Assembly (NCBI GenBank): GCA_030041475.1
Contig: JASHNU010000079.1
Location: 112,685-176,684 of the forward strand
Direction of reading: 5' to 3'
Length of the DNA: 64,000 nt
From: Candidatus Sulfotelmatobacter sp.
GTDB taxonomy: Bacteria; Acidobacteriota; Terriglobia; Terriglobales; Acidobacteriaceae
Shown: positions 1-64,000 of the stretch, piece after piece
Layout of the letters: each line of letters starts with the position of its first letter
How positions within the stretch are numbered: position 1 is the first letter of the stretch
The notes under the pieces: model-generated
Database searches by the model: none
The model's input: the letters and a program-made list of their open reading frames with translations, nothing else
What the model was told of the DNA's origin: nothing
Program-made: the position numbers and the translations under genes

Positions 1-931
1 TGAAGCCGATGCTGGTCTCGTGCAGCTTGCGGCCGTGCTTGGCCGCAATGCGGTCGATCATACGCGTGGTGTTAAACGCCCGTGCAACCTCGCCCGTCCA
101 TTTCTTGCGCTCGAGAAGCCAGCGCAGCAGCACGCAGAAAATTTTGTGCGAGTCGACGAAGCTGCCATCTTCGGCGACCGCTCCGATGCGGTCGGCATCG
201 CCGTCGGTCGCCAGTCCTGCATCGCACTTTTCGCGCACCACCGTTTCCTGCAGCATCGCAATGTGCGGTTCGATCGGCTCGGGATTGATCCCGGGAAACA
301 GCGGATTGAGTTCCTGGCGGATCGCAACATACTGCACTCCGCGATCGGCAAATATCCCGGTCAGAACGCCGCGCCCGGAACCGTACATGGCGTCGACCGT
401 GAATTTGAATTTCGTCCGCGCGATCAGATCCATGTCGGCAAAGGCGCACACCGCAGCAATGTACGGCTTCTTGAGGTCAACTTCCTCAATTTCGGCTTTC
501 TCGCCTTTCGGCATCGCGCCTGCTGCAAGTTCTTCTTCAATCTTTTTCATGATCGCCGGCGTGGCCGACCCGCCGAATTTGCCTTTGTATTTCACGCCAT
601 TCCAATTCCACGGATTGTGGCTTGACGTGACCATCACTCCGCCTGCGGCCCCCTGCTGCTTCACCGCATAGGAAACTGCCGGCGTGGGTGTGTAGTCGTT
701 GGCGAGCTTCATCGGAACTCCCGCCGCGGCGATCACTTCCGCCACCACCTGCGCCGCACGTGGGGACGCAAAGCGTGCGTCATATCCCACCACCACGCCG
801 CGCAGCGGATCTTCGTGCTTCAAAACGTAAGCGGCGATCGCGCCTGCTACGCGCCGCACGTTGTCAAAGGTAAAGTCATCAGCGATGATCCCGCGCCAGC
901 CGTCGGTTCCAAATTTGATCTCTTGCGCCAT
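1..931 (-). CDS. Phosphohexomutase (phosphomannomutase/phosphoglucomutase), 3' end cut by window
   Basis: Alpha-D-phosphohexomutase family enzyme that interconverts hexose 6- and 1-phosphates; here probably mannose 6-phosphate to mannose 1-phosphate. The frame runs open from ATG at 931 off the window edge, so about 310 N-terminal residues are visible. Seen: the phosphoserine loop TSSHNP near residue 100 and the metal-binding DGDADR motif near residue 245. It starts 6 bp after the manC stop, directly downstream of manA and manC on the same strand, so it is probably the last visible gene of a GDP-mannose operon. The context favours phosphomannomutase, but sequence alone does not exclude glucose or glucosamine specificity. 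The gene is missing from the ORF track because it runs off the edge; the + strand ORFs here are shadows. Confidence 0.9.
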   Translation of the reverse strand, partial: MAQEIKFGTDGWRGIIADDFTFDNVRRVAGAIAAYVLKHEDPLRGVVVGYDARFASPRAAQVVAEVIAAAGVPMKLANDYTPTPAVSYAVKQQGAAGGVMVTSSHNPWNWNGVKYKGKFGGSATPAIMKKIEEELAAGAMPKGEKAEIEEVDLKKPYIAAVCAFADMDLIARTKFKFTVDAMYGSGRGVLTGIFADRGVQYVAIRQELNPLFPGINPEPIEPHIAMLQETVVREKCDAGLATDGDADRIGAVAEDGSFVDSHKIFCVLLRWLLERKKWTGEVARAFNTTRMIDRIAAKHGRKLHETSIGF

Positions 932-937
932 GAATCT

Positions 938-2047
938 TTAAGTCAGTTTGTGCAGCTTCTTTTCGTCCAGATACTTCACAACCTTGCCCACGTCCTGCGC
1001 ATGTTGCCGGGTCGTGATCAGCAGCGCATCGGGCGTTTCCACTACTACCAACTCGCTCACCCCCACTGCGGCCACAAATTTTCCCGGCGCATGAACGAAG
1101 TTGCCGCGGGCATTTAAGAGGAAAGCTCCGGAACCCGCCACCAGATTGCCTTCCCGCTGATTGCTCCTGGCTACCAGATGCTCGTGCAGAGCCGTCCAGG
1201 AACCCAAGTCGTTCCATCCAAAATCCGCCGGCAGGCAAAAGATGTTGCCCGCCTGCTCGCCCTTTGCCGATCGCGGCTCGAGCACCGCATAATCCACACT
1301 GATGTTCTCGCATCTCGGATACAGCTTGCGAAACACCGTGACAAATTTGCGCGTGCCAAAAGCGGACGCGATTTCTTCCAGCAGGGGCGCAGTTTTCGGC
1401 AGATGTTCGCGCAACGCGTCGGCCAGCGTGCGCGCACTCCACAAGAACATCCCGCTATTCCAGAAATAATTGCCCGCGGCCACGAATTCAGCGGCCTTGT
1501 CGGCGTCGGGTTTCTCCGTAAACCGGCGCACCCGCAACAAGCCGTCCGTCAACGTACTGCCGGCTTCGATGTATCCGTAGCCGGTTTCCGGGCGATTCGG
1601 ACGAATTCCCAGCACGACAATATTCGCCCCTGCCGCCGCGATCTCGATCCCCCGCCGCAGCGCCTCGCGGTAGCGGCTCTCGTCGGCGATGACATGATCG
1701 GAGGGAAACATTCCGATCACCGCGTCGGGATTCTCGCGCAACAGCAAGAACGCCGCCAGTCCAATGGCCGGCGCCGTGTTTCGCCCGACCGGCTCGGCCA
1801 CCACTTGCGACTTTTCTAGCTTCGGCAGCTGCTTCAGGATCGCCGGCCGCAAATCTTCATTCGTGATGATCCACAGCCTCTTTGCAGGAGCGAGTGGCAG
1901 CAGGCGCCGCACCGTCTGCTGAATCATCGTCCGCTTTCCGTCGAGCGCCAGCAATTGCTTGGCGCGCTTCTTCCGGCTCAGCGGCCAGAAGCGCGTACCA
2001 CGCCCGCCGGCGAGAATCACGGGATAAAAATTCGAATTCTTAGTCAC
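938..2047 (-). CDS. manC: Mannose-1-phosphate guanylyltransferase
   Basis: Makes GDP-mannose from mannose 1-phosphate and GTP, the donor for mannosylated glycans and GDP-sugar derivatives. The 369-residue protein opens with the nucleotidyltransferase signature GGRGTRFWPLSRKKRAKQ at residues 14-31 and has the FTEKPD motif near residue 178. It has the length of the single-domain form, without the fused type II phosphomannose isomerase domain found in many longer homologues; this fits a separate manA just upstream. It lies 31 bp after the manA stop and 6 bp before the mutase start, consistent with one transcript. The ATG at 2047 gives the expected N-terminus. Confidence 0.93.
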   Translation of the reverse strand: MTKNSNFYPVILAGGRGTRFWPLSRKKRAKQLLALDGKRTMIQQTVRRLLPLAPAKRLWIITNEDLRPAILKQLPKLEKSQVVAEPVGRNTAPAIGLAAFLLLRENPDAVIGMFPSDHVIADESRYREALRRGIEIAAAGANIVVLGIRPNRPETGYGYIEAGSTLTDGLLRVRRFTEKPDADKAAEFVAAGNYFWNSGMFLWSARTLADALREHLPKTAPLLEEIASAFGTRKFVTVFRKLYPRCENISVDYAVLEPRSAKGEQAGNIFCLPADFGWNDLGSWTALHEHLVARSNQREGNLVAGSGAFLLNARGNFVHAPGKFVAAVGVSELVVVETPDALLITTRQHAQDVGKVVKYLDEKKLHKLT

Positions 2048-2078
2048 GAGAAATCCGAGATCCGAGATCTGCGATCGC

Positions 2079-3080
2079 TCACATTCTCGTTTCCGGCTCC
2101 GGCAGCTTCTTCCCTGGCACGTAAGCTCGCAGAAACTCGATTGTCCATTGCGGACGCACGCTGACTTCGCCGACGCACGCCGGAATTACAACTGCGTCGC
2201 CCTTCGCCAGGGTGACAGGGTCGGCGCCCGGCGCCTCAATCACGCCGCAACCCTCGACCGCAACGAGAATCTGCACGGAACGTTTTCCCAAGTCGTCGCG
2301 GGTCGCAACTTTGAGCGGACTCTTCGCCTCGAACATATCCACCACAAAATAAGGAGCCGCGATCAACGGCGCATGCCGGTTCTTGCTGCCGTGCAACTCG
2401 GTCGGCGCCGGCCGCACCACCTTCCCCGATTTCACTTTCTCCTTCACCGCGGCCATGCCGTGCTTCAGATGCAGCTCGCGCGGACGCCCGTAATCATACA
2501 GGCGATAGGTGGTGTCGGACTGCTGCTGCGTCTCGACGATCACCGACCCCGGCCCCAGAGTGTGCACCGTCCCGCCTGCAACATAAATCATGTCGCCGGC
2601 ATACACATTTACCCAGTTGAGCAGGTCCTCGGCCGTCTTCTGATGAATAGACGCCTCAAGCTGCTGCACGGTCACGCCCCGCTTCAGCCCCAAGGCAATC
2701 TGCGCCCCCGGCTTAGCATGCGCCACATACCAGCATTCGGTCTTGCCCCAAGGCTCTCCGACGCGCGCGGCCTGCGCATCATCGGGATGAACCTGAACGG
2801 AAAGTTTCTCGTGCGGGAAAAGAAACTTCAGCAGCAACGGAAACCGCTTAGGGTCGCGCGCGGCCTCACCCACAAGTTCACGCTGATATTCGGCACTGAG
2901 TTGCGCCAGAGTCTTTCCGCTCAGGGGGCCGTTCGCAACTTTACAATCGTCGCCAGTCAGCCACGATTCACCGATCTTCTCCGCGAATTTGTGATTGGGA
3001 TAGATCGGCGAAAGATCCACGGTGCCCCACGGCCGCGGGTCAAATGCCGGAAGCATCAGCAATGGATAGAGATTTTCCAT
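2079..3080 (-). CDS. manA: Mannose-6-phosphate isomerase, class I (zinc)
   Basis: Interconverts fructose 6-phosphate and mannose 6-phosphate, the entry step of GDP-mannose synthesis. The cupin-fold enzyme shows the zinc-site motifs QVHPDD (near residue 98) and GGTVHTLG (near residue 170), and the DYGR signature near residue 200. I chose the ATG at 3080 (MENLYPL) over the 10-residue-longer track start because the protein then begins where short class I isomerases normally do; it gives 333 residues. First gene of the manA-manC-mutase run. Confidence 0.9.
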   Translation of the reverse strand: MENLYPLLMLPAFDPRPWGTVDLSPIYPNHKFAEKIGESWLTGDDCKVANGPLSGKTLAQLSAEYQRELVGEAARDPKRFPLLLKFLFPHEKLSVQVHPDDAQAARVGEPWGKTECWYVAHAKPGAQIALGLKRGVTVQQLEASIHQKTAEDLLNWVNVYAGDMIYVAGGTVHTLGPGSVIVETQQQSDTTYRLYDYGRPRELHLKHGMAAVKEKVKSGKVVRPAPTELHGSKNRHAPLIAAPYFVVDMFEAKSPLKVATRDDLGKRSVQILVAVEGCGVIEAPGADPVTLAKGDAVVIPACVGEVSVRPQWTIEFLRAYVPGKKLPEPETRM

Positions 3081-3124
3081 GTGGCACGTGCATGAGTCAG
3101 CCTTGGCCACGCATCTTCGCCAAC

Positions 3125-3153
3125 AAAAAAGACCGCTCGCAAACGGAACGGCC
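3125..3153 (-). terminator. Rho-independent terminator after aspC
   Basis: On the minus strand an imperfect GC-rich stem (GGCCGTT pairing with AGCGGTC through G-U wobbles) is followed by a run of six T. It sits 47 bp beyond the aspC stop and before manA, so it probably separates the coaD-aspC unit from the manA operon. Confidence 0.7.
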
Positions 3154-3199
3154 TTCGCCGAACCTCATCATCTCCCCCAGGGTCAGTCGCCAAAGTGAT

Positions 3200-4399
3200 T
3201 TACAGCGCACCGAAAAATTTGCGCATGCGTTCCACACCGCGATCCAGTTCCGCCTTCGACGTTGCATAAGAAACGCGGATGTGATCGCCCGTGCCGAATC
3301 CTTCGCCCGGCACGGTCGCGACATGGGCTTCCCGCAACAGCCGCCCGGCCACGTCTGACGCCGACTTCAGCCCGCTTCGGCCCAGGAACGACGAAACGTT
3401 GGGGTAAGCATAGAATGCTCCCTCCGGCATGGTGCAAGTTACTCCCGGAATCGACCGCAACCCTTTCACCACGTGATCGCGCAGCTCGATATATTCGCGC
3501 CGCATGTTTTCCACACAATCCTGCGGCCCCTTCAGCGCAGCCACCGCGGCCTTCTGCACAATCGACGTAGGATTCGACGTCGACTGGCTCTGCAGCTTCG
3601 CCATGGCACTGATGACCGGCACCGGGGCCAGCGCATATCCAAGGCGCCATCCCGTCATGGCATAAGTCTTCGAGAGCGATCCCAGCACCACCATGCGCTC
3701 CTTATATTCGCGCAGCGCTCCCACGGAAAATTTCTTGCCGGTGTAATTCAGGTACACGTAACACTCGTCGGAGAGCACCCAGATGCCGCGCTGGTGCGCC
3801 AGTCGCACGACCTCGGTCATATCATCGGCGTTCATCACCGCTCCCGACGGGTTCGAGGGCGAATTTAGAATGATCACCTTGGTCCGCGGCGTAATCAGCC
3901 TCGCCACCATTTCTGCCGTAACACGGAAGCCTTGCCCCTCGTCCGTTTCCAGCAGAACGCAATTCCCGCCCGCGTAACGAACAATGTCCTTGAACGAAAC
4001 CCAGTACGGGACGGGGAGAATCACCTCGTCGCCGTGATCTACCAAAACCTGAATGGCATTGAAGAGTGCGTTCTTGCCGCCCGTGGCCGCGATCGCCTCT
4101 TCGCGCCGATAGTCGGAATCGAAGTCCACGTTATGCCGGTGCACAATCGCGTCGCGCAATTCCGCCGTCCCGGGCACGGCAGTGTACTTGGTGAAGTTGG
4201 CGTGAATCGCGCCAATGCCAGCGTCTTTGATGTGCTGCGGAGTGGCGAAGTGAGGCTCGCCAGCTCCGAAATCGACCACGTCGATCCCTTGCGAGCGCAG
4301 CTTGTCAGCCTCGGCCACTACTGCCATCGTGGCCGAAGGTTCGATGCGATTGATCCGGTCCGAAAGTTTCACGGCTTCCATGGTTTCCGTCGGGGTCAT
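3200..4399 (-). CDS. aspC: Pyridoxal-phosphate aspartate aminotransferase (class I)
   Basis: Transfers the amino group between aspartate and 2-oxoglutarate. The 399-residue fold-type I enzyme shows DFGAGEPHF near residue 42, the SNPSG loop near residue 181, DECY near residue 211, and the PLP lysine in SLSKTYAMTGWRLGY near residue 245. A C-terminal Arg (in HIRVSYATS) fits substrate-carboxylate binding. Its ATG overlaps the coaD stop by 4 bp, so it is translationally coupled to coaD. Substrate preference (aspartate, or also prephenate as in class Ib enzymes) cannot be settled by eye. Confidence 0.9.
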   Translation of the reverse strand: MTPTETMEAVKLSDRINRIEPSATMAVVAEADKLRSQGIDVVDFGAGEPHFATPQHIKDAGIGAIHANFTKYTAVPGTAELRDAIVHRHNVDFDSDYRREEAIAATGGKNALFNAIQVLVDHGDEVILPVPYWVSFKDIVRYAGGNCVLLETDEGQGFRVTAEMVARLITPRTKVIILNSPSNPSGAVMNADDMTEVVRLAHQRGIWVLSDECYVYLNYTGKKFSVGALREYKERMVVLGSLSKTYAMTGWRLGYALAPVPVISAMAKLQSQSTSNPTSIVQKAAVAALKGPQDCVENMRREYIELRDHVVKGLRSIPGVTCTMPEGAFYAYPNVSSFLGRSGLKSASDVAGRLLREAHVATVPGEGFGTGDHIRVSYATSKAELDRGVERMRKFFGAL

Positions 4400-4941
4400 G
4401 CCTTCTTCTTCCTTCGTTTGGGGACTTCGATCAGCGTCGGTTCCTGCAGCTTGTACGCCGGATCGAGCTTCTCACGCAGTTTCTGCTCGACAACTTCAGG
4501 CACAAGTCCCTTGACGGGCCCACCCGCTTGTGCCACCTCCCGCACCAGGCGCGAGCTTACATACGAATACTTGTCGGCGGGCATCATGAAGACGGTTTCG
4601 AGCGTGGGCTCGAGCTTGCGGTTCATCAGCGCCATCTGCAGCTCATATTCATAGTCGCTGATGGCGCGAATCCCACGCAGTACGCACATGGCGCCAATTG
4701 ACTTTGCATACTCCACCATCAATCCATCGAAGGTATCGATGCGGACGTTGCTCAGCTCAGCCGTCAGCTGCCGCAGCATCTCCGCCCGCTCAGCCACGCT
4801 GAACATCGGGCTCTTCTCCGAATTGCGCAGAATCGCAACCACCAGCTCTTCGAAGATCTTGGCACCTCGCTGAATCAGGTCGAGGTGCCCGTTGGTGGGC
4901 GGGTCGAACGAACCAGGATAAATGGCGATGCCCTTGTTCAA
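4396..4941 (-). CDS. coaD: Phosphopantetheine adenylyltransferase
   Basis: Penultimate step of coenzyme A synthesis: 4'-phosphopantetheine plus ATP to dephospho-CoA. The N-terminal GSFDPPTNGHLDLI holds the nucleotidyltransferase T/HxGH motif, and PADKYSYVSSRLVREVA near residues 121-137 matches the family's ISSTxVR region. At 181 residues it is slightly longer than E. coli CoaD because of a Lys/Arg-rich tail ending KRRKKKA. It overlaps aspC by 4 bp. The pantothenate genes panB and panC lie elsewhere in this window (46-48 kb) and feed the same pathway. Confidence 0.93.
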   Translation of the reverse strand: MNKGIAIYPGSFDPPTNGHLDLIQRGAKIFEELVVAILRNSEKSPMFSVAERAEMLRQLTAELSNVRIDTFDGLMVEYAKSIGAMCVLRGIRAISDYEYELQMALMNRKLEPTLETVFMMPADKYSYVSSRLVREVAQAGGPVKGLVPEVVEQKLREKLDPAYKLQEPTLIEVPKRRKKKA

Positions 4942-5040
4942 TCGTCCTCACAGGAAGACCGAAGGCTCGCATGCCGCGAGCCAGCTTGAAGCAATAGGAG
5001 ATTCTATGCGGGCAGGAGCAGGGATGGCAACGTTAAGGAG

Positions 5041-5097
5041 CGTGTGGGGCCGGGTCTCCGATCCGGCCGGTGCGGGTCGAAGACCTGCACCCACACG
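5041..5097. repeat. Nested palindromic intergenic element
   Basis: CGTGTGGG and CCCACACG bracket two inner hairpins, GCCGGGTCTCCGATCCGGC and GTGCGGGTCGAAGACCTGCAC. It lies between recA and coaD. The 36238-36260 hairpin (GGACCGGGTC-TCT-GACCCGGTCC) is a close relative of the inner hairpin, so this is a mobile-looking palindrome family rather than a single terminator. Confidence 0.7.
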
Positions 5098-5114
5098 AGC
5101 ATCGAACGATGAAA

Positions 5115-6215
<1,101 letters not shown>

Positions 6216-6283
6216 GGTGGCTCCTTGGTAAGACTGGCTCTGTCTAAGAGCGCTGAGAATAAGTGCTTTCTAAGTCTGGCCGG

Positions 6284-6289
6284 ATTATA
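6284..6289 (-). promoter_or_regulatory. -10 hexamer of the recA promoter
   Basis: TATAAT on the minus strand in the context CGCTATAATCC. The -35 region about 17 bp upstream is poor (TTTCTT). A second TATAAT on the plus strand at 6388-6393 probably serves the divergent kinase gene. Confidence 0.55.
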
Positions 6290-6422
6290 GCGTGAAATGA
6301 AAGCGAAGAAAAGGCGAATTTCGCAGATTGCGGTGGAAAACGTCCCGAAATGGGCAACGGGCGGGGGCCTCGACGTCGCGGAACATCTATAATCAGACCA
6401 ACTTCGTTGGGACGAGGTGGTT

Positions 6423-8144
6423 GTGGATCGAGATCGTGTAATCAAGCAGGTCAAAACAAACGGTATACGGTCCGGTGGCCAGCTCCTGACCGTCATTAAG
6501 CCTCTCGGTGAGGGCGGCAATGGCGCAGCCCTGCTTTGCAAAAGCGAGGACGGGAAAGAATGCGTCGTGAAACTGTATCTCCCGCCCGAGAAGCGCGAGC
6601 TGGATGAGAGAGCAATAGCGCGCTTCGAGAGCGAGATTAAGCTGACGACTACAATCCGCCATCCGAACGTGGTTAAGTCGCTCGATTCCGGCAGGCTACA
6701 GATTGGCGCCTACTCCCTTCCTTTCTACGTGATGCCACGGGCTACCAAAACTCTACGCGATTTCACCGATTCTCACGGCAACGATCCCGCCAAAATCGAG
6801 CAGAGGATGAGGATCTTCCTTCGCGCTGCGCTCGGCGTGGCCTGCCTCCACTCGAACGGCGTTTTTCACCGTAACCTCAAACCCGAGAACATCTTGATAA
6901 GCAGAGACGGCACGCCCTGGGTGGCCGATCTCGGAATCGCCCACGTCAATCCAGAGTTCGCATCGGGAGGGGTGAAGACCATGGAGAGCGAGCGCCTGCT
7001 GAACCGCGATTACTATGCCCCGGAGCAGCGGTTCGGACGGGCAACCGAGGTAGACCACCGCGCTGACATATGCGCGCTCGGCTACATTTTGTACGAGCTT
7101 CTTGCAGGCTTTCCCCCCGTCCGGAACGGTTCGCCGGCCCTATCGAAAATCAATGAAGCGTTTGCCCCGTTGGATGCCATTTTTAACAGAATGACGGCAC
7201 ACGAGCCACCAGACCGATTCGCGGTTCTTGAAGACGCGATTGAAGAGCTATCGATCGCCTTCGGGTGGATTCTGGCGACCACAAAAGGTGTTCGCCCGAT
7301 GGAAAGCGCTAACGTCCCAGCGATGGTGAAGCTGCTGAAAAGCTCAAACGAAGCCCACAGACAGCGCGGGATCATTCTGGCGATGCAATTGCGCGAGGAA
7401 GCGCTGGATGCGCTTCATCAGCTCACCGGGCACACGAGGCGCGACATCCGCAATTCGGCAGTAACTGCCCTTGGAGAGATTGCGCATCCCAGCTCCCTGC
7501 CATTCGTAGCGGGCTGCCTCTACGGCGGGAGCGGGAGAGCCTCGACCTTTCGCCCCTCTGCCGACACGGCAGCGGCGGCGATCGCCAGGTATCCCGCTGA
7601 TCTGAGGCTACAAGTCTGCGGCCAAATCTCTCAGCCAATTCGCCCACATCAGGTTCAAGAAATGCTGAAGGACATCCCGAAGGACGTAGCGTACGCTACG
7701 GTGCAAAAGCTCCACAGTGCTGAACTGTTACTGCTCGACTGGAGCGAGATCCCGCTGACGGTCCTGGCGGCTATCGACGAGGAAAGGGCGTGGCCGGATA
7801 TCGCCAAGCAGATGAGCGACGGTAAGATCGGAGGGTTTCAGGCTAGGCAATTGGTTTCGGTTCTTTCGCCGCCTCACCAACGTGAGTTCCTTGACGCCTG
7901 GATCGAACGCGAGAGGGATGGCTGGTTTTTCGACTATCTGTTCAAGGCCATTCTCGGAGCCGACATTGCACCCAAAGAGAGGGCTCAACTCCTCACGCGC
8001 TTGAGATTCAAGGTCGAGGACGCAGCGGCATTCAAGAATCAGTGGGAACTGCTCGCGAGCATTCGTGACGCTGAATCAAGGCAAGGCGGCATCGCGCCAC
8101 AACCCGACAAGATCTTCGCGCACCTCCTAGAGGAAGGGTCCTAG
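6423..8144 (+). CDS. Ser/Thr protein kinase-like protein with HEAT-type repeats; catalytic HRD changed to HRN
   Basis: The N-terminal ~270 residues are a Hanks-type kinase fold: Gly-rich loop GEGGNGA, Lys in CVVKLY, alpha-C Glu in FESEIKL, activation segment starting VADLG and ending YAPEQ. The catalytic loop reads HRNLKPEN (codon AAC), so the catalytic-base Asp is Asn while the other visible key residues remain. From about residue 295 helical HEAT-like repeats follow, e.g. around RDIRNSAVTALGEIAHPS. No membrane segment is seen. I prefer the GTG at 6423 because GAGG lies 5 nt upstream; the track start at 6417 overlaps that RBS. Wobble positions are less C/G-biased than in recA or the thyX-like gene. 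It could be a pseudokinase scaffold or a weakly active kinase. Confidence 0.8.
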   Translation: MDRDRVIKQVKTNGIRSGGQLLTVIKPLGEGGNGAALLCKSEDGKECVVKLYLPPEKRELDERAIARFESEIKLTTTIRHPNVVKSLDSGRLQIGAYSLPFYVMPRATKTLRDFTDSHGNDPAKIEQRMRIFLRAALGVACLHSNGVFHRNLKPENILISRDGTPWVADLGIAHVNPEFASGGVKTMESERLLNRDYYAPEQRFGRATEVDHRADICALGYILYELLAGFPPVRNGSPALSKINEAFAPLDAIFNRMTAHEPPDRFAVLEDAIEELSIAFGWILATTKGVRPMESANVPAMVKLLKSSNEAHRQRGIILAMQLREEALDALHQLTGHTRRDIRNSAVTALGEIAHPSSLPFVAGCLYGGSGRASTFRPSADTAAAAIARYPADLRLQVCGQISQPIRPHQVQEMLKDIPKDVAYATVQKLHSAELLLLDWSEIPLTVLAAIDEERAWPDIAKQMSDGKIGGFQARQLVSVLSPPHQREFLDAWIERERDGWFFDYLFKAILGADIAPKERAQLLTRLRFKVEDAAAFKNQWELLASIRDAESRQGGIAPQPDKIFAHLLEEGS

Positions 8145-8208
8145 ATCGGTCATCCTCGGTTCTGCAGTCCCGCCCGCATCTCGCGGGCAGGAGTGCGCGC
8201 GCCACACT

Positions 8209-9930
8209 CTACCTTTGCAGCAAATCCACTGGCGCGGTCACATCGTGAACGCGGAAATACTTGGCCAACGCCGGATACTTCCGGGCCACGGCCTCATACA
8301 TCGCATAGGCCACGCTGCGATAGGAGACATGCCCCGCCGGGGTGGTGCGCAACTCCGCGATGTAAACGGCCTCGGCGAAGTCCATCTTGAACAGCGCCCG
8401 CTTTTTGAACGCCAGCGGAATGGCGTATTGCGAATTTTCTTCTGCTTCGGCGGCCTTGCGAGCAGCCAGATTCTCCACCGTCGCCTGTGCCCGGCGCATC
8501 GCCGCCTCAAACCGGGGACGCATGCCGGCATCTTCCAGGTCCATCAGCATCTCGTATCCGTGCTGCGTGGTCGACTGCTGCATGACCTGAATGCAGCGCC
8601 GATGACGGTGCATGTCGCGGAATCCGCCTGTGTCCATGAGAATGTCGAAGCGGAACTGCTGCCCGGCGCGGAAAGCGCGCAACATTTCATCGTGCTTGCC
8701 GCGATGCCGCAGGCCCAGGTCGATAATTTCGCGCCGCCGCCGCTCGCCCGCCACCTGCACCGCCTGCCGAATCTGCCGGTAGGAATAATGGCTGTGCTCG
8801 TAGAGCAGCGTGGTCGCAATTTCCACTTCCAGCGGCTCGTCGTCGAGCAGGTCCACAATCGCTTTCGACGGCGCCAACTGCTCGTGCCGCATCAGCTCGC
8901 GTGCCGCCTGCCGCAACTCGCGCCGCGTGGCCATCTCATACTCGTTCGGATCGGCATATTTCACCAGCGTCGGCGCCACGCGGACCTCGCGTAGCAATTC
9001 CTGCTCCGCCCGCGCACCCAGCTCCGGATTCGCCGCGCGAATCTGCTCCACCAGCGCGCGCAGGGAATCGGCATTCACGTTGTAGGCCGGTCCTGTCGCC
9101 GCCTTCTTCAACGATTCGCCCAGCACGCGCACTTCTTTGTGCGTATGCGAGAGCAGATGGGCGACCTGCATTTCCAAAGTTCGCGCGTTCACGATCTCGC
9201 CCAAAGAAGTATTCGTGGCCAGCGGCAGCAGGTAGCGGGTGATGTCGAATGCCCGCGCCTTCAGCGTGCGCTCGTACGTCTCCTGCTTCATATCGGCGGG
9301 CTTGGGCGTAATGCTGATCAGGTAATCGGTCATCACCGCCGAGAGCGATTCGTACTCAGCGAAGAGAAAATCCATCGTCTCGCGATAGAGCCTGCGGGCT
9401 TCGTCGTCGGCGCCAAAGTCCGGCGTGTAATACCCGCTCTTTTTGAAGTCCTGATAGCGCGTCGAGCGCTCCTGCCCGTCCCAGCGCTGCTCGTCGGCCA
9501 GCTCGATCGCTGCCAGAATCGAAAGCCGCTCGACCGCCAGCGCAATGTGCGCCAGGTCGGCAATCGAACGATGCCCGTACTGGAAATAAAAAGTGTTGAG
9601 GAACTTCTCCGCCTTCTGCGAACTGATCTCGCGCAGCGACTCTTTCATCGACAGCGCCGACCGCGAATACTTCGCCATCGCGTAAGCCTGAATCTCCGGC
9701 TCCACGCCGAAAACGGCAAAGACTTCGGTAGAAGGTTCAGCGGCCGACGCGGACGCCGCGTCGGGCGTGGGGTTCGCCGCTGGAGCAGCATTGTCTGCCC
9801 CCGGTTTTTCCGCCCAGGCCCGCTGCGGCGAACGGTGCCCGGACCCGCCGGAAATGGGCACTACGCTCGCTGAATTCTTGTTGGAGGTTTCGGGCATCAC
9901 GATAACTTCATTCGCCGCATTTTGAGCCAT
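8209..9930 (-). CDS. Large two-domain ThyX-like (FAD-dependent thymidylate synthase-like) protein
   Basis: The 573-residue protein has two ThyX-like halves after an Ala/Pro-rich N-terminal tail of about 70 residues. Classic ThyX is about 220-250 residues with one RHRxxSxNExSxR motif. Here the first half (near residues 130-170) ends GQERSTRYQ, keeping the SxRY end but lacking RHR. The second half (near residues 430-450) has MHRHRRCIQVMQQ, keeping RHR but lacking the SxR end. The usual motif is thus divided between the halves. It may still methylate dUMP with FAD and methylene-tetrahydrofolate, since ThyX sites form at subunit interfaces, but this is unproven. It is convergent with the kinase gene. 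Confidence 0.8.
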   Translation of the reverse strand: MAQNAANEVIVMPETSNKNSASVVPISGGSGHRSPQRAWAEKPGADNAAPAANPTPDAASASAAEPSTEVFAVFGVEPEIQAYAMAKYSRSALSMKESLREISSQKAEKFLNTFYFQYGHRSIADLAHIALAVERLSILAAIELADEQRWDGQERSTRYQDFKKSGYYTPDFGADDEARRLYRETMDFLFAEYESLSAVMTDYLISITPKPADMKQETYERTLKARAFDITRYLLPLATNTSLGEIVNARTLEMQVAHLLSHTHKEVRVLGESLKKAATGPAYNVNADSLRALVEQIRAANPELGARAEQELLREVRVAPTLVKYADPNEYEMATRRELRQAARELMRHEQLAPSKAIVDLLDDEPLEVEIATTLLYEHSHYSYRQIRQAVQVAGERRRREIIDLGLRHRGKHDEMLRAFRAGQQFRFDILMDTGGFRDMHRHRRCIQVMQQSTTQHGYEMLMDLEDAGMRPRFEAAMRRAQATVENLAARKAAEAEENSQYAIPLAFKKRALFKMDFAEAVYIAELRTTPAGHVSYRSVAYAMYEAVARKYPALAKYFRVHDVTAPVDLLQR

Positions 9931-9996
9931 GAGTGTTGGAATGTTAATCGCCGGCCTTGTGAATTAGCAATGCAAGTTTCGGCACGTTGCGTGTGG

Positions 9997-10036
9997 GTCC
10001 GGAGCTTTGATCCGGACAAGTCGAGCGCCGCTCGAC
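9997..10036. repeat. Tandem hairpins between thyX-like gene and fabG
   Basis: GTCCGGA-N7-TCCGGAC is followed at once by GTCGAGCG-C-CGCTCGAC. They lie in the divergent spacer upstream of both genes; a TATAAT at 10058-10063 could be the fabG -10. They resemble the other intergenic palindromes of the window. Confidence 0.6.
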
Positions 10037-10104
10037 GGATTTAGCCTCACCGCCGAGTATAATCTTGCGTTCTACATTGCACTCGAACATCCCGGGAGCC
10101 CCTT

Positions 10105-10848
10105 ATGTCCCTTTCCGGCCACATCGCCTTCGTCACCGGCGCCTCGCAAGGCATCGGACGCACTTGCGCTCTCCGTCTAGCTAAAGACGGAGCGGCGCTC
10201 GCCGTCGCCGCCCGCAATCAGGAAAAGCTGCACGAACTGGTTAGCGAAATCACTGCCGCCGGCGGTCAAGCTACCGCCTTCCCGCTCGACGTGGCCGACG
10301 AAGAGCAAATCAAGTCTGTCGTCAAGGCCGCCACCGCGCAATTCGGCAAAATCGACATTCTCGTCAACAACGCGGGTATCACGCGCGACCAGCTCGTCAT
10401 GCGCATGAAACGCGCCGACTGGGACGCGGTGCTCCAGACTAATCTCACCTCCGCTTATCTCTGCGTCCAGCAAGTCATTAGTTCCATGCTCAAACAGCGC
10501 TGGGGACGCATCATTAACATCACGAGCGTTTTTGGTCAGATGGGTCAGGCGGGGCAGGCCAACTACGCCGCGTCGAAGGCTGGACTCATCGGCCTTACTA
10601 TGGCGATTGCCCGCGAAGTCGGCTCGCGTAACATAACCTGTAACGCAGTCGCCCCGGGCTTCATCGAAACGCCTATGACGACGGTTCTCGGCGAGGAGTT
10701 CAAGCAGACCGCCGTTAAGCAGATTCCGCTCGGGAGGGTCGGATCGCCGGATGATGTCGCAGCCGCAGTTGCGTTTCTCGCATCGGATGAAGCGTCCTAC
10801 ATCACCGGCCACGTGCTCAACGTGAACGGCGGCATGCTGATGGGATAA
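10105..10848 (+). CDS. fabG: 3-oxoacyl-ACP reductase (SDR family)
   Basis: NADPH-dependent reduction of 3-oxoacyl-ACP in fatty acid elongation. The 247-residue protein shows the cofactor motif TGASQGIG at residues 11-18, NNAG near residue 88, and the catalytic Ser/Tyr/Lys set (ITSVFGQMGQAGQANYAASKAG, near residues 138-160). The C-terminus VLNVNGGMLMG is typical of FabG. There are no other fab genes next to it, so a different SDR substrate is possible, but the overall match to FabG is close. Confidence 0.88.
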   Translation: MSLSGHIAFVTGASQGIGRTCALRLAKDGAALAVAARNQEKLHELVSEITAAGGQATAFPLDVADEEQIKSVVKAATAQFGKIDILVNNAGITRDQLVMRMKRADWDAVLQTNLTSAYLCVQQVISSMLKQRWGRIINITSVFGQMGQAGQANYAASKAGLIGLTMAIAREVGSRNITCNAVAPGFIETPMTTVLGEEFKQTAVKQIPLGRVGSPDDVAAAVAFLASDEASYITGHVLNVNGGMLMG

Positions 10849-10945
10849 ACCTTTCACCAGAGAGGGCACAGAGATCACAGAGGAATCATGAATGCGAATC
10901 CCAAAGTTCCCTCCGTGTCCTCTGTGCCAGCGGTGGCAAAAGGTT
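10848..10945. repeat. Long imperfect inverted repeat spanning a start codon
   Basis: The arm beginning AACCTTTCACCAGAG pairs with the arm ending GGTGGCAAAAGGTT, roughly 38 nt each with mismatches, around a loop of about 20 nt containing the annotated ATG of the next gene. The inner arms carry the motif CACAGAGG and its complement, a type of dispersed intergenic repeat. Confidence 0.75.
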
Positions 10946-11433
10946 TGACTTTCCTTCAAGCTGAGTCGCCGTCGCAGATTGCCCAGGCCCGCGAACTGTT
11001 CCTCGAATACGCGCAGTCGCTCGGCTTCAGCCTGTGCTTCCAGAATTTCGACAGGGAACTCGCAAGCCTTCCCGGCGACTACGCGCCTCCTGCAGGTCGT
11101 TTGCTCCTGGCCGAGTACGACGGGGAACTTTCCGGCTGTGTAGCGCTGCACAAACTAGATTCCGGCGCCGGTGCCCAGGCCGGTTACGAAGTTTGTGAAA
11201 TGAAGCGACTCTACCTTCGCCCGCGGTTTCGCGGGAAAGGACTGGGACGCGGCCTCGCCGACCGCATCATCGTCGAAGCCCGCGCCATTGGATATAAGCG
11301 CATGCGCCTCGATACGGTTGAGCCGGTCATGAAAGACGCGGTCGCCATGTACCGCCGGCTCGGCTTCCGCGAGATCGCGCCGTATTGCGCGAATCCGATG
11401 GCCGGCGCGCTCTACATGGAACTGGACCTATGA
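10888..11433 (+). CDS. GNAT-family N-acetyltransferase
   Basis: GNAT fold acetyltransferase, substrate unknown. The acetyl-CoA binding signature RPRFRGKGLGRGLADRII lies near residues 110-128, followed by MYRRLGFREI near residue 151. The first ~19 residues (Val/Ser/Pro-rich) are encoded inside an inverted repeat, so the true start may be a GTG or TTG at codons 10-20 ahead of LTFLQAES; the track ATG is kept because no RBS separates the options. Its stop overlaps the ATG of the next small gene (ATGA). Confidence 0.82.
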   Translation: MNANPKVPSVSSVPAVAKGLTFLQAESPSQIAQARELFLEYAQSLGFSLCFQNFDRELASLPGDYAPPAGRLLLAEYDGELSGCVALHKLDSGAGAQAGYEVCEMKRLYLRPRFRGKGLGRGLADRIIVEARAIGYKRMRLDTVEPVMKDAVAMYRRLGFREIAPYCANPMAGALYMELDL

Positions 11434-11603
11434 CGAAGGAAAGGTGGATCATTAGCGTTTTCCTGGTCATGGTTGCCGTAGATGTCGTCTGTCTGGCAAT
11501 AGGAGAACCCCAAAGTTGGCTGGCCGGTTTCGGAGCCCGCGGAGTCGTATTAGACTTCGTGATCGGGATTGTCCTGCTGTTTCGATACGTCAAGGAGGGT
11601 TGA
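11430..11603 (+). CDS. Small two-helix membrane protein, 57 aa
   Basis: A short gene starting at the ATG that overlaps the TGA of the acetyltransferase (ATGA), so it is translationally coupled; the longer track ORF adds 15 residues from the preceding gene's other frame. The peptide has two hydrophobic stretches, WIISVFLVMVAVDVVCLAI and GVVLDFVIGIVLLF, with a charged end RYVKEG. I do not recognise a family. The dienelactone hydrolase gene follows 5 bp later with its own RBS. Confidence 0.6.
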   Translation: MTKERWIISVFLVMVAVDVVCLAIGEPQSWLAGFGARGVVLDFVIGIVLLFRYVKEG

Positions 11604-11608
11604 AAACC

Positions 11609-12352
11609 ATGAAAAGATCCTGGACGTGGTGCATAGTAATTCTTCTGGCAAGCGCCGCGTTCGCCGCCGACGGCAAAACTGTCTCGTACAAAAGCGGCGA
11701 TGAAATGGTGCAAGCGGTTCTCTACACTCCGTCAGGCAAAGCCCCGTTCCCGGCGGTTATCGTGATTCACGAATGGTGGGGCCTGAACGATTGGGTGAAA
11801 GACCAGGCCTCGAAACTGGCCGATCAGGGTTACGTCGCGCTTGCGGTGGATCTCTATCGCGGCAAAGTCGCCAAAACGCCTGACGAAGCGCACGAGATCA
11901 TGCGCGGAGTGCCGCAGGACCGCGCCAAACGCGATCTCGGCGCGGCGTTCGACTTTCTCGCCTCGCAGCCCAACGTGAAGAAGGACCGCATTGGCGCCAT
12001 CGGCTGGTGCATGGGCGGCGGCTATGCGCTCGATGTTGCCCTGCAGGAACCCACGCTCGCCGCCGACGTGATCAACTACGGCCATCTGGCGACCGACACC
12101 GACGCTTTGAAGAAAGTCAACGCGCCCATCCTCGGATTGTTCGGAGGCCAGGATCGCGGCATCACTCCTGACGACGTGCACAAATTCGAAGCGACAATGA
12201 AACAGCTCAGCAAGAAAATAGACGTCAAGATTTACGACGACGCTGGCCACGCCTTCGAAAATTCCAACAATAAAGATGGATACCGCCCCGCCGACGCCGC
12301 TGATGCCTGGCAGCGCACGGTGGACTTTCTCGCAGCGACATTGAAAAAGTAG
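11609..12352 (+). CDS. Secreted dienelactone hydrolase-family protein
   Basis: Alpha/beta hydrolase of the dienelactone hydrolase family with an N-terminal signal peptide (MKRSWTWCIVILLASAAFA), so probably periplasmic. The catalytic triad is visible: Cys in GWCMGGGYA (near residue 134), Asp in GGQDRGI, and His in DDAGHAFEN (near residue 218). The HEWWGL motif near residue 54 is typical of the family. ATG at 11609 is preceded by AAGGAGGG, which fixes the start; the track start is 31 codons too far upstream. The substrate is not predictable. Confidence 0.87.
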   Translation: MKRSWTWCIVILLASAAFAADGKTVSYKSGDEMVQAVLYTPSGKAPFPAVIVIHEWWGLNDWVKDQASKLADQGYVALAVDLYRGKVAKTPDEAHEIMRGVPQDRAKRDLGAAFDFLASQPNVKKDRIGAIGWCMGGGYALDVALQEPTLAADVINYGHLATDTDALKKVNAPILGLFGGQDRGITPDDVHKFEATMKQLSKKIDVKIYDDAGHAFENSNNKDGYRPADAADAWQRTVDFLAATLKK

Positions 12353-12573
12353 ACGGCGTCATTTTTGGCATCCTCGAAACGCCGTGCTGGGCGGCCCATT
12401 GCCGCCGATTCGTTACTTATACAACGTGCAAGTATTGGCGCCGTCTTCCCCGGCTGCGCCTCCGACGTGGGTTTTCCCTGCATGGCACGAACGTCCCGCG
12501 CATGGCACAAATTTCCCACTTGCCAGACGATGCCGATCTGGTTACCATGACCCATCCTGAAATGCTCCCTACC

Positions 12574-12921
12574 ATGAATATCGGCGAGACCATTCGCAAC
12601 TACCGGCTGCAGAAAGGAATGTCTCAGGGCGACATCGAAAAGCGCACCGGCCTGCTCCGTTGCTATCTGTCGCGTGTGGAAAACGGCCACACCATTCCCT
12701 CGCTCGACACTCTTTCAAAGATCGCCGGGGCCATGGAGCTTCCCTTATCGCAGTTCTTCGCCGAACCCGGCCACAACAACGGTTCCAAGGGACTGCCCCA
12801 GCTCTCTGACGACGAAGTCCGTTTCCTTAGCCAGATCCGCCGCTACGCCACCAATCTCAACGACAGCGACCGCAAGCTGGTTCTCGCCATGGTCAAGAAA
12901 ATGGCGGCGAACGCGAAATAG
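12574..12921 (+). CDS. XRE-family helix-turn-helix regulator
   Basis: Small DNA-binding protein with a Cro/CI-type HTH at about residues 5-60 (IGETIRNYRLQKGMSQGDIE...YLSRVENGHTIPSL) and a basic, Asp-rich C-terminal region of about 50 residues. Start set at ATG 12574 (MNIGETIR), where the HTH normally begins; the track ORF adds 24 residues without homology-like features. Target genes are unknown. A repeated CATGGCAC element lies just upstream. Confidence 0.85.
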   Translation: MNIGETIRNYRLQKGMSQGDIEKRTGLLRCYLSRVENGHTIPSLDTLSKIAGAMELPLSQFFAEPGHNNGSKGLPQLSDDEVRFLSQIRRYATNLNDSDRKLVLAMVKKMAANAK

Positions 12922-13030
12922 CTGACGGGTTAAGCCGAACCCGCTGCACTTTAGTTCAATTCCCCTCTGTGACCATCAGGTACCTGCCAGCCTCTCGCAT
13001 TCCTCCCTAAACTGTTCGTGGAGACAGTCC

Positions 13031-13648
13031 GTGACCACCGACGAGGAACTCACAGTTCTCGATACTCAACTGCGCCGGCTGAAGATCGAATATGAAATCT
13101 ACTTCAGCAACCCCACGAAGCGGCCTCCGACCGACATTGAGTGGAAGGTGCTCTCCATGCTGCGCAAGTTCTCCGACGGCGGCCGCATGAACTTCTCCCA
13201 GCGCTATCGCTACAACGAAATGGCACAGCGCTATGCGATCTACAGCGACCTGTGGCGCAAGAAGTCGCGCATCCGCGAGGAGGGCTACCGCCGTCCCCAG
13301 GACGCTCTGCTGTCCATTCAGGGAGTCCGCACCACCGAAGAAGAACTCAAGCCGCACCACCATCACGCCTACGGAGTGCACCATCCCGCGGCAGATGGCG
13401 CATCGCCGCCCTTCGTGTTGCATAGCGTGGACCAGACCGAACGGGAACAGGTCGAGCGCCTTTACAACACACTGGTCGCAGCCAAGAAGAAGGCGGGAGA
13501 GAAAGTCTCAGGCGGCATCGATTCCTTCGCCACTTTCGTGCAGAAAAAAACCGCAGAGATTCGCAAGCAGCACCACTGCGAAGGCGTGGAGTACTCGGTC
13601 GAACTCACAGACGGCCACGTCAAGCTGAAGGCCAAGGCGAAGACGTAA
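13031..13648 (+). CDS. Conserved protein resembling the MXAN_5187 C-terminal domain family
   Basis: A 205-residue cytosolic protein starting at GTG 13031, with GGAGACAG upstream as RBS. The N-terminal part (LRRLKIEYEIYFSNPTKRPP) and the aromatic/basic stretch NFSQRYRYNEMAQRYAIYSDLW recall a family annotated after Myxococcus MXAN_5187; function unknown. A His-rich linker (KPHHHHAYGVHH) sits near residue 110, and the C-terminal half is Lys-rich with predicted helices. No catalytic motif is visible. Confidence 0.65.
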   Translation: MTTDEELTVLDTQLRRLKIEYEIYFSNPTKRPPTDIEWKVLSMLRKFSDGGRMNFSQRYRYNEMAQRYAIYSDLWRKKSRIREEGYRRPQDALLSIQGVRTTEEELKPHHHHAYGVHHPAADGASPPFVLHSVDQTEREQVERLYNTLVAAKKKAGEKVSGGIDSFATFVQKKTAEIRKQHHCEGVEYSVELTDGHVKLKAKAKT

Positions 13649-13863
13649 GGGCCGTCGCTAGACGTTGGTCGTTGGTTGTTGGCTAGAATCCAACCCCAAA
13701 TTCTCTGATTCCTGTGGCGGACGTTGGAGTACTGTGTTGTTAGTCGCGAGTCGTTGGCCGAACTCAACAGACTCCGGTTTCGTAGCCTCGATCCTCCGGA
13801 TAGCGACTAACGCCGATCCTGATAGAATTTCCGGTCATCCCAACACAATTTTTCAGAGGCCCC

Positions 13864-15438
13864 ATGTCCCTCATCCAGCGCGCCATCCTCTCTGTCACCG
13901 ACAAATCCGGACTCGTCGATTTCGCCCGCAGACTCGCCGCACTTGGCATTGAACTCATCTCGACCGGCGGCACCGCCAAGCTCTTGCGCGACTCGGGCAT
14001 CGCCGTCAAAGACATTTCCGAGCTGACTGGATTCCCCGAAATGCTCGACGGCCGCGTCAAGACGTTGCATCCAAAAGTACACGGCGGAATCCTGCATCGC
14101 CGTGACGATCCGAAGCACGTCGTCGCAGTTGCCGAGCACGGCATTCAGCCCATCGACATGGTCGTGGTGAATCTCTATGCCTTTGAGAAAACCGCGGCCA
14201 AGCCTGGCGTGACTTTCGAAGAACTGATCGAGAACATCGACATCGGCGGTCCCTCCATGATTCGCTCGGCCGCCAAGAATTTTCGTGACGTCGCGGTCAT
14301 CACCTCGCCCGCCGACTACGAAGCAATCGCAGCCGAGCTTGAGCGCGAAGGCGGCGCTCTCTCGAAAGAAACGAAATGGCGTCTCGCGCAGAAGGCCTTC
14401 GCCACTACGGCTGCGTACGATTCCGCCATCGCGTCCACGCTGGAGCGTATTTCCGCGGACACATTCCACGTGCAACCGGAGGCCGTGGCCTTTCCGCAGA
14501 TCCTGCGTCTTTCTTTCCGTAAGAATCTCGACTTGCGCTACGGCGAAAATCCTCACCAGAAGGCCGCCATGTACTCCGATGGCTCACACACCGGAGTCGC
14601 CAACGCCCGACAGTTGCAGGGCAAGGAACTTTCCTACAACAACATTGTCGACCTGCAGGCCGCCTGGGACCTCGCGCAGGAATTCAACGAAACTTCCGCC
14701 GACGATTCGCCCTTCTGCGCCATCATCAAGCACACGAATCCCTGTGGCGCCGCGACCGGCAAGACTCTGGCCGAAGCCTACAAGCGGGCGCTCGAATGCG
14801 ATCCTGTCTCGGCCTTCGGTGGCGTAATCGGCGTGAATCGTCCTATTGACCCCGAAGCCGCCGAGGAGATGCACAAACTTTTCCTCGAAGTCATTGCCGC
14901 GCCCGGCTTCGACGAGACCGCAAAGGCAAAGTTTTCCTCGAAGAAGAACGTCCGCCTGGTCGAAGTTGCGCCATCCCCGCAGAAATGGACCTTGAAGAAC
15001 GTTTCCGGCGGCATTCTCTTGCAGGATGCCGACAACCGCCCACTGCAGGACGCCGATCTGAGAGTCGTCAGCAGGCGCGCCCCCACGCGCGAGGAGATGC
15101 GCGCCCTGCTGTTTGCGTGGAAGGTCTGCAAACACGTCAAGTCCAATGCGATTGTCTATGCCCGCGATGGGCAGACCGTCGGCGTGGGTGCCGGCCAGAT
15201 GAGCCGAGTCGACTCCGCCAAAATTGGCGCCATGAAGGCTCAGCTTCCGCTCAAAGGCACCGTCGCCGCCTCCGACGCATTTTTCCCGTTCCCCGACGGC
15301 GTTGAGGAGATCGCCAAAGCGGGGGCTACGGCCGTCATTCAGCCCGGTGGTTCGCAGCGCGATCCGGAAGTCATCGAAGCCGCGGACCGGCTTGGCCTGG
15401 CCATGGTTTTCACCGGCGTGCGGCACTTCCGCCACTAA
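13864..15438 (+). CDS. purH: Bifunctional AICAR transformylase / IMP cyclohydrolase
   Basis: Last two steps of IMP synthesis. The 524-residue protein has the N-terminal MGS-like cyclohydrolase domain ([29 protein letters not shown]) and the C-terminal AICARFT domain with [12 protein letters not shown] near residue 222 and [10 protein letters not shown] near residue 288. It ends [12 protein letters not shown], as full-length PurH proteins do. purD, an earlier step of the pathway, is also in this window (62517). A TAGAAT about 38 bp upstream is a possible -10. Confidence 0.97.
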
Positions 15439-15656
15439 ATAAATCCGGTTTCAGCCGCTGCTGGGGAGCCGGCCTTTACATAACTTCACGATCCCGCCGG
15501 TCCCTGTCCTTCCGATGCAGGTCCATTCCAGACTGAGCGCACGTTTTTCCCCATCCCGTCTCGCCTCGGGGTAGAATAAAGGCACCTTTCCCCCGGCATC
15601 GTTGCATCCAACAAGCAGGGTTTCGGAAGCGCGCTCCCGAGCGCAGTCAGGCCAAG

Positions 15657-17750
15657 ATGAACAGAATTTTTCGCCTTTTTTTGATGATGGCACTCGCCGC
15701 AGCCGCGGCTGCCGGACAAACCAGCGATTCTACCGCGCCGGAATCCACCGCGCCCGACACCAAGCCGACCCGCTCCGCGCCGCACAAGATCGATCGTAGC
15801 GCCGCGTACTACCACTACACGCTGGCGCACATGTACGAGGAGATGGTCACCGCATACGGCCGCAGCGATTTAGCCACCAAAGCCATCGACGAGTACCGCC
15901 TCGCCATCGACGCTGATCCCTCGTCCGAATTCCTGAACGCCGGCCTGGCTGAGCTCTACGTGAAAACCGGTCGCATCCGCGATGCCGTGCTCGAAGCCCA
16001 GGACATCATCAAGCGCGACCCCAAGAATCTCGAAGCTCACAAGCTGCTCGGCCGCATTTATCTGCGCTCGCTGGGCGACATGCCCGCCGGCAGCGGCACC
16101 GATAACGTGCTCAAACTCGCCATCGAGCAGTACGAACAGATCGTGCAGATCGAGCCCGACAGCGTGGACGACCACCTGCTCCTCGGCCGCCTCTACCGCC
16201 TCAACAACGATTTGATCAAGGCAGAGCAGCAGCTCAAGATCGCTATCAAACTCGATCCCAGCTCCGAAGAGGCAGTCACGACGCTCGCCATGCTTTACAC
16301 CGACGAGGGTGATTCGGCCCACGCGCTGCAGGTGTTGAGTTCCGTGCCCGACTCCGCGCGCTCGGCCAAGCTCTACGGCGCTTTGGGCGCGGCTTACGAG
16401 CAGCGCAAGGACTACAAGGCTGCCATTGAAGCTTTCCGCCGCGCCGTCGTCCTCGATCGCGACAATCTCGACGCCATTCGCGGCCTCGCTGAAAATCTGC
16501 TGAACGACGGCCAGTTCGATGCCGCCCTCGAACAATACAAGGTCATCGCCGACTCCAATCCTGAAGACGCGCAAACCTACGTGCGCATCGCCGAAATCTA
16601 CCGCCGTCAGGGCAAGTACGATCTGGCCCTCGAAAATCTTAAGCGCGCCGATACGCTCGTCCCCGATACCATGGATGTACCCTACAACATGGCCGCCGTG
16701 TACCAAGCCCAGGGACGCTACGACGACGCCATCAAACTGCTGCAGGATTTGGTGAAGCGCACCGAAAAGAGCGACGTCGCCTCCAGCCAGGCCGACCGCA
16801 ACAATCGCGCGATTTTCATTGAGCGCCTGGGCATGGTCTACCGCGAGCAGGAAAACTACCCCGCCGCGGTGGACACGTTCCGCAAGATGCTCTCGCTTGG
16901 CGACGAAAACGCGCGCAGCGGCTATCAGGAAATCATCGACACTTATCGCGAAGCCAAGCAGTGGTCGCAAGCCACCGCAGTTGCCAAAGAAGCCGTGCAG
17001 AAGATGCCGGATGACCGCGATCTGCGGATGGTGCTCGACTCGCAACTGGCCGACGAAGGCGATGTCGACAAGGCGGTCGCCGACGTTCGCTCATTCCTCA
17101 AAGGTAAGCCGGAGGATCGTGAAGTTTACCTGCGCCTCGGTATCATTCTCACCCGCGCCAAGCGCTGGAAAGATGCCGAAGACGCCTTTGCCCAGGCCGA
17201 GCAGATGTCGAATAAGGGCGACGACAAGGCGTATGTCTGGTTTCTGCGCGGCGATATGTATCAGCGGCAGAAGAATTTTGATCAGGCGGAATTCGAATTC
17301 AAGCGCGTGCTCTCCGCGACTTCGCCCGCCGATCCGCAGAGCGCGGCCACGCTCAATTACCTCGGCTACATGAACGCAGACCGCGGCGTGAGGCTCGATG
17401 AGTCTCTCACCTACATCAAGCAAGCCCTCAGCTTTGAGCCCAATAATGCCGCCTATCTCGACTCTCTCGGCTGGGTTTATTTCAAGCAGGGCAAGTACGA
17501 TCTTGCCGAAGAAAACCTGAACAAGGCCGCGGCGCACATGGGCTCTGATCCCACCGTGCAGGAACACCTTGGCGACCTCTACCAGAAAACCGGCCGCCTG
17601 AAACTGGCCGCCGCGCACTGGGAGCGCGCGGTCCAGGAGTGGAGTAAAACCGTACCTGACGAAGTCGACGGCGAAGCTCTTGCCTCCGTACAGCAGAAGC
17701 TCGACGCCGCCAAAGTGAAACTGGCAAAAGAAGAAACCGAGAAGCAGTAG
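15657..17750 (+). CDS. Exported tetratricopeptide-repeat protein
   Basis: 697 residues: signal peptide (MNRIFRLFLMMALAAAAAAG), an acidic/Pro-rich linker, then about 14 TPR-like helical repeats to the end (e.g. AIDEYRLAIDADPSSEF, AAIEAFRRAVVLDRDN, DLAEENLNKAAAHMGSDP). The last repeats (LNYLGYMNADRGVRLDESL) match the pattern of acidobacterial and proteobacterial periplasmic TPR proteins thought to scaffold envelope complexes. No enzymatic motif is seen. It starts at ATG 15657 and stands alone; its partner is unknown. Confidence 0.85.
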   Translation: MNRIFRLFLMMALAAAAAAGQTSDSTAPESTAPDTKPTRSAPHKIDRSAAYYHYTLAHMYEEMVTAYGRSDLATKAIDEYRLAIDADPSSEFLNAGLAELYVKTGRIRDAVLEAQDIIKRDPKNLEAHKLLGRIYLRSLGDMPAGSGTDNVLKLAIEQYEQIVQIEPDSVDDHLLLGRLYRLNNDLIKAEQQLKIAIKLDPSSEEAVTTLAMLYTDEGDSAHALQVLSSVPDSARSAKLYGALGAAYEQRKDYKAAIEAFRRAVVLDRDNLDAIRGLAENLLNDGQFDAALEQYKVIADSNPEDAQTYVRIAEIYRRQGKYDLALENLKRADTLVPDTMDVPYNMAAVYQAQGRYDDAIKLLQDLVKRTEKSDVASSQADRNNRAIFIERLGMVYREQENYPAAVDTFRKMLSLGDENARSGYQEIIDTYREAKQWSQATAVAKEAVQKMPDDRDLRMVLDSQLADEGDVDKAVADVRSFLKGKPEDREVYLRLGIILTRAKRWKDAEDAFAQAEQMSNKGDDKAYVWFLRGDMYQRQKNFDQAEFEFKRVLSATSPADPQSAATLNYLGYMNADRGVRLDESLTYIKQALSFEPNNAAYLDSLGWVYFKQGKYDLAEENLNKAAAHMGSDPTVQEHLGDLYQKTGRLKLAAAHWERAVQEWSKTVPDEVDGEALASVQQKLDAAKVKLAKEETEKQ

Positions 17751-17884
17751 CCGGCAGTGCTCATGTAGGGCCGTCTCGCCCGTTCATGCCGCGACGATCT
17801 TTGTCGCGGTTTCGCTTTTTCTGCCCGGTTCCCCCACCAGTTCCCGCTGAGATGCGAAGTGCGAGAATTGCTAAACTCTCCAAC

Positions 17885-18355
17885 ATGCCTCCGAAAGATT
17901 TTACGATTCGCGAAGCCACTCCCGCCGACATTCCTGAAATCCTGCGCCAGCGCCGCCGCATGTATGAAGACATGCAGTACCGGGACACCGCCGCCCTCGA
18001 CAAGATGACCGCATTAACGGCTGCGTACCTCGCCGAGCACATGCCGGCCGGCTGGTTCCGCGCTTGGCTGGCTAGCGTTGAAGGCCGTGTTGTGGCCGGA
18101 GGCGCCGTGGTCATCACTCCGTGGCCTGCCCACGCCTACGATCTGGAGTGCCGGCGTGCCACGATTCTGAACGTTTACACCGACCCTGAATACCGCCGCC
18201 GCGGAATCGCCCGCCGTCTGATGCGGACGATTATCGACTGGTGCCAGCGCGAAGGCTTAGCGCGCGTAACTCTGCACGCCAGCGACGACGGCCGCCATCT
18301 GTACGAATCGCTCGGCTTTGAACCCAGCAACGAGATGCGGCTCAAGCTCGGATAG
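17885..18355 (+). CDS. GNAT-family N-acetyltransferase
   Basis: 157-residue acetyltransferase with the acetyl-CoA loop YRRRGIARRLM near residue 103 and the C-terminal LYESLGFEPSNEMRLKL. Start placed at ATG 17885 (MPPKDFTIREATPAD), where GNAT domains begin; earlier in-frame ATGs lie in intergenic-looking sequence. Substrate unknown. The dGTPase gene follows 41 bp later on the same strand. Confidence 0.85.
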   Translation: MPPKDFTIREATPADIPEILRQRRRMYEDMQYRDTAALDKMTALTAAYLAEHMPAGWFRAWLASVEGRVVAGGAVVITPWPAHAYDLECRRATILNVYTDPEYRRRGIARRLMRTIIDWCQREGLARVTLHASDDGRHLYESLGFEPSNEMRLKLG

Positions 18356-18396
18356 TTGTGCGCGACTCGTAGTATCTGCTCTGCTATTCTTCTCTC

Positions 18397-19512
18397 ATGC
18401 TGGCCGCCTACGCGGTGCACGTTGAGCACTCCCGCGGACGCCGCTTCATCGAGCCTCAGCATCCCTACCGGAACGATTTCCAGCGCGACCGCGACCGCGT
18501 CATCCACGCTCGTGCCTTTCGCCGGCTCGAAGCCAAAACCCAGGTCTTCACCCGCCGCTACTCCGACCACTTTCGCAACCGCCTCACACACACCCTCGAA
18601 GTCACGCAGATTTCGCGCACCATCGCGGGAGCTCTCGGCCTCAATGCCGATCTCACCGAGGCCCTCGCCCTTGTGCACGACATCGGCCACCCTCCTTTCG
18701 GCCACGCCGGCGAAAAGGCGCTCGACGCCGCCATGCGCGAGCACGACCTCTGCTTTGAACACAACCTGCACGCCCTGCGCATCGTCGAAGATTTCGAGCA
18801 GCGCTACGCTGCCTTTCGCGGTCTGAATCTGACGTTCGAAGTCCGCGAAGGCATCATCAAGCACTCGCGCGATTACGACAAGAAAACGCTTCCCGAGTTA
18901 GCCGAGTATCTTCTAGACCAGCGCCCGCCGCTCGAAGCCCAACTCATCGACCTCACCGACGAAATCGCCTACAACACCGCAGATCTCGATGACGGCTACG
19001 AGGCTCATCTTCTTTCTCTCGATGAAATTCGCGAGGGCGTCCCGGTGTTTGAGCGTTTCTATCGCGAAGTCGAGCAGATCTATCCCGACGCACCGGAGAA
19101 ACTGAAATTTAACGAGACCGTCCGCCGCATCCTCAACCGCTTCGCCGACGACCTGATTCAAAATACCTGGTCCCGGGTCAATCAGGCTGGGATTCGCGCG
19201 CTGGATCACGTCCGCCAGCATCCCGAGCGCCTCGCGGCCTTCAGCGCGGCAGTCGACGCCGAACGCGCGCAGAACAAAAACTTCTTGTATGAAAACCTCT
19301 ATTTCAGCCCCGCGCTTGCCAGCGAGAAAGACGACGCCGAACGTGTGGTCGGCGAACTGTTCTCGTTCTGGATGGAACATCCCGCATCGCTGCCCGAACA
19401 CTACCAGGAAAAAACCAAGGAAGAATCGCTGCCACGCGTCATCTGCGACTACATCGCGGGCATGACGGACAACTTCATCCTCGAACAATACGAAAAGTAT
19501 TGCGAGGGATAG
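18397..19512 (+). CDS. dgt: dGTP triphosphohydrolase-like HD-domain protein
   Basis: Hydrolyses dNTPs to deoxynucleoside and triphosphate, a dNTP-pool control enzyme. Seen: the family N-terminus RNDFQRDRDRVIHARAFRRL, the HD metal site (H in RLTHTLEV near residue 67; HDIGHPPFGHAGE near residue 99) and the later Asp in LTDEIAYNTADLDDG near residue 190. The 371-residue length fits the dGTPase-like (type 2/3) branch rather than E. coli Dgt (505 aa); substrate range is not predictable. It lies close to the acetyltransferase and may share its transcript. Confidence 0.88.
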   Translation: MLAAYAVHVEHSRGRRFIEPQHPYRNDFQRDRDRVIHARAFRRLEAKTQVFTRRYSDHFRNRLTHTLEVTQISRTIAGALGLNADLTEALALVHDIGHPPFGHAGEKALDAAMREHDLCFEHNLHALRIVEDFEQRYAAFRGLNLTFEVREGIIKHSRDYDKKTLPELAEYLLDQRPPLEAQLIDLTDEIAYNTADLDDGYEAHLLSLDEIREGVPVFERFYREVEQIYPDAPEKLKFNETVRRILNRFADDLIQNTWSRVNQAGIRALDHVRQHPERLAAFSAAVDAERAQNKNFLYENLYFSPALASEKDDAERVVGELFSFWMEHPASLPEHYQEKTKEESLPRVICDYIAGMTDNFILEQYEKYCEG

Positions 19513-19681
19513 CAAACCAGGAACCAGATCAACACTGTCGGCGATCGAGCCGCTTTCCTGCGTTCTCGCCCCCGATTTGCGGCGGCTCGTCACTTTCTCT
19601 TTTTCTTCGCATCGGGAAAGGCGCTGTCTGCATCCAAGCAGACTGGCATTTTTACCTGCCTGTTCCCATTCACCCACTCAG

Positions 19682-19849
19682 CCAATCCTGCTCAACTCAG
19701 GCTCGGGCCAGTACTTCGGGCTCGCGCCGGCGATCGAATACAACTTCAACAGCCGCGTGGGAGTGATCTTGGGAATGCGGATCTTCCCTGCAGGCAAGAA
19801 CACGACCGACTCGATCACCCCCGCGATCGCGGTGAACATCGTCCACTGA
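19682..19849 (+). pseudogene. C-terminal remnant of an outer-membrane beta-barrel protein
   Basis: The last ~55 codons of track ORF 19577-19849 read like the end of a barrel protein: FGLAPAIEYNFNSRVG, VILGMRIFPAGKNTT, then SITPAIAVNIVH and a stop. Alternating polar/apolar residues and a C-terminal aromatic/basic end are typical. The sequence just upstream (His/Pro/Cys-rich, no signal peptide) does not continue the barrel in any frame I read, so this is probably a decayed fragment. The remaining spacer from 19513 to 19998 shows no other gene. Confidence 0.5.
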
Positions 19850-19998
19850 TCGGGTTTGTGTAGCGTCAGCCGCCTCGGCTGTCGAATCAAGCGCAGCTCG
19901 ACAGCTTTCAGCAACAGCGGTCCGGTCTTCGACGCGAAAAGATTCGCGCCCATTGCTCTATCCGTGAAAAATCGGCGGCGATCCGCAGCGAAGAAGTC

Positions 19999-21474
19999 TT
20001 ATTTCCCCGCTACCGCAGCGATCACATCGAACAGAATCCGCGGGCCGCGCCTCACTTCCTCCACGCGAATGCGTTCGTCGTTGCCGTGCTCCGTGTTGCC
20101 TTCCTCATCCGTCGCCGTGTACGGATTGAATCCGTACGCCACCATTCCCAGCGGCCGGTAGCGTTGATTCTCGGTGTATCCGCTGGTGATGTGCGGCACG
20201 ACAGGTGTTCCCGGGAAATACTTGGCCGACACTTCCCGGATGGCGGCAAACAGCGCATTGTCCGTCGGTGAATAGTTCGCCACGCGGAACTCCGCATTCA
20301 GCGGTTCGATTGTCACGTCCGGATCATTCACCACCCGCCGCAGCGCCTCCAGCACAGCCTTCGGATCGCCGCCGGGCAAAATCCGCACATCCAGATTCGC
20401 CCACGCCTCGGGAGGAATCACGTTGGTCTGCTCCGAGCCGCCCAGCATGGTCAGCGAAATCGTGTCGCGGAGCAGAAAATTCAACGACTCGTCCTGCTCG
20501 ATTTCTTGCTGAAATGTCGGCTCTTCGATCGCCTTGCGGATATTGCGATAGTACACCGCCCGGTCCGGCGGCTCGTACGGCGCCATGTCGCGCAGGAACT
20601 CCTCGACGACCGGCAGCACCCGCAGCGGCGTGCGATAAGCCAGGATTCGGTCCAGCGCCCGCACCAGCCGGTTCGGAGCTGAATCGGCGATTGGCCGCGA
20701 ACCATGCCCCGGCCGCCCATGCGCCACCACATGCAGCCAGTACGTGGTCTTCTCGCCCACATCCACACCCACGTATCGCACGCGGCCGTTCTCCAGCAGA
20801 TTCTCCCCTCCCTCGTTGATCAGGAACTCGGCATTCCCGAGCAACTCATGCTGATTCTTGATGAACCAGTCCGTCCCGGTGCCCTCCGCCTCTTCGTCCG
20901 CAACAGCGAGAAAAATCACATCGCGATCCAGCGCCTTCTTCTCGCGCTTCAACATGACCATCGCCACCAGTTGCGCGAGCCCTTCATCCTTCATGTCCTG
21001 CGCGCCCCGGCCCCAGATGTAGCCGTCTCTTATTTCACCGCTGAACGGGGGCACCTTCCAGTGCGCAGCATCGCTGGTCACTACATCCATGTGATTGAGC
21101 AAGATGATGGGCCGCTTTGGCGTGGCGGCGGCAGCGTCGTGCGGAATCCGCGCCCATAAATCCCCGCGGCCCGGGCTGTACTCGAATGCGCGGTTTTCGA
21201 TTCCTTCTTGATCCAGAATCTTTTTGTAGAACGCGACCGCCCGCATCTCGTTGCCCGGAGGATTGGTGGTATCGATGCGCAAATACTCCTGCATCCACGT
21301 CATGGCAAGGTCGGAGTATTCTTGGAGGTGCTCAAGCGAGAGGTGCGCCGACGCAGTGCCGTCGCCCGAACTGGGTTCCGGAGCAGGTTGTTCGGCCAAC
21401 AGCAGCCCGCAACTCAACATCAGCCCACACAACAGCCGCACAGTCGTTTCTAACAATGCGCCCACACCGATCAT
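19999..21474 (-). CDS. M20-family metallopeptidase/deacylase, exported
   Basis: Zinc-dependent amidohydrolase/peptidase of the M20 family, probably periplasmic. After ATG 21474 (MIGVGALLETTVRLL...) comes a hydrophobic signal-like segment. The metal-site motifs are NHMDVV near residue 127, GRGAQDMK near residue 156 and ADEEAEG near residue 191; the dimerisation region has AHGRPGHGSRP, and the last ligand His is in TEHGNDERI near the end. ATG 21474 has AAAGGGGAA upstream; the track start adds 25 residues. Divergent to ompA. Whether it acts on peptides or acylated amino acids is unknown. Confidence 0.88.
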   Translation of the reverse strand: MIGVGALLETTVRLLCGLMLSCGLLLAEQPAPEPSSGDGTASAHLSLEHLQEYSDLAMTWMQEYLRIDTTNPPGNEMRAVAFYKKILDQEGIENRAFEYSPGRGDLWARIPHDAAAATPKRPIILLNHMDVVTSDAAHWKVPPFSGEIRDGYIWGRGAQDMKDEGLAQLVAMVMLKREKKALDRDVIFLAVADEEAEGTGTDWFIKNQHELLGNAEFLINEGGENLLENGRVRYVGVDVGEKTTYWLHVVAHGRPGHGSRPIADSAPNRLVRALDRILAYRTPLRVLPVVEEFLRDMAPYEPPDRAVYYRNIRKAIEEPTFQQEIEQDESLNFLLRDTISLTMLGGSEQTNVIPPEAWANLDVRILPGGDPKAVLEALRRVVNDPDVTIEPLNAEFRVANYSPTDNALFAAIREVSAKYFPGTPVVPHITSGYTENQRYRPLGMVAYGFNPYTATDEEGNTEHGNDERIRVEEVRRGPRILFDVIAAVAGK

Positions 21475-21576
21475 TTCCCCTTTCCCTTGCCCCTGGCTAT
21501 CCACCCCGTAAGATTGCAAAACTCCCTCGATATGAAGCCTTTTTCCCACGCAGTTTTTATATCAGGTTTCCCAAAA

Positions 21577-21629
21577 TTACCTTGCCAGGTAACACCCATC
21601 TTTCTTCCTGATCCCAACAGTACTATAAT
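21577..21629 (+). promoter_or_regulatory. Promoter and inverted repeat ahead of the ompA-like gene
   Basis: A perfect inverted repeat TTACCT-TGCC-AGGTAA (21577-21592) sits about 32 bp upstream of a consensus TATAAT (21624-21629). If transcription starts near 21636, the ompA-like mRNA has a leader of about 240 nt with no gene in it. The spacer 21475-21878 otherwise shows nothing I can name. Confidence 0.5.
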
Positions 21630-21878
21630 GTCTAGGAATATCAATCAGTTAGCTGATTCACTACAGGGCCGGCTTTGGCATCCTACCTGTATGAGGAAAT
21701 GCAGGGTGTTTGCCTTAGATGGCACCCGGAAAATGGCCAGGCGATGCGTCAGCGCCGGCCGGCACAGCAAAACAGCTCTGCTTTCTTACTTTAAAGGGGA
21801 CGCAATCAAAATTTCGCGCGTTTTACGCGCTCCCGGGTTGGAGCCCAAAACGCTCCCCCAAACTTGGAGGAAGTTATC

Positions 21879-22739
21879 ATGAACCACCGCCTGTTGATCG
21901 CTCTGCCGCTGGCTGCCGTGCTCGCTGTTCCGGCCATTGCGCAGACCACCTCGTCTACACAGAATCAGCCTGCCGCGCAGGCCGCGACTTCAACCGACAC
22001 CGCGACCGGCAAAGCCCCGCTCACGCCTCCGTCGCGCGAAGGTTTTTGGGGACGCATCAATCCCTTCGCCCGCAAGAAGTACGTACAGCGCCAGACCGAG
22101 CCGATTCGCGACCGCGTCAACGAACTCGATGAGCTGACCTCGGCGAATACCAGGAACATCAAAGACACCGACGCTCGTGCCCAGGCCGGCATCAAACTCG
22201 CCTCCGACAAGGCCGACCAGGCCGATCAGCACGCCGTCGACGCCGGCAACAAAGCCACCATGGCGCAGAACACCGCCAACCAGGTCACCACTCGCGTCCA
22301 GACTGTCGAGAACGTGGTCAGCAACATCGACCAGTACAAGGCCTCGAACCAGACCGAAATCCGCTTCCGTCCCGGCCAGACCATGCTGAGCAAGAACGCC
22401 AAGGACGCCATTGATCAGATGGCCACCACGGTGAAGGGACAGCGCGGCTACATCTTCGAAGTGCAGGGCTTCTCCTCTGGCAAGGGGCAGGCCGCCATCA
22501 CCGCTTCGCAGAAGATGGCTGAGTCCGTGGTCCGCTATCTCGTGCTCAACCACGACATTCCGGTCTACCGCATTTATCTCGTCGGGATGGGCAATGCGCC
22601 GACCTCCGATGAGACCGCCAAGACCAAGCCCGTGGCCGGAGGCCGCGTTGAAATCAGCCTGCTGAAGAACGACCTGGAGCAGCTCTCCGCCAACACCGGA
22701 GCGCCGATGTCCAGTGATCAGTCGCAGCAGCCGAAGTAA
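21879..22739 (+). CDS. OmpA-family outer-membrane/peptidoglycan-associated protein
   Basis: 286 residues: signal peptide (MNHRLLIALPLAAVLAVPAIAQ), a Ser/Thr/Ala linker, a helical heptad-like region (residues ~70-150, rich in DKADQADQHAVDAGNK-type repeats, likely coiled coil) and a C-terminal OmpA-like peptidoglycan-binding domain (FRPGQTMLSKNAKDAIDQMA ... VYRIYLVGMGNAP). There is no N-terminal beta-barrel, so it is more like a lipoprotein-less, coiled-coil OmpA_C protein. GGAGG at 21866 fixes the start at 21879. A strong terminator follows at 22855. Confidence 0.8.
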   Translation: MNHRLLIALPLAAVLAVPAIAQTTSSTQNQPAAQAATSTDTATGKAPLTPPSREGFWGRINPFARKKYVQRQTEPIRDRVNELDELTSANTRNIKDTDARAQAGIKLASDKADQADQHAVDAGNKATMAQNTANQVTTRVQTVENVVSNIDQYKASNQTEIRFRPGQTMLSKNAKDAIDQMATTVKGQRGYIFEVQGFSSGKGQAAITASQKMAESVVRYLVLNHDIPVYRIYLVGMGNAPTSDETAKTKPVAGGRVEISLLKNDLEQLSANTGAPMSSDQSQQPK

Positions 22740-22854
22740 GTGATGTGAGAAGCGCGGCTCTGGCCGTGTCCTTCCGCACCACCGTGGAAGCGCAGCCCTT
22801 TAGGGCCGCGTAAGTTCGAAACCAAGGGCACCTCGCCCAGTCCCTCCCCGGAAG

Positions 22855-22885
22855 AAAGCCCTTCGCGCAAGCGAGGGGCTTTTTG
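22855..22885 (+). terminator. Rho-independent terminator
   Basis: AAGCCCTTCGC-GCAA-GCGAGGGGCTT followed by a T run: an 11-bp stem with one mismatch or wobble, tetraloop and U tract, about 115 bp after the ompA-like stop. Confidence 0.85.
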
Positions 22886-22971
22886 CTTCTGATGGAGATG
22901 ACTCTTCAGCATGTACGAGGCTCAGCCCCGTCGCCAGCCTGAGCAAGCGCAGGGAGTCGAACGGGGCGCAA

Positions 22972-23000
22972 CGTGAAAGCCCGGCACGGAAGCCTCGGGT
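22972..23000. repeat. Partial REP-like element (GTGAAAGCCCGGCACGG)
   Basis: Shares the core TGAAAGCCCGGCACGG with the fuller copies at 56558 and 63895, but its palindrome is degraded. It lies in the 472-bp spacer between the ompA-like gene and the response regulator, where I see no gene. Confidence 0.6.
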
Positions 23001-23211
23001 AGCAGCGGCAAGAGCCGCAGGAGCGGGTAAAGGCGGCACAATTCCACGCCGAATCGCCTGCGACCGCGGTAATTGGCCGCGCAAGTGCACATTCGTAATT
23101 TGAAAGCCGTCCCCTGCACGCGCAGAATCGAAACTGCCCACCACTTCCGTCTCGCGTCATCCGACGCGGCTCGCGCAAGTTCGCTCTGGCCGGAGAAAAC
23201 GAACCAGCATC

Positions 23212-23640
23212 ATGTCTCGCGCAAAAGCGACCATCCTCTGTATCGACGACCACTGGAGCGGACTTATCGGCCGCAAGATGCTCCTCGAACAGAGCGGCTA
23301 TGAAGTCCTCGAAGCCATCGACGGCACCGAAGGCCTAAGGCTATTCGCCTCGCGCCCGGTCGATGCCGTCGTCCTCGACTACCAGATGCCCGGCATGAAT
23401 GGCGACCAGGTCGCGGCGAAAATGAAGCGGCTGAAATCGACCGTTCCCATCATGCTCTTGTCGGCCTACGGACCTCTGCCCAAGAGCAAGCTGCGCTCGG
23501 TCGATACATTCGTTTCGAAATCCCAGCCGCCCGACACGCTCTTATCCGCGCTCCACGACTTGCTCGACAATCGCTCCAAACCGTTCTTTTCGCGCTGGCT
23601 CGATCACTGGAAGCATCGCAATCAGGTGGTGATCCAATGA
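23212..23640 (+). CDS. Single-domain response regulator
   Basis: Receiver domain protein (142 aa) without an output domain. Acidic pocket CIDDH at residues 10-14, phospho-acceptor Asp in VVLDYQMPGMNG near residue 55, and conserved Lys in FVSKSQPP near residue 103 are all present. A basic C-terminal extension (RWLDHWKHRN) follows. It heads a run of small same-strand genes, including a zinc-ribbon protein and two PilZ-like proteins, which suggests a role in motility or envelope signalling; no cognate kinase is adjacent. Confidence 0.85.
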   Translation: MSRAKATILCIDDHWSGLIGRKMLLEQSGYEVLEAIDGTEGLRLFASRPVDAVVLDYQMPGMNGDQVAAKMKRLKSTVPIMLLSAYGPLPKSKLRSVDTFVSKSQPPDTLLSALHDLLDNRSKPFFSRWLDHWKHRNQVVIQ

Positions 23641-23650
23641 AGGTGACCCA

Positions 23651-23854
23651 ATGAATTTTTTCAGACAGCTTCTCGGACAAGGTTGCACGCACCGCTTTTC
23701 CTGGCCGCGCATCGACGACCAGGGCCGCCACTACCAGATCTGCCTGTGCTGCGGCACCGTCTTCGAATATGACTGGGAATTGATGCGCCGCACCGGGCGG
23801 CTGCTGGCCGCAGCCGTCCAGCATGCGTGGCATGCCCATACTTTGCCGCACTAA
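23651..23854 (+). CDS. Small zinc-ribbon-like protein (CxH ... CxxCG), 67 aa
   Basis: A 67-residue protein with CTHRFSWPR at residues 12-20 and QICLCCGTVFEYDW at residues 29-42. The spaced Cys/His pairs look like a zinc site. I recall similar short proteins being common in acidobacteria, but no function is assigned. It starts 10 bp after the response-regulator stop, so it is probably co-transcribed. Confidence 0.65.
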   Translation: MNFFRQLLGQGCTHRFSWPRIDDQGRHYQICLCCGTVFEYDWELMRRTGRLLAAAVQHAWHAHTLPH

Positions 23855-23920
23855 GGCCGTCGCCTCAGCATCCCCGTTCCGCGCCTCGTCTTCGTCACGT
23901 AACGCTTCGTCGGACAACTT

Positions 23921-24334
23921 ATGTCGCAATTCTCACAGTCCCGCCAGCAACGACGTGCCCCACGCGTAAATCTGCGCAGCCCGCTCTCCGTCACCCTTCG
24001 CCTGGAAAATGGGCGTCAGATTTTCGCCAAGCTCCATCGCCTCTCCATCACCGGAGGACTTATCGAACTCGGCACCTGCGTCGAAGAGCGGGTCTGGGTG
24101 GGCCTGACCATCTTTCTCAACTCCGGCGCGATCCACCCCACTGCGGAAATGATGTTCCCCATGCGCGGCGGCGACGGATACATGCAGCCCTTCCGCATCA
24201 CGCGCCTGCGCGCCGACGAACTCCACCTGCTCGACCGCGAAATCACCGAGTTGCGCAAACAGACCATTGCGCCGGCGAACTCGGGCCACGGCGTGGGTTT
24301 CCGCCCGCCGCATTTCTATCTCGAGTCCACCTGA
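23921..24334 (+). CDS. PilZ-domain-like protein
   Basis: 137 residues with the PilZ-type N-terminus RRAPRVNLRSPLSVTL and the second conserved element LSITGGLIELG, which resemble the c-di-GMP binding RxxxR and (D/N)xSxxG motifs. Here the second motif reads ITGG, so c-di-GMP binding may be altered. It is followed by a related protein at 24503. Role unknown; c-di-GMP-dependent control of surface structures is the usual guess. Confidence 0.65.
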   Translation: MSQFSQSRQQRRAPRVNLRSPLSVTLRLENGRQIFAKLHRLSITGGLIELGTCVEERVWVGLTIFLNSGAIHPTAEMMFPMRGGDGYMQPFRITRLRADELHLLDREITELRKQTIAPANSGHGVGFRPPHFYLEST

Positions 24335-24502
24335 GATCTCCGACCAGGCCCTGCCAACGATCCCCGGGGAGGCGAAATAAGCGATACGGAGCGTTTGCAA
24401 ACCAGCCTTCTCGCCGTTGCCGGTGATGACCACCGTTCTAGGTAACTGGCACTCTGCCCCTCCTTCCGTAACCTTTCTACAGCCCTGGCGCACGAGCCAT
24501 AC

Positions 24503-25018
24503 TTGGCGAAGCCCATGCCCCCAATTGGTCAATACGCTGCTCAATCGCCCTCGTGTTGGCGCAGCCCGCGCGTACAGCCCGCGGACACGACTCCCGCCGT
24601 CCTGCGCATGGCGGACGGCACCAGCTCGCGCGGGACTTTGCAGACAATTTCTCTCACTGGCGGCCTGCTCGACGTCTCCAGCATTCTGGACCGCGGCTTG
24701 CGCGTCAAACTCATGTTCCTGACCCAGACCGGCCCCGTCACCGGCGCCGCCGAGATGCTGAACCCGGTTTCCCCGACCCAGCAGCCCTTCCGGTTCGTGG
24801 CGCTCGAACAAGGCGACCAGCGCAGGCTGCGAGCCGTTGTGGAATCCCAGTTGCTCCCCCCGGATGCCTGGATCGAGAAATATCGCGCCGCGATGTTCGG
24901 GCAAAATGTCTCTCAGCATCCCCTGCGCCGCAAAATCTTCCGCGCCCTGCTCGCATCGCTCGCCGTGGCAGCTCTTTTCCTGGGCGGCACTCTCTGCTTC
25001 CTCAGCATTTATCGCTGA
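24503..25018 (+). CDS. PilZ-like protein with C-terminal membrane anchor
   Basis: 171 residues. The central part (VLRMADGTSSRGTLQTISLTGGLLDVSS) resembles the preceding PilZ-like protein, including SLTGG, and the C-terminus has one membrane helix (LLASLAVAALFLGGTLCFL). The N-terminal RxxxR motif is not clear. The start may be TTG 24503 or ATG 24515. Probably a diverged paralogue of 23921-24334. Confidence 0.55.
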   Translation: MAKPMPPIGQYAAQSPSCWRSPRVQPADTTPAVLRMADGTSSRGTLQTISLTGGLLDVSSILDRGLRVKLMFLTQTGPVTGAAEMLNPVSPTQQPFRFVALEQGDQRRLRAVVESQLLPPDAWIEKYRAAMFGQNVSQHPLRRKIFRALLASLAVAALFLGGTLCFLSIYR

Positions 25019-25169
25019 AAACTGACCCCGGCGCTGCCCCACCCTTCCGCGATTTCCAAACAGACGAAGAACGGCCCTTCCATGACGTGATCGAGGAACC
25101 TCCTCTTGAAACGCGCCGCACCTCGCCTGCCGTTCTATACTGCTGCCATCACAGGAGCCCGAGGCGCGA

Positions 25170-26426
25170 GTGGAACTCTACCGTTGGCTGCCGCCCGAAG
25201 CCGTCAAGATCATCCTCGTCCTGTTCCTGTCCTTTCTTGTCGGCCTGGAACGTGAAGAGCACAAAACCGGCGGCTTCTATGGCTTTGGCGGCGTCCGTAC
25301 CTTCCCGCTCATTGGACTCCTCGGATACTCCATCGCACTGATTTCCGGCACCCAACTTCTTCCCGTGGCCCTCGGATTCCTGGTGGTCGGCAGCTTTCTT
25401 CTGCTGTCGTATTGGCACAAGCTCGGCCAGACTGAAGACGCGGGCATCACCTCTGAGATGTCCGGCCTGTCCATCTATCTGGTTGGCGCCCTCGTCTCCT
25501 ATAACCACTTGTGGATCGCCACGGCCCTGAGCGTGGCGAATCTGCTGCTGCTTGAATTGAAGACTTTCCTGGAGCGTCTCGCCACTCGCATCGCACCGCA
25601 GGAATTCCTCACCTTCGCCAAGTTTCTGCTGCTTACGGCCGTCATTCTGCCCATTCTGCCGAACCAGGAGTTCGGCCGCTTCCAGCTTAATCCGTTCAAG
25701 ACGTGGCTTGTCGTAGTGGCCGTGAGCACGGTCTCCTATGGCAGCTATGTGCTGCAGAAACTCACGAAAGAACAGGGCGGGGTCGTGCTCGCCGCCCTGC
25801 TTGGCGGCGCCTACTCTTCCACGGTTGTCACCGTCGCCATGTCGCGACGCGCGGCCCGCGAGCAGCGCCCTCACCTGTTTGCCGGCGGCATCCTGATCGC
25901 CTCCGGAGTCATGTATCTGCGCCTCACCGCTCTCCTGCTTCTTTTCAACCGTCAACTCGGTAGGATGCTCATGCCGTCGTTTCTTGTCCTGGCCGCAATC
26001 GCCATCGCCACAGGATGGCTTTGGTCCCGCCGCCCCGATGCGGTCTCTACTCAGATCAAACGCGAATTCGAGCCCCCGAACCCACTCGAACTGAGGGCCG
26101 CATTTCTCTTTGCAGCGTTTTTTCTGGCGATGGTCATCACCACGCAGCTGGTCACGACTTATCTTGGGCACGCCGCAGTCAAGATTCTCGCCGCCATCAT
26201 GGGAGTCACCGACGTCGATCCCTTCATCATGGGTATGACTCAGGCCGCCGGGTCGCTTACGCCTTTCAACGTCGCTGCCGGAGCAGTTCTTATCGCGGCT
26301 GCCAGCAACAATCTGGTCAAGGGCATCTACTCTTTCTGCCTCGCCGACCGCAAAACCGGCACGCAGAGCCTTCCACTTCTCGTCGCCCTCGCTGCCGCAG
26401 GTCTGGTGCCGCTGTTGCGGCTATAA
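25170..26426 (+). CDS. MgtC/SapB-DUF4010 family membrane protein
   Basis: 418-residue inner-membrane protein. The N-terminal half resembles MgtC (FLSFLVGLEREEH, GVRTFPLIGLLGY), and the C-terminal half is the DUF4010 region (GGAYSSTVVTVAMSRRA; PFIMGMTQAAGS). About 11-12 hydrophobic segments. Starts at GTG 25170. Function is unknown; the family is sometimes linked to magnesium or acid stress through MgtC, which remains inference here. Confidence 0.8.
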   Translation: MELYRWLPPEAVKIILVLFLSFLVGLEREEHKTGGFYGFGGVRTFPLIGLLGYSIALISGTQLLPVALGFLVVGSFLLLSYWHKLGQTEDAGITSEMSGLSIYLVGALVSYNHLWIATALSVANLLLLELKTFLERLATRIAPQEFLTFAKFLLLTAVILPILPNQEFGRFQLNPFKTWLVVVAVSTVSYGSYVLQKLTKEQGGVVLAALLGGAYSSTVVTVAMSRRAAREQRPHLFAGGILIASGVMYLRLTALLLLFNRQLGRMLMPSFLVLAAIAIATGWLWSRRPDAVSTQIKREFEPPNPLELRAAFLFAAFFLAMVITTQLVTTYLGHAAVKILAAIMGVTDVDPFIMGMTQAAGSLTPFNVAAGAVLIAAASNNLVKGIYSFCLADRKTGTQSLPLLVALAAAGLVPLLRL

Positions 26427-26492
26427 TCGCATCCGTTTGATTCCCCGAGATCCCGCGACTAGAATTTCCTCACCACATTCCTGGGGTTCACG

Positions 26493-28133
26493 ATGAAACG
26501 TCTTATCTTCAAGCATCTCGCCTGGATTCTTCTCGTTTCTGTTTCCTTCACTCTCATCGCCGCCGCGGACGACGACGACAAGAATCACCATCACCACGAA
26601 GACCTCAACGAAGCGCAGCTCGGGACAGTCCACTTCCCGGTCACTTGCGCCCCGGCCGTGCTGAAGCCGTTCGAGCGCGGCGTCGCGCTTCTGCACTCGT
26701 TCTGGTATGAGGAGGCTGAGAAAGAATTCCTCGAGATCGCCAAGGACGATCCCCAATGCGCCATGGCTCACTGGGGGATCGCGATGAGTATTTGGCATCA
26801 GCTGTGGAATGTCCCCGACGCTACGGTCAACACTCGCGGCCTTGAACAGGTCAAAATTGCCGAAAGGCTCGCAGGCAAGGCGACACCGCGCGAACAACTG
26901 TACATTCGCGCCATTTATGCCTACTTCGCCGACTCCGACAAGCTCGACCACGACGCTCGCGCCAAGGCCTATTCCGACGAGATGAAGAAAGTCTACGATT
27001 CCTATCCCGACGATCACGAGGCCGCCGCGTTTTACGCCCTGTCGCTGCTCGCCTCCGAGCCGCACCACGACGCCACGTTCGCCAATCGCAAGCAGGCCGC
27101 GGCCATTCTCGAAAAGCTTTTCGCCATCGAGCCAGATCACCCTGGCGTGGCCCATTACCTGATCCACGCCTACGACAAGCCGCAACTGGCAGAACTCGGC
27201 ATTCCCGCCGCCCGCCGCTATGCCGAGATTGCGCCCGCTTCGCCGCACGCCCTGCACATGCCCTCGCACATCTTCGCCCGAGTCGGCGATTGGCCGGACG
27301 ACATCAAGTCCAACCTCGCCTCCATCGCCGCCACCCGCAAAAGCGCCGCCATGCACATGGGCGGCGAAGGCCATCAGTTCCACGCCATGGACTTCCTCTT
27401 CTACGCCTACATGCAGAGCGGTCGCGAGTCCGACGCCCGCGCTCTGATGGAAGAAGTCAACAGCATGCCTGTGATGCACGACATGTACGGCCTGGGATTC
27501 GACCCGCACCTGGCCACCGAGGCGAACTTCGCGGCGCTCTATCCGCTCGAAATGCGCGATTGGGCCACTGCAGCCGCGCTCACCCCGGCAAACGTTCCCG
27601 GCACCGCCGAAGACTCTTTCAGCTATTGGGCCAAGGCGATCGGCGCCGCGCATCTTCATCAGACCGACGAAGTGCGCAAGGACGTCAGCGCCATTCAGGC
27701 CATTCACCAGAAATTTGTGGACGAGAAGAAAAGCGATTTTGCCGAAGGAACGGAAAACGATCTGAATCAAGCCCGCGCGTGGCTCGCGTTTTCCGAAGGC
27801 AAGTATGACGATGCCGTCGCAATTCTGCGCCCCATGGCCGACAAGGAAGAGGCCCTCGGCGACGAACCGCAAGGCATTCCCTCGCGCGAGATGATTGCTG
27901 AAATCCTGCTCGAAGCAAAGCGCCCGCAGCAGGCTCTCGCTGAATATCAGGCCGACCTGAAGTTCAGCCCTAACCGCTTCAACGGACTCTACGGCGCCGC
28001 CCGCGCCGCCGAAGCCGCCGGTCGGCCAAGCGATGCGAACGAATACTACGCATTGCTGGTGAAGACCTGCGAGAGCGGAAATTCGACGCGTCCGGAGTTA
28101 AGCCACGCAAGGGAATTGCTGGCGAAGAAGTAG
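26493..28133 (+). CDS. Exported TPR protein with His/Asp-rich N-terminus
   Basis: 546 residues: signal peptide (ends TLIAAA), an acidic/His cluster DDDDKNHHHHED that could bind metal, then TPR-like repeats (LHSFWYEEAEKEFLEIAKDDP, MAHWGIAMSIWH) and a C-terminal TPR (QALAEYQADLKFSPN). It resembles a group of acidobacterial secreted TPR proteins of unknown role. Single gene, start at ATG 26493. Confidence 0.78.
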   Translation: MKRLIFKHLAWILLVSVSFTLIAAADDDDKNHHHHEDLNEAQLGTVHFPVTCAPAVLKPFERGVALLHSFWYEEAEKEFLEIAKDDPQCAMAHWGIAMSIWHQLWNVPDATVNTRGLEQVKIAERLAGKATPREQLYIRAIYAYFADSDKLDHDARAKAYSDEMKKVYDSYPDDHEAAAFYALSLLASEPHHDATFANRKQAAAILEKLFAIEPDHPGVAHYLIHAYDKPQLAELGIPAARRYAEIAPASPHALHMPSHIFARVGDWPDDIKSNLASIAATRKSAAMHMGGEGHQFHAMDFLFYAYMQSGRESDARALMEEVNSMPVMHDMYGLGFDPHLATEANFAALYPLEMRDWATAAALTPANVPGTAEDSFSYWAKAIGAAHLHQTDEVRKDVSAIQAIHQKFVDEKKSDFAEGTENDLNQARAWLAFSEGKYDDAVAILRPMADKEEALGDEPQGIPSREMIAEILLEAKRPQQALAEYQADLKFSPNRFNGLYGAARAAEAAGRPSDANEYYALLVKTCESGNSTRPELSHARELLAKK

Positions 28134-28143
28134 TTTTCGAATT

Positions 28144-28170
28144 GTCATTCTGAGCGCAGTCGGAGAATCC
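28144..28170. repeat. GTCATYCYGAG-type intergenic repeat
   Basis: GTCATTCTGAGCGCAGTCGG..., one of several copies of a dispersed element of the form GTCATCCTGAGCGAAGCGAGGGATC. Others are at 28748, 37035, 48173, 52899 and 53746. Confidence 0.6.
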
Positions 28171-28728
28171 CTAGCCTCGGCTGAACACCATCTTCCCAAT
28201 CAGTGCCGCCAGCATTGCCAGCGTCCCCAAGAAAGCCTGATACTCGCGGTGCTTCCAATACAACTCGAAGGAGAATCGTCCAGACTCCGTTGAAGGAGCT
28301 GGCGTCATCCTCGGCCACATCCGCGGCACCCGTCGCGCATAATCCTCAAACTCGGGAAACTTCTCCTGCAGAAATGCCTCTTCGCTGCGAATCACCGGAA
28401 GATAAATGGCGAAGAACATCGCGACCAGCGCGATCCCGATCCACCAGCTTCGTGCCGCGACCGCAAATCCAATACCGATCAACAGCGATCCCAAATACAG
28501 CGGATTTCGCGTGTACGCGTACGGGCCCGAAGTCGCGAGCGCTTCATTTTTGCGCACGTGCCCCGAAGCCAGCGTCCGAATCAGCAACCCCGGCACAATC
28601 AGCACCGCTCCGACCGCGATCGACCGCCACGTTGGCCGCGCCAGCCAGAAATACAGCAGCGCAAACGCGAAACCCAGCGGCACGCGGATACGCCGCGCGA
28701 CTTGTGACCACTTAGCCATGCCTTGCAT
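28171..28728 (-). CDS. Isoprenylcysteine carboxyl methyltransferase-like membrane protein
   Basis: 185 residues, 4-5 membrane segments, with the family signature GPYAYTRNPLYLGSLLIGIG near residue 88 and SEEAFLQEKFPEFEDYARRVP near residue 133, the AdoMet-binding region of ICMT/PEMT-like methyltransferases. The bacterial substrate is unknown since bacteria lack prenylated CaaX proteins. It is separated by about 100 bp, including a repeat, from the waaC end of the LPS operon. Confidence 0.82.
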   Translation of the reverse strand: MQGMAKWSQVARRIRVPLGFAFALLYFWLARPTWRSIAVGAVLIVPGLLIRTLASGHVRKNEALATSGPYAYTRNPLYLGSLLIGIGFAVAARSWWIGIALVAMFFAIYLPVIRSEEAFLQEKFPEFEDYARRVPRMWPRMTPAPSTESGRFSFELYWKHREYQAFLGTLAMLAALIGKMVFSRG

Positions 28729-28747
28729 TCCGCTCTAAATAAGCCTT

Positions 28748-28812
28748 GTCATCCCGAGTGAAGCAGTGCGATTGGCGTTTTCAATCGCACTGCGAAGTCG
28801 AGGGACCCGCTT
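28748..28812. repeat. GTCATCCCGAG repeat with internal hairpin
   Basis: GTCATCCCGAGTGAAGCA then GTGCGATTG-GCGTTTT-CAATCGCAC, then CGAGGGACC. This is the dispersed repeat extended by a strong central stem. Confidence 0.6.
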
Positions 28813-28833
28813 GTGGAAACGCCCAGATGCTCT

Positions 28834-29970
28834 TCATTTAGCTCCGTCCTTCAACAACTCATGCGCGGCGTTTACCACTGCGTCCACACCGATCTCCAGC
28901 ATTCCCTCATCGGCCTGCGCCCGGCGCGCATGCGTGGTCTCGCTCGCGGGATTCCGCAGCACAATGCTGCGCGTCCTGTATGGGCCGTTGCGCGCGGGAT
29001 CCGTCGGCCCGAAAATCGCCACCACAGGAACCTCGAGCGCCGCTGCCAAATGCATCGGCCCGGTATCGCCGCCAATAAATAACACCGCCCGTCGCGTAAG
29101 GACAATCAACTCGCTGATCGTCGTCTTCATCGCGCGCGCCGCTCCCCGGCTTGCCTCTTCCGCTTCGCGCGCCAAAGTTTCCTCGCCCGGTCCGTAGTTG
29201 AGAATTGCTCCCACGCCGCACTCCGCCAGCGCGCGAGCCACGTGCCCATAGCGCTCCGCCGGCCAGCGTTTCGCCCCCCAACCCGCGCCGGGATTGAGAA
29301 TTGCGAATTTCTCCACCTCCGTCCCAGCCAGCCGCTCCTCGATCCTCTTTTCCGCCGCGCAATCGCGCGGCAATTCCGGCCGCGGCATAACCAGCGTCCT
29401 TTGCGCGACTGCCTCGGCCACCGAGAAATTCTGCTCAACCACATGCACACCGCGCGCAATTGCCCGCCGCGTGTACCACAGGCCCGCTGGCGACTCCCGT
29501 GACTCGCTGGCGCCGAATACCACGCCCGCGCCCGACCAGCGCGCCAGCACCGCCGACCGGATCGCACCCTGCAGATCAACCGCAACGTCATAGCGCGCGC
29601 TGCGAACGTCGTTCCACAACCTTGCAATCTGCTGCATGGTGTGAATATCCAGCAGTGACTTCCTCCACTCCCGCAGATTCACCGTGTGTACCCAATCTAC
29701 CAGCGGCCGCTGCGCCGACCGTGGCCCTCGCCCTGGTGTGCCCGGCACGCATAACAGTTCCGCCCAGCGTTCCTCAATCAGCCAGCCGATCATCGCCTGC
29801 GGAAAGGCTGCGCGCAGCGCCTGCGCGGCTGGCAGCGTATGGATCACGTCTCCCATCGCGCTGAGGCGCACGATCAGCAGACGTTCGATCTTCGGACGAT
29901 CGGAGTTTGGCTCAAGGTTTGGAGCGATAGTCGGAGCGGCGTTCGAACCGCTCCCCGAGCCGGCGGTCAA
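28834..29970 (-). CDS. waaC: LPS heptosyltransferase, GT9 family
   Basis: Adds ADP-heptose to Kdo or the inner core. The ADP-heptose:LPS heptosyltransferase signature [20 protein letters not shown] is near residue 30, and the C-terminal donor site has [28 protein letters not shown]-type sequence near residue 300. A Ser/Gly/Pro-rich leader of 28 residues precedes the domain. Overlaps hldC by 4 bp. Heptosyltransferase I is most likely, because only one GT9 gene is present next to waaA. Confidence 0.88.
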
Positions 29971-30509
29971 GCTTTCCTCGATCTACGGGAGGACGATCTG
30001 CGGGAGGGCGCCCTACGTGATGAAGACTTTCGCGCCCGGATGATCTGGCTTGAAGAGTGATGCTTCGGATCGCCGACGATCTCGACGCGGCCCCCGCATT
30101 CCATCACGGTGGCGCGCTCGGGAACCGATTCCGCCGTATAATCGGTCCCTTTCGCCTGGATATCAGGGCGAATCTCGCGAACGATCGCGCGCACGTCGAG
30201 TTCCGGGAAGATCACAACCGCATCCACGTCCGCGAGAGCGGCCACAATTTCCGCGCGTTCGTTCTCCGGCACGACCGGTCGCCCCTGGCCCTTTAGCACT
30301 CGCACTGACTTATCGGAATTGATCGCCACCACCAGCTTTCCGCCCAGTGCCTTCGCCCCGCGCAGGTAGCGCACGTGCCCCACATGCAGCAGATCGAACG
30401 CCCCGTTTGCCAGCGTGATGCGTTCCCCTGCGCGCCGCCACGCCGCCACGCGCTCGTGCAATTCACGGCGGCTGAGAATTTTGTTGTTGATCTGCTTCTT
30501 ACTGCTCAT
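29967..30509 (-). CDS. hldC: D-glycero-beta-D-manno-heptose 1-phosphate adenylyltransferase
   Basis: Forms ADP-heptose. Nucleotidyltransferase motif [14 protein letters not shown] near residue 37 and the later SSSQII motif are clear. In E. coli this is the C-terminal half of HldE; here it is a separate gene that starts immediately after the kinase stop (TGAATG). The C-terminal tail is unusual: Ser/Arg-rich ([19 protein letters not shown]) and encoded by short direct repeats. Confidence 0.9.
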
Positions 30510-31541
30510 TCAATGAGGCCGTGTGGCCGGCGGCGATTGCTCGAGCGTGTGCAACAGTTCGTCCTGCGAAACCGTCGCAGTGCCGCGTTTCATCACGACA
30601 ATTCCGCCTGCGTAGTTCGCCAGCTGGGCCGCTTCCTCCGTGGTCGCTCCGGCTGCAATCGCCGCCGTGAACGCTGCGATCACCGTGTCGCCCGCGCCCG
30701 TCACATCCGCCACCTGATCGGAGCCGACAATCGGAATGTCCACCGGCTTGTGCTTGCAATCGAATGCGACCATACCGTCGCGCCCGCGCGTGATCACCAG
30801 CGACTGGAGCTTCATGCGCTGCATCACCTGCTCACCCGCCGCAACCAGTTTCCCCCAATCCTGCCCGATGGACACGCCGAGCGCCTGCTCGATCTCCGGC
30901 TCATTCGGAGTCGCCGCCGTGACGCCCGCATACTGCAGCATGCGGTAGCGCGAATCCAGGACGATCGGCACCGAAAGCTTTCCCTTTTCCTCAAGCGCGT
31001 TCACAATCGCCGGGGTCGCCGCACCGTAGCCGTAGTCGGAAACCAGCAGCGCATCCGACGCGTGCGCGTAATTTCGCGCCGCCAGGTACAACTCGCGGGT
31101 CAGGTGCTGGTTCGGCGCTTCCGCCGGCTCGCGATCGACGCGCACCACCTGCTGCCGCGCCGTGTGCGTCATCCCGGCGAGAATGCGCGTTTTGGTGACG
31201 GTGGTGTAACTCGTGTCTTTCAGCACGCCGCTGACAGCAATTTTCTTGTGCCGGAAATATTTGAGCAGCATTTTTCCGGGCTCATCGTCGCCCACAATGC
31301 CCACGGGCAGAACATTCACTCCCAGATCGGCGAGATTGTTGGCTGCGTTGGCTCCTCCGCCGGGAACAACCGTACGCTCACGGTGCTTCAGAATCAAAAC
31401 GGGCGCCTCCCGTGACACGCGCGAGATTTCGCCGAAGATAAATTCGTCAGCCACCAGGTCCCCGAGAACCGTAACGGTGACGTTGGGAAATGACTCGACG
31501 ATCTTCTTCAGCCGGTCGGCCTCTTTGGGATGCTTGGTCAT
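30510..31541 (-). CDS. hldE1: D-glycero-beta-D-manno-heptose-7-phosphate kinase
   Basis: Ribokinase-family kinase making heptose 1,7-bisphosphate, corresponding to the N-terminal half of E. coli HldE. Seen: PGGGANAANNLADLG near residue 60 and the catalytic DVTGAGDTVIAAF near residue 268. It ends one codon boundary before the hldC ATG, so the two HldE activities are encoded as abutting genes. Confidence 0.9.
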   Translation of the reverse strand: MTKHPKEADRLKKIVESFPNVTVTVLGDLVADEFIFGEISRVSREAPVLILKHRERTVVPGGGANAANNLADLGVNVLPVGIVGDDEPGKMLLKYFRHKKIAVSGVLKDTSYTTVTKTRILAGMTHTARQQVVRVDREPAEAPNQHLTRELYLAARNYAHASDALLVSDYGYGAATPAIVNALEEKGKLSVPIVLDSRYRMLQYAGVTAATPNEPEIEQALGVSIGQDWGKLVAAGEQVMQRMKLQSLVITRGRDGMVAFDCKHKPVDIPIVGSDQVADVTGAGDTVIAAFTAAIAAGATTEEAAQLANYAGGIVVMKRGTATVSQDELLHTLEQSPPATRPH

Positions 31542-31562
31542 CGCGTTACGTCCCCGATTCTC

Positions 31563-32507
31563 TCACGCTCCGCGCTTTCGTTCTGCGATCACGCGCAGCA
31601 TGGTATCCAGAGCGTTAGCGGCATCGGTCAGTTCCATTTTCACGGGGACCACCGAAAGCGGTTCCAGCGCGGAGAAATGCGCCCCCAGATTGACCGCATC
31701 CTTCTCTGTCGTCACAAATCCGCCGGCCTCACTCCTTTTCTTCAGTGCAAGCAGTTCGGAGATGTCACTCACCGTGTACGCATGGTGATCGCGATAGAAT
31801 GCCTCGGCCGCCGGTTCAATGTTGGCCGCGCGAAGCTGCAGCACGAAATTCTGCGGTCGCGCAATACCACAAAACACCACCGGCCGCGGCGGCACATTCC
31901 GCGGGACGATCCCCCGCCGCACACGCCACAGCATTTTCCCCTCAAGAGGAAACGATTCCGCCGCAGCACCGCTGGTCAGAACCACGGCGTCCGCTCTACC
32001 CAGCGCGTGCAGCGGCTCTCGCAGCCGCCCGGCAGGAAGCAGCCGGTCCGTCGCATCCTGCGGCGTCACCAGAACAATGTCGAAGTCTCGCGCCAGCGCG
32101 CGATGCTGAAATCCGTCGTCCAGCAAATGCAGCTGCGGACCAAATTTCCCTTCGGCGAACCGGCCCGCCTCGTACCGATCCTCGCCCACAATCACCGGTA
32201 CCTCGAGTCTGCGCGCAATCAGCAGCGGCTCATCGCCGAACTGCCGCGGCAGTCCTCCGGGATCGACCAGCAGCACGCCTCGGCTTGCGCGGCCATAACC
32301 ACGCGAAAGAACATCAAACTTGACGCCGTGCGCCTTGAGCAACTCTCCCAGCAGCATCACGAAAGGAGTCTTGCCCGCGCCGCCCGCCGAGAGATTACCG
32401 ACGCTGATCACGCCTCCTTCCAGCCGTCGCGGCAGCCAAATCGCGCGATCATAGAGCTCGTTTCTCGCTCCGACCACGGCGCCGTAAATTGCCGAGAGAG
32501 GATTCAA
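31563..32507 (-). CDS. lpxK: Tetraacyldisaccharide 4'-kinase
   Basis: Phosphorylates the lipid A precursor disaccharide at the 4' position on the inner membrane. Walker A SAGGAGKTPF is near residue 44, and LLDDGFQHRAL near residue 121 is characteristic of LpxK. The track ORF starts at 32936, but its first 143 codons are a shadow of waaA. The real start is TTG at 32507, overlapping the waaA stop as TTGA and giving 314 residues with a normal LpxK N-terminus (NPLSAIYGAVV). Confidence 0.92.
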   Translation of the reverse strand: MNPLSAIYGAVVGARNELYDRAIWLPRRLEGGVISVGNLSAGGAGKTPFVMLLGELLKAHGVKFDVLSRGYGRASRGVLLVDPGGLPRQFGDEPLLIARRLEVPVIVGEDRYEAGRFAEGKFGPQLHLLDDGFQHRALARDFDIVLVTPQDATDRLLPAGRLREPLHALGRADAVVLTSGAAAESFPLEGKMLWRVRRGIVPRNVPPRPVVFCGIARPQNFVLQLRAANIEPAAEAFYRDHHAYTVSDISELLALKKRSEAGGFVTTEKDAVNLGAHFSALEPLSVVPVKMELTDAANALDTMLRVIAERKRGA

Positions 32508-33874
32508 TCGGTATGCGCGGTCTGCGCTGGAACGGCTTGCACAGCGTGCTCTTGCGTCAGCAAACTCTTCAGGGCTTCGAGCGTCCTCGAAGTTGCGCCC
32601 GTCTGCGAGCGCAGCGTTTCCGCCGCGCGCCGTCCGAGGGCGCGCCGTTCCTGATCGTCGGCGAACAGATGCATGAGAGTGAGTGGCAACTCGGCCACGC
32701 TGACAATCCGCACGGCGTCGCGGCTCTGAAACAAACTCACGATATCGCGGAAATTTTCCGTGTGGTTCCCCACCACGATGGCTACACCATGCTGCGCTGG
32801 CTCGATAATATTGTGCCCGCCTCGCGGTACCAGGCTTCCGCCCACGAACGCAACGTCGGCCAGCGCATAAAGGGCCGACAGCTCGCCGATGGAATCCAGC
32901 AGCAGCACTCCGCCGGCGAGGGGTTCGCCCGCCCAATGCGAGCGCCGATAACAGCGAATCCCCAATTGTCCGACCAGAGCCGCGACCTGGTCGAAGCGCT
33001 CGGGATGCCGCGGTGCGAGAATCATCACAGTCCGTGGATGCCCCACTCGCACATTCTCAAACGCGCGCAGCAAAACCGGCTCTTCATCTTCGACCGTGCT
33101 GCCGCAAACCAGAACCGGCCCCGTTCCCTCCGCGGCCAGCGCACGCTGCAGGCTCTCCACGATCGCTGGCGGCGCTGCTGGGCTTAGGTCGAACTTCAGA
33201 TTGCCCGTTACCTGCACTCGCTCCGCCTGCGCCCCAATCGACAGCAGCCGGGCGCGGTCCGCCTCAGTCTGCGCCAGAAACAGATCAATCACTGCCAGCA
33301 CTCTCCGCAGCGCCCAACGGAAGCGTCGATAGTTGGGCCACGAACGATCCGAGATGCGCGCGTTCACTACCGCGATGCGCGCGCCGCTCGCATGCGCCAG
33401 ACGCAGAAAATTCGGCCAGAATTCGGTCTCAGCCAGCACGACCAGCTCCGGCCGCAACGCCTGCAAATACGGCCGTATCGTGAAGGCAAAATCCAACGGA
33501 AAGTAAAACACGTTCTCAGCGCCAAAGCGTTTGGCGGCCAGCGCCTGGCCCGAATCGGTCGTGGTGCTCACAACCACCCGATACTGAGAAAGGTTCCGCC
33601 GCATCTCTTCAACCAATCGGCTCACCGCCAGCACTTCCCCAACCGATACGGCATGAATCCATATCACGCGCTGCGCCACATCCCCAGCCCGCGCCATGAT
33701 TCGCGCAGGAACTTTCCCCATGCGTTCGGCAAAACCGGCGTGGTACTTGCCGTGGCGCGCGATCTGGTAGAGCCAGTACGGCAGGCCCAGCAGCATCAGC
33801 AGCGCGAGCGCAAAACTGTAGAGAAGATAGCTCAAGCTGAGCCATTCTAAACCGCCGCTCGGCGGCCCGAGCAT
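32504..33874 (-). CDS. waaA: Kdo transferase
   Basis: Transfers Kdo to lipid IVA. 456 residues: N-terminal membrane anchor (LLYSFALALLMLLGLPYWLY), the GKVPARI and WIHAVSVGEV motifs of the Kdo-transferase family near residue 70, and VGGSLVPRGGHNIIEPA near residue 345 in the donor site. First gene of the waaA-lpxK-hldE1-hldC-waaC operon. A TATAAG -10 lies just 6 nt before the ATG, so the message may be leaderless. Confidence 0.93.
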   Translation of the reverse strand: MLGPPSGGLEWLSLSYLLYSFALALLMLLGLPYWLYQIARHGKYHAGFAERMGKVPARIMARAGDVAQRVIWIHAVSVGEVLAVSRLVEEMRRNLSQYRVVVSTTTDSGQALAAKRFGAENVFYFPLDFAFTIRPYLQALRPELVVLAETEFWPNFLRLAHASGARIAVVNARISDRSWPNYRRFRWALRRVLAVIDLFLAQTEADRARLLSIGAQAERVQVTGNLKFDLSPAAPPAIVESLQRALAAEGTGPVLVCGSTVEDEEPVLLRAFENVRVGHPRTVMILAPRHPERFDQVAALVGQLGIRCYRRSHWAGEPLAGGVLLLDSIGELSALYALADVAFVGGSLVPRGGHNIIEPAQHGVAIVVGNHTENFRDIVSLFQSRDAVRIVSVAELPLTLMHLFADDQERRALGRRAAETLRSQTGATSRTLEALKSLLTQEHAVQAVPAQTAHTD

Positions 33875-33894
33875 CCACCTCTTATAATCACGTC
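33875..33894. promoter_or_regulatory. Shared 20-bp divergent promoter with two overlapping -10 boxes
   Basis: The whole intergenic region between the waaA ATG (minus) and the 33895 ATG (plus) is 20 bp. The plus strand has TATAAT (33883-33888) ending 6 nt before its ATG, and the minus strand has TATAAG (33886-33881) ending 6 nt before the waaA ATG. The -35 regions must lie inside the opposite coding sequence. Confidence 0.6.
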
Positions 33895-34548
33895 ATGCGC
33901 TCATCGAGAAGTACATACGCAATTCCGTGCGCTCTCTGCCTGGCGCTACTCACTCCCCTTTTGCTGTTGGCCAAGACGTTCGTAAAGCCCGTGGCGCACC
34001 CCGCCGGCACCTACCCGGCGCACGACAGCCATACCGACGACAAAGTCGCCATCGCCGCCGATCCCTACGACACGGGCGAAAAAGCCAAGGTCTTCTCTAT
34101 GGACTTTCCGCAACATGGCTTTCTCCCCGTCTTTTTCGTCGTCACCAATGATGGCGACCGCCCCATTTCCATCGCCAACATGGAAATCACGCTGATGACG
34201 CGCAATCATTCCAAGCTCACCCCGACTTCTTCGGAAGACATCTACCGCCGGCTCTCCAATCCCCAAGCCAACACGCATCCCACTCCCTTTCCGATTCCTC
34301 ACAAAAAGGTGAAAGGCACGGTCAGCCAAAAGGACATGGATGAGATCGAATCCGCGCAATTCGCCGCCCGGGCAGTCGAGCCGCACACCACGCAGTCGGG
34401 ATTCCTTTTCTTCGATGTCGGCGGCATCTCCGAGCCCCTCGCGGACGCCAATCTCGACGTCACCGGCGTCGCTGACGCCAACGGAAAAGAATTGCTGTTC
34501 TTTGAGATTTCAATGCAGAAATATCTCAGCGCACAATCGAAGCAGTGA
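33895..34548 (+). CDS. Exported hypothetical protein
   Basis: 217 residues with a signal peptide ([17 protein letters not shown]). The mature part has beta-rich segments such as [23 protein letters not shown], which looks like an immunoglobulin-like fold. No enzymatic motif. It is divergent from waaA across only 20 bp and ahead of gatB. Family not recognised. Confidence 0.7.
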
Positions 34549-34736
34549 TCCTATATGTGGGGACAGCCACCCTCGGTCGGGGTCCCCGACGCGCCCGGTT
34601 TTGGCGCGGTGGGGTGATCAGCTGTCCAGTCGAGCGAGGCTCGACAGGCCATCTCGCCGCCAGGCTGTTCCCGGCGGCCGCGAGGGACCTTTCCCAACCG
34701 GATCACCGAGACCTGCCATTTATAATTTCTACTTCC

Positions 34737-36212
34737 ATGGCCACGACCGCCCAACCTTCCATCGCCGCTCACCCGAAGTTCGAACCCGTCATCGGGCTGG
34801 AAGTGCACGTCCAACTGCTCACGGCCAGCAAGATTTTCTGCTCCTGCTCCACGCGGTTCGGCGCGCTTCCGAACACCAACGTGTGCCCGGTCTGCCTCGG
34901 TATGCCCGGCGCGCTGCCCGTCCTCAACAAGAAAGCCGTCGAGTTCGCCACGCTCGCCGCCATGGCGCTGAACTGCCGCATCAACGAAAATTCCATCTTC
35001 GCCCGCAAGAACTATTTCTATCCCGACCTGCCCAAGGGATACCAGATTTCGCAATACGACAAGCCTCTCGCCGAGCATGGCTACATTGAGATTCCGGCGG
35101 CATCGGGTAAGAAGAAAATCGGCATCACGCGGGTCCACCTGGAAGAAGACGCTGGCAAAAGCCTCCACGAAGGCTTTCCCGACTCCGACGAAAAAACCGC
35201 CATCGATCTCAACCGCACCGGCGTACCGCTGATCGAAATCGTCAGCGAACCTGACATCGCCTCGCCCGACGAGGCCTATGAGTACCTCACGCGCCTGAAG
35301 GAAATCATCCTCTACACCGGCGTCAGCGACTGCAACATGGAAGAAGGCTCGCTGCGTGCCGACGCCAACGTCAGTGTGCGGTCGCGCGGGCAGAAGGAAT
35401 TGGGCACCAAGACCGAAATCAAAAACGTGAACTCGTTTCGCTTCATCCGCGAGGCGCTGGAGTACGAAATCGCTCGGCAGATTGATGTGATCGAGTCCGG
35501 CGGCAAAATCACGCAGGAGACTCGCCTTTACAACGCCAACGAAGGCAAGACCTACGGCATGCGCTCAAAGGAGCAGGCTCACGATTACCGCTACTTTCCC
35601 GAGCCTGATCTTTTGCCGTTGGTCGTTGACGAAAAGTGGAAGGCCGAAATCGCCCGCGCTCTGCCCGAACTGCCTGAGGCCCGCCGAGCCCGCCTGATAA
35701 AGGACTACGGCATCACGGAATACGATGCGCAGGTGCTGACCGTCTCGAAATCGCTTGCCGATCAATTCGAAGAGGCGGCGAAAGCGGCGAAGAATCCCAA
35801 GCGCGTCGCCAACCTGGTGCAGGGCGAGCTGATGGGGCGCCTCAAAGCGAAGGGCATCGCGATCGAGCAGTCGCCGATTTCCATGCGTGGGGTCGCAGCC
35901 TCGGCCGATCTGGTCGAGTCCGGCACGATTTCGGGCAAGATGCTCAAGGATCTCTACGATTTGTCCTTCGAGCGCTCAAAGGATTTCGCCGTCATCTATG
36001 AAGAAGAAGGCCGCCCGCAGCAATCCACCGACACATCCGCGCTCTTGCAGATCATCGACGAGATTCTCGCAGCCAATCCCAAGCAGCTCGAGCAATACCG
36101 TGCCGGCAAGAAAACCATGCTCGGTTTCTTCGTCGGCCAGGTCATGAAAGCCTCCAGGGGCCAGGCCAGTCCGCAGCTGGTCAACGAACTGCTCACCAAG
36201 AAGCTGGGTTAG
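34737..36212 (+). CDS. gatB: Aspartyl/glutamyl-tRNA amidotransferase subunit B
   Basis: Subunit of GatCAB, which converts Glu-tRNA(Gln)/Asp-tRNA(Asn) to the amides. Seen: [20 protein letters not shown] near residue 20, the Cys motifs, and the C-terminal tail domain ([20 protein letters not shown]). The track start at 34545 is 64 codons too early; ATG 34737 gives the family N-terminus, and a TATAAT at 34721-34726 ends 10 nt before it. gatA and gatC are not in this window. Confidence 0.95.
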
Positions 36213-36237
36213 ACCTGTATCGTCTAGAGATTGTTTG

Positions 36238-36260
36238 GGACCGGGTCTCTGACCCGGTCC
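36238..36260. repeat. Perfect hairpin GGACCGGGTC-TCT-GACCCGGTCC
   Basis: Ten-base-pair stem with a TCT loop, 25 bp after gatB. It lacks a T run, so it is better read as a member of the palindrome family also seen at 5041-5097 than as an intrinsic terminator. Confidence 0.7.
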
Positions 36261-36343
36261 TCCGCAGCCATCCAGGTACATGCCCAACCTGTGACTTCAG
36301 TCATATGATCCAGGCTTCGCCCACACGCTACGATAACCTTGCC

Positions 36344-37003
36344 ATGAAGCTCAAGCTTGACCGCATCATCAGCATCGCGACGCTGATTGCCTCGCTGGTG
36401 GCCATCGTTCTCGTACTGAAGAAGCCGGCACCGGTCGCGCCGCCGCAACCGCCCCGCGCCATCGCGGAACACGCTCAGTCTTTCGAGCACAAGATGGAAC
36501 AGTTCGATCAGGAAACGCAGCAATCGGCCGCGAGCAGCCCCTCGCCGGCGCAGTCATCGCAACCGCAGACTCAGCCCGGGGCAGCCACCGCGCCCAAGGC
36601 CGAAGTGCACATCAATTCCGACGAAATCAGCGCGGTCCTCGCGCAAACGCTCGGCACCGCCGGCGCCTCAGGCCTTACTCCCGACTCCAATGTCGGCAGC
36701 GGCTCGCCCAGCATCAAAGATCAGCAGGTCAGTTTCGACGGCGACCTCGTCCACGGCCAGTTCCTGACCGAAATCGCCGGAAAAGACGTGTGGATCACAA
36801 TCTCCGGCCACATCGGAGAAAAAGACGGCTACGCCACGTTCGACCCGACCGAGTTCAAGGTCGGAGACCTGAACGTGCCAGTCTCCCTCGTAAATCCCGA
36901 ATTGCAGAAGAAATTGTCGGAAGAACGCGACCGCCTCAAGCTTCCCGACAATGTTGGCAGCGTGAAAGTGGAGAACGGCCAGCTGGTGATGCAGCAGAAA
37001 TGA
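36344..37003 (+). CDS. Membrane-anchored hypothetical protein
   Basis: 219 residues starting at ATG 36344 (MKLKLDRIISIATLIASLVAIVLVLKK): one N-terminal membrane helix, then a Gln/Pro/Ser-rich linker and a soluble C-terminal domain (KAEVHINSDEISAVLAQTL; FDGDLVHGQFLTEIAGKDVW). No recognised motif; likely periplasmic. The track's earlier start adds 13 residues of non-coding sequence. Confidence 0.7.
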   Translation: MKLKLDRIISIATLIASLVAIVLVLKKPAPVAPPQPPRAIAEHAQSFEHKMEQFDQETQQSAASSPSPAQSSQPQTQPGAATAPKAEVHINSDEISAVLAQTLGTAGASGLTPDSNVGSGSPSIKDQQVSFDGDLVHGQFLTEIAGKDVWITISGHIGEKDGYATFDPTEFKVGDLNVPVSLVNPELQKKLSEERDRLKLPDNVGSVKVENGQLVMQQK

Positions 37004-37034
37004 CCGTGCTTGCCGGGCGTCCGAGCCCGGCGCG

Positions 37035-37059
37035 GTCATCCCGAGCGAAGCGAGGGATC
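37035..37059. repeat. GTCATCCCGAGCGAAGCGAGGGATC repeat
   Basis: The cleanest copy of the dispersed GTCATCC-type element in the window, in the spacer between two convergent genes. Confidence 0.65.
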
Positions 37060-37074
37060 TCTGGCCATCCAATC

Positions 37075-38604
37075 TCACCCCACCCGATTCTCCCCAGCCA
37101 CGTTCGCATACCATCGTCCGGAGTCCTTGATCGTCCGCTGCTGCGTTTTGAAATCGGTGTAGGCTAGGCCGAAACGCTGGCTGAATCCCTCCGCCCACTC
37201 AAAATTGTCCATCAAGGTCCACGCATGATATCCGCGGACATCGGCTCCCTCCACAATCGAGCGCGCCAGGGCCGCGAGATACTCGCGATGATAGGCCACT
37301 CGGCGCGAGTCCCGAATCACTCCGTTCGCGTCCGGCCTGTCGTTGTAAGCGCAGCCGCTCTCGGTAATTTCGATAACCGGCCGGTTGAAGTCGCGCGTGA
37401 CGCGCATGACCATGTCATACAACGCCTTCGGCCACACCTCCCAGCCGAGATCGGTCTTCGGGCCCTCGTGTCCGCTTTCCATCTTCACGGGAAACAGCCA
37501 GTCTTGCGCGTGAGCAGCCCGCTCCACTGCGCTCGGCGCCGATGCAATCGTGCGGTAATACAAATTGATTCCGATGAAATCCAGTGGTGCGAGCGTTTTT
37601 TCCATGTCGCCTGACTTCACGCCCATCGCCGTCTCCGGCAGGAACGTCAGTGCCTCCGGATATCGCCCATGCAGCGCCGGCTCCAAGAACCAGGTGTTCG
37701 TAATGGCATGTGCGCGCTCCGCCGCCAGCTTGTCGTCGTCGGAATCGCTGGCCGGTTCGCATGGGGACATGCTGAACGCCGTTCCCACCCGTGCCGTCGG
37801 CCGCACCGCTTTGAGCGCACGAAATCCCTCGCCCTGCGCCAGGTTCACCACGTGCGTGGCGCGCAGAAAATCGAGCAGGCTCTTGTGTCCAGGCGCGTGT
37901 GTCCCTTCCAGATATCCCAGATCGACGAATGCCGCCGGCTCGTTGAAGAGGATCCAGTCCGAGACGCGATCGCCCAAGCCCTGCGCCATCCGCTGCGCAT
38001 AATCGGCGAAACGACCCACGGTGTCGCGATTCGTCCAGCCGCCCGCGTCGTCGAGCGCCCGCGGCAAATCCCAGTGATAGATCGTCACAAATGGCCGAAT
38101 GTGCGCTTCCAGCAGCGCATCCACCACGCGGCTGTAATAATCGAGCCCCTTGGAGTTCGCCTGGCCCGTGCCCGATGGCTGAATGCGCGGCCAGGAAATG
38201 GAAAACCGGTAGCTCGTCAGATTCATCGCCCGCATCATCGCCAGGTCGTCGCGCCAGCGATGATACGAATCGCAGGCTACGTCGCCCGTATCGCCGTTCT
38301 TGATCTTGCCTGGCGTGTGCGCGAACCGATCCCAGATCGACTCGCCCTTCCCGTCTTCATTCCACGCGCCTTCAATCTGATACGCCGCCGTCGCGGTACC
38401 CCAGAAAAATCCTTTGGGAAACGTTGCGTGAAAGGCGTCGCCGGAATTGCCGCTAAATGTTGAGCCACTGAACTGCTGGCCTGACGCGGCTGCCGTTGTT
38501 GCCTTCGAAGACTTGCTGCACGCCGAAAACAGGATCCCCGGCAAACCGGCGGCAGCGCCGATCCCGAGAACCGACTGCACAAATTTTCGGCGAGTCAGGC
38601 GCAA
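37075..38604 (-). CDS. Tat-exported GH1 beta-glucosidase, possible lipoprotein
   Basis: Glycoside hydrolase family 1 enzyme. The N-terminus has a twin-arginine motif (LTRRKFVQSVLG) and a lipobox-like LFSAC, so it is probably exported folded and anchored. GH1 signatures: FFWGTATAAYQIEGAW near residue 67, acid/base Glu in FNEPAAF near residue 217, nucleophile Glu in ITESGCAYN near residue 412. Substrate likely a beta-glucoside, not predictable further. Exported GH1 enzymes are less common than cytosolic ones. Confidence 0.9.
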   Translation of the reverse strand: MRLTRRKFVQSVLGIGAAAGLPGILFSACSKSSKATTAAASGQQFSGSTFSGNSGDAFHATFPKGFFWGTATAAYQIEGAWNEDGKGESIWDRFAHTPGKIKNGDTGDVACDSYHRWRDDLAMMRAMNLTSYRFSISWPRIQPSGTGQANSKGLDYYSRVVDALLEAHIRPFVTIYHWDLPRALDDAGGWTNRDTVGRFADYAQRMAQGLGDRVSDWILFNEPAAFVDLGYLEGTHAPGHKSLLDFLRATHVVNLAQGEGFRALKAVRPTARVGTAFSMSPCEPASDSDDDKLAAERAHAITNTWFLEPALHGRYPEALTFLPETAMGVKSGDMEKTLAPLDFIGINLYYRTIASAPSAVERAAHAQDWLFPVKMESGHEGPKTDLGWEVWPKALYDMVMRVTRDFNRPVIEITESGCAYNDRPDANGVIRDSRRVAYHREYLAALARSIVEGADVRGYHAWTLMDNFEWAEGFSQRFGLAYTDFKTQQRTIKDSGRWYANVAGENRVG

Positions 38605-38720
38605 AACGAAACCAGGGCCCCTTCAGAGATTTGGACGTATTTTAGCGGAAAGCACACACAGAACGGCAGGGAACACACAGGGGAGTTACATCTTCCAACA
38701 ACCCTTTTGCGCAGAAACGC

Positions 38721-39530
38721 TCAGTAAATATGAAAGTCAACTTGCACAGCAATCTGCACCGGCACTGGACCGCCATTTTTCATCGCTGGCTGGAACTTCC
38801 AGCTGCTTACTGCCTCCACGGCCTTTTCATCTAACCCCATGCCAAGTGGCGAAGTGATCTGCAGGTCTCTAGCCTCTCCAGAGGCATCTACCAACAGTGT
38901 CAAAGTCACTATCCCCTGGTACCTCGCCTGCCGGGCCTCCTTCGAGAATCGCGCGCCTACGTTTTTGACGACCACAGGTGGCGAAACTTCTCCGCCTACC
39001 TTGAAGAAATGCCTCGACTCGTCGTTAGCGGAAGCGCTCCGCGACCGTCCTTCCAATTTGTCAAAATAATCGCGCGAGTACTCGGGGACGATCTCGCTTA
39101 TCGACTCCGTCGGCCTCAGGAAGATCGAGTTCATGGCAGACGACACTTCGTCCGCATTAGGTTGATCCGACCCGAGCTCGATACCAATTTCCACTTTCTT
39201 TTCGTCTGAGAGTCTCTCCGGTTTTTGCTTGGAATCGAACCTGATGTAGACCCGCTTGCCCTCGATCTGCAGTCCACGGCCGTGCCGCTTGATGCGTTTC
39301 ACGTCAATTTGCCCATCCGTCGTCCACGGACCAGTCGCAGCAGAACCAGCCAGCGAGCCGTCGGCCCGAAATGACAGATGTTCCCCTTCGTAGAAATGGC
39401 GCAGGGTAAGGGTTTTTCCGGCCTAGTCTTTCAATTGCTCGTCGACGTCATCGTCCGCTTTGGCAAACGACGGTCGCAGCAGCATCGCAAGCATCACTGC
39501 CGCCAGCGAAATGATCCTTCCCGCCTTCAT
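38721..39530 (-). pseudogene. TonB-like (energy transducer) exported protein interrupted by in-frame TAG
   Basis: The track gives only the part after GTG 39302. Reading upstream in the same frame, ATG 39530 opens a signal peptide (MKAGRIISLAAVMLAMLL), runs 35 codons to TAG at 39425-39423, and then continues open as AGKTLTLRHFYEGEHLSF straight into the 193-residue track ORF. The C-terminal 80 residues are a TonB-C-like domain (ARYQGIVTLTLLVDASGEARDL, AVEAVSSWKFQPAMKNG). The codon before the stop and after it fit a continuous protein, so this is a single nonsense change, a sequencing error or readthrough. It is followed upstream by the 39542 gene on the same strand. Confidence 0.75.
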
Positions 39531-39541
39531 GACGATGAAGT

Positions 39542-41260
39542 CTACTCCGGGTTCAGGCTGTCATACATCTTCCACAACTTGTCGGCGGTCGCCCGGTAGA
39601 TCACCCACCCCGTCCCCGCATCCGACGTTTCTTTGAACAGCAACTCCCCGCGCCCGTCGCCGTCGGCGTCCACCGCGTCCACCAGTTCGAGCCGGGGCGT
39701 CACATCCAGATGGAACTTGTCGGTGATTCCGGAATACAGGGGAAGCAAGTTGTTGTAGATGTCCGTTAGCGCCACCAGCACGATCGAATACTGCAGATCG
39801 GAATAGCCCGGCCCCGCCGCCGCGGGCGGCGGCAGATGCGCCTCGGCACTGAACACGATGATCGGCTGATTGCTCGTCCACAAATCGTAAGTCGTCATCT
39901 GCACGTTGCTCAGAATCGGCTCGGGGGCCTTCACGGCCTGGGGGTGACGCGTCTGCGCTGCCGCCGGTTTTGGAGCGATTTCTGCCTTCGCCTGCGCAGC
40001 CAGATACGCCTTGAGTCGCTGCTTTGCCACCTCAGTAATCTGCTGGCGGCGCTCTCCTTCTTCGTCTTTGAGCCAGTCGAAGCTGAAGGGATGTGGAGTC
40101 GGCCCCCCGGCATCAGAAATCGCCGGGATGAGCTGCACCGGAGTTTTCTCTGCCGTCGTCCCGGATTTGCCTGCCTTCGCCGGTGTTACCCCGGGCTTGC
40201 TGTAACCCGGAAAATCGTCATCCGAAAACGGCTGTGTGGGTTTGCCCCTTCGCAGCCGCGGACGATTCCCCTCCGCCGCGCCGCTATCGGACTCCGGCGG
40301 CTTCGTCTTGGTTGATTTTTCTGCCGACGCCGAGCCTGTGTTTCCCGCGCCCGGCTGATTTGGACCTGGCTGACTTGCACCAGGCTGTTTTGAGCCAGCC
40401 TGATTTGGACCAGCCTGATTTTGATCAGGTTGTCCCTGGCCAGCTTGGCCCTGGGCCGCTGTCGATTCGCTGGCCGGCGCGCTCGATCCCGCCTGCGCCG
40501 GCGTTTGGCTGGCTGCTCCCGAATTTGCTTCCTCGGCCGGCCGTTTCAAGCGTGGTGGTTCGTCACTCGAAGTGGACGATCCACTGGACTGCGAAGAAGC
40601 CGGCGGTGAAGCGGTAGCCGGAGCCGGAGACGCAGCTTGCCCCGCCGAAGTTTGACCAGCCGCCGCCTGCCCGCCAGCCGACGCCGGCTGCGGATTTCGT
40701 GTCAGGCGGGGCCGGTCATCCGTGGTGCCGATGCCCTTCGGCACGCCCTCCGCCTTCATGGGTGCGTTCGGCTTCTCGGTTCCTGCAGGCACCCAGGCCC
40801 CGGTCCCGATCCATGGGATCTGAGCATTTGCGGCTGTGCTGTGCAACGCACTGCCTACCGTAAACAATCCCTGAGAATTGCCCGTACGCTCGACCTCGTA
40901 CACGGTTCCCGTCTCTAGCGCCATGGGAACCGGGTCGGCTTTGTACGCCGACGCATCCCAGAACTTGCCGTTGATCAGGATCGCGATCGGCACCAGCGAA
41001 GACTTGCCGTTTGCCGCCAGTTGCAGCACCGCCACTGCCCGCGGCCCGGCATCTTTCTTGCGCGGCGCCTTGCGCTCGCCCGTAAAAATCTGTGGCCGCT
41101 GTTCCTGCGCTTGGCTCCCCGCTCCGAGCGACACAAATCCCGCCGCCAGCAGCACCCCGAACGCGGTCCGGTATAGAATCTTTCCCAACGCCGCCCGGTA
41201 CCACGCGTTATCCACCGCGCCGGAGCTGCCGAAACTCGATTTTTTTTGTGAGACAGCCAT
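39542..41260 (-). CDS. Exported Pro/Gln/Ala-rich low-complexity protein
   Basis: About 572 residues from ATG 41260. Hydrophobic signal-like segment (TAFGVLLAAGFVSLGAG) about 30 residues in, then an N-terminal domain (VPIAILINGKFWDASAY), a central low-complexity linker with tandem NQAG/NQPG/KQPG units, and a C-terminal domain with VDADGDGRGELLFKE, a calcium-binding-like DxDGDGxxE motif as in FG-GAP/VCBS repeats. The start is uncertain: it could also be a GTG or TTG 15-25 codons later, closer to the signal peptide. No family recognised. It ends 11 bp before the TonB-like gene. Confidence 0.7.
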   Translation of the reverse strand: MAVSQKKSSFGSSGAVDNAWYRAALGKILYRTAFGVLLAAGFVSLGAGSQAQEQRPQIFTGERKAPRKKDAGPRAVAVLQLAANGKSSLVPIAILINGKFWDASAYKADPVPMALETGTVYEVERTGNSQGLFTVGSALHSTAANAQIPWIGTGAWVPAGTEKPNAPMKAEGVPKGIGTTDDRPRLTRNPQPASAGGQAAAGQTSAGQAASPAPATASPPASSQSSGSSTSSDEPPRLKRPAEEANSGAASQTPAQAGSSAPASESTAAQGQAGQGQPDQNQAGPNQAGSKQPGASQPGPNQPGAGNTGSASAEKSTKTKPPESDSGAAEGNRPRLRRGKPTQPFSDDDFPGYSKPGVTPAKAGKSGTTAEKTPVQLIPAISDAGGPTPHPFSFDWLKDEEGERRQQITEVAKQRLKAYLAAQAKAEIAPKPAAAQTRHPQAVKAPEPILSNVQMTTYDLWTSNQPIIVFSAEAHLPPPAAAGPGYSDLQYSIVLVALTDIYNNLLPLYSGITDKFHLDVTPRLELVDAVDADGDGRGELLFKETSDAGTGWVIYRATADKLWKMYDSLNPE

Positions 41261-41732
41261 GCATCTTAATGATAAAGCTCCCGAGTTCGCTTTGCAGGAC
41301 GAGAACAGCAAGGAAGTCAAACTGAAAGACTTTCGCGGCAAAACGGTCATCTTGTTTTTCTATCCCAGGGCCAACACGCCCGGTTGAACCATAGAAGCTC
41401 GCGGGTTCCGCGACTCATACAAACAGATTCAAAAAACCGGCGCCGTGCTGCTTGGCATCTCCGCCGATACGTCGAAAGCGCAGAAAAGTTTTGCCGAGAA
41501 GAACGACCTCCCGTTCACCCTCCTGGCCGACTCCGACAAGAAAGTTGCCGAAGCCTTCGGCGTGATGAAAGAGAAAAACATGTACGGTAAAAAAGTCTGG
41601 GGCATTGCCCGGACTACATTCGTCATCGGCCCCGACGGCAAAATTCAGCACATCTTCGAAAAGGTCAATCCCGAGGGCCATGCCGAGGAAGTGCTCGCGT
41701 ATATAAGAGAATTGTCGAAAAGCGCTCCATAG
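41259..41732 (+). CDS. bcp: Bcp-type peroxiredoxin with in-frame TGA at the peroxidatic Cys (candidate selenoprotein)
   Basis: Thiol peroxidase family that reduces hydroperoxides. The frame from ATG 41259 runs through TGA (41385-41387) to 41732, 157 residues if read through, against 156 in E. coli Bcp. Before TGA: FFYPRANTPG; after it: TIEARGFRDSY. In Bcp this is PGCT..EACGFRD, so TGA falls exactly at the peroxidatic Cys (residue 43), and the resolving Cys position is Arg. The deduced protein has no Cys at all, so without Sec it would have no redox residue. A hairpin just after TGA fits a bacterial SECIS. The track splits it into two ORFs. Alternative: nonsense-inactivated pseudogene. Confidence 0.8.
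41396..41415 (+). promoter_or_regulatory. Candidate bacterial SECIS hairpin
   Basis: TCGCGG-GTT-CCGCGA (41399-41413), a perfect 6-bp stem with loop GUU, beginning 11 nt after the TGA; the loop begins 17 nt after it. AG/CT can extend the stem across a bulged C. The first loop base is G. This fits the published bacterial SECIS rules as I recall them (upper stem 4-16 bp, short apical loop with G in its first two positions, about 16-37 nt from UGA). No folding software was run. Confidence 0.6.
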
Positions 41733-41834
41733 CCGGATTTTGGGTGGCGCAGCGCTTCAGCGTTGCGACAGACGCTACCGATTGTTAAGGGCTTCAGCCC
41801 CTGAGGGAACGCTTCTAAGCGGGCAACTGAAACT

Positions 41835-42512
41835 ATGCATGTCGGCCATCCCGAACCTCCTCTCAGAAATCACAACGTCAGCATTCAGCCCCTGCCTCGC
41901 TCTTTCTTCGCCCGCTCGCCCCGCCGCGTGGCGCGCGAGCTTCTGGGCAAAGTCCTCGTCCGCACAGGAGACGGCCACACTCCTCGCCTGACCGCGCGCA
42001 TTGTCGAAGTCGAGGCCTACCTCGGTGAGCAAGACCCCGCTTCCCACGCTTATCCCGGGCCAACATCGCGCAACGCCGTCATGTTTGGCCCTGCAGGCTA
42101 CGCGTACGTCTACTTCATCTACGGCAATCATTACTGCCTGAACGTTTCCTGTGAACGCGAAGGCCGCGCCGGAGCGGTTCTCTTTCGCGCCCTCGAACCG
42201 CTCACAGGAGTCGAAGAGATGGCCCGGGCGCGCGGCATCGCTATCAGCCACCCACGCGACCTGCATCAGCGAGATCTGGTCAAACTCACCAGCGGCCCCG
42301 GCCGCCTGGGAGAAGCCTTCGGCGTCACCCGCGCGCGCGATAACGGCTGCGATCTTACCTTGCCCGCGAGCGGCTTGTGGATCGGTGCCGATGGCTACCG
42401 CGTCCGTGTGATCCGGGTGACCCCGCGCATCGGCATCACCAAAGCCGCCGAGAAGCGTCTCCGCTATTTCATTTCCGACAACCCATTCGTCTCCGGCCGC
42501 AAGACTCTCTAG
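41835..42512 (+). CDS. 3-methyladenine DNA glycosylase (AAG/MPG family)
   Basis: Removes alkylated purines in base-excision repair. 225 residues: LPRSFFARSPRRVARELLGKVLV near residue 21, catalytic-region Glu in IVEVEAYLGEQDPASHAYPG near residue 60, and YVYFIYGNHYCLNV near residue 97. Start at ATG 41835 gives a short extra N-terminus; the fold proper begins near residue 20. A palindromic repeat (GGGCTTCAGCCCCTGAGG) lies upstream. Confidence 0.9.
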   Translation: MHVGHPEPPLRNHNVSIQPLPRSFFARSPRRVARELLGKVLVRTGDGHTPRLTARIVEVEAYLGEQDPASHAYPGPTSRNAVMFGPAGYAYVYFIYGNHYCLNVSCEREGRAGAVLFRALEPLTGVEEMARARGIAISHPRDLHQRDLVKLTSGPGRLGEAFGVTRARDNGCDLTLPASGLWIGADGYRVRVIRVTPRIGITKAAEKRLRYFISDNPFVSGRKTL

Positions 42513-42692
42513 ACTTCTTGACGAAGGGAGTAAACTATCCGCCGGGACAAACAGGTCAGAACCATTGCTGGACAGGCTATTCACCTGTTTTCCCGCGGGG
42601 AGGCGACGCGGCTCGGCTGTAGTCGCCGCTCTAAATTTTGGATGCATCGCATCCTGCCCCTGGCGTTTTTCATCTCATGAACCAGGGGTGAT

Positions 42693-43475
42693 ATGCACAA
42701 GGGCGACATGAGACGCTCGGCACCATTCCGGATTCTCCTTGCAGGCTCTGTCGCCATTCTGGCCATCTCAGCACTCACCTCTGGCGCGTTCGCTTCCGCC
42801 AGCGTCGTCCATTCCCAGGAAACGCCTTCTTCCATTGTGATTGGCTTCGTCGGCGGCTTTGTCCGCCACGACAACCCTCATCACGGTCCGGTGATTTTCG
42901 CGCAGCGACTCGAACAGGGGGCTCCCAGCGGAACCTATGTTCAGGTTTTCGAGAATCGCCACCGCAGGGCCGCATACAACACCATCATTCGCCTGCTTGA
43001 CCGCAATCACGACGGCGTTCTCAGCGAAGACGAGAAGGCGCAGGCGCGCATCATCCTGTATGGGCAGAGTTGGGGTGCGGCCACCGTCTTGCTCCTGGCT
43101 CGGCAACTGAATCGCACTGGCATTCCCGTCTTGCTGACCGTCCAGGTTGATACCGTTTCCAGACTCTGGCGCAACGACAAAACCATCCCGCCCAACGTCC
43201 GCGCGGCCGCCAACTTTTATCAGCGCCATGGCCTCGTTCGCGGGCAGCCTCACATCGTTGCCGCCGATCCTGCCCGAACCCAGATTGTTGGCAACTTCCT
43301 CTTCGACTACAAAGAATCCCCCGTGAAGTGCGAAGGATATTCGTGGCTCGACCGCCATGTCACCCCCAGCCACATGCAGATCGAGTGCGATCCCAGCGTC
43401 TGGACTCAGGTCGAAAACCTGGTGCGCCAGCGCCTCGAACCGCGGCCGGCGGCCGTGGCTGCGGCTCAGCCTTAG
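42693..43475 (+). CDS. Exported protein with EF-hand-like loop and a hydrolase-like GxSxG element
   Basis: 260 residues with signal peptide (ILLAGSVAILAISALTSGAFA). Near residue 105 is a canonical EF-hand loop, DRNHDGVLSEDE. Directly after it GQSWGAATVLLLARQL resembles the nucleophile elbow of alpha/beta hydrolases or a lipase-like element (GxSxG). An Asp (VDTV) follows and His residues (RHGLVRGQPHIV) lie near residue 190, so a hydrolase triad is possible. The start may be ATG 42693 or 42711. The EF-hand may be coincidental, but its match is good. Confidence 0.65.
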   Translation: MHKGDMRRSAPFRILLAGSVAILAISALTSGAFASASVVHSQETPSSIVIGFVGGFVRHDNPHHGPVIFAQRLEQGAPSGTYVQVFENRHRRAAYNTIIRLLDRNHDGVLSEDEKAQARIILYGQSWGAATVLLLARQLNRTGIPVLLTVQVDTVSRLWRNDKTIPPNVRAAANFYQRHGLVRGQPHIVAADPARTQIVGNFLFDYKESPVKCEGYSWLDRHVTPSHMQIECDPSVWTQVENLVRQRLEPRPAAVAAAQP

Positions 43476-43658
43476 TCCCTCCCCACCTCGGGTTTGTAAA
43501 CGCCAAGCATCCAATTTCAGCAAACTGCACTCGAAACGAAGAACGGCCCCGTGTGCCTGTGGCGAGGCCATACACTGTCCCCCACCCCCAAAATTCGCAA
43601 GTCGATTACCTTTGGTGTCTTGGACGAAAACTCCGAGGGACGATAAAGTGGCATATTG

Positions 43659-44816
43659 ATGGCCTTGCATCTTAAACCTGGACCCTTCAAAGCTGGACTG
43701 GTCGCCCTCACCTTGCTCACCCTGAGCTGGACACTGGCTTCCTCGGCGCAGGACTCCGGCCAGGCCCCAGCCGATCAGCAGCGCAGCGAAGCGGCCAAGC
43801 CGACGGAAGCGGCCCCCGACGGGAGTCCGCCGTCCGACCGTCATTCCGGAAGCATCAGCGGAACGGTGCTGGATCAAACCGGGGCAGTCGTTCCCGGTGC
43901 CGAAGTTCAACTCATTGAGAAACCTCTTGGCGCAAGTCAGCCGGCTCCGCAGGCAGTCGTTTCCCGCAGCGACGGTCAGTTCTCCTTCACCAACGTCCGT
44001 CCCGGTCCGTTTCAGCTGAACGTTACGTCCGAAGGATTCTCCCCGCAAACCATCTCCGGAACCCTCGGCTCAGGACAGAGCGATCAGGTACCGCCCATCA
44101 TGCTGGCGGTTGCCACCAGGATCACTGAGGTCAATGTTTCCCTCACCCGCGAGGAAATCGCCGAAGAAGCGGAAGTCGAGCTGAAGATCGAAGAGAAACA
44201 GCGCATCCTGGGAGCGCTTCCTAATTTTTACGTCACCTACAACCCCAACGCCGCCCCTCTTACGCCGAAACAGAAATTCAGGCTCGCGGCCCGAAACGTG
44301 ATCGATCCCTTTACTTTCGTGATCGTGGGCGGCACCGCCGGCATGCAGCAGGCCCAGAATCACTTCCGCGGATATGGCCAGGGCTCCGAAGGTTATGCCA
44401 AGCGCTTCGCCGCCAACTATGGCGACACGCTTTCGGGCACTTTCATCGGCCAAGCCATCCTTCCCGCACTCCTGAAGCAAGACCCTCGTTATTTCTACAA
44501 AGGGACCGGCAGCTTCCGCGCCCGGGCTCTGTATGCCATCGCCAACGCCGTGATTTGCAAGGGCGACAACCGCCGCTGGCAGCCCAACTACTCGAATGTG
44601 CTCGGAAGCCTGGCTGCGGGCGGTATTTCCAACCTTTACTACCCGGCCCAGGACCGCGACGGCTTAACCCTGACCTTCGAAAATGCCGCCGTCGGCCTCG
44701 GCTCGTCTGCGATTTTCAATCTGATGCAGGAATTCGTCATCCGCCATTTCACCCCCAAGCTCCCCAAGCAGGATCCGCCGCCCCCCGCCAACATTGGGAC
44801 GACCATCCATAACTAG
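43659..44816 (+). CDS. Exported carboxypeptidase-regulatory-like domain protein
   Basis: 385 residues: signal peptide (LTLLTLSWTLASSAQ), a Ser/Pro/Glu linker, then a CarboxypepD_reg-like beta-sandwich (SGSISGTVLDQTGAVVPGAEVQL ... FSFTNVRPGPFQLNVTSEGF), the domain common on acidobacterial TonB-dependent and secreted proteins. A C-terminal ~200 residues of unknown fold follow, ending in a Pro-rich tail. I use ATG 43659; the track's TTG is one codon upstream. Confidence 0.78.
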   Translation: MALHLKPGPFKAGLVALTLLTLSWTLASSAQDSGQAPADQQRSEAAKPTEAAPDGSPPSDRHSGSISGTVLDQTGAVVPGAEVQLIEKPLGASQPAPQAVVSRSDGQFSFTNVRPGPFQLNVTSEGFSPQTISGTLGSGQSDQVPPIMLAVATRITEVNVSLTREEIAEEAEVELKIEEKQRILGALPNFYVTYNPNAAPLTPKQKFRLAARNVIDPFTFVIVGGTAGMQQAQNHFRGYGQGSEGYAKRFAANYGDTLSGTFIGQAILPALLKQDPRYFYKGTGSFRARALYAIANAVICKGDNRRWQPNYSNVLGSLAAGGISNLYYPAQDRDGLTLTFENAAVGLGSSAIFNLMQEFVIRHFTPKLPKQDPPPPANIGTTIHN

Positions 44817-44961
44817 CCGTCTTTTCAGCGATTCCGCCCGGTGTCCCATCTCGTGCAACTTTCGTTCGGCAGCGGTGTTCTAATGAAGTAGGATTGAAAA
44901 AGGTGGTCTGCCCGCCAGGGCAAGTGACCGCCATTGAAGTTGGAAGGTGGAGGGCGCTGAT

Positions 44962-45756
44962 ATGAGATCCACCTGCATGCACGCTTTTCTTACCGGCATT
45001 GCCTCGCTCGCTCTCGTGTGTCTGCCTACAAATCTCTTCGCCCAGCACGGTGGCGGTGGCCACGGCGGCGGCGGAGGCGGTGGCTTCCATGGCGGTGGCG
45101 GCGGAGGCTTCCACGGTGGTGGCGGCGGTAGTTCCCACGGAGGTGGTGGCGGCTTCGGCGGATCCCACGGTGGCGGTTACGGTTACCACGGCGGGGGTTA
45201 CGGCGGATACCACGGTAGCGCAGGCGGCTTTGGTCGCGGCTCGTCAGGAAGCATGCGCGGAGAATCCGCTGCCAGCGGCCGCGCCTGGTCCTGGGAGGGC
45301 CATAGCGGTGCCCGTGACACCTCGCCCGGCTTCCACTCCTTCGGATCAGGCAACAGCAGCGCCGCCAGATCGGCCGCCGCAGGCTCATCGTCTAGGAGCA
45401 CAAGCGGCGCCTCTATTCATTCCGGAACTAGCAACGGTCAGTTCCACTCCTTCGGAGGCACTCACAACGCTGCTGCTTCCACAGTGGCCGGCTCGCACTT
45501 CGCCACCACTGGATCCATTGCCCGCGCGAACTTCGGATTCGCCAATGGCTGGCGCGGCGGCTGGGGCTGGCGTGGAGGCTGGGGATGGGGCTGGGGCGGC
45601 TGGGGTTGGGGACTCGGTTGGTGGGGTCCCGGCTGGGGATGGGGTTGGGGCCCGTTCTGGGCGTGGCCACCGTACTGGTATAACCCGTGGTGGTGGGACT
45701 ACAGCTATCCCCAAGCGTACATTTACCCGTACCCCGACTCGGATTCGAGCTACTAG
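44962..45756 (+). CDS. Secreted Gly/His/Trp-rich protein
   Basis: 264 residues from ATG 44962 (MRSTCMHAFLTGIASLALV). After a signal peptide come Gly/His blocks (HGGGGHGGGGGGG), Ser/Ala-rich middle, then a Gly-Trp block (GWGWRGGWGWGWGGWGWG) and a Trp/Tyr/Pro C-terminus (WPPYWYNPWWWDYSY). No catalytic motif. It could be a structural, adhesive or metal-binding surface protein. The repeat blocks are DNA-encoded GGT/GGC and TGG runs, so length may vary between strains. A GWG tail is familiar from acidobacterial secreted proteins of unknown role. Confidence 0.75.
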   Translation: MRSTCMHAFLTGIASLALVCLPTNLFAQHGGGGHGGGGGGGFHGGGGGGFHGGGGGSSHGGGGGFGGSHGGGYGYHGGGYGGYHGSAGGFGRGSSGSMRGESAASGRAWSWEGHSGARDTSPGFHSFGSGNSSAARSAAAGSSSRSTSGASIHSGTSNGQFHSFGGTHNAAASTVAGSHFATTGSIARANFGFANGWRGGWGWRGGWGWGWGGWGWGLGWWGPGWGWGWGPFWAWPPYWYNPWWWDYSYPQAYIYPYPDSDSSY

Positions 45757-45826
45757 TTTTGGCGTGTAGGTGAGGTTATAGGCGACGTCGTGGGATGGCA
45801 CATCGCGACGTCGCTTTTGTTTCGCA

Positions 45827-46675
45827 TCAGCGATAAGGTGCCAGCACGACGTTATCAATCAGCCGCGTCGCCCCCACATACGCCGCGACCGCGACCAGCG
45901 CACCATCAGAAACGTCCGCTACCGGATCCAGCGTCTCCGCGTCAACGATTTCGAAATAATCCAGACGCACCGCCTCTGCGTTCTCAAATTCGGCCCGCCC
46001 TGCCGCAGCCAGCTTTGCAGCATCCCGTTCGCCGGCACGCGCCAACTCCTCCACACGCATTAAGGAACGATGCAGCACCAGCGCTTCCCTCCGTTGTTTC
46101 GCGTCGAGGTACGCATTGCGCGAGCTCATGGCCAGCCCATCGGCCTCGCGCACAATCGGACACACCACAATCTCCACCGCGAAATTCAGATCGCGCACCA
46201 TCCGCCGGATCACCGCAACTTGGGCAGCGTCTTTTTGCCCGAAGAACGCCACGTCCGGTTCGACGACATGAAACAACTTGCTGACCACCGTCGTGACTCC
46301 GCGAAAATGTCCGGGCCGTGAACGGCCGTCCAGCTTGCTGCACAGGTCCTCCACCGTCACCCAGGTCACTGCTCCCGCCGGGTACATCTCTTCCACACTC
46401 GGCGCGAATACCAATTCCACGCCTTCCCGCTCCAGCATCTCCCGGTCGCGCTCGAAGGGCCGCGGATATTTCGCCAAATCTTCATTGGGCCCAAACTGCG
46501 TGGGATTCACAAAAATCGACGCCGCCACAGCATCGCACTGCGCTCGCGCCGACCCCACCAGCGAGAGATGCCCCTCATGCAGCGCACCCATGGTCGGCAC
46601 CAGTCCGAGGCGCTTGCCCGCGCCCCGGAGAGCACGGCTCGCCGCCCTCATTTCATCAATGGTCGTAAAAATCTT
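45827..46675 (-). CDS. panC: Pantothenate synthetase
   Basis: Joins pantoate and beta-alanine using ATP. 282 residues: PTMGALHEGHLSLV near residue 28, the nucleotidyltransferase motif, FVNPTQFGPNEDL near residue 53, and GLAMSSRNAYLD near residue 175. Typical PanC has about 280 residues; TTG 46675 (LKIFTTIDEMR) reproduces that, whereas the track's ATG 46708 lies inside a palindrome upstream. panB lies 420 bp beyond, with a small immunity-like gene between them. Confidence 0.93.
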   Translation of the reverse strand, partial: KIFTTIDEMRAASRALRGAGKRLGLVPTMGALHEGHLSLVGSARAQCDAVAASIFVNPTQFGPNEDLAKYPRPFERDREMLEREGVELVFAPSVEEMYPAGAVTWVTVEDLCSKLDGRSRPGHFRGVTTVVSKLFHVVEPDVAFFGQKDAAQVAVIRRMVRDLNFAVEIVVCPIVREADGLAMSSRNAYLDAKQRREALVLHRSLMRVEELARAGERDAAKLAAAGRAEFENAEAVRLDYFEIVDAETLDPVADVSDGALVAVAAYVGATRLIDNVVLAPYR

Positions 46676-46702
46676 CAAATGTCCATGTAGGGACAGCGGG
46701 TG

Positions 46703-46743
46703 CCCCATCCTAAATTCGTGCCTTTTGCGAATTTAGGGTGGGG
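46703..46743. repeat. Long hairpin, GGTGCCCCATCCTA-type element
   Basis: CCCCATCCTAAATTCG and CGAATTTAGGGTGGGG form a 16-bp stem with one wobble around a 9-nt loop. It is a relative of the 49886-49914 hairpin (CCCACCCTACG...CGTAGGGTGGG). Confidence 0.7.
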
Positions 46744-46756
46744 ATTTTCGTCGAAC

Positions 46757-46972
46757 CTATCTCGCCACCACCGGCACGTCGTGCTTCGCCGCCCAGATCA
46801 GCGCGATAAACCAGCCGATCACCGTCCATCCCAGGAAGAAGTTCAGCAGAAAGATGGCCAGCGTGTCGCGTTTTTCGCGGATCAGGGCAATGATCGACGG
46901 CAGGAAGTACATCACGAACGGCAAGCCGAAGAACGGGAAGAAGAAGAAATGCGCCAGGTGATGCATACTCAT
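46757..46972 (-). CDS. Superinfection-immunity-family small membrane protein
   Basis: 71 residues with three hydrophobic segments and the signature YFLPSIIALIREKRDT...FLLNFFLGWTVIGW of the Imm_superinfect family (originally named after T4 Imm; widely present in bacterial chromosomes). Function in bacteria is unknown. Lies between panB and panC on the same strand, with no phage genes nearby. Confidence 0.75.
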   Translation of the reverse strand: MSMHHLAHFFFFPFFGLPFVMYFLPSIIALIREKRDTLAIFLLNFFLGWTVIGWFIALIWAAKHDVPVVAR

Positions 46973-47096
46973 GCCTCCTCGCCTGCTACTAGCCTAGCAC
47001 CGCCGCACTTCGCGTGCGAGCATGGTGCTTCCGCTGCGTGAAGATACGTATGGAGCCAGCGTGCAGTTCCGTCGTATCGGCGCAGATCCGTGGCCC

Positions 47097-48014
47097 TTAG
47101 CGCGCCATCGCCCGCTTCCGCGCCAGCACCGTCTCCAGGCTCGCCTTCGTCTCTTTCGGCAGATGATACGACTCCTCATCCGACGGATATTGCCGAGACT
47201 TCACGTCCGCGCGGAATTCCTGCACCGACTTCATGATCAGCGCCGCCGCGTCGCCATACCGCCGCACAAACTTCGCCGGCGGCCCAAACGTCAGGTTCAT
47301 TATGTCGTGAAACACCAGCACCTGCCCGTCGCATTCCGGCCCCGCGCCAATCCCGATGGTCGGTGTGCTCACTTCATTCGTGATCATCGCCGCCACTTCC
47401 CGCGGAATTCCCTCCAGGTACAGACACGCCACGCCCGCCCGGTCGAGAGCCACCGCGTCGCGCATCAGTTGCTCGATCCCGCTCAGGCTCTTGCCCTGCA
47501 CCTTGTACCCGCCCATCACGTTGACCGACTGTGGCGTCAGGCCAATGTGTCCGGCGACTGGAATCTCTGCGTCGATGATCTGCCGGATCACCTCCGCCCG
47601 CTTCTCGCCGCCTTCCACCTTGACCGCTTCCGCACCTCCTTCCTTCACAAAGCGCATGGCGTTCGCCACCGCGGCTTTCGCGTCCACCTGGTACGCTCCA
47701 TACGGCATGTCGGCGACCAGCAGAGCGCTCTTCACGCCCCGCCGCACCGCTTTCACGTGGTGCAGCATCTCGTCCATGGTGATCGTAAGCGTGTTCTCGT
47801 AACCCAGCATCGCCTGGGCCAGCGAATCGCCCACCAGCACAATGTCAATGCCGGCATCGTCGACCAGGCGCGCCGTGGCGTAATCGTACGCAGTCAGGCA
47901 GGTAATTGGTTCGTGGGTGAGTTTGTGTTCCCGCAGAGTTGCGGTCGTAACCTTCGGGCGTGATTCGCCTTCTCGAGAAAGGCCGAAACGCCCGCTGATC
48001 GGGGTGAGACTCAT
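47097..48014 (-). CDS. panB: Ketopantoate hydroxymethyltransferase
   Basis: Transfers a hydroxymethyl group from methylene-tetrahydrofolate to ketoisovalerate. 305 residues: LTAYDYATARLVDDAGIDIVLVGDSLA near residue 38, AGHIGLTPQSVNVMGGY near residue 152, catalytic Glu region in LEGIPREVA near residue 194, ITNEVSTPTIGIGAG. Start at ATG 48014 is set by GGAGGA just upstream; the track start adds 17 residues. Confidence 0.95.
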   Translation of the reverse strand: MSLTPISGRFGLSREGESRPKVTTATLREHKLTHEPITCLTAYDYATARLVDDAGIDIVLVGDSLAQAMLGYENTLTITMDEMLHHVKAVRRGVKSALLVADMPYGAYQVDAKAAVANAMRFVKEGGAEAVKVEGGEKRAEVIRQIIDAEIPVAGHIGLTPQSVNVMGGYKVQGKSLSGIEQLMRDAVALDRAGVACLYLEGIPREVAAMITNEVSTPTIGIGAGPECDGQVLVFHDIMNLTFGPPAKFVRRYGDAAALIMKSVQEFRADVKSRQYPSDEESYHLPKETKASLETVLARKRAMAR

Positions 48015-48172
48015 GATGTCCTCCAGTGCCCCTCCGGCCCAGCCGGATAGAGCCTGTACACGCATCTTGGCGCTTACATCATTCGATACAGCTGCACCTA
48101 TTGTAGCTGCAAAAAGTCCGTTAGGTCGATATCTAGAATAGCCAATCCCCTCAATGACTTACAGTGCCCGAT

Positions 48173-48212
48173 GTCATTCCGAACGCGCCGAGAAGCGGCG
48201 GGTGAGGAACCT
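48173..48212. repeat. GTCATTCCGAAC-type intergenic repeat
   Basis: Copy of the dispersed GTCATYC element (GTCATTCCGAACGCGCC...GAGGAACC), followed by the GGGCTTTAGCCCC element near 48275 that resembles GGGCTTCAGCCCC near 41790. No gene in 48015-48352. Confidence 0.55.
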
Positions 48213-48301
48213 GCTGCTACCCGTGCAAGGGGGCAAAGGGCACGGCTTTAGCCAGACGTCTCAGCAAATCCAGGGGCTTTAGCCCCTTGAGGGCCAATAA
48301 T

Positions 48302-48364
48302 GTAAGACGTGTCTCACTTATCTTACTTGAAGCCATATGGTAAGATACGGCCATGTCATCTTAC
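48302..48364. promoter_or_regulatory. Four-half-site operator of the toxin-antitoxin module
   Basis: GTAAGA at 48302, TCTTAC at 48321, GTAAGA at 48340 and TCTTAC at 48359: alternating orientation and exactly 19 bp from start to start. The two central sites are extended to a perfect TATCTTAC-N13-GTAAGATA. The fourth site lies inside the antitoxin coding region. An AbrB-type antitoxin binding as several dimers along one face would suit this array. Confidence 0.75.
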
Positions 48365-48613
48365 CGGACCGTAATCAGCTCCAAAGGCCAAGTCGTCATT
48401 CCCGCCGAGTTGCGCGACGAACTCGGCCTCGCCAGAGGCACGCGCGCCACTTGGACCAAGGAAAACGGCCGCCTCATATTGACTCCTATCAACGAACGGC
48501 TCCTTGACGAGATTCAGGGATGCCTGAAACCCCGTCCGGGCGAGCCTTCAGCATTCGAAGCTCATCTCGAGGAACGTGAACGCGAGCGTCGTCGCGAGCG
48601 AGAGCGCCGGTAA
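48353..48613 (+). CDS. AbrB/MazE-type antitoxin
   Basis: 86 residues with an N-terminal SpoVT/AbrB swapped-hairpin DNA-binding domain (RTVISSKGQVVIPAELRDELGLARG) and a charged C-terminal helix (LEERERERRRERERR) that would wrap the toxin. Stop is 10 bp before the PIN toxin. Autoregulation by the upstream four-site operator is likely. Confidence 0.88.
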   Translation: MSSYRTVISSKGQVVIPAELRDELGLARGTRATWTKENGRLILTPINERLLDEIQGCLKPRPGEPSAFEAHLEERERERRRERERR

Positions 48614-48622
48614 GCGCCTGTT

Positions 48623-49039
48623 ATGCGCCGCTACGTTCTCGATGCGAATGCTTTAATTGGTTTTTTCGAGGATCGGGAGACCGCATCCGCAAAAGTACGC
48701 CGGATGCTCAGTGAATCGCTCCGCACCGAATTGCCTTTGCTGATGTCGGCGGTGAACTGGGGCGAAGTTTTCTACATGGAGTGGCGCTACCATGGCGAAG
48801 CTAAAGCCCGCGCGATCGAATCCTACTTGCACCGCTTGCCCATCGCCGTTATCCCGGCTGACCTCGACCGCGCCACGCGTGCCGCTGCGCTCAAGCAGAA
48901 GCACAACCTCGGTTACGCCGATTCTTTCGCTGCCGAACTCGCAATCGCACGCAGGGCGACGCTGGTCACCGCCGATCCCGAGTTTTTAAAGCTGGGGAAG
49001 ATCCTGCCGGTGTGCCCGCTCCCGCGCCACGAGAAGTAG
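48623..49039 (+). CDS. PIN-domain toxin (VapC-like ribonuclease)
   Basis: 138 residues: PIN fold with acidic residues in VLDANALIGFFED (Asp near residue 6), Glu in WGEVFYMEW near residue 48, and LGYADSFAAELA with Asp near residue 99, plus TADPEFLKL. These are the four-acid metal site of PIN RNases. Partner of the antitoxin just upstream; target RNA unknown. Confidence 0.88.
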   Translation: MRRYVLDANALIGFFEDRETASAKVRRMLSESLRTELPLLMSAVNWGEVFYMEWRYHGEAKARAIESYLHRLPIAVIPADLDRATRAAALKQKHNLGYADSFAAELAIARRATLVTADPEFLKLGKILPVCPLPRHEK

Positions 49040-49083
49040 CCGTCACGAGCTAACGGCTAACGACGAGCAACCAACGACCGCTC

Positions 49084-49749
49084 TCACGCGCTCGCCGCTT
49101 CCTGCCCGCCCAGCGGCAGGAAATATTGCGTGCCCTTGATCGGCTCACTCACCTTGCGCAGCAGCTCTTGCAGATCTTCGTTGCGATCGACGAAATCAAT
49201 CTCCGACGTGTTCACGATCAGCAAATCCGACGACGTGTAATGAAAAAAGAAGTGCTCATAGGCCTTGACCACTTCCCCGAGATACTCGTCGTTCACCGCC
49301 CGCTCGCCCGGCGCGTTCTTCTTCTTGAGCCGCTTCTTCAGTACCTCGGGCGTGGCCTGCAGATAAATCACCAGGTCGGGCGTGGGCAACTGTTCGCGAA
49401 AGTGGTTGTAGTAGCGGTTGTACGTGTCGAGTTCCTGATCGTTCAGGTTGAGGCAGGCAAACAGCTTGTCTTTTTCAAAAATAAAGTCCGCAACCACCAT
49501 CCGCCGCGAGCGTGCCCCCAGATCAAGCGCCTGCAGCTGCTCGAACCGTCGCACCAGGAACGCCAGCTGCGCCTGAAACGCCGCCCCTCGCTCGCCCTCA
49601 TAAAAGGCCTCGAGAAACGGATTCTGCTCCGGCTCCATCACCCGCTGCGCGTTCAGCCGTTCCGCCAGAATGCGCGCCAGCGTGGTCTTGCCCACCCGGA
49701 TGGGACCCTCCACTGCGATGTAACGGGGCAGCTCAAAAAGATTGGCCAT
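49084..49749 (-). CDS. Deoxynucleoside kinase family protein
   Basis: Phosphorylates deoxynucleosides. 221 residues: P-loop VEGPIRVGKTTLARIL near residue 14, DFIFEKDKLFA near residue 88 (ERS/DRY-like base-binding region), and LIYLQATPEVLKKRLKKKN lid region near residue 127. Salvage partner for dNTP supply; the dGTPase and ThyX-like gene are in this window too. Substrate specificity not predictable. Confidence 0.85.
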   Translation of the reverse strand: MANLFELPRYIAVEGPIRVGKTTLARILAERLNAQRVMEPEQNPFLEAFYEGERGAAFQAQLAFLVRRFEQLQALDLGARSRRMVVADFIFEKDKLFACLNLNDQELDTYNRYYNHFREQLPTPDLVIYLQATPEVLKKRLKKKNAPGERAVNDEYLGEVVKAYEHFFFHYTSSDLLIVNTSEIDFVDRNEDLQELLRKVSEPIKGTQYFLPLGGQEAASA

Positions 49750-49885
49750 GTTCTATCTGAAACGCTTGCGTGAGACGCCGCCTGCAGAAACTGGAAACCG
49801 CAGGATATCCCGGATGCGTCTCACTGACAATTGCGCGATGAGTTAACACATGAGGAAAACCATTTCAGATTGAAATTGCGGGTGC

Positions 49886-49914
49886 CCCACCCTACGCGGT
49901 TTTCGTAGGGTGGG
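49886..49914. repeat. Hairpin CCCACCCTACG...CGTAGGGTGGG
   Basis: Eleven-base-pair stem with a 7-nt loop in the 300-bp spacer between the kinase and deacetylase genes. The rest of the spacer holds short direct repeats (CCGCTAT x3 at 50020-50037; AATCCGAAATC) and no gene. Confidence 0.7.
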
Positions 49915-50049
49915 ATTCATCACGCGGGTGGCCCACTTCCGCACGTTCTTTGCGCGAGAAGTGGGGTGTCGGCAGGTGTTCAATCCGAAATCTAAGATCT
50001 ACAATCCGAAATCGCCAATCCGCTATCCGCTATCCGCTACAATCCCTCC

Positions 50050-50760
50050 ATGCTCGGAGCCCTGATCGCCGGAGGCGCTGCCGCTGCGGCAGTCGCCGCC
50101 GGCTACCAATCCATGTGGCCCACCGGCCAATGGTACGGCCGCACCTTTATCGGCGCTTCGCGCGGGAGCAAACAACTCGCCCTCACCTACGACGACGGCC
50201 CCAACGATCCCCACACTCTGCGCCTGCTCGAAGTTCTCGCCCGGCACGGTGTCCACGCGACTTTCTTTCTCATCGGCCGCTACATCAAGCAACGCCCCGA
50301 CATCGTTCGCGAAATCGCGAAAGCCGGTCACGCCATCGGCAACCACACCTTCACCCATTCCTTGTTGATCTTCAAGAGCGAATCTGAAATTCGCCGCCAG
50401 CTCACCGACTGCCGAGCTACCCTCGACGACGCCATCGGGGACGCTGGAAAACCCGCCAATCTCTTCCGCCCGCCCTTCGGCGGACGCCGCCCCGCCGTCC
50501 TCCGCATCGCCCGCGAACTCGGCCTCGAATCTGTGATGTGGAACGTCACCGGCTACGACTGGAACGCCGCGCCGGCAGATGTAATCGAACGAAAAGTCTC
50601 ACGTCGGATTCGCGGCGGCGACGTCATCTTGCTTCACGACGGCGGCCACAAACGCATGGGCGCCGACCGCTCCCAAACCGTCCTCGCCACCGATCACCTG
50701 ATCACCCGCTACATGCGCGACGGCTATCAATTCGTCACCATCCCGCAGATGATGAAGTAG
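50050..50760 (+). CDS. Polysaccharide deacetylase (NodB/CE4)
   Basis: Metal-dependent de-N-acetylase. 236 residues with N-terminal hydrophobic segment, TYDDGPNDPHT near residue 48 (Asp-Asp motif), GNHTFTHSLL near residue 98 (HxxxH), and RPPFGGRR near residue 142. Probably acts on peptidoglycan or other N-acetylated glycan outside the membrane. A TACAAT hexamer ends 6 nt before the ATG, so the transcript may be leaderless. Confidence 0.88.
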   Translation: MLGALIAGGAAAAAVAAGYQSMWPTGQWYGRTFIGASRGSKQLALTYDDGPNDPHTLRLLEVLARHGVHATFFLIGRYIKQRPDIVREIAKAGHAIGNHTFTHSLLIFKSESEIRRQLTDCRATLDDAIGDAGKPANLFRPPFGGRRPAVLRIARELGLESVMWNVTGYDWNAAPADVIERKVSRRIRGGDVILLHDGGHKRMGADRSQTVLATDHLITRYMRDGYQFVTIPQMMK

Positions 50761-50762
50761 CC

Positions 50763-51224
50763 CTAGTCTTTTTTGATGATCTTCGGGATGTGCTGACCGA
50801 GCATCTGCTCAAAAGCACTTTGCTGCTCAGAATTCTGCAACACGCGCTTCGGAATCACCGTGAATGTACGGGAGCTGTAGTAGAGAAGGTAAGAGTGGGC
50901 ATCGATCAAAACCCGCGAATACAGGCTCCACTGAAGTTGGGAATCGATATGCGCCGTGCGGAAGTGAATTCCTTGGGGCGAGAACGTGAGCGAATAATCA
51001 TCGCGAAACTTCGGCTGGAACCGGAAAGCGAGGGGAGGGACGACGATAAAAGCGCCAACGAGAATCAGGCCAAACGCAACCGAAGCTACTACACAAAATA
51101 CTCCGAACGAGTGCCATGTCGGTAAACGCCAGAAGTACGCGCCCGCCACCGCCAGTAAGATGGCCATCACAAGATCGAACTTCGGGCGCATATACGACGC
51201 ATAGTGCAGGCGCATTGCCCTCAC
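50763..51224 (-). CDS. YcxB-like membrane protein, start uncertain
   Basis: 153 residues in the YcxB-like family: two membrane helices (VMAILLAVAGAYFWRL, FGVFCVVASVAFGLILVGAF) and a C-terminal PH-like region (LTFSPQGIHFRTAHIDSQLQW). The frame is open upstream and gives IELLFRYSQRDYVRAMRLHY, which looks like the true N-terminus of the family, but no ATG, GTG or TTG exists there; an ATT at 51260 is the only near-start. So the start is either GTG 51224 (annotated) or a rare ATT, or the 5' end is mutated. Function unknown. Confidence 0.6.
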   Translation of the reverse strand: MRAMRLHYASYMRPKFDLVMAILLAVAGAYFWRLPTWHSFGVFCVVASVAFGLILVGAFIVVPPLAFRFQPKFRDDYSLTFSPQGIHFRTAHIDSQLQWSLYSRVLIDAHSYLLYYSSRTFTVIPKRVLQNSEQQSAFEQMLGQHIPKIIKKD

Positions 51225-51286
51225 ATAGTCGCGCTGAGAGTAACGGAACAGGAGCTCAATTGTTGGTCCATGAAAAGCGCTCGTGA

Positions 51287-52600
51287 TTATCCCTTCACCG
51301 CCCCAAACGCCTCTTTTGCCGCCGCAATCGTCTTCTGCACATCTTCCGCCGTGTGCGTCGCGCCCAGAAACGCCGCCTCATACTGCGACGGAGGCAAATA
51401 AATTCCGCTGTCCAGCATCGACCGGAAAAACTTTCCAAACGTCTCCGTATTCGACTTCGACGCCACCTCCCAATCTGTCACCGGCTTGTCATTGAAAAAC
51501 CACGTGAACATCGACCCGACGCGGTTGTGCGTGAGCGCCACCCCCGCGTCCTTCGCCGCCGCCGCCACACCTTCCACCAGTTCTCCGCTCATCTTCTCCA
51601 GTCGCGGATAAATCTCAGCCTTCCGCTCCTTCAACTGCTTCAACATCGCGCAGCCCGCCGCCATCGCCAGCGGATTCCCAGAGAGCGTACCCGCCTGATA
51701 CATCGGACCCAGCGGCGCAACCAGATCCATAATCTCCTTCGGGCCGCCATACCCGCCCACCGGCAGTCCTCCGCCAATGATCTTTCCCATCGTCGTCAGG
51801 TCCGGCTTGATGTTGTACAGCTCCTGCGCCCCGCCAAACGCCAAGCGAAATCCCGTCATCACTTCGTCAAAAATCAGCACCGCGCGCTCTTTTTCCGTCA
51901 GCAGCCGCAGCCCCACCAGATAATCGTCCGCCGCCGGCACGCACCCCATATTCCCCACCACCGGCTCAACGATGACGCAGGCAATCTGATGTTTGAACTT
52001 CGAAAACGCATGCTCGACTGCCGACAAATTATTGAACGGCAGCGCCACCGTAAACTGCGTGAACTCCTCCGGAACGCCCGCCGATCCCGGAATTCCCAGC
52101 GTCGCCACGCCCGAGCCCGCCTTCACGAGCAGCGCGTCTGCATGCCCGTGATAGCAGCCTTCAAACTTCACTATGTATTTGCGCTTCGTGTAAGCCCGTG
52201 CCAGCCGGATCGCGGACATGGTCGCTTCCGTCCCCGAACTCACGAACCGCACCTTCTGCATGTTCGGAAACGCCGACAACACCAGCTCTGCCAGATCCGC
52301 CTCCGATGGCGTCGACGCCCCAAAACTTGTCCCATTGCACGCCGCAGCCACAATCGCATCCAATACGGCCGGGTCGGCGTGCCCCAGAATCAACGGCCCC
52401 CACGATCCGATGTAATCGATGTACTCGTTCTCGTCCGCGTCCCACACGTGCGACCCTTTGCCGCGCACGATGAACGGCGGATCGCCTCCCACCGGACCAA
52501 ACGCCCGCACCGGCGAGTTCACGCCACCTGGAATCATGCTTTCCGCGCGCTGTTGCAGCCGGCGCGATTGTTCAACTTTCCGTGATGTAGTGGATGGCAC
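51287..52600 (-). CDS. hemL: Glutamate-1-semialdehyde 2,1-aminomutase
   Basis: PLP enzyme forming 5-aminolevulinate in the C5 heme pathway. 437 residues: [13 protein letters not shown] near residue 22, the PLP-binding region [10 protein letters not shown] near residue 245, and the PLP lysine in [18 protein letters not shown] near residue 272. GTG 52600 with GGAGGG 5 nt upstream is chosen; the track's ATG adds 32 non-homologous residues. A TATAGT about 75 bp upstream is a plausible -10. Confidence 0.94.
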
Positions 52601-52676
52601 CGATTCCCTCCGCTGGGCCAGATGAAAATGAGTCTCGGCAACAACAGGCGCGTCAGAGCGACGCGGGCAACCGAAT

Positions 52677-52682
52677 ACTATA
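52677..52682 (-). promoter_or_regulatory. -10-like hexamer for hemL
   Basis: TATAGT on the minus strand, about 76 nt before the GTG start. No clear -35 is seen. Confidence 0.35.
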
Positions 52683-52793
52683 GCAGCGCTCGGCAAATCG
52701 AATTCATCAGATATTCATCGTTCTGAAACCGCCGCGCAATATCCACGCGCTATCTTAACTTCATCAAATTGCCCTTCTAACCGGGAGGGTTTG

Positions 52794-52829
52794 AAAGGAC
52801 GGTCTCGGGGGCTCCGGGCTGTCCTTTTT
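52794..52829 (+). terminator. Terminator-like hairpin without an upstream gene
   Basis: AAAGGAC ... GTCCTTT with a G/C-rich interior, followed by a T run on the plus strand. No plus-strand gene precedes it: hemL is on the minus strand and begins at 52600. It may end a small RNA or be a repeat. The 447-bp spacer 52601-53047 shows no coding region. Confidence 0.5.
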
Positions 52830-52843
52830 GTTCTTCATTGTAG

Positions 52844-52868
52844 GGGCGGACGCATTCGTCCGCCCGTC
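52844..52868. repeat. Palindrome GGGGCGGACGCATTCGTCCGCCCG
   Basis: Perfect GGGCGGACG/CGTCCGCCC stem, a common type of intergenic hairpin in this window; beside it at 52899 lies another GTCATCCTGAGG element. Confidence 0.7.
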
Positions 52869-52898
52869 GCACGCAGCTCGACTCCCTTCCCACGCGCT

Positions 52899-52935
52899 GT
52901 CATCCTGAGGAGGGCGCTAGCCCGACGAGGGACCG
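52899..52935. repeat. GTCATCCTGAGG-type intergenic repeat
   Basis: GTCATCCTGAGG...CGACGAGGGACC, a copy of the dispersed GTCATYC family between hemL and the DtxR-like gene. Confidence 0.55.
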
Positions 52936-53011
52936 GACGATCGCTTACACCAAAACGATCGCCGACAAGAACTGCACAATCCCCTGAACCTCGCCCACCC
53001 CGGCACCTCCA

Positions 53012-53041
53012 TTAACCCCCGTTAACCCCGCATCGTATAAT
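53012..53041 (+). promoter_or_regulatory. TTAAC-N4-GTTAA box and -10 of the DtxR-like gene
   Basis: TTAACCCCCGTTAA (53012-53025) overlaps the -35 position; TATAAT (53036-53041) follows after a 17-bp spacer counted from TAACCC. The GTG start lies 6 nt after the -10. The same box in the same register occurs ahead of the Nramp-like and porin genes. Confidence 0.75.
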
Positions 53042-53047
53042 TCCCCC

Positions 53048-53716
53048 GTGATCACTGTCTCCAAGGAAGACTACCTCAAGTCCATTCTTGAAGCCGAAAG
53101 CGAAGGCGAAACCGTGATCTCCGCCCGGCTCGCCGACTTGCTGAAAGTCTCACCACCTGCCGTCACGATGGCCCTGCGACGTCTGAAGAAAGACGGCCTG
53201 GTTCGCGTCGTGGGAGGCGGCGAGATTCGCCTGACCGCCGCCGGCCGCAAGATTGCCCGCAAGCTGACCCTGCGCCATCACCTCATCGAGCGCATGCTGT
53301 CCGAGCTCTTCGGCATGGAATGGTGGAAAGTTCACGACGAGGCCGAGCGCCTCGAACACGCCGTCTCGCCCGACTTCGAAGCCAAACTGCTGGCCAAACT
53401 CGGCTCGGGAGGAGCCTGCCCGCACGGCAACCTCAGCGAACTCGAAGGTCCCGCCAGCCGCCGCCGCCGCGGCCTCGTGCTGCTCTCTGAAGCAGAGCCC
53501 GACCAGCTTTACACCGTGAGCGGCATCTATGAACGCGATCGCCGTCTCCTCGAATTCCTCGAACACCGCGGCATCCGCCCCGGCGCGCGCCTCCGCCTGC
53601 TCGAGCGCAATTACGACCAGACGCTCACTCTCTCCACGCCCTCGGGAAAAGTGTCTCTCGGCCCCGCCGCCTCGCAGCGTGTGTGGCTCACTCCGGCAAT
53701 TCGCGCCAAAAAGTAA
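53048..53716 (+). CDS. DtxR/MntR-family metalloregulator
   Basis: 222 residues with an N-terminal winged HTH (ARLADLLKVSPPAVTMALRRLKKDGLV), a central dimerisation/metal domain and a C-terminal FeoA/SH3-like domain (RPGARLRLLERNYDQTLTL). The metal helix reads VHDEAERLEH: at the DtxR Cys102 position there is Glu, as in MntR, and Asp8 is present, which argues for manganese over iron. Start at GTG 53048, which lies 6 nt after TATAAT. An adjacent Nramp-like gene and shared boxes support a metal-uptake regulator. Confidence 0.85.
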   Translation: MITVSKEDYLKSILEAESEGETVISARLADLLKVSPPAVTMALRRLKKDGLVRVVGGGEIRLTAAGRKIARKLTLRHHLIERMLSELFGMEWWKVHDEAERLEHAVSPDFEAKLLAKLGSGGACPHGNLSELEGPASRRRRGLVLLSEAEPDQLYTVSGIYERDRRLLEFLEHRGIRPGARLRLLERNYDQTLTLSTPSGKVSLGPAASQRVWLTPAIRAKK

Positions 53717-53745
53717 AAGTTCCAATCGGGAAGGGCATGTGCGTT

Positions 53746-53806
53746 GTCATCCTGAGCGAGCCGCGCAAAACGCCCGCGTCCTTTGCGGGCGACCAATCGC
53801 GCGCCT
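53746..53806. repeat. GTCATCCTGAGC-type repeat with hairpin
   Basis: GTCATCCTGAGCGAGCCGCGC followed by CGCCCGC...GCGGGCG, a copy of the dispersed family between the regulator and the transporter. Confidence 0.6.
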
Positions 53807-53852
53807 GGCTCGCTTCCGCATTAGTTACGCAGTCATTATCCAAAAAGATCAG

Positions 53853-53882
53853 TTAACTATGGTTTATCCCATCGTGTATACT
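53853..53882 (+). promoter_or_regulatory. TTAAC-N4-GTTTA box and -10 of the Nramp-like gene
   Basis: TTAACTATGGTTTA (53853-53866), 12 of 14 identical to the porin box. TAACTA (53854-53859), 17-bp spacer, then TATACT (53877-53882). The -35 and the box coincide. Confidence 0.75.
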
Positions 53883-53937
53883 GACGCTAACCTGTCGACG
53901 TTGCGAATCGCTCAGGTCCAGCCGTTATTTCCGCCGC

Positions 53938-55359
53938 ATGAGGGAGTCAAGAGCAGCTGTGGCCTCGGAGGGAAAAATCGTTTCCAGCGCGCCCGGCGTC
54001 GCCGGCATCGTTTCCAGCAGCGTTGTCATCACCCACGAAGACATTGACCGTGCGCACGACCGCGAGCGCGTCTGGCAAACCCGCGCCCGTCGCGGCGTCT
54101 GGTCCCGCGCGCGCCTGCTCTGGCTCCTGGTCGGCCCCGGCATCCTGGTCATGCTCGGTGAAAACGACGGCCCCAGCATGCTCTCCTACGCCGCCACCGG
54201 AGCGCGTTTCGGCGTCGGCTTCTTCCTCCCGTTTGTGGTGCTCACCTTCCTCATGGCCTGCGTAGTTCAGGAAATGACGGTCCGCCTTGGCGCCGCCACT
54301 CATCGCGGCCACGCCGAACTCATCTTCGAGCGTTTCGGCCCGTTCTGGGGATGGTTCTCCATGGCCGACCTCATGCTCGGCAACTTCCTCACCCTGGTCA
54401 CCGAGTTCATTGCCATTCGTGCCGGCCTTGGCTATTTCGGCATTCGCCCATCGATCGCAGTTCTCGGCGCGTGGCTCATCCTTTTCGGCGCCCTGATGGC
54501 CCACCGCTACTGGACCTGGGAGCGCGTTATCCTGACCGCTGCCATGGGCAATCTCATCTTTGTGCCAGTGGCGTTGTTGAGCCGGCCTCGCTGGGCCGAA
54601 ATCGGCACCTCACTCGTCACCTGGCGGCCGCTCCCGGGTGGCCTCACGCAGGGAACCGTGCTCATCCTGCTCGCCGATATCGGCGCCACCGTTACGCCCT
54701 GGATGTTGTTCTTTCAGCAGAGCGCCATTGCCGACAAGGGACTCACCACCCGCGACATCCGCTTCGGCCGCGTCGACACCGTGCTGGGTGGGGCCTTGGC
54801 GGCACTCGCCGCGCTTGCTACCATCGTCGCTACCGCGCCGCTTTTCGCCCATGGCATGTCCGCAGACAACTTCGAAGGCGCCGCTTTCGCTCAGGCCTTG
54901 CAGCCGTTCGTCGGCCGCTGGGGCGCATCTCTGTTCGCGCTCGGAATGTTTGAAGCCGGTATGGTCGCCGCCGTCACCATCTCCACTTCGTCGGCCTACG
55001 CCTTCGGAGAGGTCGCCAACCGTCCACACAGCCTGAATCTTCCCTTCACCCAGGGCAAATCCTTTTATCTCGTCCTGCTCATCGAAGCCGCCGCCGCTGC
55101 CGCACTCGTGCTCATTCCCGGCATTCCCCTCGTCTACATCGTTCTCGTCGTCAATGTGATCGCCGTGCTCGCCATGCCGCCCGCACTGCTTTTTCTTTAC
55201 ATGCTGGTCAACGATCGCGAGATCATGGGCGATCTCGTCAGCCCGCTGTGGGCCAACATCCTCGCCCTCGGCGTGGTCGTCGTCTTGATCGCGGCCGGCG
55301 TGTTGTTCGGCGTCAGCGTTGTCGCTCCGCACGCACTGTCGGTTTTTGGAGGCCACTAG
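53938..55359 (+). CDS. Nramp-family-like metal transporter, diverged substrate site
   Basis: 473 residues, about 11 membrane helices. Helix 1 region reads GPGILVMLGENDGPSMLSY: classical Nramp has DPGN here, this one has ENDGPS. Helix 6 reads ADIGATVTPWMLFFQQSA in place of the usual MPH-type motif. These positions bind the metal in canonical Nramp proteins, so the ion or mechanism may differ. A ~55-residue hydrophilic N-terminus precedes helix 1. It lies 220 bp after the DtxR-like gene and carries the shared TTAAC box, so metal-dependent control is likely. Confidence 0.85.
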   Translation: MRESRAAVASEGKIVSSAPGVAGIVSSSVVITHEDIDRAHDRERVWQTRARRGVWSRARLLWLLVGPGILVMLGENDGPSMLSYAATGARFGVGFFLPFVVLTFLMACVVQEMTVRLGAATHRGHAELIFERFGPFWGWFSMADLMLGNFLTLVTEFIAIRAGLGYFGIRPSIAVLGAWLILFGALMAHRYWTWERVILTAAMGNLIFVPVALLSRPRWAEIGTSLVTWRPLPGGLTQGTVLILLADIGATVTPWMLFFQQSAIADKGLTTRDIRFGRVDTVLGGALAALAALATIVATAPLFAHGMSADNFEGAAFAQALQPFVGRWGASLFALGMFEAGMVAAVTISTSSAYAFGEVANRPHSLNLPFTQGKSFYLVLLIEAAAAAALVLIPGIPLVYIVLVVNVIAVLAMPPALLFLYMLVNDREIMGDLVSPLWANILALGVVVVLIAAGVLFGVSVVAPHALSVFGGH

Positions 55360-55590
55360 ATGATGCAGCCCCAGTTCCGTTCTGCTCCCGCTACAGAAGT
55401 CAGCCGCGAAGACCTCGCCTCCGTCGTCTCCGCCCTCGAGCCCGATCAACTCATCTCCGCCAAGCAGCTTCATCACTGCCCCCGCCGCAGCCTGACCGCA
55501 ACCGAAAAATTTCTCTTCTGGTTTCTCCGCCTCTATCTCGTCTTCATGTTCGGCGTCGTCTTGTACCAGATCTGGACCGGGATTCGCTAG
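55360..55590 (+). CDS. Small single-helix membrane protein, 76 aa
   Basis: Begins at the base after the Nramp-like stop (TAGATG), with GGAGG just upstream, so it is co-translated with it. It has an acidic soluble N-terminus ([15 protein letters not shown]) and one C-terminal helix ([21 protein letters not shown]). Not recognised; an accessory subunit of the transporter is a reasonable guess from position only. Confidence 0.6.
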
Positions 55591-55805
55591 ACTCCGTTCT
55601 TCTGAACCTGCCTCCCCTGCAGAACTTTTTCGAGATTTGAATTACGTTTTTGTCAGTTCAAATGTGTTTCGCGACGCTTCGCCATGAACACACCTCACGG
55701 TGCACGAGCTTGCCTCGTTTGTGATATACAATCGCGCCAACTCTTGCTGAGAAGGCCGCTTCCCTTTTGCATCGCAGATCAAGGATGACAAGTCCGGAGG
55801 AAGCA

Positions 55806-56528
55806 ATGAACTGTAGAATCGTCAGGCTCGCTTCTCTGCTCCTTCTCGTGGCTGCCGCCATTGCCTCGCGACGCGAGGTGGAAGCACAAACCAGCACCAC
55901 ACCCTATCCCAGCATGGCCCCGGTCGATCAATACCTGATGGATCGCGACGCTGAGATCGCCATGGCCCGCACCGCCGCTCCGGACTCCATTTCGCACGAC
56001 GCAACCATCCTGGTCCTGGGCAGTCACGGTTATGAGAAGGCCGTCGAAGGCAAGAACGGATTCGTCTGTATCGTGGACCGCAGCTGGTCGAGCAGTTTCG
56101 ACGCCCCCGAGTTTTGGAATCCCAAAATCCGTGGTCCGGTCTGCGTTAACCCGGCCGCCGCCCGTTCCGTACTGCCAGCTACTTACCTGAGGGCAGAACT
56201 CGCGTTAGCCGGGGTCCCCAAGGCGCAGATCGCCGATCGCCTCAAGGCGGCTTACGCGAAGAAGGAACTGCCCGCGCTCGAGCCGGCCGCGATGAGCTAC
56301 ATGCTGTCGAAAGAGGCCTACCTCACCGACAGTCCCATCACCAAAGATGGAGCTCACTGCCTTGCCCACTTGATGTTCTACACTCCAATCATCGACGGCG
56401 CCACTTGGGGCGCCGACCTTCCCAAATCCCCAGTTCATCTCATATTCTCGGGCGGTCCGGAACCCTTCGAAGTGTTCATCTCTCTCGTGGGGAGGTGGTC
56501 CGACGGCTCGGACGCCCCTGTCCACTAG
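55806..56528 (+). CDS. Exported hypothetical protein
   Basis: 240 residues from ATG 55806 (MNCRIVRLASLLLLVAAAIA), with GGAGG upstream. Mature part contains ATILVLGSHGYEKAVEGKNGFVC and SMAPVDQYLMDRDAEIAMARTAAP. Cys residues in FVCIVD and GPVCVN could pair. No known motif. Not clearly part of the metal locus. Confidence 0.7.
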   Translation: MNCRIVRLASLLLLVAAAIASRREVEAQTSTTPYPSMAPVDQYLMDRDAEIAMARTAAPDSISHDATILVLGSHGYEKAVEGKNGFVCIVDRSWSSSFDAPEFWNPKIRGPVCVNPAAARSVLPATYLRAELALAGVPKAQIADRLKAAYAKKELPALEPAAMSYMLSKEAYLTDSPITKDGAHCLAHLMFYTPIIDGATWGADLPKSPVHLIFSGGPEPFEVFISLVGRWSDGSDAPVH

Positions 56529-56557
56529 CTGGCCGCCTCCGTGCCGGCGGCCGATCC

Positions 56558-56642
56558 CAGCCGCGCAGCGGCGAAACATGAAAGCCCGGCACGGCAGTGC
56601 CGGGTGGGAGCGAGCAAGCGAATGAGTCCCGTCAGGGACGCC
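56558..56642. repeat. REP-like three-hairpin element
   Basis: Three consecutive stems: GCCGCGCAGCGGC, CCCGGCACGGCAGTGCCGGG, and GTCCCGTCAGGGAC, linked by TGAAAG and variable spacer. The same architecture recurs at 63895. Confidence 0.75.
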
Positions 56643-56766
56643 ATGGCCGCGCCCCCAACTCATCCTCAACCCTACGCAAACCCACCTCCCACGCATTACA
56701 CTAATAAGTTGCACCCACTCCGGCCCCGCTCACCTGCGCCCGGATTCATTCCGAAGGATGGCCATC

Positions 56767-59604
56767 ATGTCTGTGAACAGTTTCAACACCCGCTCCACTC
56801 TTAAAGTCGGCACCAAGGAATACGAAATCTATCGCCTCGAAGCCCTCGACCAGCAAAGCATCTCTACCCAGCACCTGCCCTTTTCGCTGCGCATCCTACT
56901 CGAAAACCTGCTCCGCACCGAGGACGGCGGCAACGTCACCAAGGACGAAATCCGCGCACTTGCCGCCTGGAACAAGAACTCGAAGCCCGAGAAGGAAATT
57001 GCTTTCACCCCCAGCCGAGTCCTTCTGCAGGATTTCACCGGCGTTCCCTGCGTAGTCGATCTCGCCGCCATGCGTGACGCCATGAAGACCCTCGGTGGCG
57101 ACCCAGGCCTGATCAACCCGCTCCAGCCCGTCGAGCTCGTCATCGATCACTCCGTCCAGGTCGACGAATTCGGCTCGCCCAACGCCTTCGATATGAACGC
57201 CCTGCTCGAGTTCCAGCGCAATAAGGAGCGCTACTCGTTTCTCCGCTGGGGCCAGACCGGATTTCGCAATCTCGCCATCGTCCCCCCCGACACCGGCATC
57301 GTCCACCAGGTCAATCTCGAATATCTCGCCCGCGTCGTCTTCGTCCACGAACGGAACGGCGATCGAGCCACCAAACCCACTGCCTACCCCGACACGCTAG
57401 TCGGCACCGACAGCCATACTGTTATGGTCAACGGCCTGGGCGTGCTGGGATGGGGCGTGGGTGGCATCGAGGCCGAGGCCGCCATGCTCGGCCAGCCGGT
57501 CTCCATGCTGATTCCGCTGGTGGTCGGAGTAAAGTTGACTGGACGGTTGAGAGAGGGAGCGACCGCGACCGACCTCGTCCTCACGATCACCGAAATGCTG
57601 CGCAAGCATGGCGTGGTCGGCAAGTTCGTCGAATATTTCGGGCCCGGCCTACGCGATCTTCCGCTCGCCGATCGTGCCACGATTGCTAACATGGCGCCCG
57701 AATACGGCGCGACCTGCGGCATTTTCCCCATCGACAAAGAAAGTCTCCGCTACCTGCGCCTCACTGGCCGCAGCGATGAACAGATCGCGCTCGTCGAGGC
57801 TTACGCCCGCGCGCAGGGACTCTTCCACGACGAAAAAACTCCCGAAGCCGAATATTCTGAACTGCTCACGCTCGATCTCGCCACCGTCGAGCCCAGCCTC
57901 GCCGGCCCGAAGCGCCCGCAGGATCGCGTCGTCCTCTCGCAAGCCGCGGAATCGTTCCACAAAGCCCTGCCTTCGCTGATCAAGCCAAAATCCGCCAACA
58001 CGACGGGTGCACCACTCAAGCCCGCTTTTGGCTTGAGTGGGTCGGGAAGCTTCAGCACAGCCAAGACCTGGGAGACTGAGGGCGGCAGCCCCGCCGCCAT
58101 CGGAGTTGAAGATCCCAACGACCACGAGCACGTGTCCGCCTCGGTGAAAGATTCGCTCCAGCACGGCAGCGTCGTCATCGCCGCCATCACTTCCTGCACC
58201 AACACGTCGAATCCTTTCGTCCTCATCGGCGCCGGACTCCTCGCCAAGAAAGCGGTCGAAAAAGGCCTGACTGTTCCGCCGTGGGTCAAGACATCTCTCG
58301 CTCCCGGATCGAAAGTCGTCCGCGACTACCTTGAAAACGCCGGACTGATGCCCTATCTCGAGAAACTGAAATTCCATCTCGTCGGTTACGGCTGCACGAC
58401 CTGCATCGGCAACTCCGGTCCTCTTCCTGAAGAAGTTTCGAAAGCCATCGACGAAAAAGAACTGGTCGTCGCCAGCGTGCTCAGTGGCAATCGCAATTTC
58501 GAGGGCCGCATCAACTCCGAAGTCCGCGCCAACTACCTGATGTCGCCACCGCTGGTCGTCGCCTTCGCGCTCGCCGGACGCATCGACACCGACCTGCGCA
58601 AAGACCCGCTCGGCAAAGACCGCGAGGGCAAGCCCGTCTACCTCGCCGACATCTGGCCTTCATCGCGCGAAATCGAAGAGACCATGCAGCAGTCCATCTC
58701 CTCCGAAATGTTCACCAAGTCCTACGGCGAAGTTTTCGAAGGCGACGAGCGCTGGCGCGGCATCGTTGTGCCCAAGGGCGAGACCTACAACTGGGAGAAA
58801 GATTCCACCTACATTCGCCGCGCACCGTACTTCGACGACATGGCCGTGAAACCCGCACCCGTGGCCGAAATCAAGAAAGCCCGCGTGCTTGCCGTTCTCG
58901 GCGACAGCGTCACTACTGACCACATTTCTCCCGCCGGCTCCATCAAGAAAGACAGCCCGGCCGGAAAATATCTGCAGGAGCACGGCGTCAAGCCCGCCGA
59001 CTTCAACTCCTACGGCTCGCGTCGCGGCAATCACGAAGTCATGGTGCGCGGCACCTTCGCCAACGTCCGCCTGCGCAACAAGCTGGTCGCGACCGAAGGC
59101 GGATTCACCCGCCATCTTCCGACCAACACCGAAATGTCGATCTTCGACGCCAGCGAGAAGTACCGCGCCGACGGCATCCCGCTTTTGGTTTTAGCAGGGA
59201 AAGAATACGGCTCCGGATCATCCCGCGACTGGGCCGCGAAAGGCCCGGCGCTGCTCGGCGTGCGCGCCGTCGTCGCCGAAAGCTACGAGCGCATTCACCG
59301 CTCGAACCTGGTCGGCATGGGCATTCTCCCGCTGCAATTCCCCGCAGGCCACAACGCCGAATCGCTCAAGCTCTCGGGCGAAGAAACGTTCGACATCAGC
59401 GGCATCCGCGACCTGATCGAGCACTACGCCCCCGGCCGCACGGTGAGGGTGAAGGCGACGGCGAAGGGAAGAGATCCGGTAGAGTTCGATGCCGTCGTCC
59501 GCATCGACACGCCGCAGGAAGCGCTTTACTACGCCAACGGCGGAATTCTTCAGTACGTGCTGCGCCAGCTGCTGGCAACCAAGCCGCAAACGGTGGGGGT
59601 GTAG
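56767..59604 (+). CDS. acnA: Aconitate hydratase
   Basis: Isomerises citrate to isocitrate in the TCA cycle. The AcnA/IRP-type enzyme, 945 residues from ATG 56767 ([10 protein letters not shown]), shows [19 protein letters not shown] near residue 215, the iron-sulfur Cys in [10 protein letters not shown] and [12 protein letters not shown], and [13 protein letters not shown] near the C-terminus. AAGGA upstream fits ATG 56767 rather than the track's 56758. Single gene; a REP-like element lies upstream. Confidence 0.97.
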
Positions 59605-59876
59605 AGGGGTATTAGGACGGGTGCCCGGCCATAACTGAATCTTTTTCTCCCACTTGCTCCCATCTTTCGTCTTGCACAACCCGCGTTCCTCGCAGTGGCA
59701 AGTTCTGACTGCGGGCCCCACTCTGGGCCAGTTACACACCGCATCTAGTAGACTGCTTGGAACCAAATCAGTGCGACATACAGAAGGAATGTGACTAACT
59801 AGCTCGACAACGTTGACAGCCTGTCGCCGATTGGGTTAACTACTTCGATGATTGAAGCTAGCCAAGGTGGGGTTGT

Positions 59877-60209
59877 ATGCGGACAGTTAGCAAGTTCGCC
59901 ATCGCCGGCGCGATCATAGGCCTAGTCCCGCTAAGCTCCCCGTTATTGGTTCTGCTCGAAATAGCTATGGTCTACCGTCTCTCCCGTATCCACGGCAAGC
60001 ATTTGAGCATCTCGGAATTGGGCGTCGTCCGGACTCTCATTGTCAGTGCCGCCGTAATGCTACACGCTGTACTTAGAGCGATCTTTGACTTCCCTCTAGG
60101 CTGGTTGTTGAAGCCTGTTATTGCTGTCATTGATTTCCTTTTCATCTTCGCTCTGGGGAGCCTGGCGAACTGGTACTTCGAGGAAAACCCGAAAGGGGCG
60201 CAGCCCTAG
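59877..60209 (+). CDS. Small membrane protein, 110 aa, unknown
   Basis: Three or four hydrophobic segments (IAGAIIGLVPLSSPLLVLLEIAMVY, TLIVSAAVMLHAVLRAIF, FPLGWLLKPVIAVIDFLFIFALGSLANWYF) between short charged loops. Codon use is less G/C-biased than in acnA, possibly recently acquired or poorly expressed. It lies in the acnA-porin spacer; 59605-59876 before it shows no gene. Family not recognised. Confidence 0.55.
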   Translation: MRTVSKFAIAGAIIGLVPLSSPLLVLLEIAMVYRLSRIHGKHLSISELGVVRTLIVSAAVMLHAVLRAIFDFPLGWLLKPVIAVIDFLFIFALGSLANWYFEENPKGAQP

Positions 60210-60272
60210 CTCCGACTTGTCGTCCTGCGCCAACTTCTGGCGGTGGAAGTGTAAACCTATTCGTGGTCGCCC

Positions 60273-61802
60273 CTAGAACTCCACGTGCAGCCGGAACGTC
60301 GGCACCACCACCGGGCCGCGGTCGCGGTTGTATCCAGGATTGTTGATGTGCTGCACGCCCGGTGCCACATAAATCCCGCGCCATAGGTGCGCCGTGTAAT
60401 AGGTCTCGAGAATATTTTCGCGCCCGTAGTTCAGGCCGCCATCGCCCAGCAGAAATCCGATTCCGCCATCGGCAAGATAATTCTGGTGATCCTTCTTGAT
60501 GCCGTTGGTCACAAACGCCACGCCAGCTCGGTCCTGCTTGCGATGCCACCACGCTCCGGCCGCGCCCACGCCGGTCGCGAAAGTCAGATCATCTTCCGTG
60601 TAGGCAAACGATTCCGTCTTGCCGTTGTCCCATCCGAATCGCCCGAACGCCGTCAGATAGTGCGTGAGATTCTGCTCCATATTCACGCCGAATCCGTACT
60701 TGTGCGTCATGCGCCACGGATGCTCGTCAATGTTGGGCGTCGTGCCCTCCTCGGCGGCCTCGATGATCTGCTCACGGTACACGCCCATGTTTGCCGTGTT
60801 GATGTACGCCAACAGGCGCACCACGCCGGCTTTTTTCGGGATGAACCCGTGCCGCAGTTCATATTCCAGATTTTCCCCACGTGCCTGCCACGGCCTCCAA
60901 ACCAGGTCGATTCCGTTGGGCAGGATCGGCATCAGGCCCAGCGCAAACCGTAGCCCCCAGTTGCGGTCCTCGAAGTCCGCCATCGCGCCCACGGTGTAGC
61001 CACGGGTGTCAGCCGCGTAATCCCACGCGCCGTTGTTGTCGGTCGTCCAGTTGATGAACTGCAGGTGCGTGTCGGTGCCGACCGAATTAACATCGAAGAA
61101 ATCCGGCAGGCTGAACTTGCCGAAACGGACCTCCAGCCGGCGCCGCGGCAACTCTTCGAACAGCGACCAGTAATTGCGTTGGTTTTCGATCTTGTCCTTG
61201 CTCAGCGCAATTACCTCGTGCAATTCGCCACGCCCCAGATACGGCGCTTTGCTGAGCAACGGGTTGCGCACAATGTCCAGATCCGTATTACCGGCCAGGC
61301 CGAATCCCTGGCTCAGAGCCGCTCCGCCGGCTTCTTCCACATCCACCAGAAGCTCGAACGAATTGTTGAGTCGCACGCCGGTGTACATCGTCAGCACACG
61401 GGAGGTCGCTTTTTCGTAATTCGGGCTCAGGCTGTGTGGCCCGCTGTAAAGCGCGGGGTAGTCAGCGTGCGTTTGAAAAATGAAATTTGCCTGGCCCGAG
61501 AACCAAAAGCGCGAGTCCTTGAGGTGAGGCAGCATCGCCTGTGTGTCGTCGGGCGGCGGCGGATCGGCCAGCGCCAAAGTGCTCGAGTCGGGGGAATTCT
61601 GCAGTGCCGGGACTGTTGCCGGCGGGGTCTCCGTTTGCTGCGCAAATCCAGGAGTCGCAAACGCGGAAACGGCGACAATCAGGACGGCTAGGGCCGCGGC
61701 CAGCGCCGGCAGCCGCCGATTCCGGCCGTGAACGCCATGCCCGCGCCGCAGGGTGCCCACGTAAGCCCCGTCGACGATATTGAAAATGAATTTCAATTTC
61801 AT
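60273..61802 (-). CDS. OprB-like carbohydrate-selective-type porin
   Basis: Outer-membrane beta-barrel of about 509 residues from ATG 61802 (MKLKFIFNIVDG), with a late signal-like segment (LPALAAALAVLIVAVSAFATPGFA) and amphipathic strands such as FWFSGQANFIFQTHADYPAL, ending in FRLHVEF with a C-terminal Phe. It resembles OprB-type porins. The shared TTAAC box 141 bp upstream links it to the DtxR-like regulator and suggests metal rather than sugar uptake, as MnoP does with MntH in Bradyrhizobium; that is inference. Confidence 0.8.
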   Translation of the reverse strand: MKLKFIFNIVDGAYVGTLRRGHGVHGRNRRLPALAAALAVLIVAVSAFATPGFAQQTETPPATVPALQNSPDSSTLALADPPPPDDTQAMLPHLKDSRFWFSGQANFIFQTHADYPALYSGPHSLSPNYEKATSRVLTMYTGVRLNNSFELLVDVEEAGGAALSQGFGLAGNTDLDIVRNPLLSKAPYLGRGELHEVIALSKDKIENQRNYWSLFEELPRRRLEVRFGKFSLPDFFDVNSVGTDTHLQFINWTTDNNGAWDYAADTRGYTVGAMADFEDRNWGLRFALGLMPILPNGIDLVWRPWQARGENLEYELRHGFIPKKAGVVRLLAYINTANMGVYREQIIEAAEEGTTPNIDEHPWRMTHKYGFGVNMEQNLTHYLTAFGRFGWDNGKTESFAYTEDDLTFATGVGAAGAWWHRKQDRAGVAFVTNGIKKDHQNYLADGGIGFLLGDGGLNYGRENILETYYTAHLWRGIYVAPGVQHINNPGYNRDRGPVVVPTFRLHVEF

Positions 61803-61926
61803 GTCCCTGCGGTACGCCTGCAGCACAGGCGCTCTGCACCCCGCATCACTCCCGCATGTGATCCCCGTCACGCTCTAATACATCCCCGGCAGGCTGTCGC
61901 ACTCAAATTCCGCGTGATTTAGCTAT

Positions 61927-61956
61927 AGCATACTTTACACTATTAACTATAGTTAA
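61927..61956 (-). promoter_or_regulatory. TTAACTATAGTTAA box and -10 of the porin gene
   Basis: Perfect 14-bp palindrome TTAACTATAGTTAA (61943-61956). On the minus strand TAACTA (61955-61950), 17-bp spacer, then TATGCT (61932-61927): the same arrangement as ahead of the Nramp-like gene. Confidence 0.75.
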
Positions 61957-62113
61957 GCCACTGCTGGGTAAAACTTTCGCTTCGGTGGACCAACAGCCTA
62001 CCCCGAAATGATTACGGGACTGTTACAACTCCGAGGGGAAAAACACCAAGGCCTGCATCACGCTTCCTCGCACAACCGATGGCGCTGGCGCTCCCAAGCC
62101 CCTTTGTTATATG

Positions 62114-62130
62114 ATACCCCCCTAGGGTAT
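62114..62130. promoter_or_regulatory. Operator-like palindrome with C tract ahead of the RcnR/CsoR-like gene
   Basis: ATACCC-CCCTA-GGGTAT with an inner CCCTAGGG palindrome. RcnR, FrmR and CsoR proteins bind G/C-tract sites of this type, so autoregulation of the gene 32 bp downstream is likely. Confidence 0.65.
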
Positions 62131-62161
62131 ATGTCAAGCGGAAAACGCGAGGTCTAACGCC

Positions 62162-62452
62162 GTGCACAACCCGAAATCGCCGCAAGTCTCCAAAGAAAAA
62201 CAGAAGCTGCTCTCCCGCATCAAGCGTCTCGGTGGTCAGATCACCGCGGTCGAGCGCGCCGTCGCCGAAGGTGACGAATGCGCCGACATTCTCATGCTGC
62301 TCGCTGCCATCCGCGGCGGCGTCAACAGCCTCATGGCCGAAATTCTCGAGGACCACATCCGCCTGCACATCACTCATCCCCACCGCGCACCAGACTCGCC
62401 CGAAGAACTCACCGAGGACTTGATCTCGCTCGTCCGCGCCTACTTGAAATGA
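62162..62452 (+). CDS. RcnR/FrmR/CsoR-family metal or formaldehyde sensor
   Basis: 96 residues, all-helical: KQKLLSRIKRLGGQITAVERAVAEGDECADILMLLAAIRGG with the conserved Cys near residue 40, then MAEILEDHIRLHITH with His in place of the second CsoR Cys. This Cys-His-His pattern resembles RcnR/FrmR rather than copper CsoR, so Ni/Co or formaldehyde are possible inducers. Start at GTG 62162. The regulated transporter or detoxification gene is not adjacent; purD follows on the same strand at 62517. Confidence 0.85.
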   Translation: MHNPKSPQVSKEKQKLLSRIKRLGGQITAVERAVAEGDECADILMLLAAIRGGVNSLMAEILEDHIRLHITHPHRAPDSPEELTEDLISLVRAYLK

Positions 62453-62516
62453 GGATCTGCCCGTTCCGTCGTTTGACAGCCCTCCTCATCAACCCCTACC
62501 CTAATTTTTCTGGCTT

Positions 62517-63788
62517 ATGAAAGTTCTGGTCTTAGGCGGAGGCGGGCGCGAACACGCCCTGGTTTGGAAGCTGCGCCAGTCGTCGCGCATTTCGCAACTC
62601 TACTGCGCACCCGGCAACGGCGGCATCGCCGAAGACGCGGAATGCCTGCCCGCCGATCTCAAAGATATCAACTCTATCGTCAGCCTGGCCACGCGGCTCG
62701 CTCCCGACCTCACCGTCATCGGTCCCGAACTTCCCCTGAATCTCGGTGTGGTCGACGAATTCACTCGTCGGGGCTGGCCTGTCTTCGGCCCCACGCAGGC
62801 CGCCGCGCGCCTCGAGTCGAGCAAGAGCTTCGCCAAAGAATTTCTTCAGCGTCATCGCATCCCAACCGCCCACTTCGCCATTTGCGATTCCATTGACCAG
62901 GTCCGTTCCGCCCTCGGACATTTTCACGCGCCCGTCGTCGTCAAGGCCGACGGCCTCGCCGCCGGCAAAGGCGTCGTCATCGCAAAAACTAAGGAAGAAG
63001 CCGCCCGCGTCGCCGCCGAAATGCTCAGCGGAAAGATGCTCGGCGACGCCGGATCGCGCATCGTCCTCGAAGAATGTCTCAAAGGCGACGAGCTTTCCTT
63101 CCTACTCTTCAGCGACGGCGAGCGCGTCGCGCCCCTCGTGGCCGCGCAGGACCATAAGCGCGTTGGCGACGGCGACACCGGTCCCAACACCGGCGGCATG
63201 GGCGCCTACTCCACGGCCGACATCATCGACGACCAGATGCGCGACTGGCTCGTACACCACATCGCTCAGCCCGTCGTCACCGGGATGAAGGCCGAAGGCG
63301 CCGAGTTCAAAGGCGTGCTCTATTGCGGCCTGATGATGACGGCGCGCGGGCCGATGGTGCTCGAGTTCAACTGCCGCTTCGGCGATCCCGAAGCACAGCC
63401 GATTCTGATGCGTCTGGAAAGCGATCTGGTCGAGGCGCTCGAAGCCTCGATCGCCGGCCGCGTGAGCGACGGCGACTTCAGGTGGTCGCCCGACGCCAGT
63501 GTCTGCGTGGTCATGGCCTCCGGCGGATATCCCGGCACATTCGCCGTCGGCAAACGCATCGATGGTCTCGACGAAGCAGCCAAAGTGGATGGCGTCAAGG
63601 TCTTTCACGCCGGAACCACAAGGCGCGACGGCGCCTTCTATACTTCCGGGGGCCGAGTGTTAGGAGTGACCGCTCGTGCACGTGATCTTGAAACGGCCCT
63701 CGATCGCGCTTATGCCGCCTGCGCGAAGATTAGCTTCGAGGGCGCGCATTATAGGAAAGACATCGGCGCCCGTGCGTTGAAGAGGTAA
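62517..63788 (+). CDS. purD: Phosphoribosylamine-glycine ligase
   Basis: Second step of purine synthesis. 423 residues: MKVLVLGGGGREHAL at the N-terminus, the ATP-grasp motifs (VVKADGLAAGKGV near residue 139; GGMGAYST near residue 223; MVLEFNCRFGDPEAQPIL near residue 280). The C-terminus FEGAHYRKDIGARAL is complete. 64 bp after the regulator gene. Confidence 0.96.
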   Translation: MKVLVLGGGGREHALVWKLRQSSRISQLYCAPGNGGIAEDAECLPADLKDINSIVSLATRLAPDLTVIGPELPLNLGVVDEFTRRGWPVFGPTQAAARLESSKSFAKEFLQRHRIPTAHFAICDSIDQVRSALGHFHAPVVVKADGLAAGKGVVIAKTKEEAARVAAEMLSGKMLGDAGSRIVLEECLKGDELSFLLFSDGERVAPLVAAQDHKRVGDGDTGPNTGGMGAYSTADIIDDQMRDWLVHHIAQPVVTGMKAEGAEFKGVLYCGLMMTARGPMVLEFNCRFGDPEAQPILMRLESDLVEALEASIAGRVSDGDFRWSPDASVCVVMASGGYPGTFAVGKRIDGLDEAAKVDGVKVFHAGTTRRDGAFYTSGGRVLGVTARARDLETALDRAYAACAKISFEGAHYRKDIGARALKR

Positions 63789-63894
63789 GCAGCAGAGATT
63801 TCGACGATCCAGTCGCACAGGAATCTTTGTCGAGGCGGCAGGACATGGGAAACGGGCTTATGGGGAACGCCTTCCCCATCCCCGGTCAAACTAC

Positions 63895-63978
63895 AGCCGC
63901 GAAGCGGCGAGATGTGAAAGCCCGGCACGGCAGTGCCGGGTCGATGTCGTAAGAACACATAAGTCCCGTAGGGACGTT
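63895..63978. repeat. REP-like three-hairpin element, second full copy
   Basis: GCCGCGAAGCGGC, CCCGGCACGGCAGTGCCGGG and GTCCCGTAGGGAC in the same order and spacing as 56558. The 211-bp tail of the window (63789-64000) shows no gene. Confidence 0.75.
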
Positions 63979-64000
63979 ACATCCCTCAAGGAAGATAAAT

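Follow-up and report, generated by a model that had tools for sequence, protein, structure and literature searches.

The DNA analysed here is a stretch of 64,000 nucleotides (the window), the reverse strand of which carries an intact open reading frame with an ATG start, encoding a ThyX-like protein of two domains (Table 1). Pfam analysis revealed two matches to Thy1 (PF02511), with an E-value of 3.6e-30 for the whole protein. In a six-frame search the two matches scored 67 and 43 bits, each above the cut-off of 24.8 bits. The curated ThyX equivalog model TIGR02170 gave 26.9 bits, which is below its cut-off of 87.9. The ThyA profile (PF00303) did not match the window protein, and Thy1 was the only family found by Pfam. 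The closest relatives, with identities of up to 94%, were from Acidobacteriota, mostly Candidatus Sulfotelmatobacter and other Acidobacteriaceae. A comparison of start sites indicated that M12 is nearly invariant among relatives; the annotated start may therefore lie 11 codons too early, with M12 (position 9897) as the alternative. The neighbours of the gene are recA, a kinase with HEAT repeats, a short-chain dehydrogenase, and a GNAT acetyltransferase, and this surrounding is uninformative on function. The kinase, a Ser/Thr protein kinase (6417-8144, + strand), is located between recA and the ThyX gene and is convergent with the latter.

Table 1. Features of the two-domain ThyX gene and their positions in the window.
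Feature	Position	Strand	Remarks
Two-domain ThyX gene	8209..9930	-	573 aa; only Thy1 gene in the genome
N-terminal extension, residues 1-69	9724..9930	-	Poorly conserved; pLDDT <50 (first AlphaFold2 model, close relatives)
Domain 1, ThyX-like, ~residues 70-285	9076..9723	-	Pfam stretch 79-274 and AlphaFold2 model
Domain 1 H120-S122, counterparts of T. maritima H53 and T55	9565..9573	-	
Domain 1 D146-E147-Q148, at the RHR position (lost motif half)	9487..9495	-	Alignments
Domain 1 E154-R-S156-T-R158-Y159, retained ExSxRY loop	9454..9471	-	S and R 55/55, Y 54/55
Domain 1 R232, counterpart of T. maritima R147	9235..9237	-	55/55
Domain 1 N248-A249-R250, counterpart of T. maritima N163-A-R165 (Mtb Arg190)	9181..9189	-	
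Domain 2, ThyX-like, ~residues 300-573	8212..9033	-	Second Thy1 match and AlphaFold2 model
Domain 2 R442-H443-R444, retained RHR	8599..8607	-	55/55
Domain 2 R528, counterpart of T. maritima R174 (Mtb Arg199), uracil-activating	8347..8349	-	55/55

The contiguous ThyX signature RHRxxSxNExSxR was absent from either domain. Domain 1 has QERSTRY (residues 153-159) at the site of the ThyX NExSxRY, and DEQ (146-148) replaces RHR; domain 2 has RHR (442-444), and the NExSxR that should follow it is missing. The original prediction had described RHR in the second half, SxRY in the first, and the full motif in neither. This split was confirmed in the sequence, although the domain 1 fragment had been given incompletely, as the Glu is also kept and the retained loop reads ExSxRY. 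The counterparts of R78, H79, R80, S88, R90, Y91, R147, and R174 (T. maritima numbering, as below) are all present in the window protein, shared out between the halves. Even when combined, the halves differ from canonical ThyX at several positions, among them N85, replaced by Q, and Q75, replaced by D.

We examined the conservation of this division in two-domain proteins from across Acidobacteriota and from phages, plasmids, and viral contigs. Residues were counted in a full-length alignment of 55 two-domain proteins and in an earlier per-domain test of 48. R78, H79, R80, and R174 were present in domain 2 of all 55 proteins, and ExSxRY was absent from that domain. In domain 1, S88, R90, and R147 were each found in 55/55 and Y91 in 54/55, so that seven of the eight catalytic positions were split without exception. 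The domain 1 counterparts of the domain 2 residues were gone, with Arg at the R78 position in only three of the 55 proteins and at the R174 position in one. The per-domain alignment gave Arg at this R174 position in 23/48; because the two alignments disagree (23/48 vs 1/55), the position is aligned less certainly in domain 1 than the others. Position 55 of domain 1 was Ser or Thr throughout the per-domain set (48/48), which retained H53 in 40/48. D146 and E147 were invariant in 41 close relatives of the window protein. The N248 and R250 positions were also invariant in the close family, and the R250 position was Arg in 27/55 of the wider set.

Nearly all viral proteins carried the same residues in the same halves; the exceptions were a Bacillus-type group that reads RHNR for RHR and fragments missing one motif. 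A strict motif pattern initially matched only one single-domain ThyX, because the canonical motif varies. The reading frame was open throughout the close relatives. Long tblastn spans had suggested insertions in four loci (L093, L101, L104, and L110), which were rejected, the open reading frames being intact. Since the same residues occur in the same halves in 55/55 two-domain proteins, these alignments indicate that the split is far beyond chance and is not decay.

AlphaFold2 modelling of residues 66-573 as a monomer, based on 57 sequences, gave a pLDDT of 92.8 and a pTM of 0.91. The first model, based on close relatives only, had a pLDDT of 62.6 and performed weakly in the fold search; the good model was obtained when viral relatives were added. 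Comparison of the model with the PDB revealed 36 matches at E <= 0.001, of which those listed were all ThyX, and the best solved match had an E-value of 1.4e-5. A sequence search of the PDB with the window protein returned nothing relevant. Foldseek matched the BFVD model of the Ma-LMM01 phage thymidylate synthase over the full length (TM 0.76/0.78, 516 columns). Both halves are thus confidently predicted to adopt the ThyX fold.

According to a review of solved structures, three subunits form the ThyX active site: subunit A provides RHR and Arg199 (T. maritima R174), subunit B the FAD contacts Ser71 and Arg190, and subunit C Arg87, Ser105, Arg107, and Tyr108 (M. tuberculosis numbers; PMC6514825). 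H53 of ThyX is located on a third monomer (PMC11940539). Residues with the A role were all found in domain 2, and the retained residues with the B and C roles all in domain 1. Because family-wide conservation tracks the published subunit roles, it is strongly supported that the residue partition follows these roles and that the halves complement each other.

These results suggest that the work done jointly by identical subunits in ordinary ThyX is split here between the two ThyX domains. Domain 2 would act as the subunit giving RHR and the uracil-activating Arg (R442-R444 and R528), and domain 1 as both neighbouring subunits, supplying the ExSxRY loop (E154, S156, R158, and Y159), R232, and the FAD/folate-side H120 and S122. 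From symmetry and the published roles, we infer that two chains form a pseudo-tetramer of four domains with two live sites. If domain 2 takes the A and D places of a tetramer with 222 symmetry, and domain 1 the B and C places, the two sites around A and D would be complete, each being built from one domain 2 and both domain 1 copies. The two sites around B and C would miss their residues and be dead. The acidic D146 and E147, at the dead-site counterpart of RHR, should not suit the FAD phosphates. Near residues 410-418, in domain 2, all 48 proteins of the per-domain alignment had Arg at the T55-aligned position, although some phage and Bacillus forms lacked it; the Arg may fill the dead site.

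The original prediction was that the two halves may rebuild a site inside one chain. Both motif halves do lie on one chain, and the intrachain arrangement of the domains is confidently predicted (pTM 0.91), so that a complete site could in principle form without a second chain. However, the ThyX site spans three subunits, and Ser71/Arg190 come from a different subunit than Ser105/Arg107/Tyr108 (PMC6514825), whereas both residue sets lie in domain 1, which is present only once per chain. As B and C would both be domain 1, one chain should not complete a site and a homodimer can, and we consider a single-chain site improbable. The complementarity of the halves, seen as conservation along the subunit roles, stood, while the single chain was refined to a dimer of chains, because three subunits are required.

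The routes to dTMP were examined in the genome, which is 99.6% complete. A six-frame profile search of the genome found no other thyX (Thy1), and thyA (PF00303), DHFR, and thymidine kinase were not found in it; dUTPase PF00692 had no match in the genome. Thymidylate kinase and dCTP deaminase were present. A second thyX or thyA elsewhere in the genome had been named beforehand as one half of a possible refutation, the other being a lack of FAD/dUMP binding, and neither gene was found. The lack of these genes, together with the phylum-wide pattern described below, strongly supports the proposal that this gene encodes the cell's thymidylate synthase.

A census of 149 acidobacterial genomes with Thy1, ThyA, and DHFR profiles revealed Thy1 in 113 and strong ThyA in 31, with no overlap; seven Thy1 genomes also had a weak ThyA-family match. 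Two Thy1 matches were found in 79 genomes. Subtraction of G041, with a single ThyX over two contig ends, and G086, with an intein, left approximately 77 two-domain genomes, in most of which the two matches were adjacent, among the matches listed. DHFR was present in 31/31 ThyA genomes, whereas a strong match was found in about 1/77 two-domain ThyX genomes, with three more having weak matches (Fisher p ~3e-26, with the relatedness of the genomes ignored). No DHFR was found in the 60 genomes of the window's family (0/60). The ThyX reaction gives back THF, so that DHFR is unnecessary for ThyX (PMC9931769). A ThyX reaction would agree with the mutual exclusion of ThyX and ThyA and with the missing DHFR, and about half of the sampled acidobacterial genomes appear to rely on the divided ThyX.

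Other arrangements were also observed in the census. The remaining 5/149 genomes (G034, G100, G075, G108, and G140), which are nearly complete and belong to one genus, had only a divergent ThyA-family protein (loci L170 and L171, in G034 and G100). The L170 protein retains the DPPC, RSNDAY, and DSYHIY stretches, and the divergent protein may be the thymidylate synthase of these five genomes. Two genomes of the window's family (G115 and G099; loci L172 and L173) carry, besides a two-domain ThyX, a ThyA-family protein of ~340 aa that is divergent and may be a relative that modifies nucleotides. The G086 gene (L158; C1:4376900-4380200, - strand, 692 aa) encodes a single-domain ThyX with a long insert inside the motif, after KHRIAC and before NSEFNEISGRY, that ends in VHN. 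The insert resembles an intein carrying an HNH-type endonuclease. That ThyX can contain inteins is known from the title of a 2004 paper by Liu and Yang.

Homology alone is no proof of function, because the titles of PDB entries 3FNN and 3GE9 describe a Corynebacterium glutamicum ThyX not needed for thymidylate synthesis. We infer that the window protein binds FAD and dUMP and has thymidylate synthase activity. The chemistry would be that of standard ThyX, in which dUMP, CH2-THF, and NADPH yield dTMP and THF through FAD, and therefore no DHFR would be needed to recycle folate.

A composite site that binds FAD and a nucleotide might instead catalyse a reaction other than dTMP synthesis, such as modification of another pyrimidine nucleotide. 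The low TIGR02170 score, the changed N85 and Q75 positions, and the existence of phage copies would be compatible with this, as phages often modify nucleotides. However, such a reaction would leave the cell without a known dTMP source, the residues for dUMP and methylene transfer are all retained, and both the absence of ThyA from ThyX genomes and the loss of DHFR are in keeping with the ThyX reaction. We regard another reaction as very unlikely, and the data can be explained without a new activity. A degenerate, inactive ThyX pair heading for loss, with the split motif as a sign of decay, would account for the lack of an intact motif in either half but was rejected, being contradicted by the invariance of the kept residues across 55 diverse proteins, by the frame that is open throughout close relatives, and by its position as the only ThyX of a genome without ThyA.

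Taken together, these findings suggest, with a probability of roughly 0.87, that the product of this gene is the flavin-dependent thymidylate synthase of the cell, duplicated and fused, and acting as a homodimer in which two sites are live and two are dead. The variant is real, old, and probably essential, and its chemistry is most likely ordinary.

Plasmids of Actinomycetota, Bacillota, and Bacteroidota also carried two-domain ThyX, as did phages of Microcystis, Vibrio, and Tunturiibacter. The acidobacterial jumbo phage Tunturi_5 of Tunturiibacter (PP885688.1; L163 2962-4518) has its copy immediately behind the gene for dCMP deaminase, and a gene for dUTPase lies close by; both of these enzymes have dUMP-making functions. 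Large plasmids of Miltoncostaea, Parabacteroides distasonis, and Bacillus carry the two-domain form (L165, L166, L167, and L169), and some of these plasmids may be phage-like elements. In a tree of the domains, obtained by a quick search and having long branches, domain 1, domain 2, and single-domain ThyX each fell on one side of a branch, with SH-aLRT values of 82, 95, and 88. This topology is consistent with one duplication and fusion giving rise to two-domain ThyX, as support and not proof.

Our literature search, which covered few subscription papers and had the main chlamydial one outside it, found no description of a doubled or tandem ThyX or of a divided site. It is likely that the protein represents an undescribed, large, and widespread ThyX subfamily, apparently the most frequent type of thymidylate synthase in Acidobacteriota and present also in phages and plasmids, in which one duplication and fusion reduced four sites to two, for good, and assigned the roles to separate domains. 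What is new is probably the architecture of a known enzyme reorganised by duplication, most likely with its usual chemistry. The divided ThyX scores below the cut-off of the curated ThyX model, and annotations say plain thymidylate synthase. It would provide a natural case of subfunctionalisation inside an active site, each domain having lost what the other kept along the subunit roles. The roles of ThyX subunits would become separately mutable in one polypeptide, which is impossible in a homotetramer.

Thymidylate synthesis is essential, ThyX is pursued as a drug target, and the ThyX of Chlamydia trachomatis is about twice the normal ThyX length. If the chlamydial ThyX is of the divided form, inhibitor models built on single-domain ThyX would need checking. 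Chlamydia trachomatis ThyX is named in the title of Griffin et al. (2005, J Biol Chem), as cited in PMC8316439, and ThyX in bacteria without thyA has been described (PMC3932018). ThyX was reported in 6/6 Chlamydiae and ThyA in none (PMC5954106); C. trachomatis, like the window gene, represents ThyX without thyA. A folA gene is listed for at least some Chlamydia (PMC4913046), whereas the genome studied here is without DHFR.

Among phage proteins, Microcystis phage Ma-LMM01 gp020 (PHROG 36506, phrog E 8.6e-32) has the same full-length architecture and the same divided signature at 27.5% identity to the window protein; it is annotated as a plain thymidylate synthase, and the records examined do not mention the division. 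The nearest phage relative, the phage-borne Tunturi_5 gp50, has the same signature and 47% identity over 88% of the protein. Canonical ThyX (PF02511, TIGR02170; T. maritima TM0449 and M. tuberculosis ThyX) has the predicted fold in common with the window protein and, once the halves of the latter are combined, the same catalytic residue set. Like the window gene, it replaces ThyA, often where DHFR is absent. Unlike canonical ThyX, the window protein has two domains per chain and a divided motif, and half of its sites are predicted to be dead.
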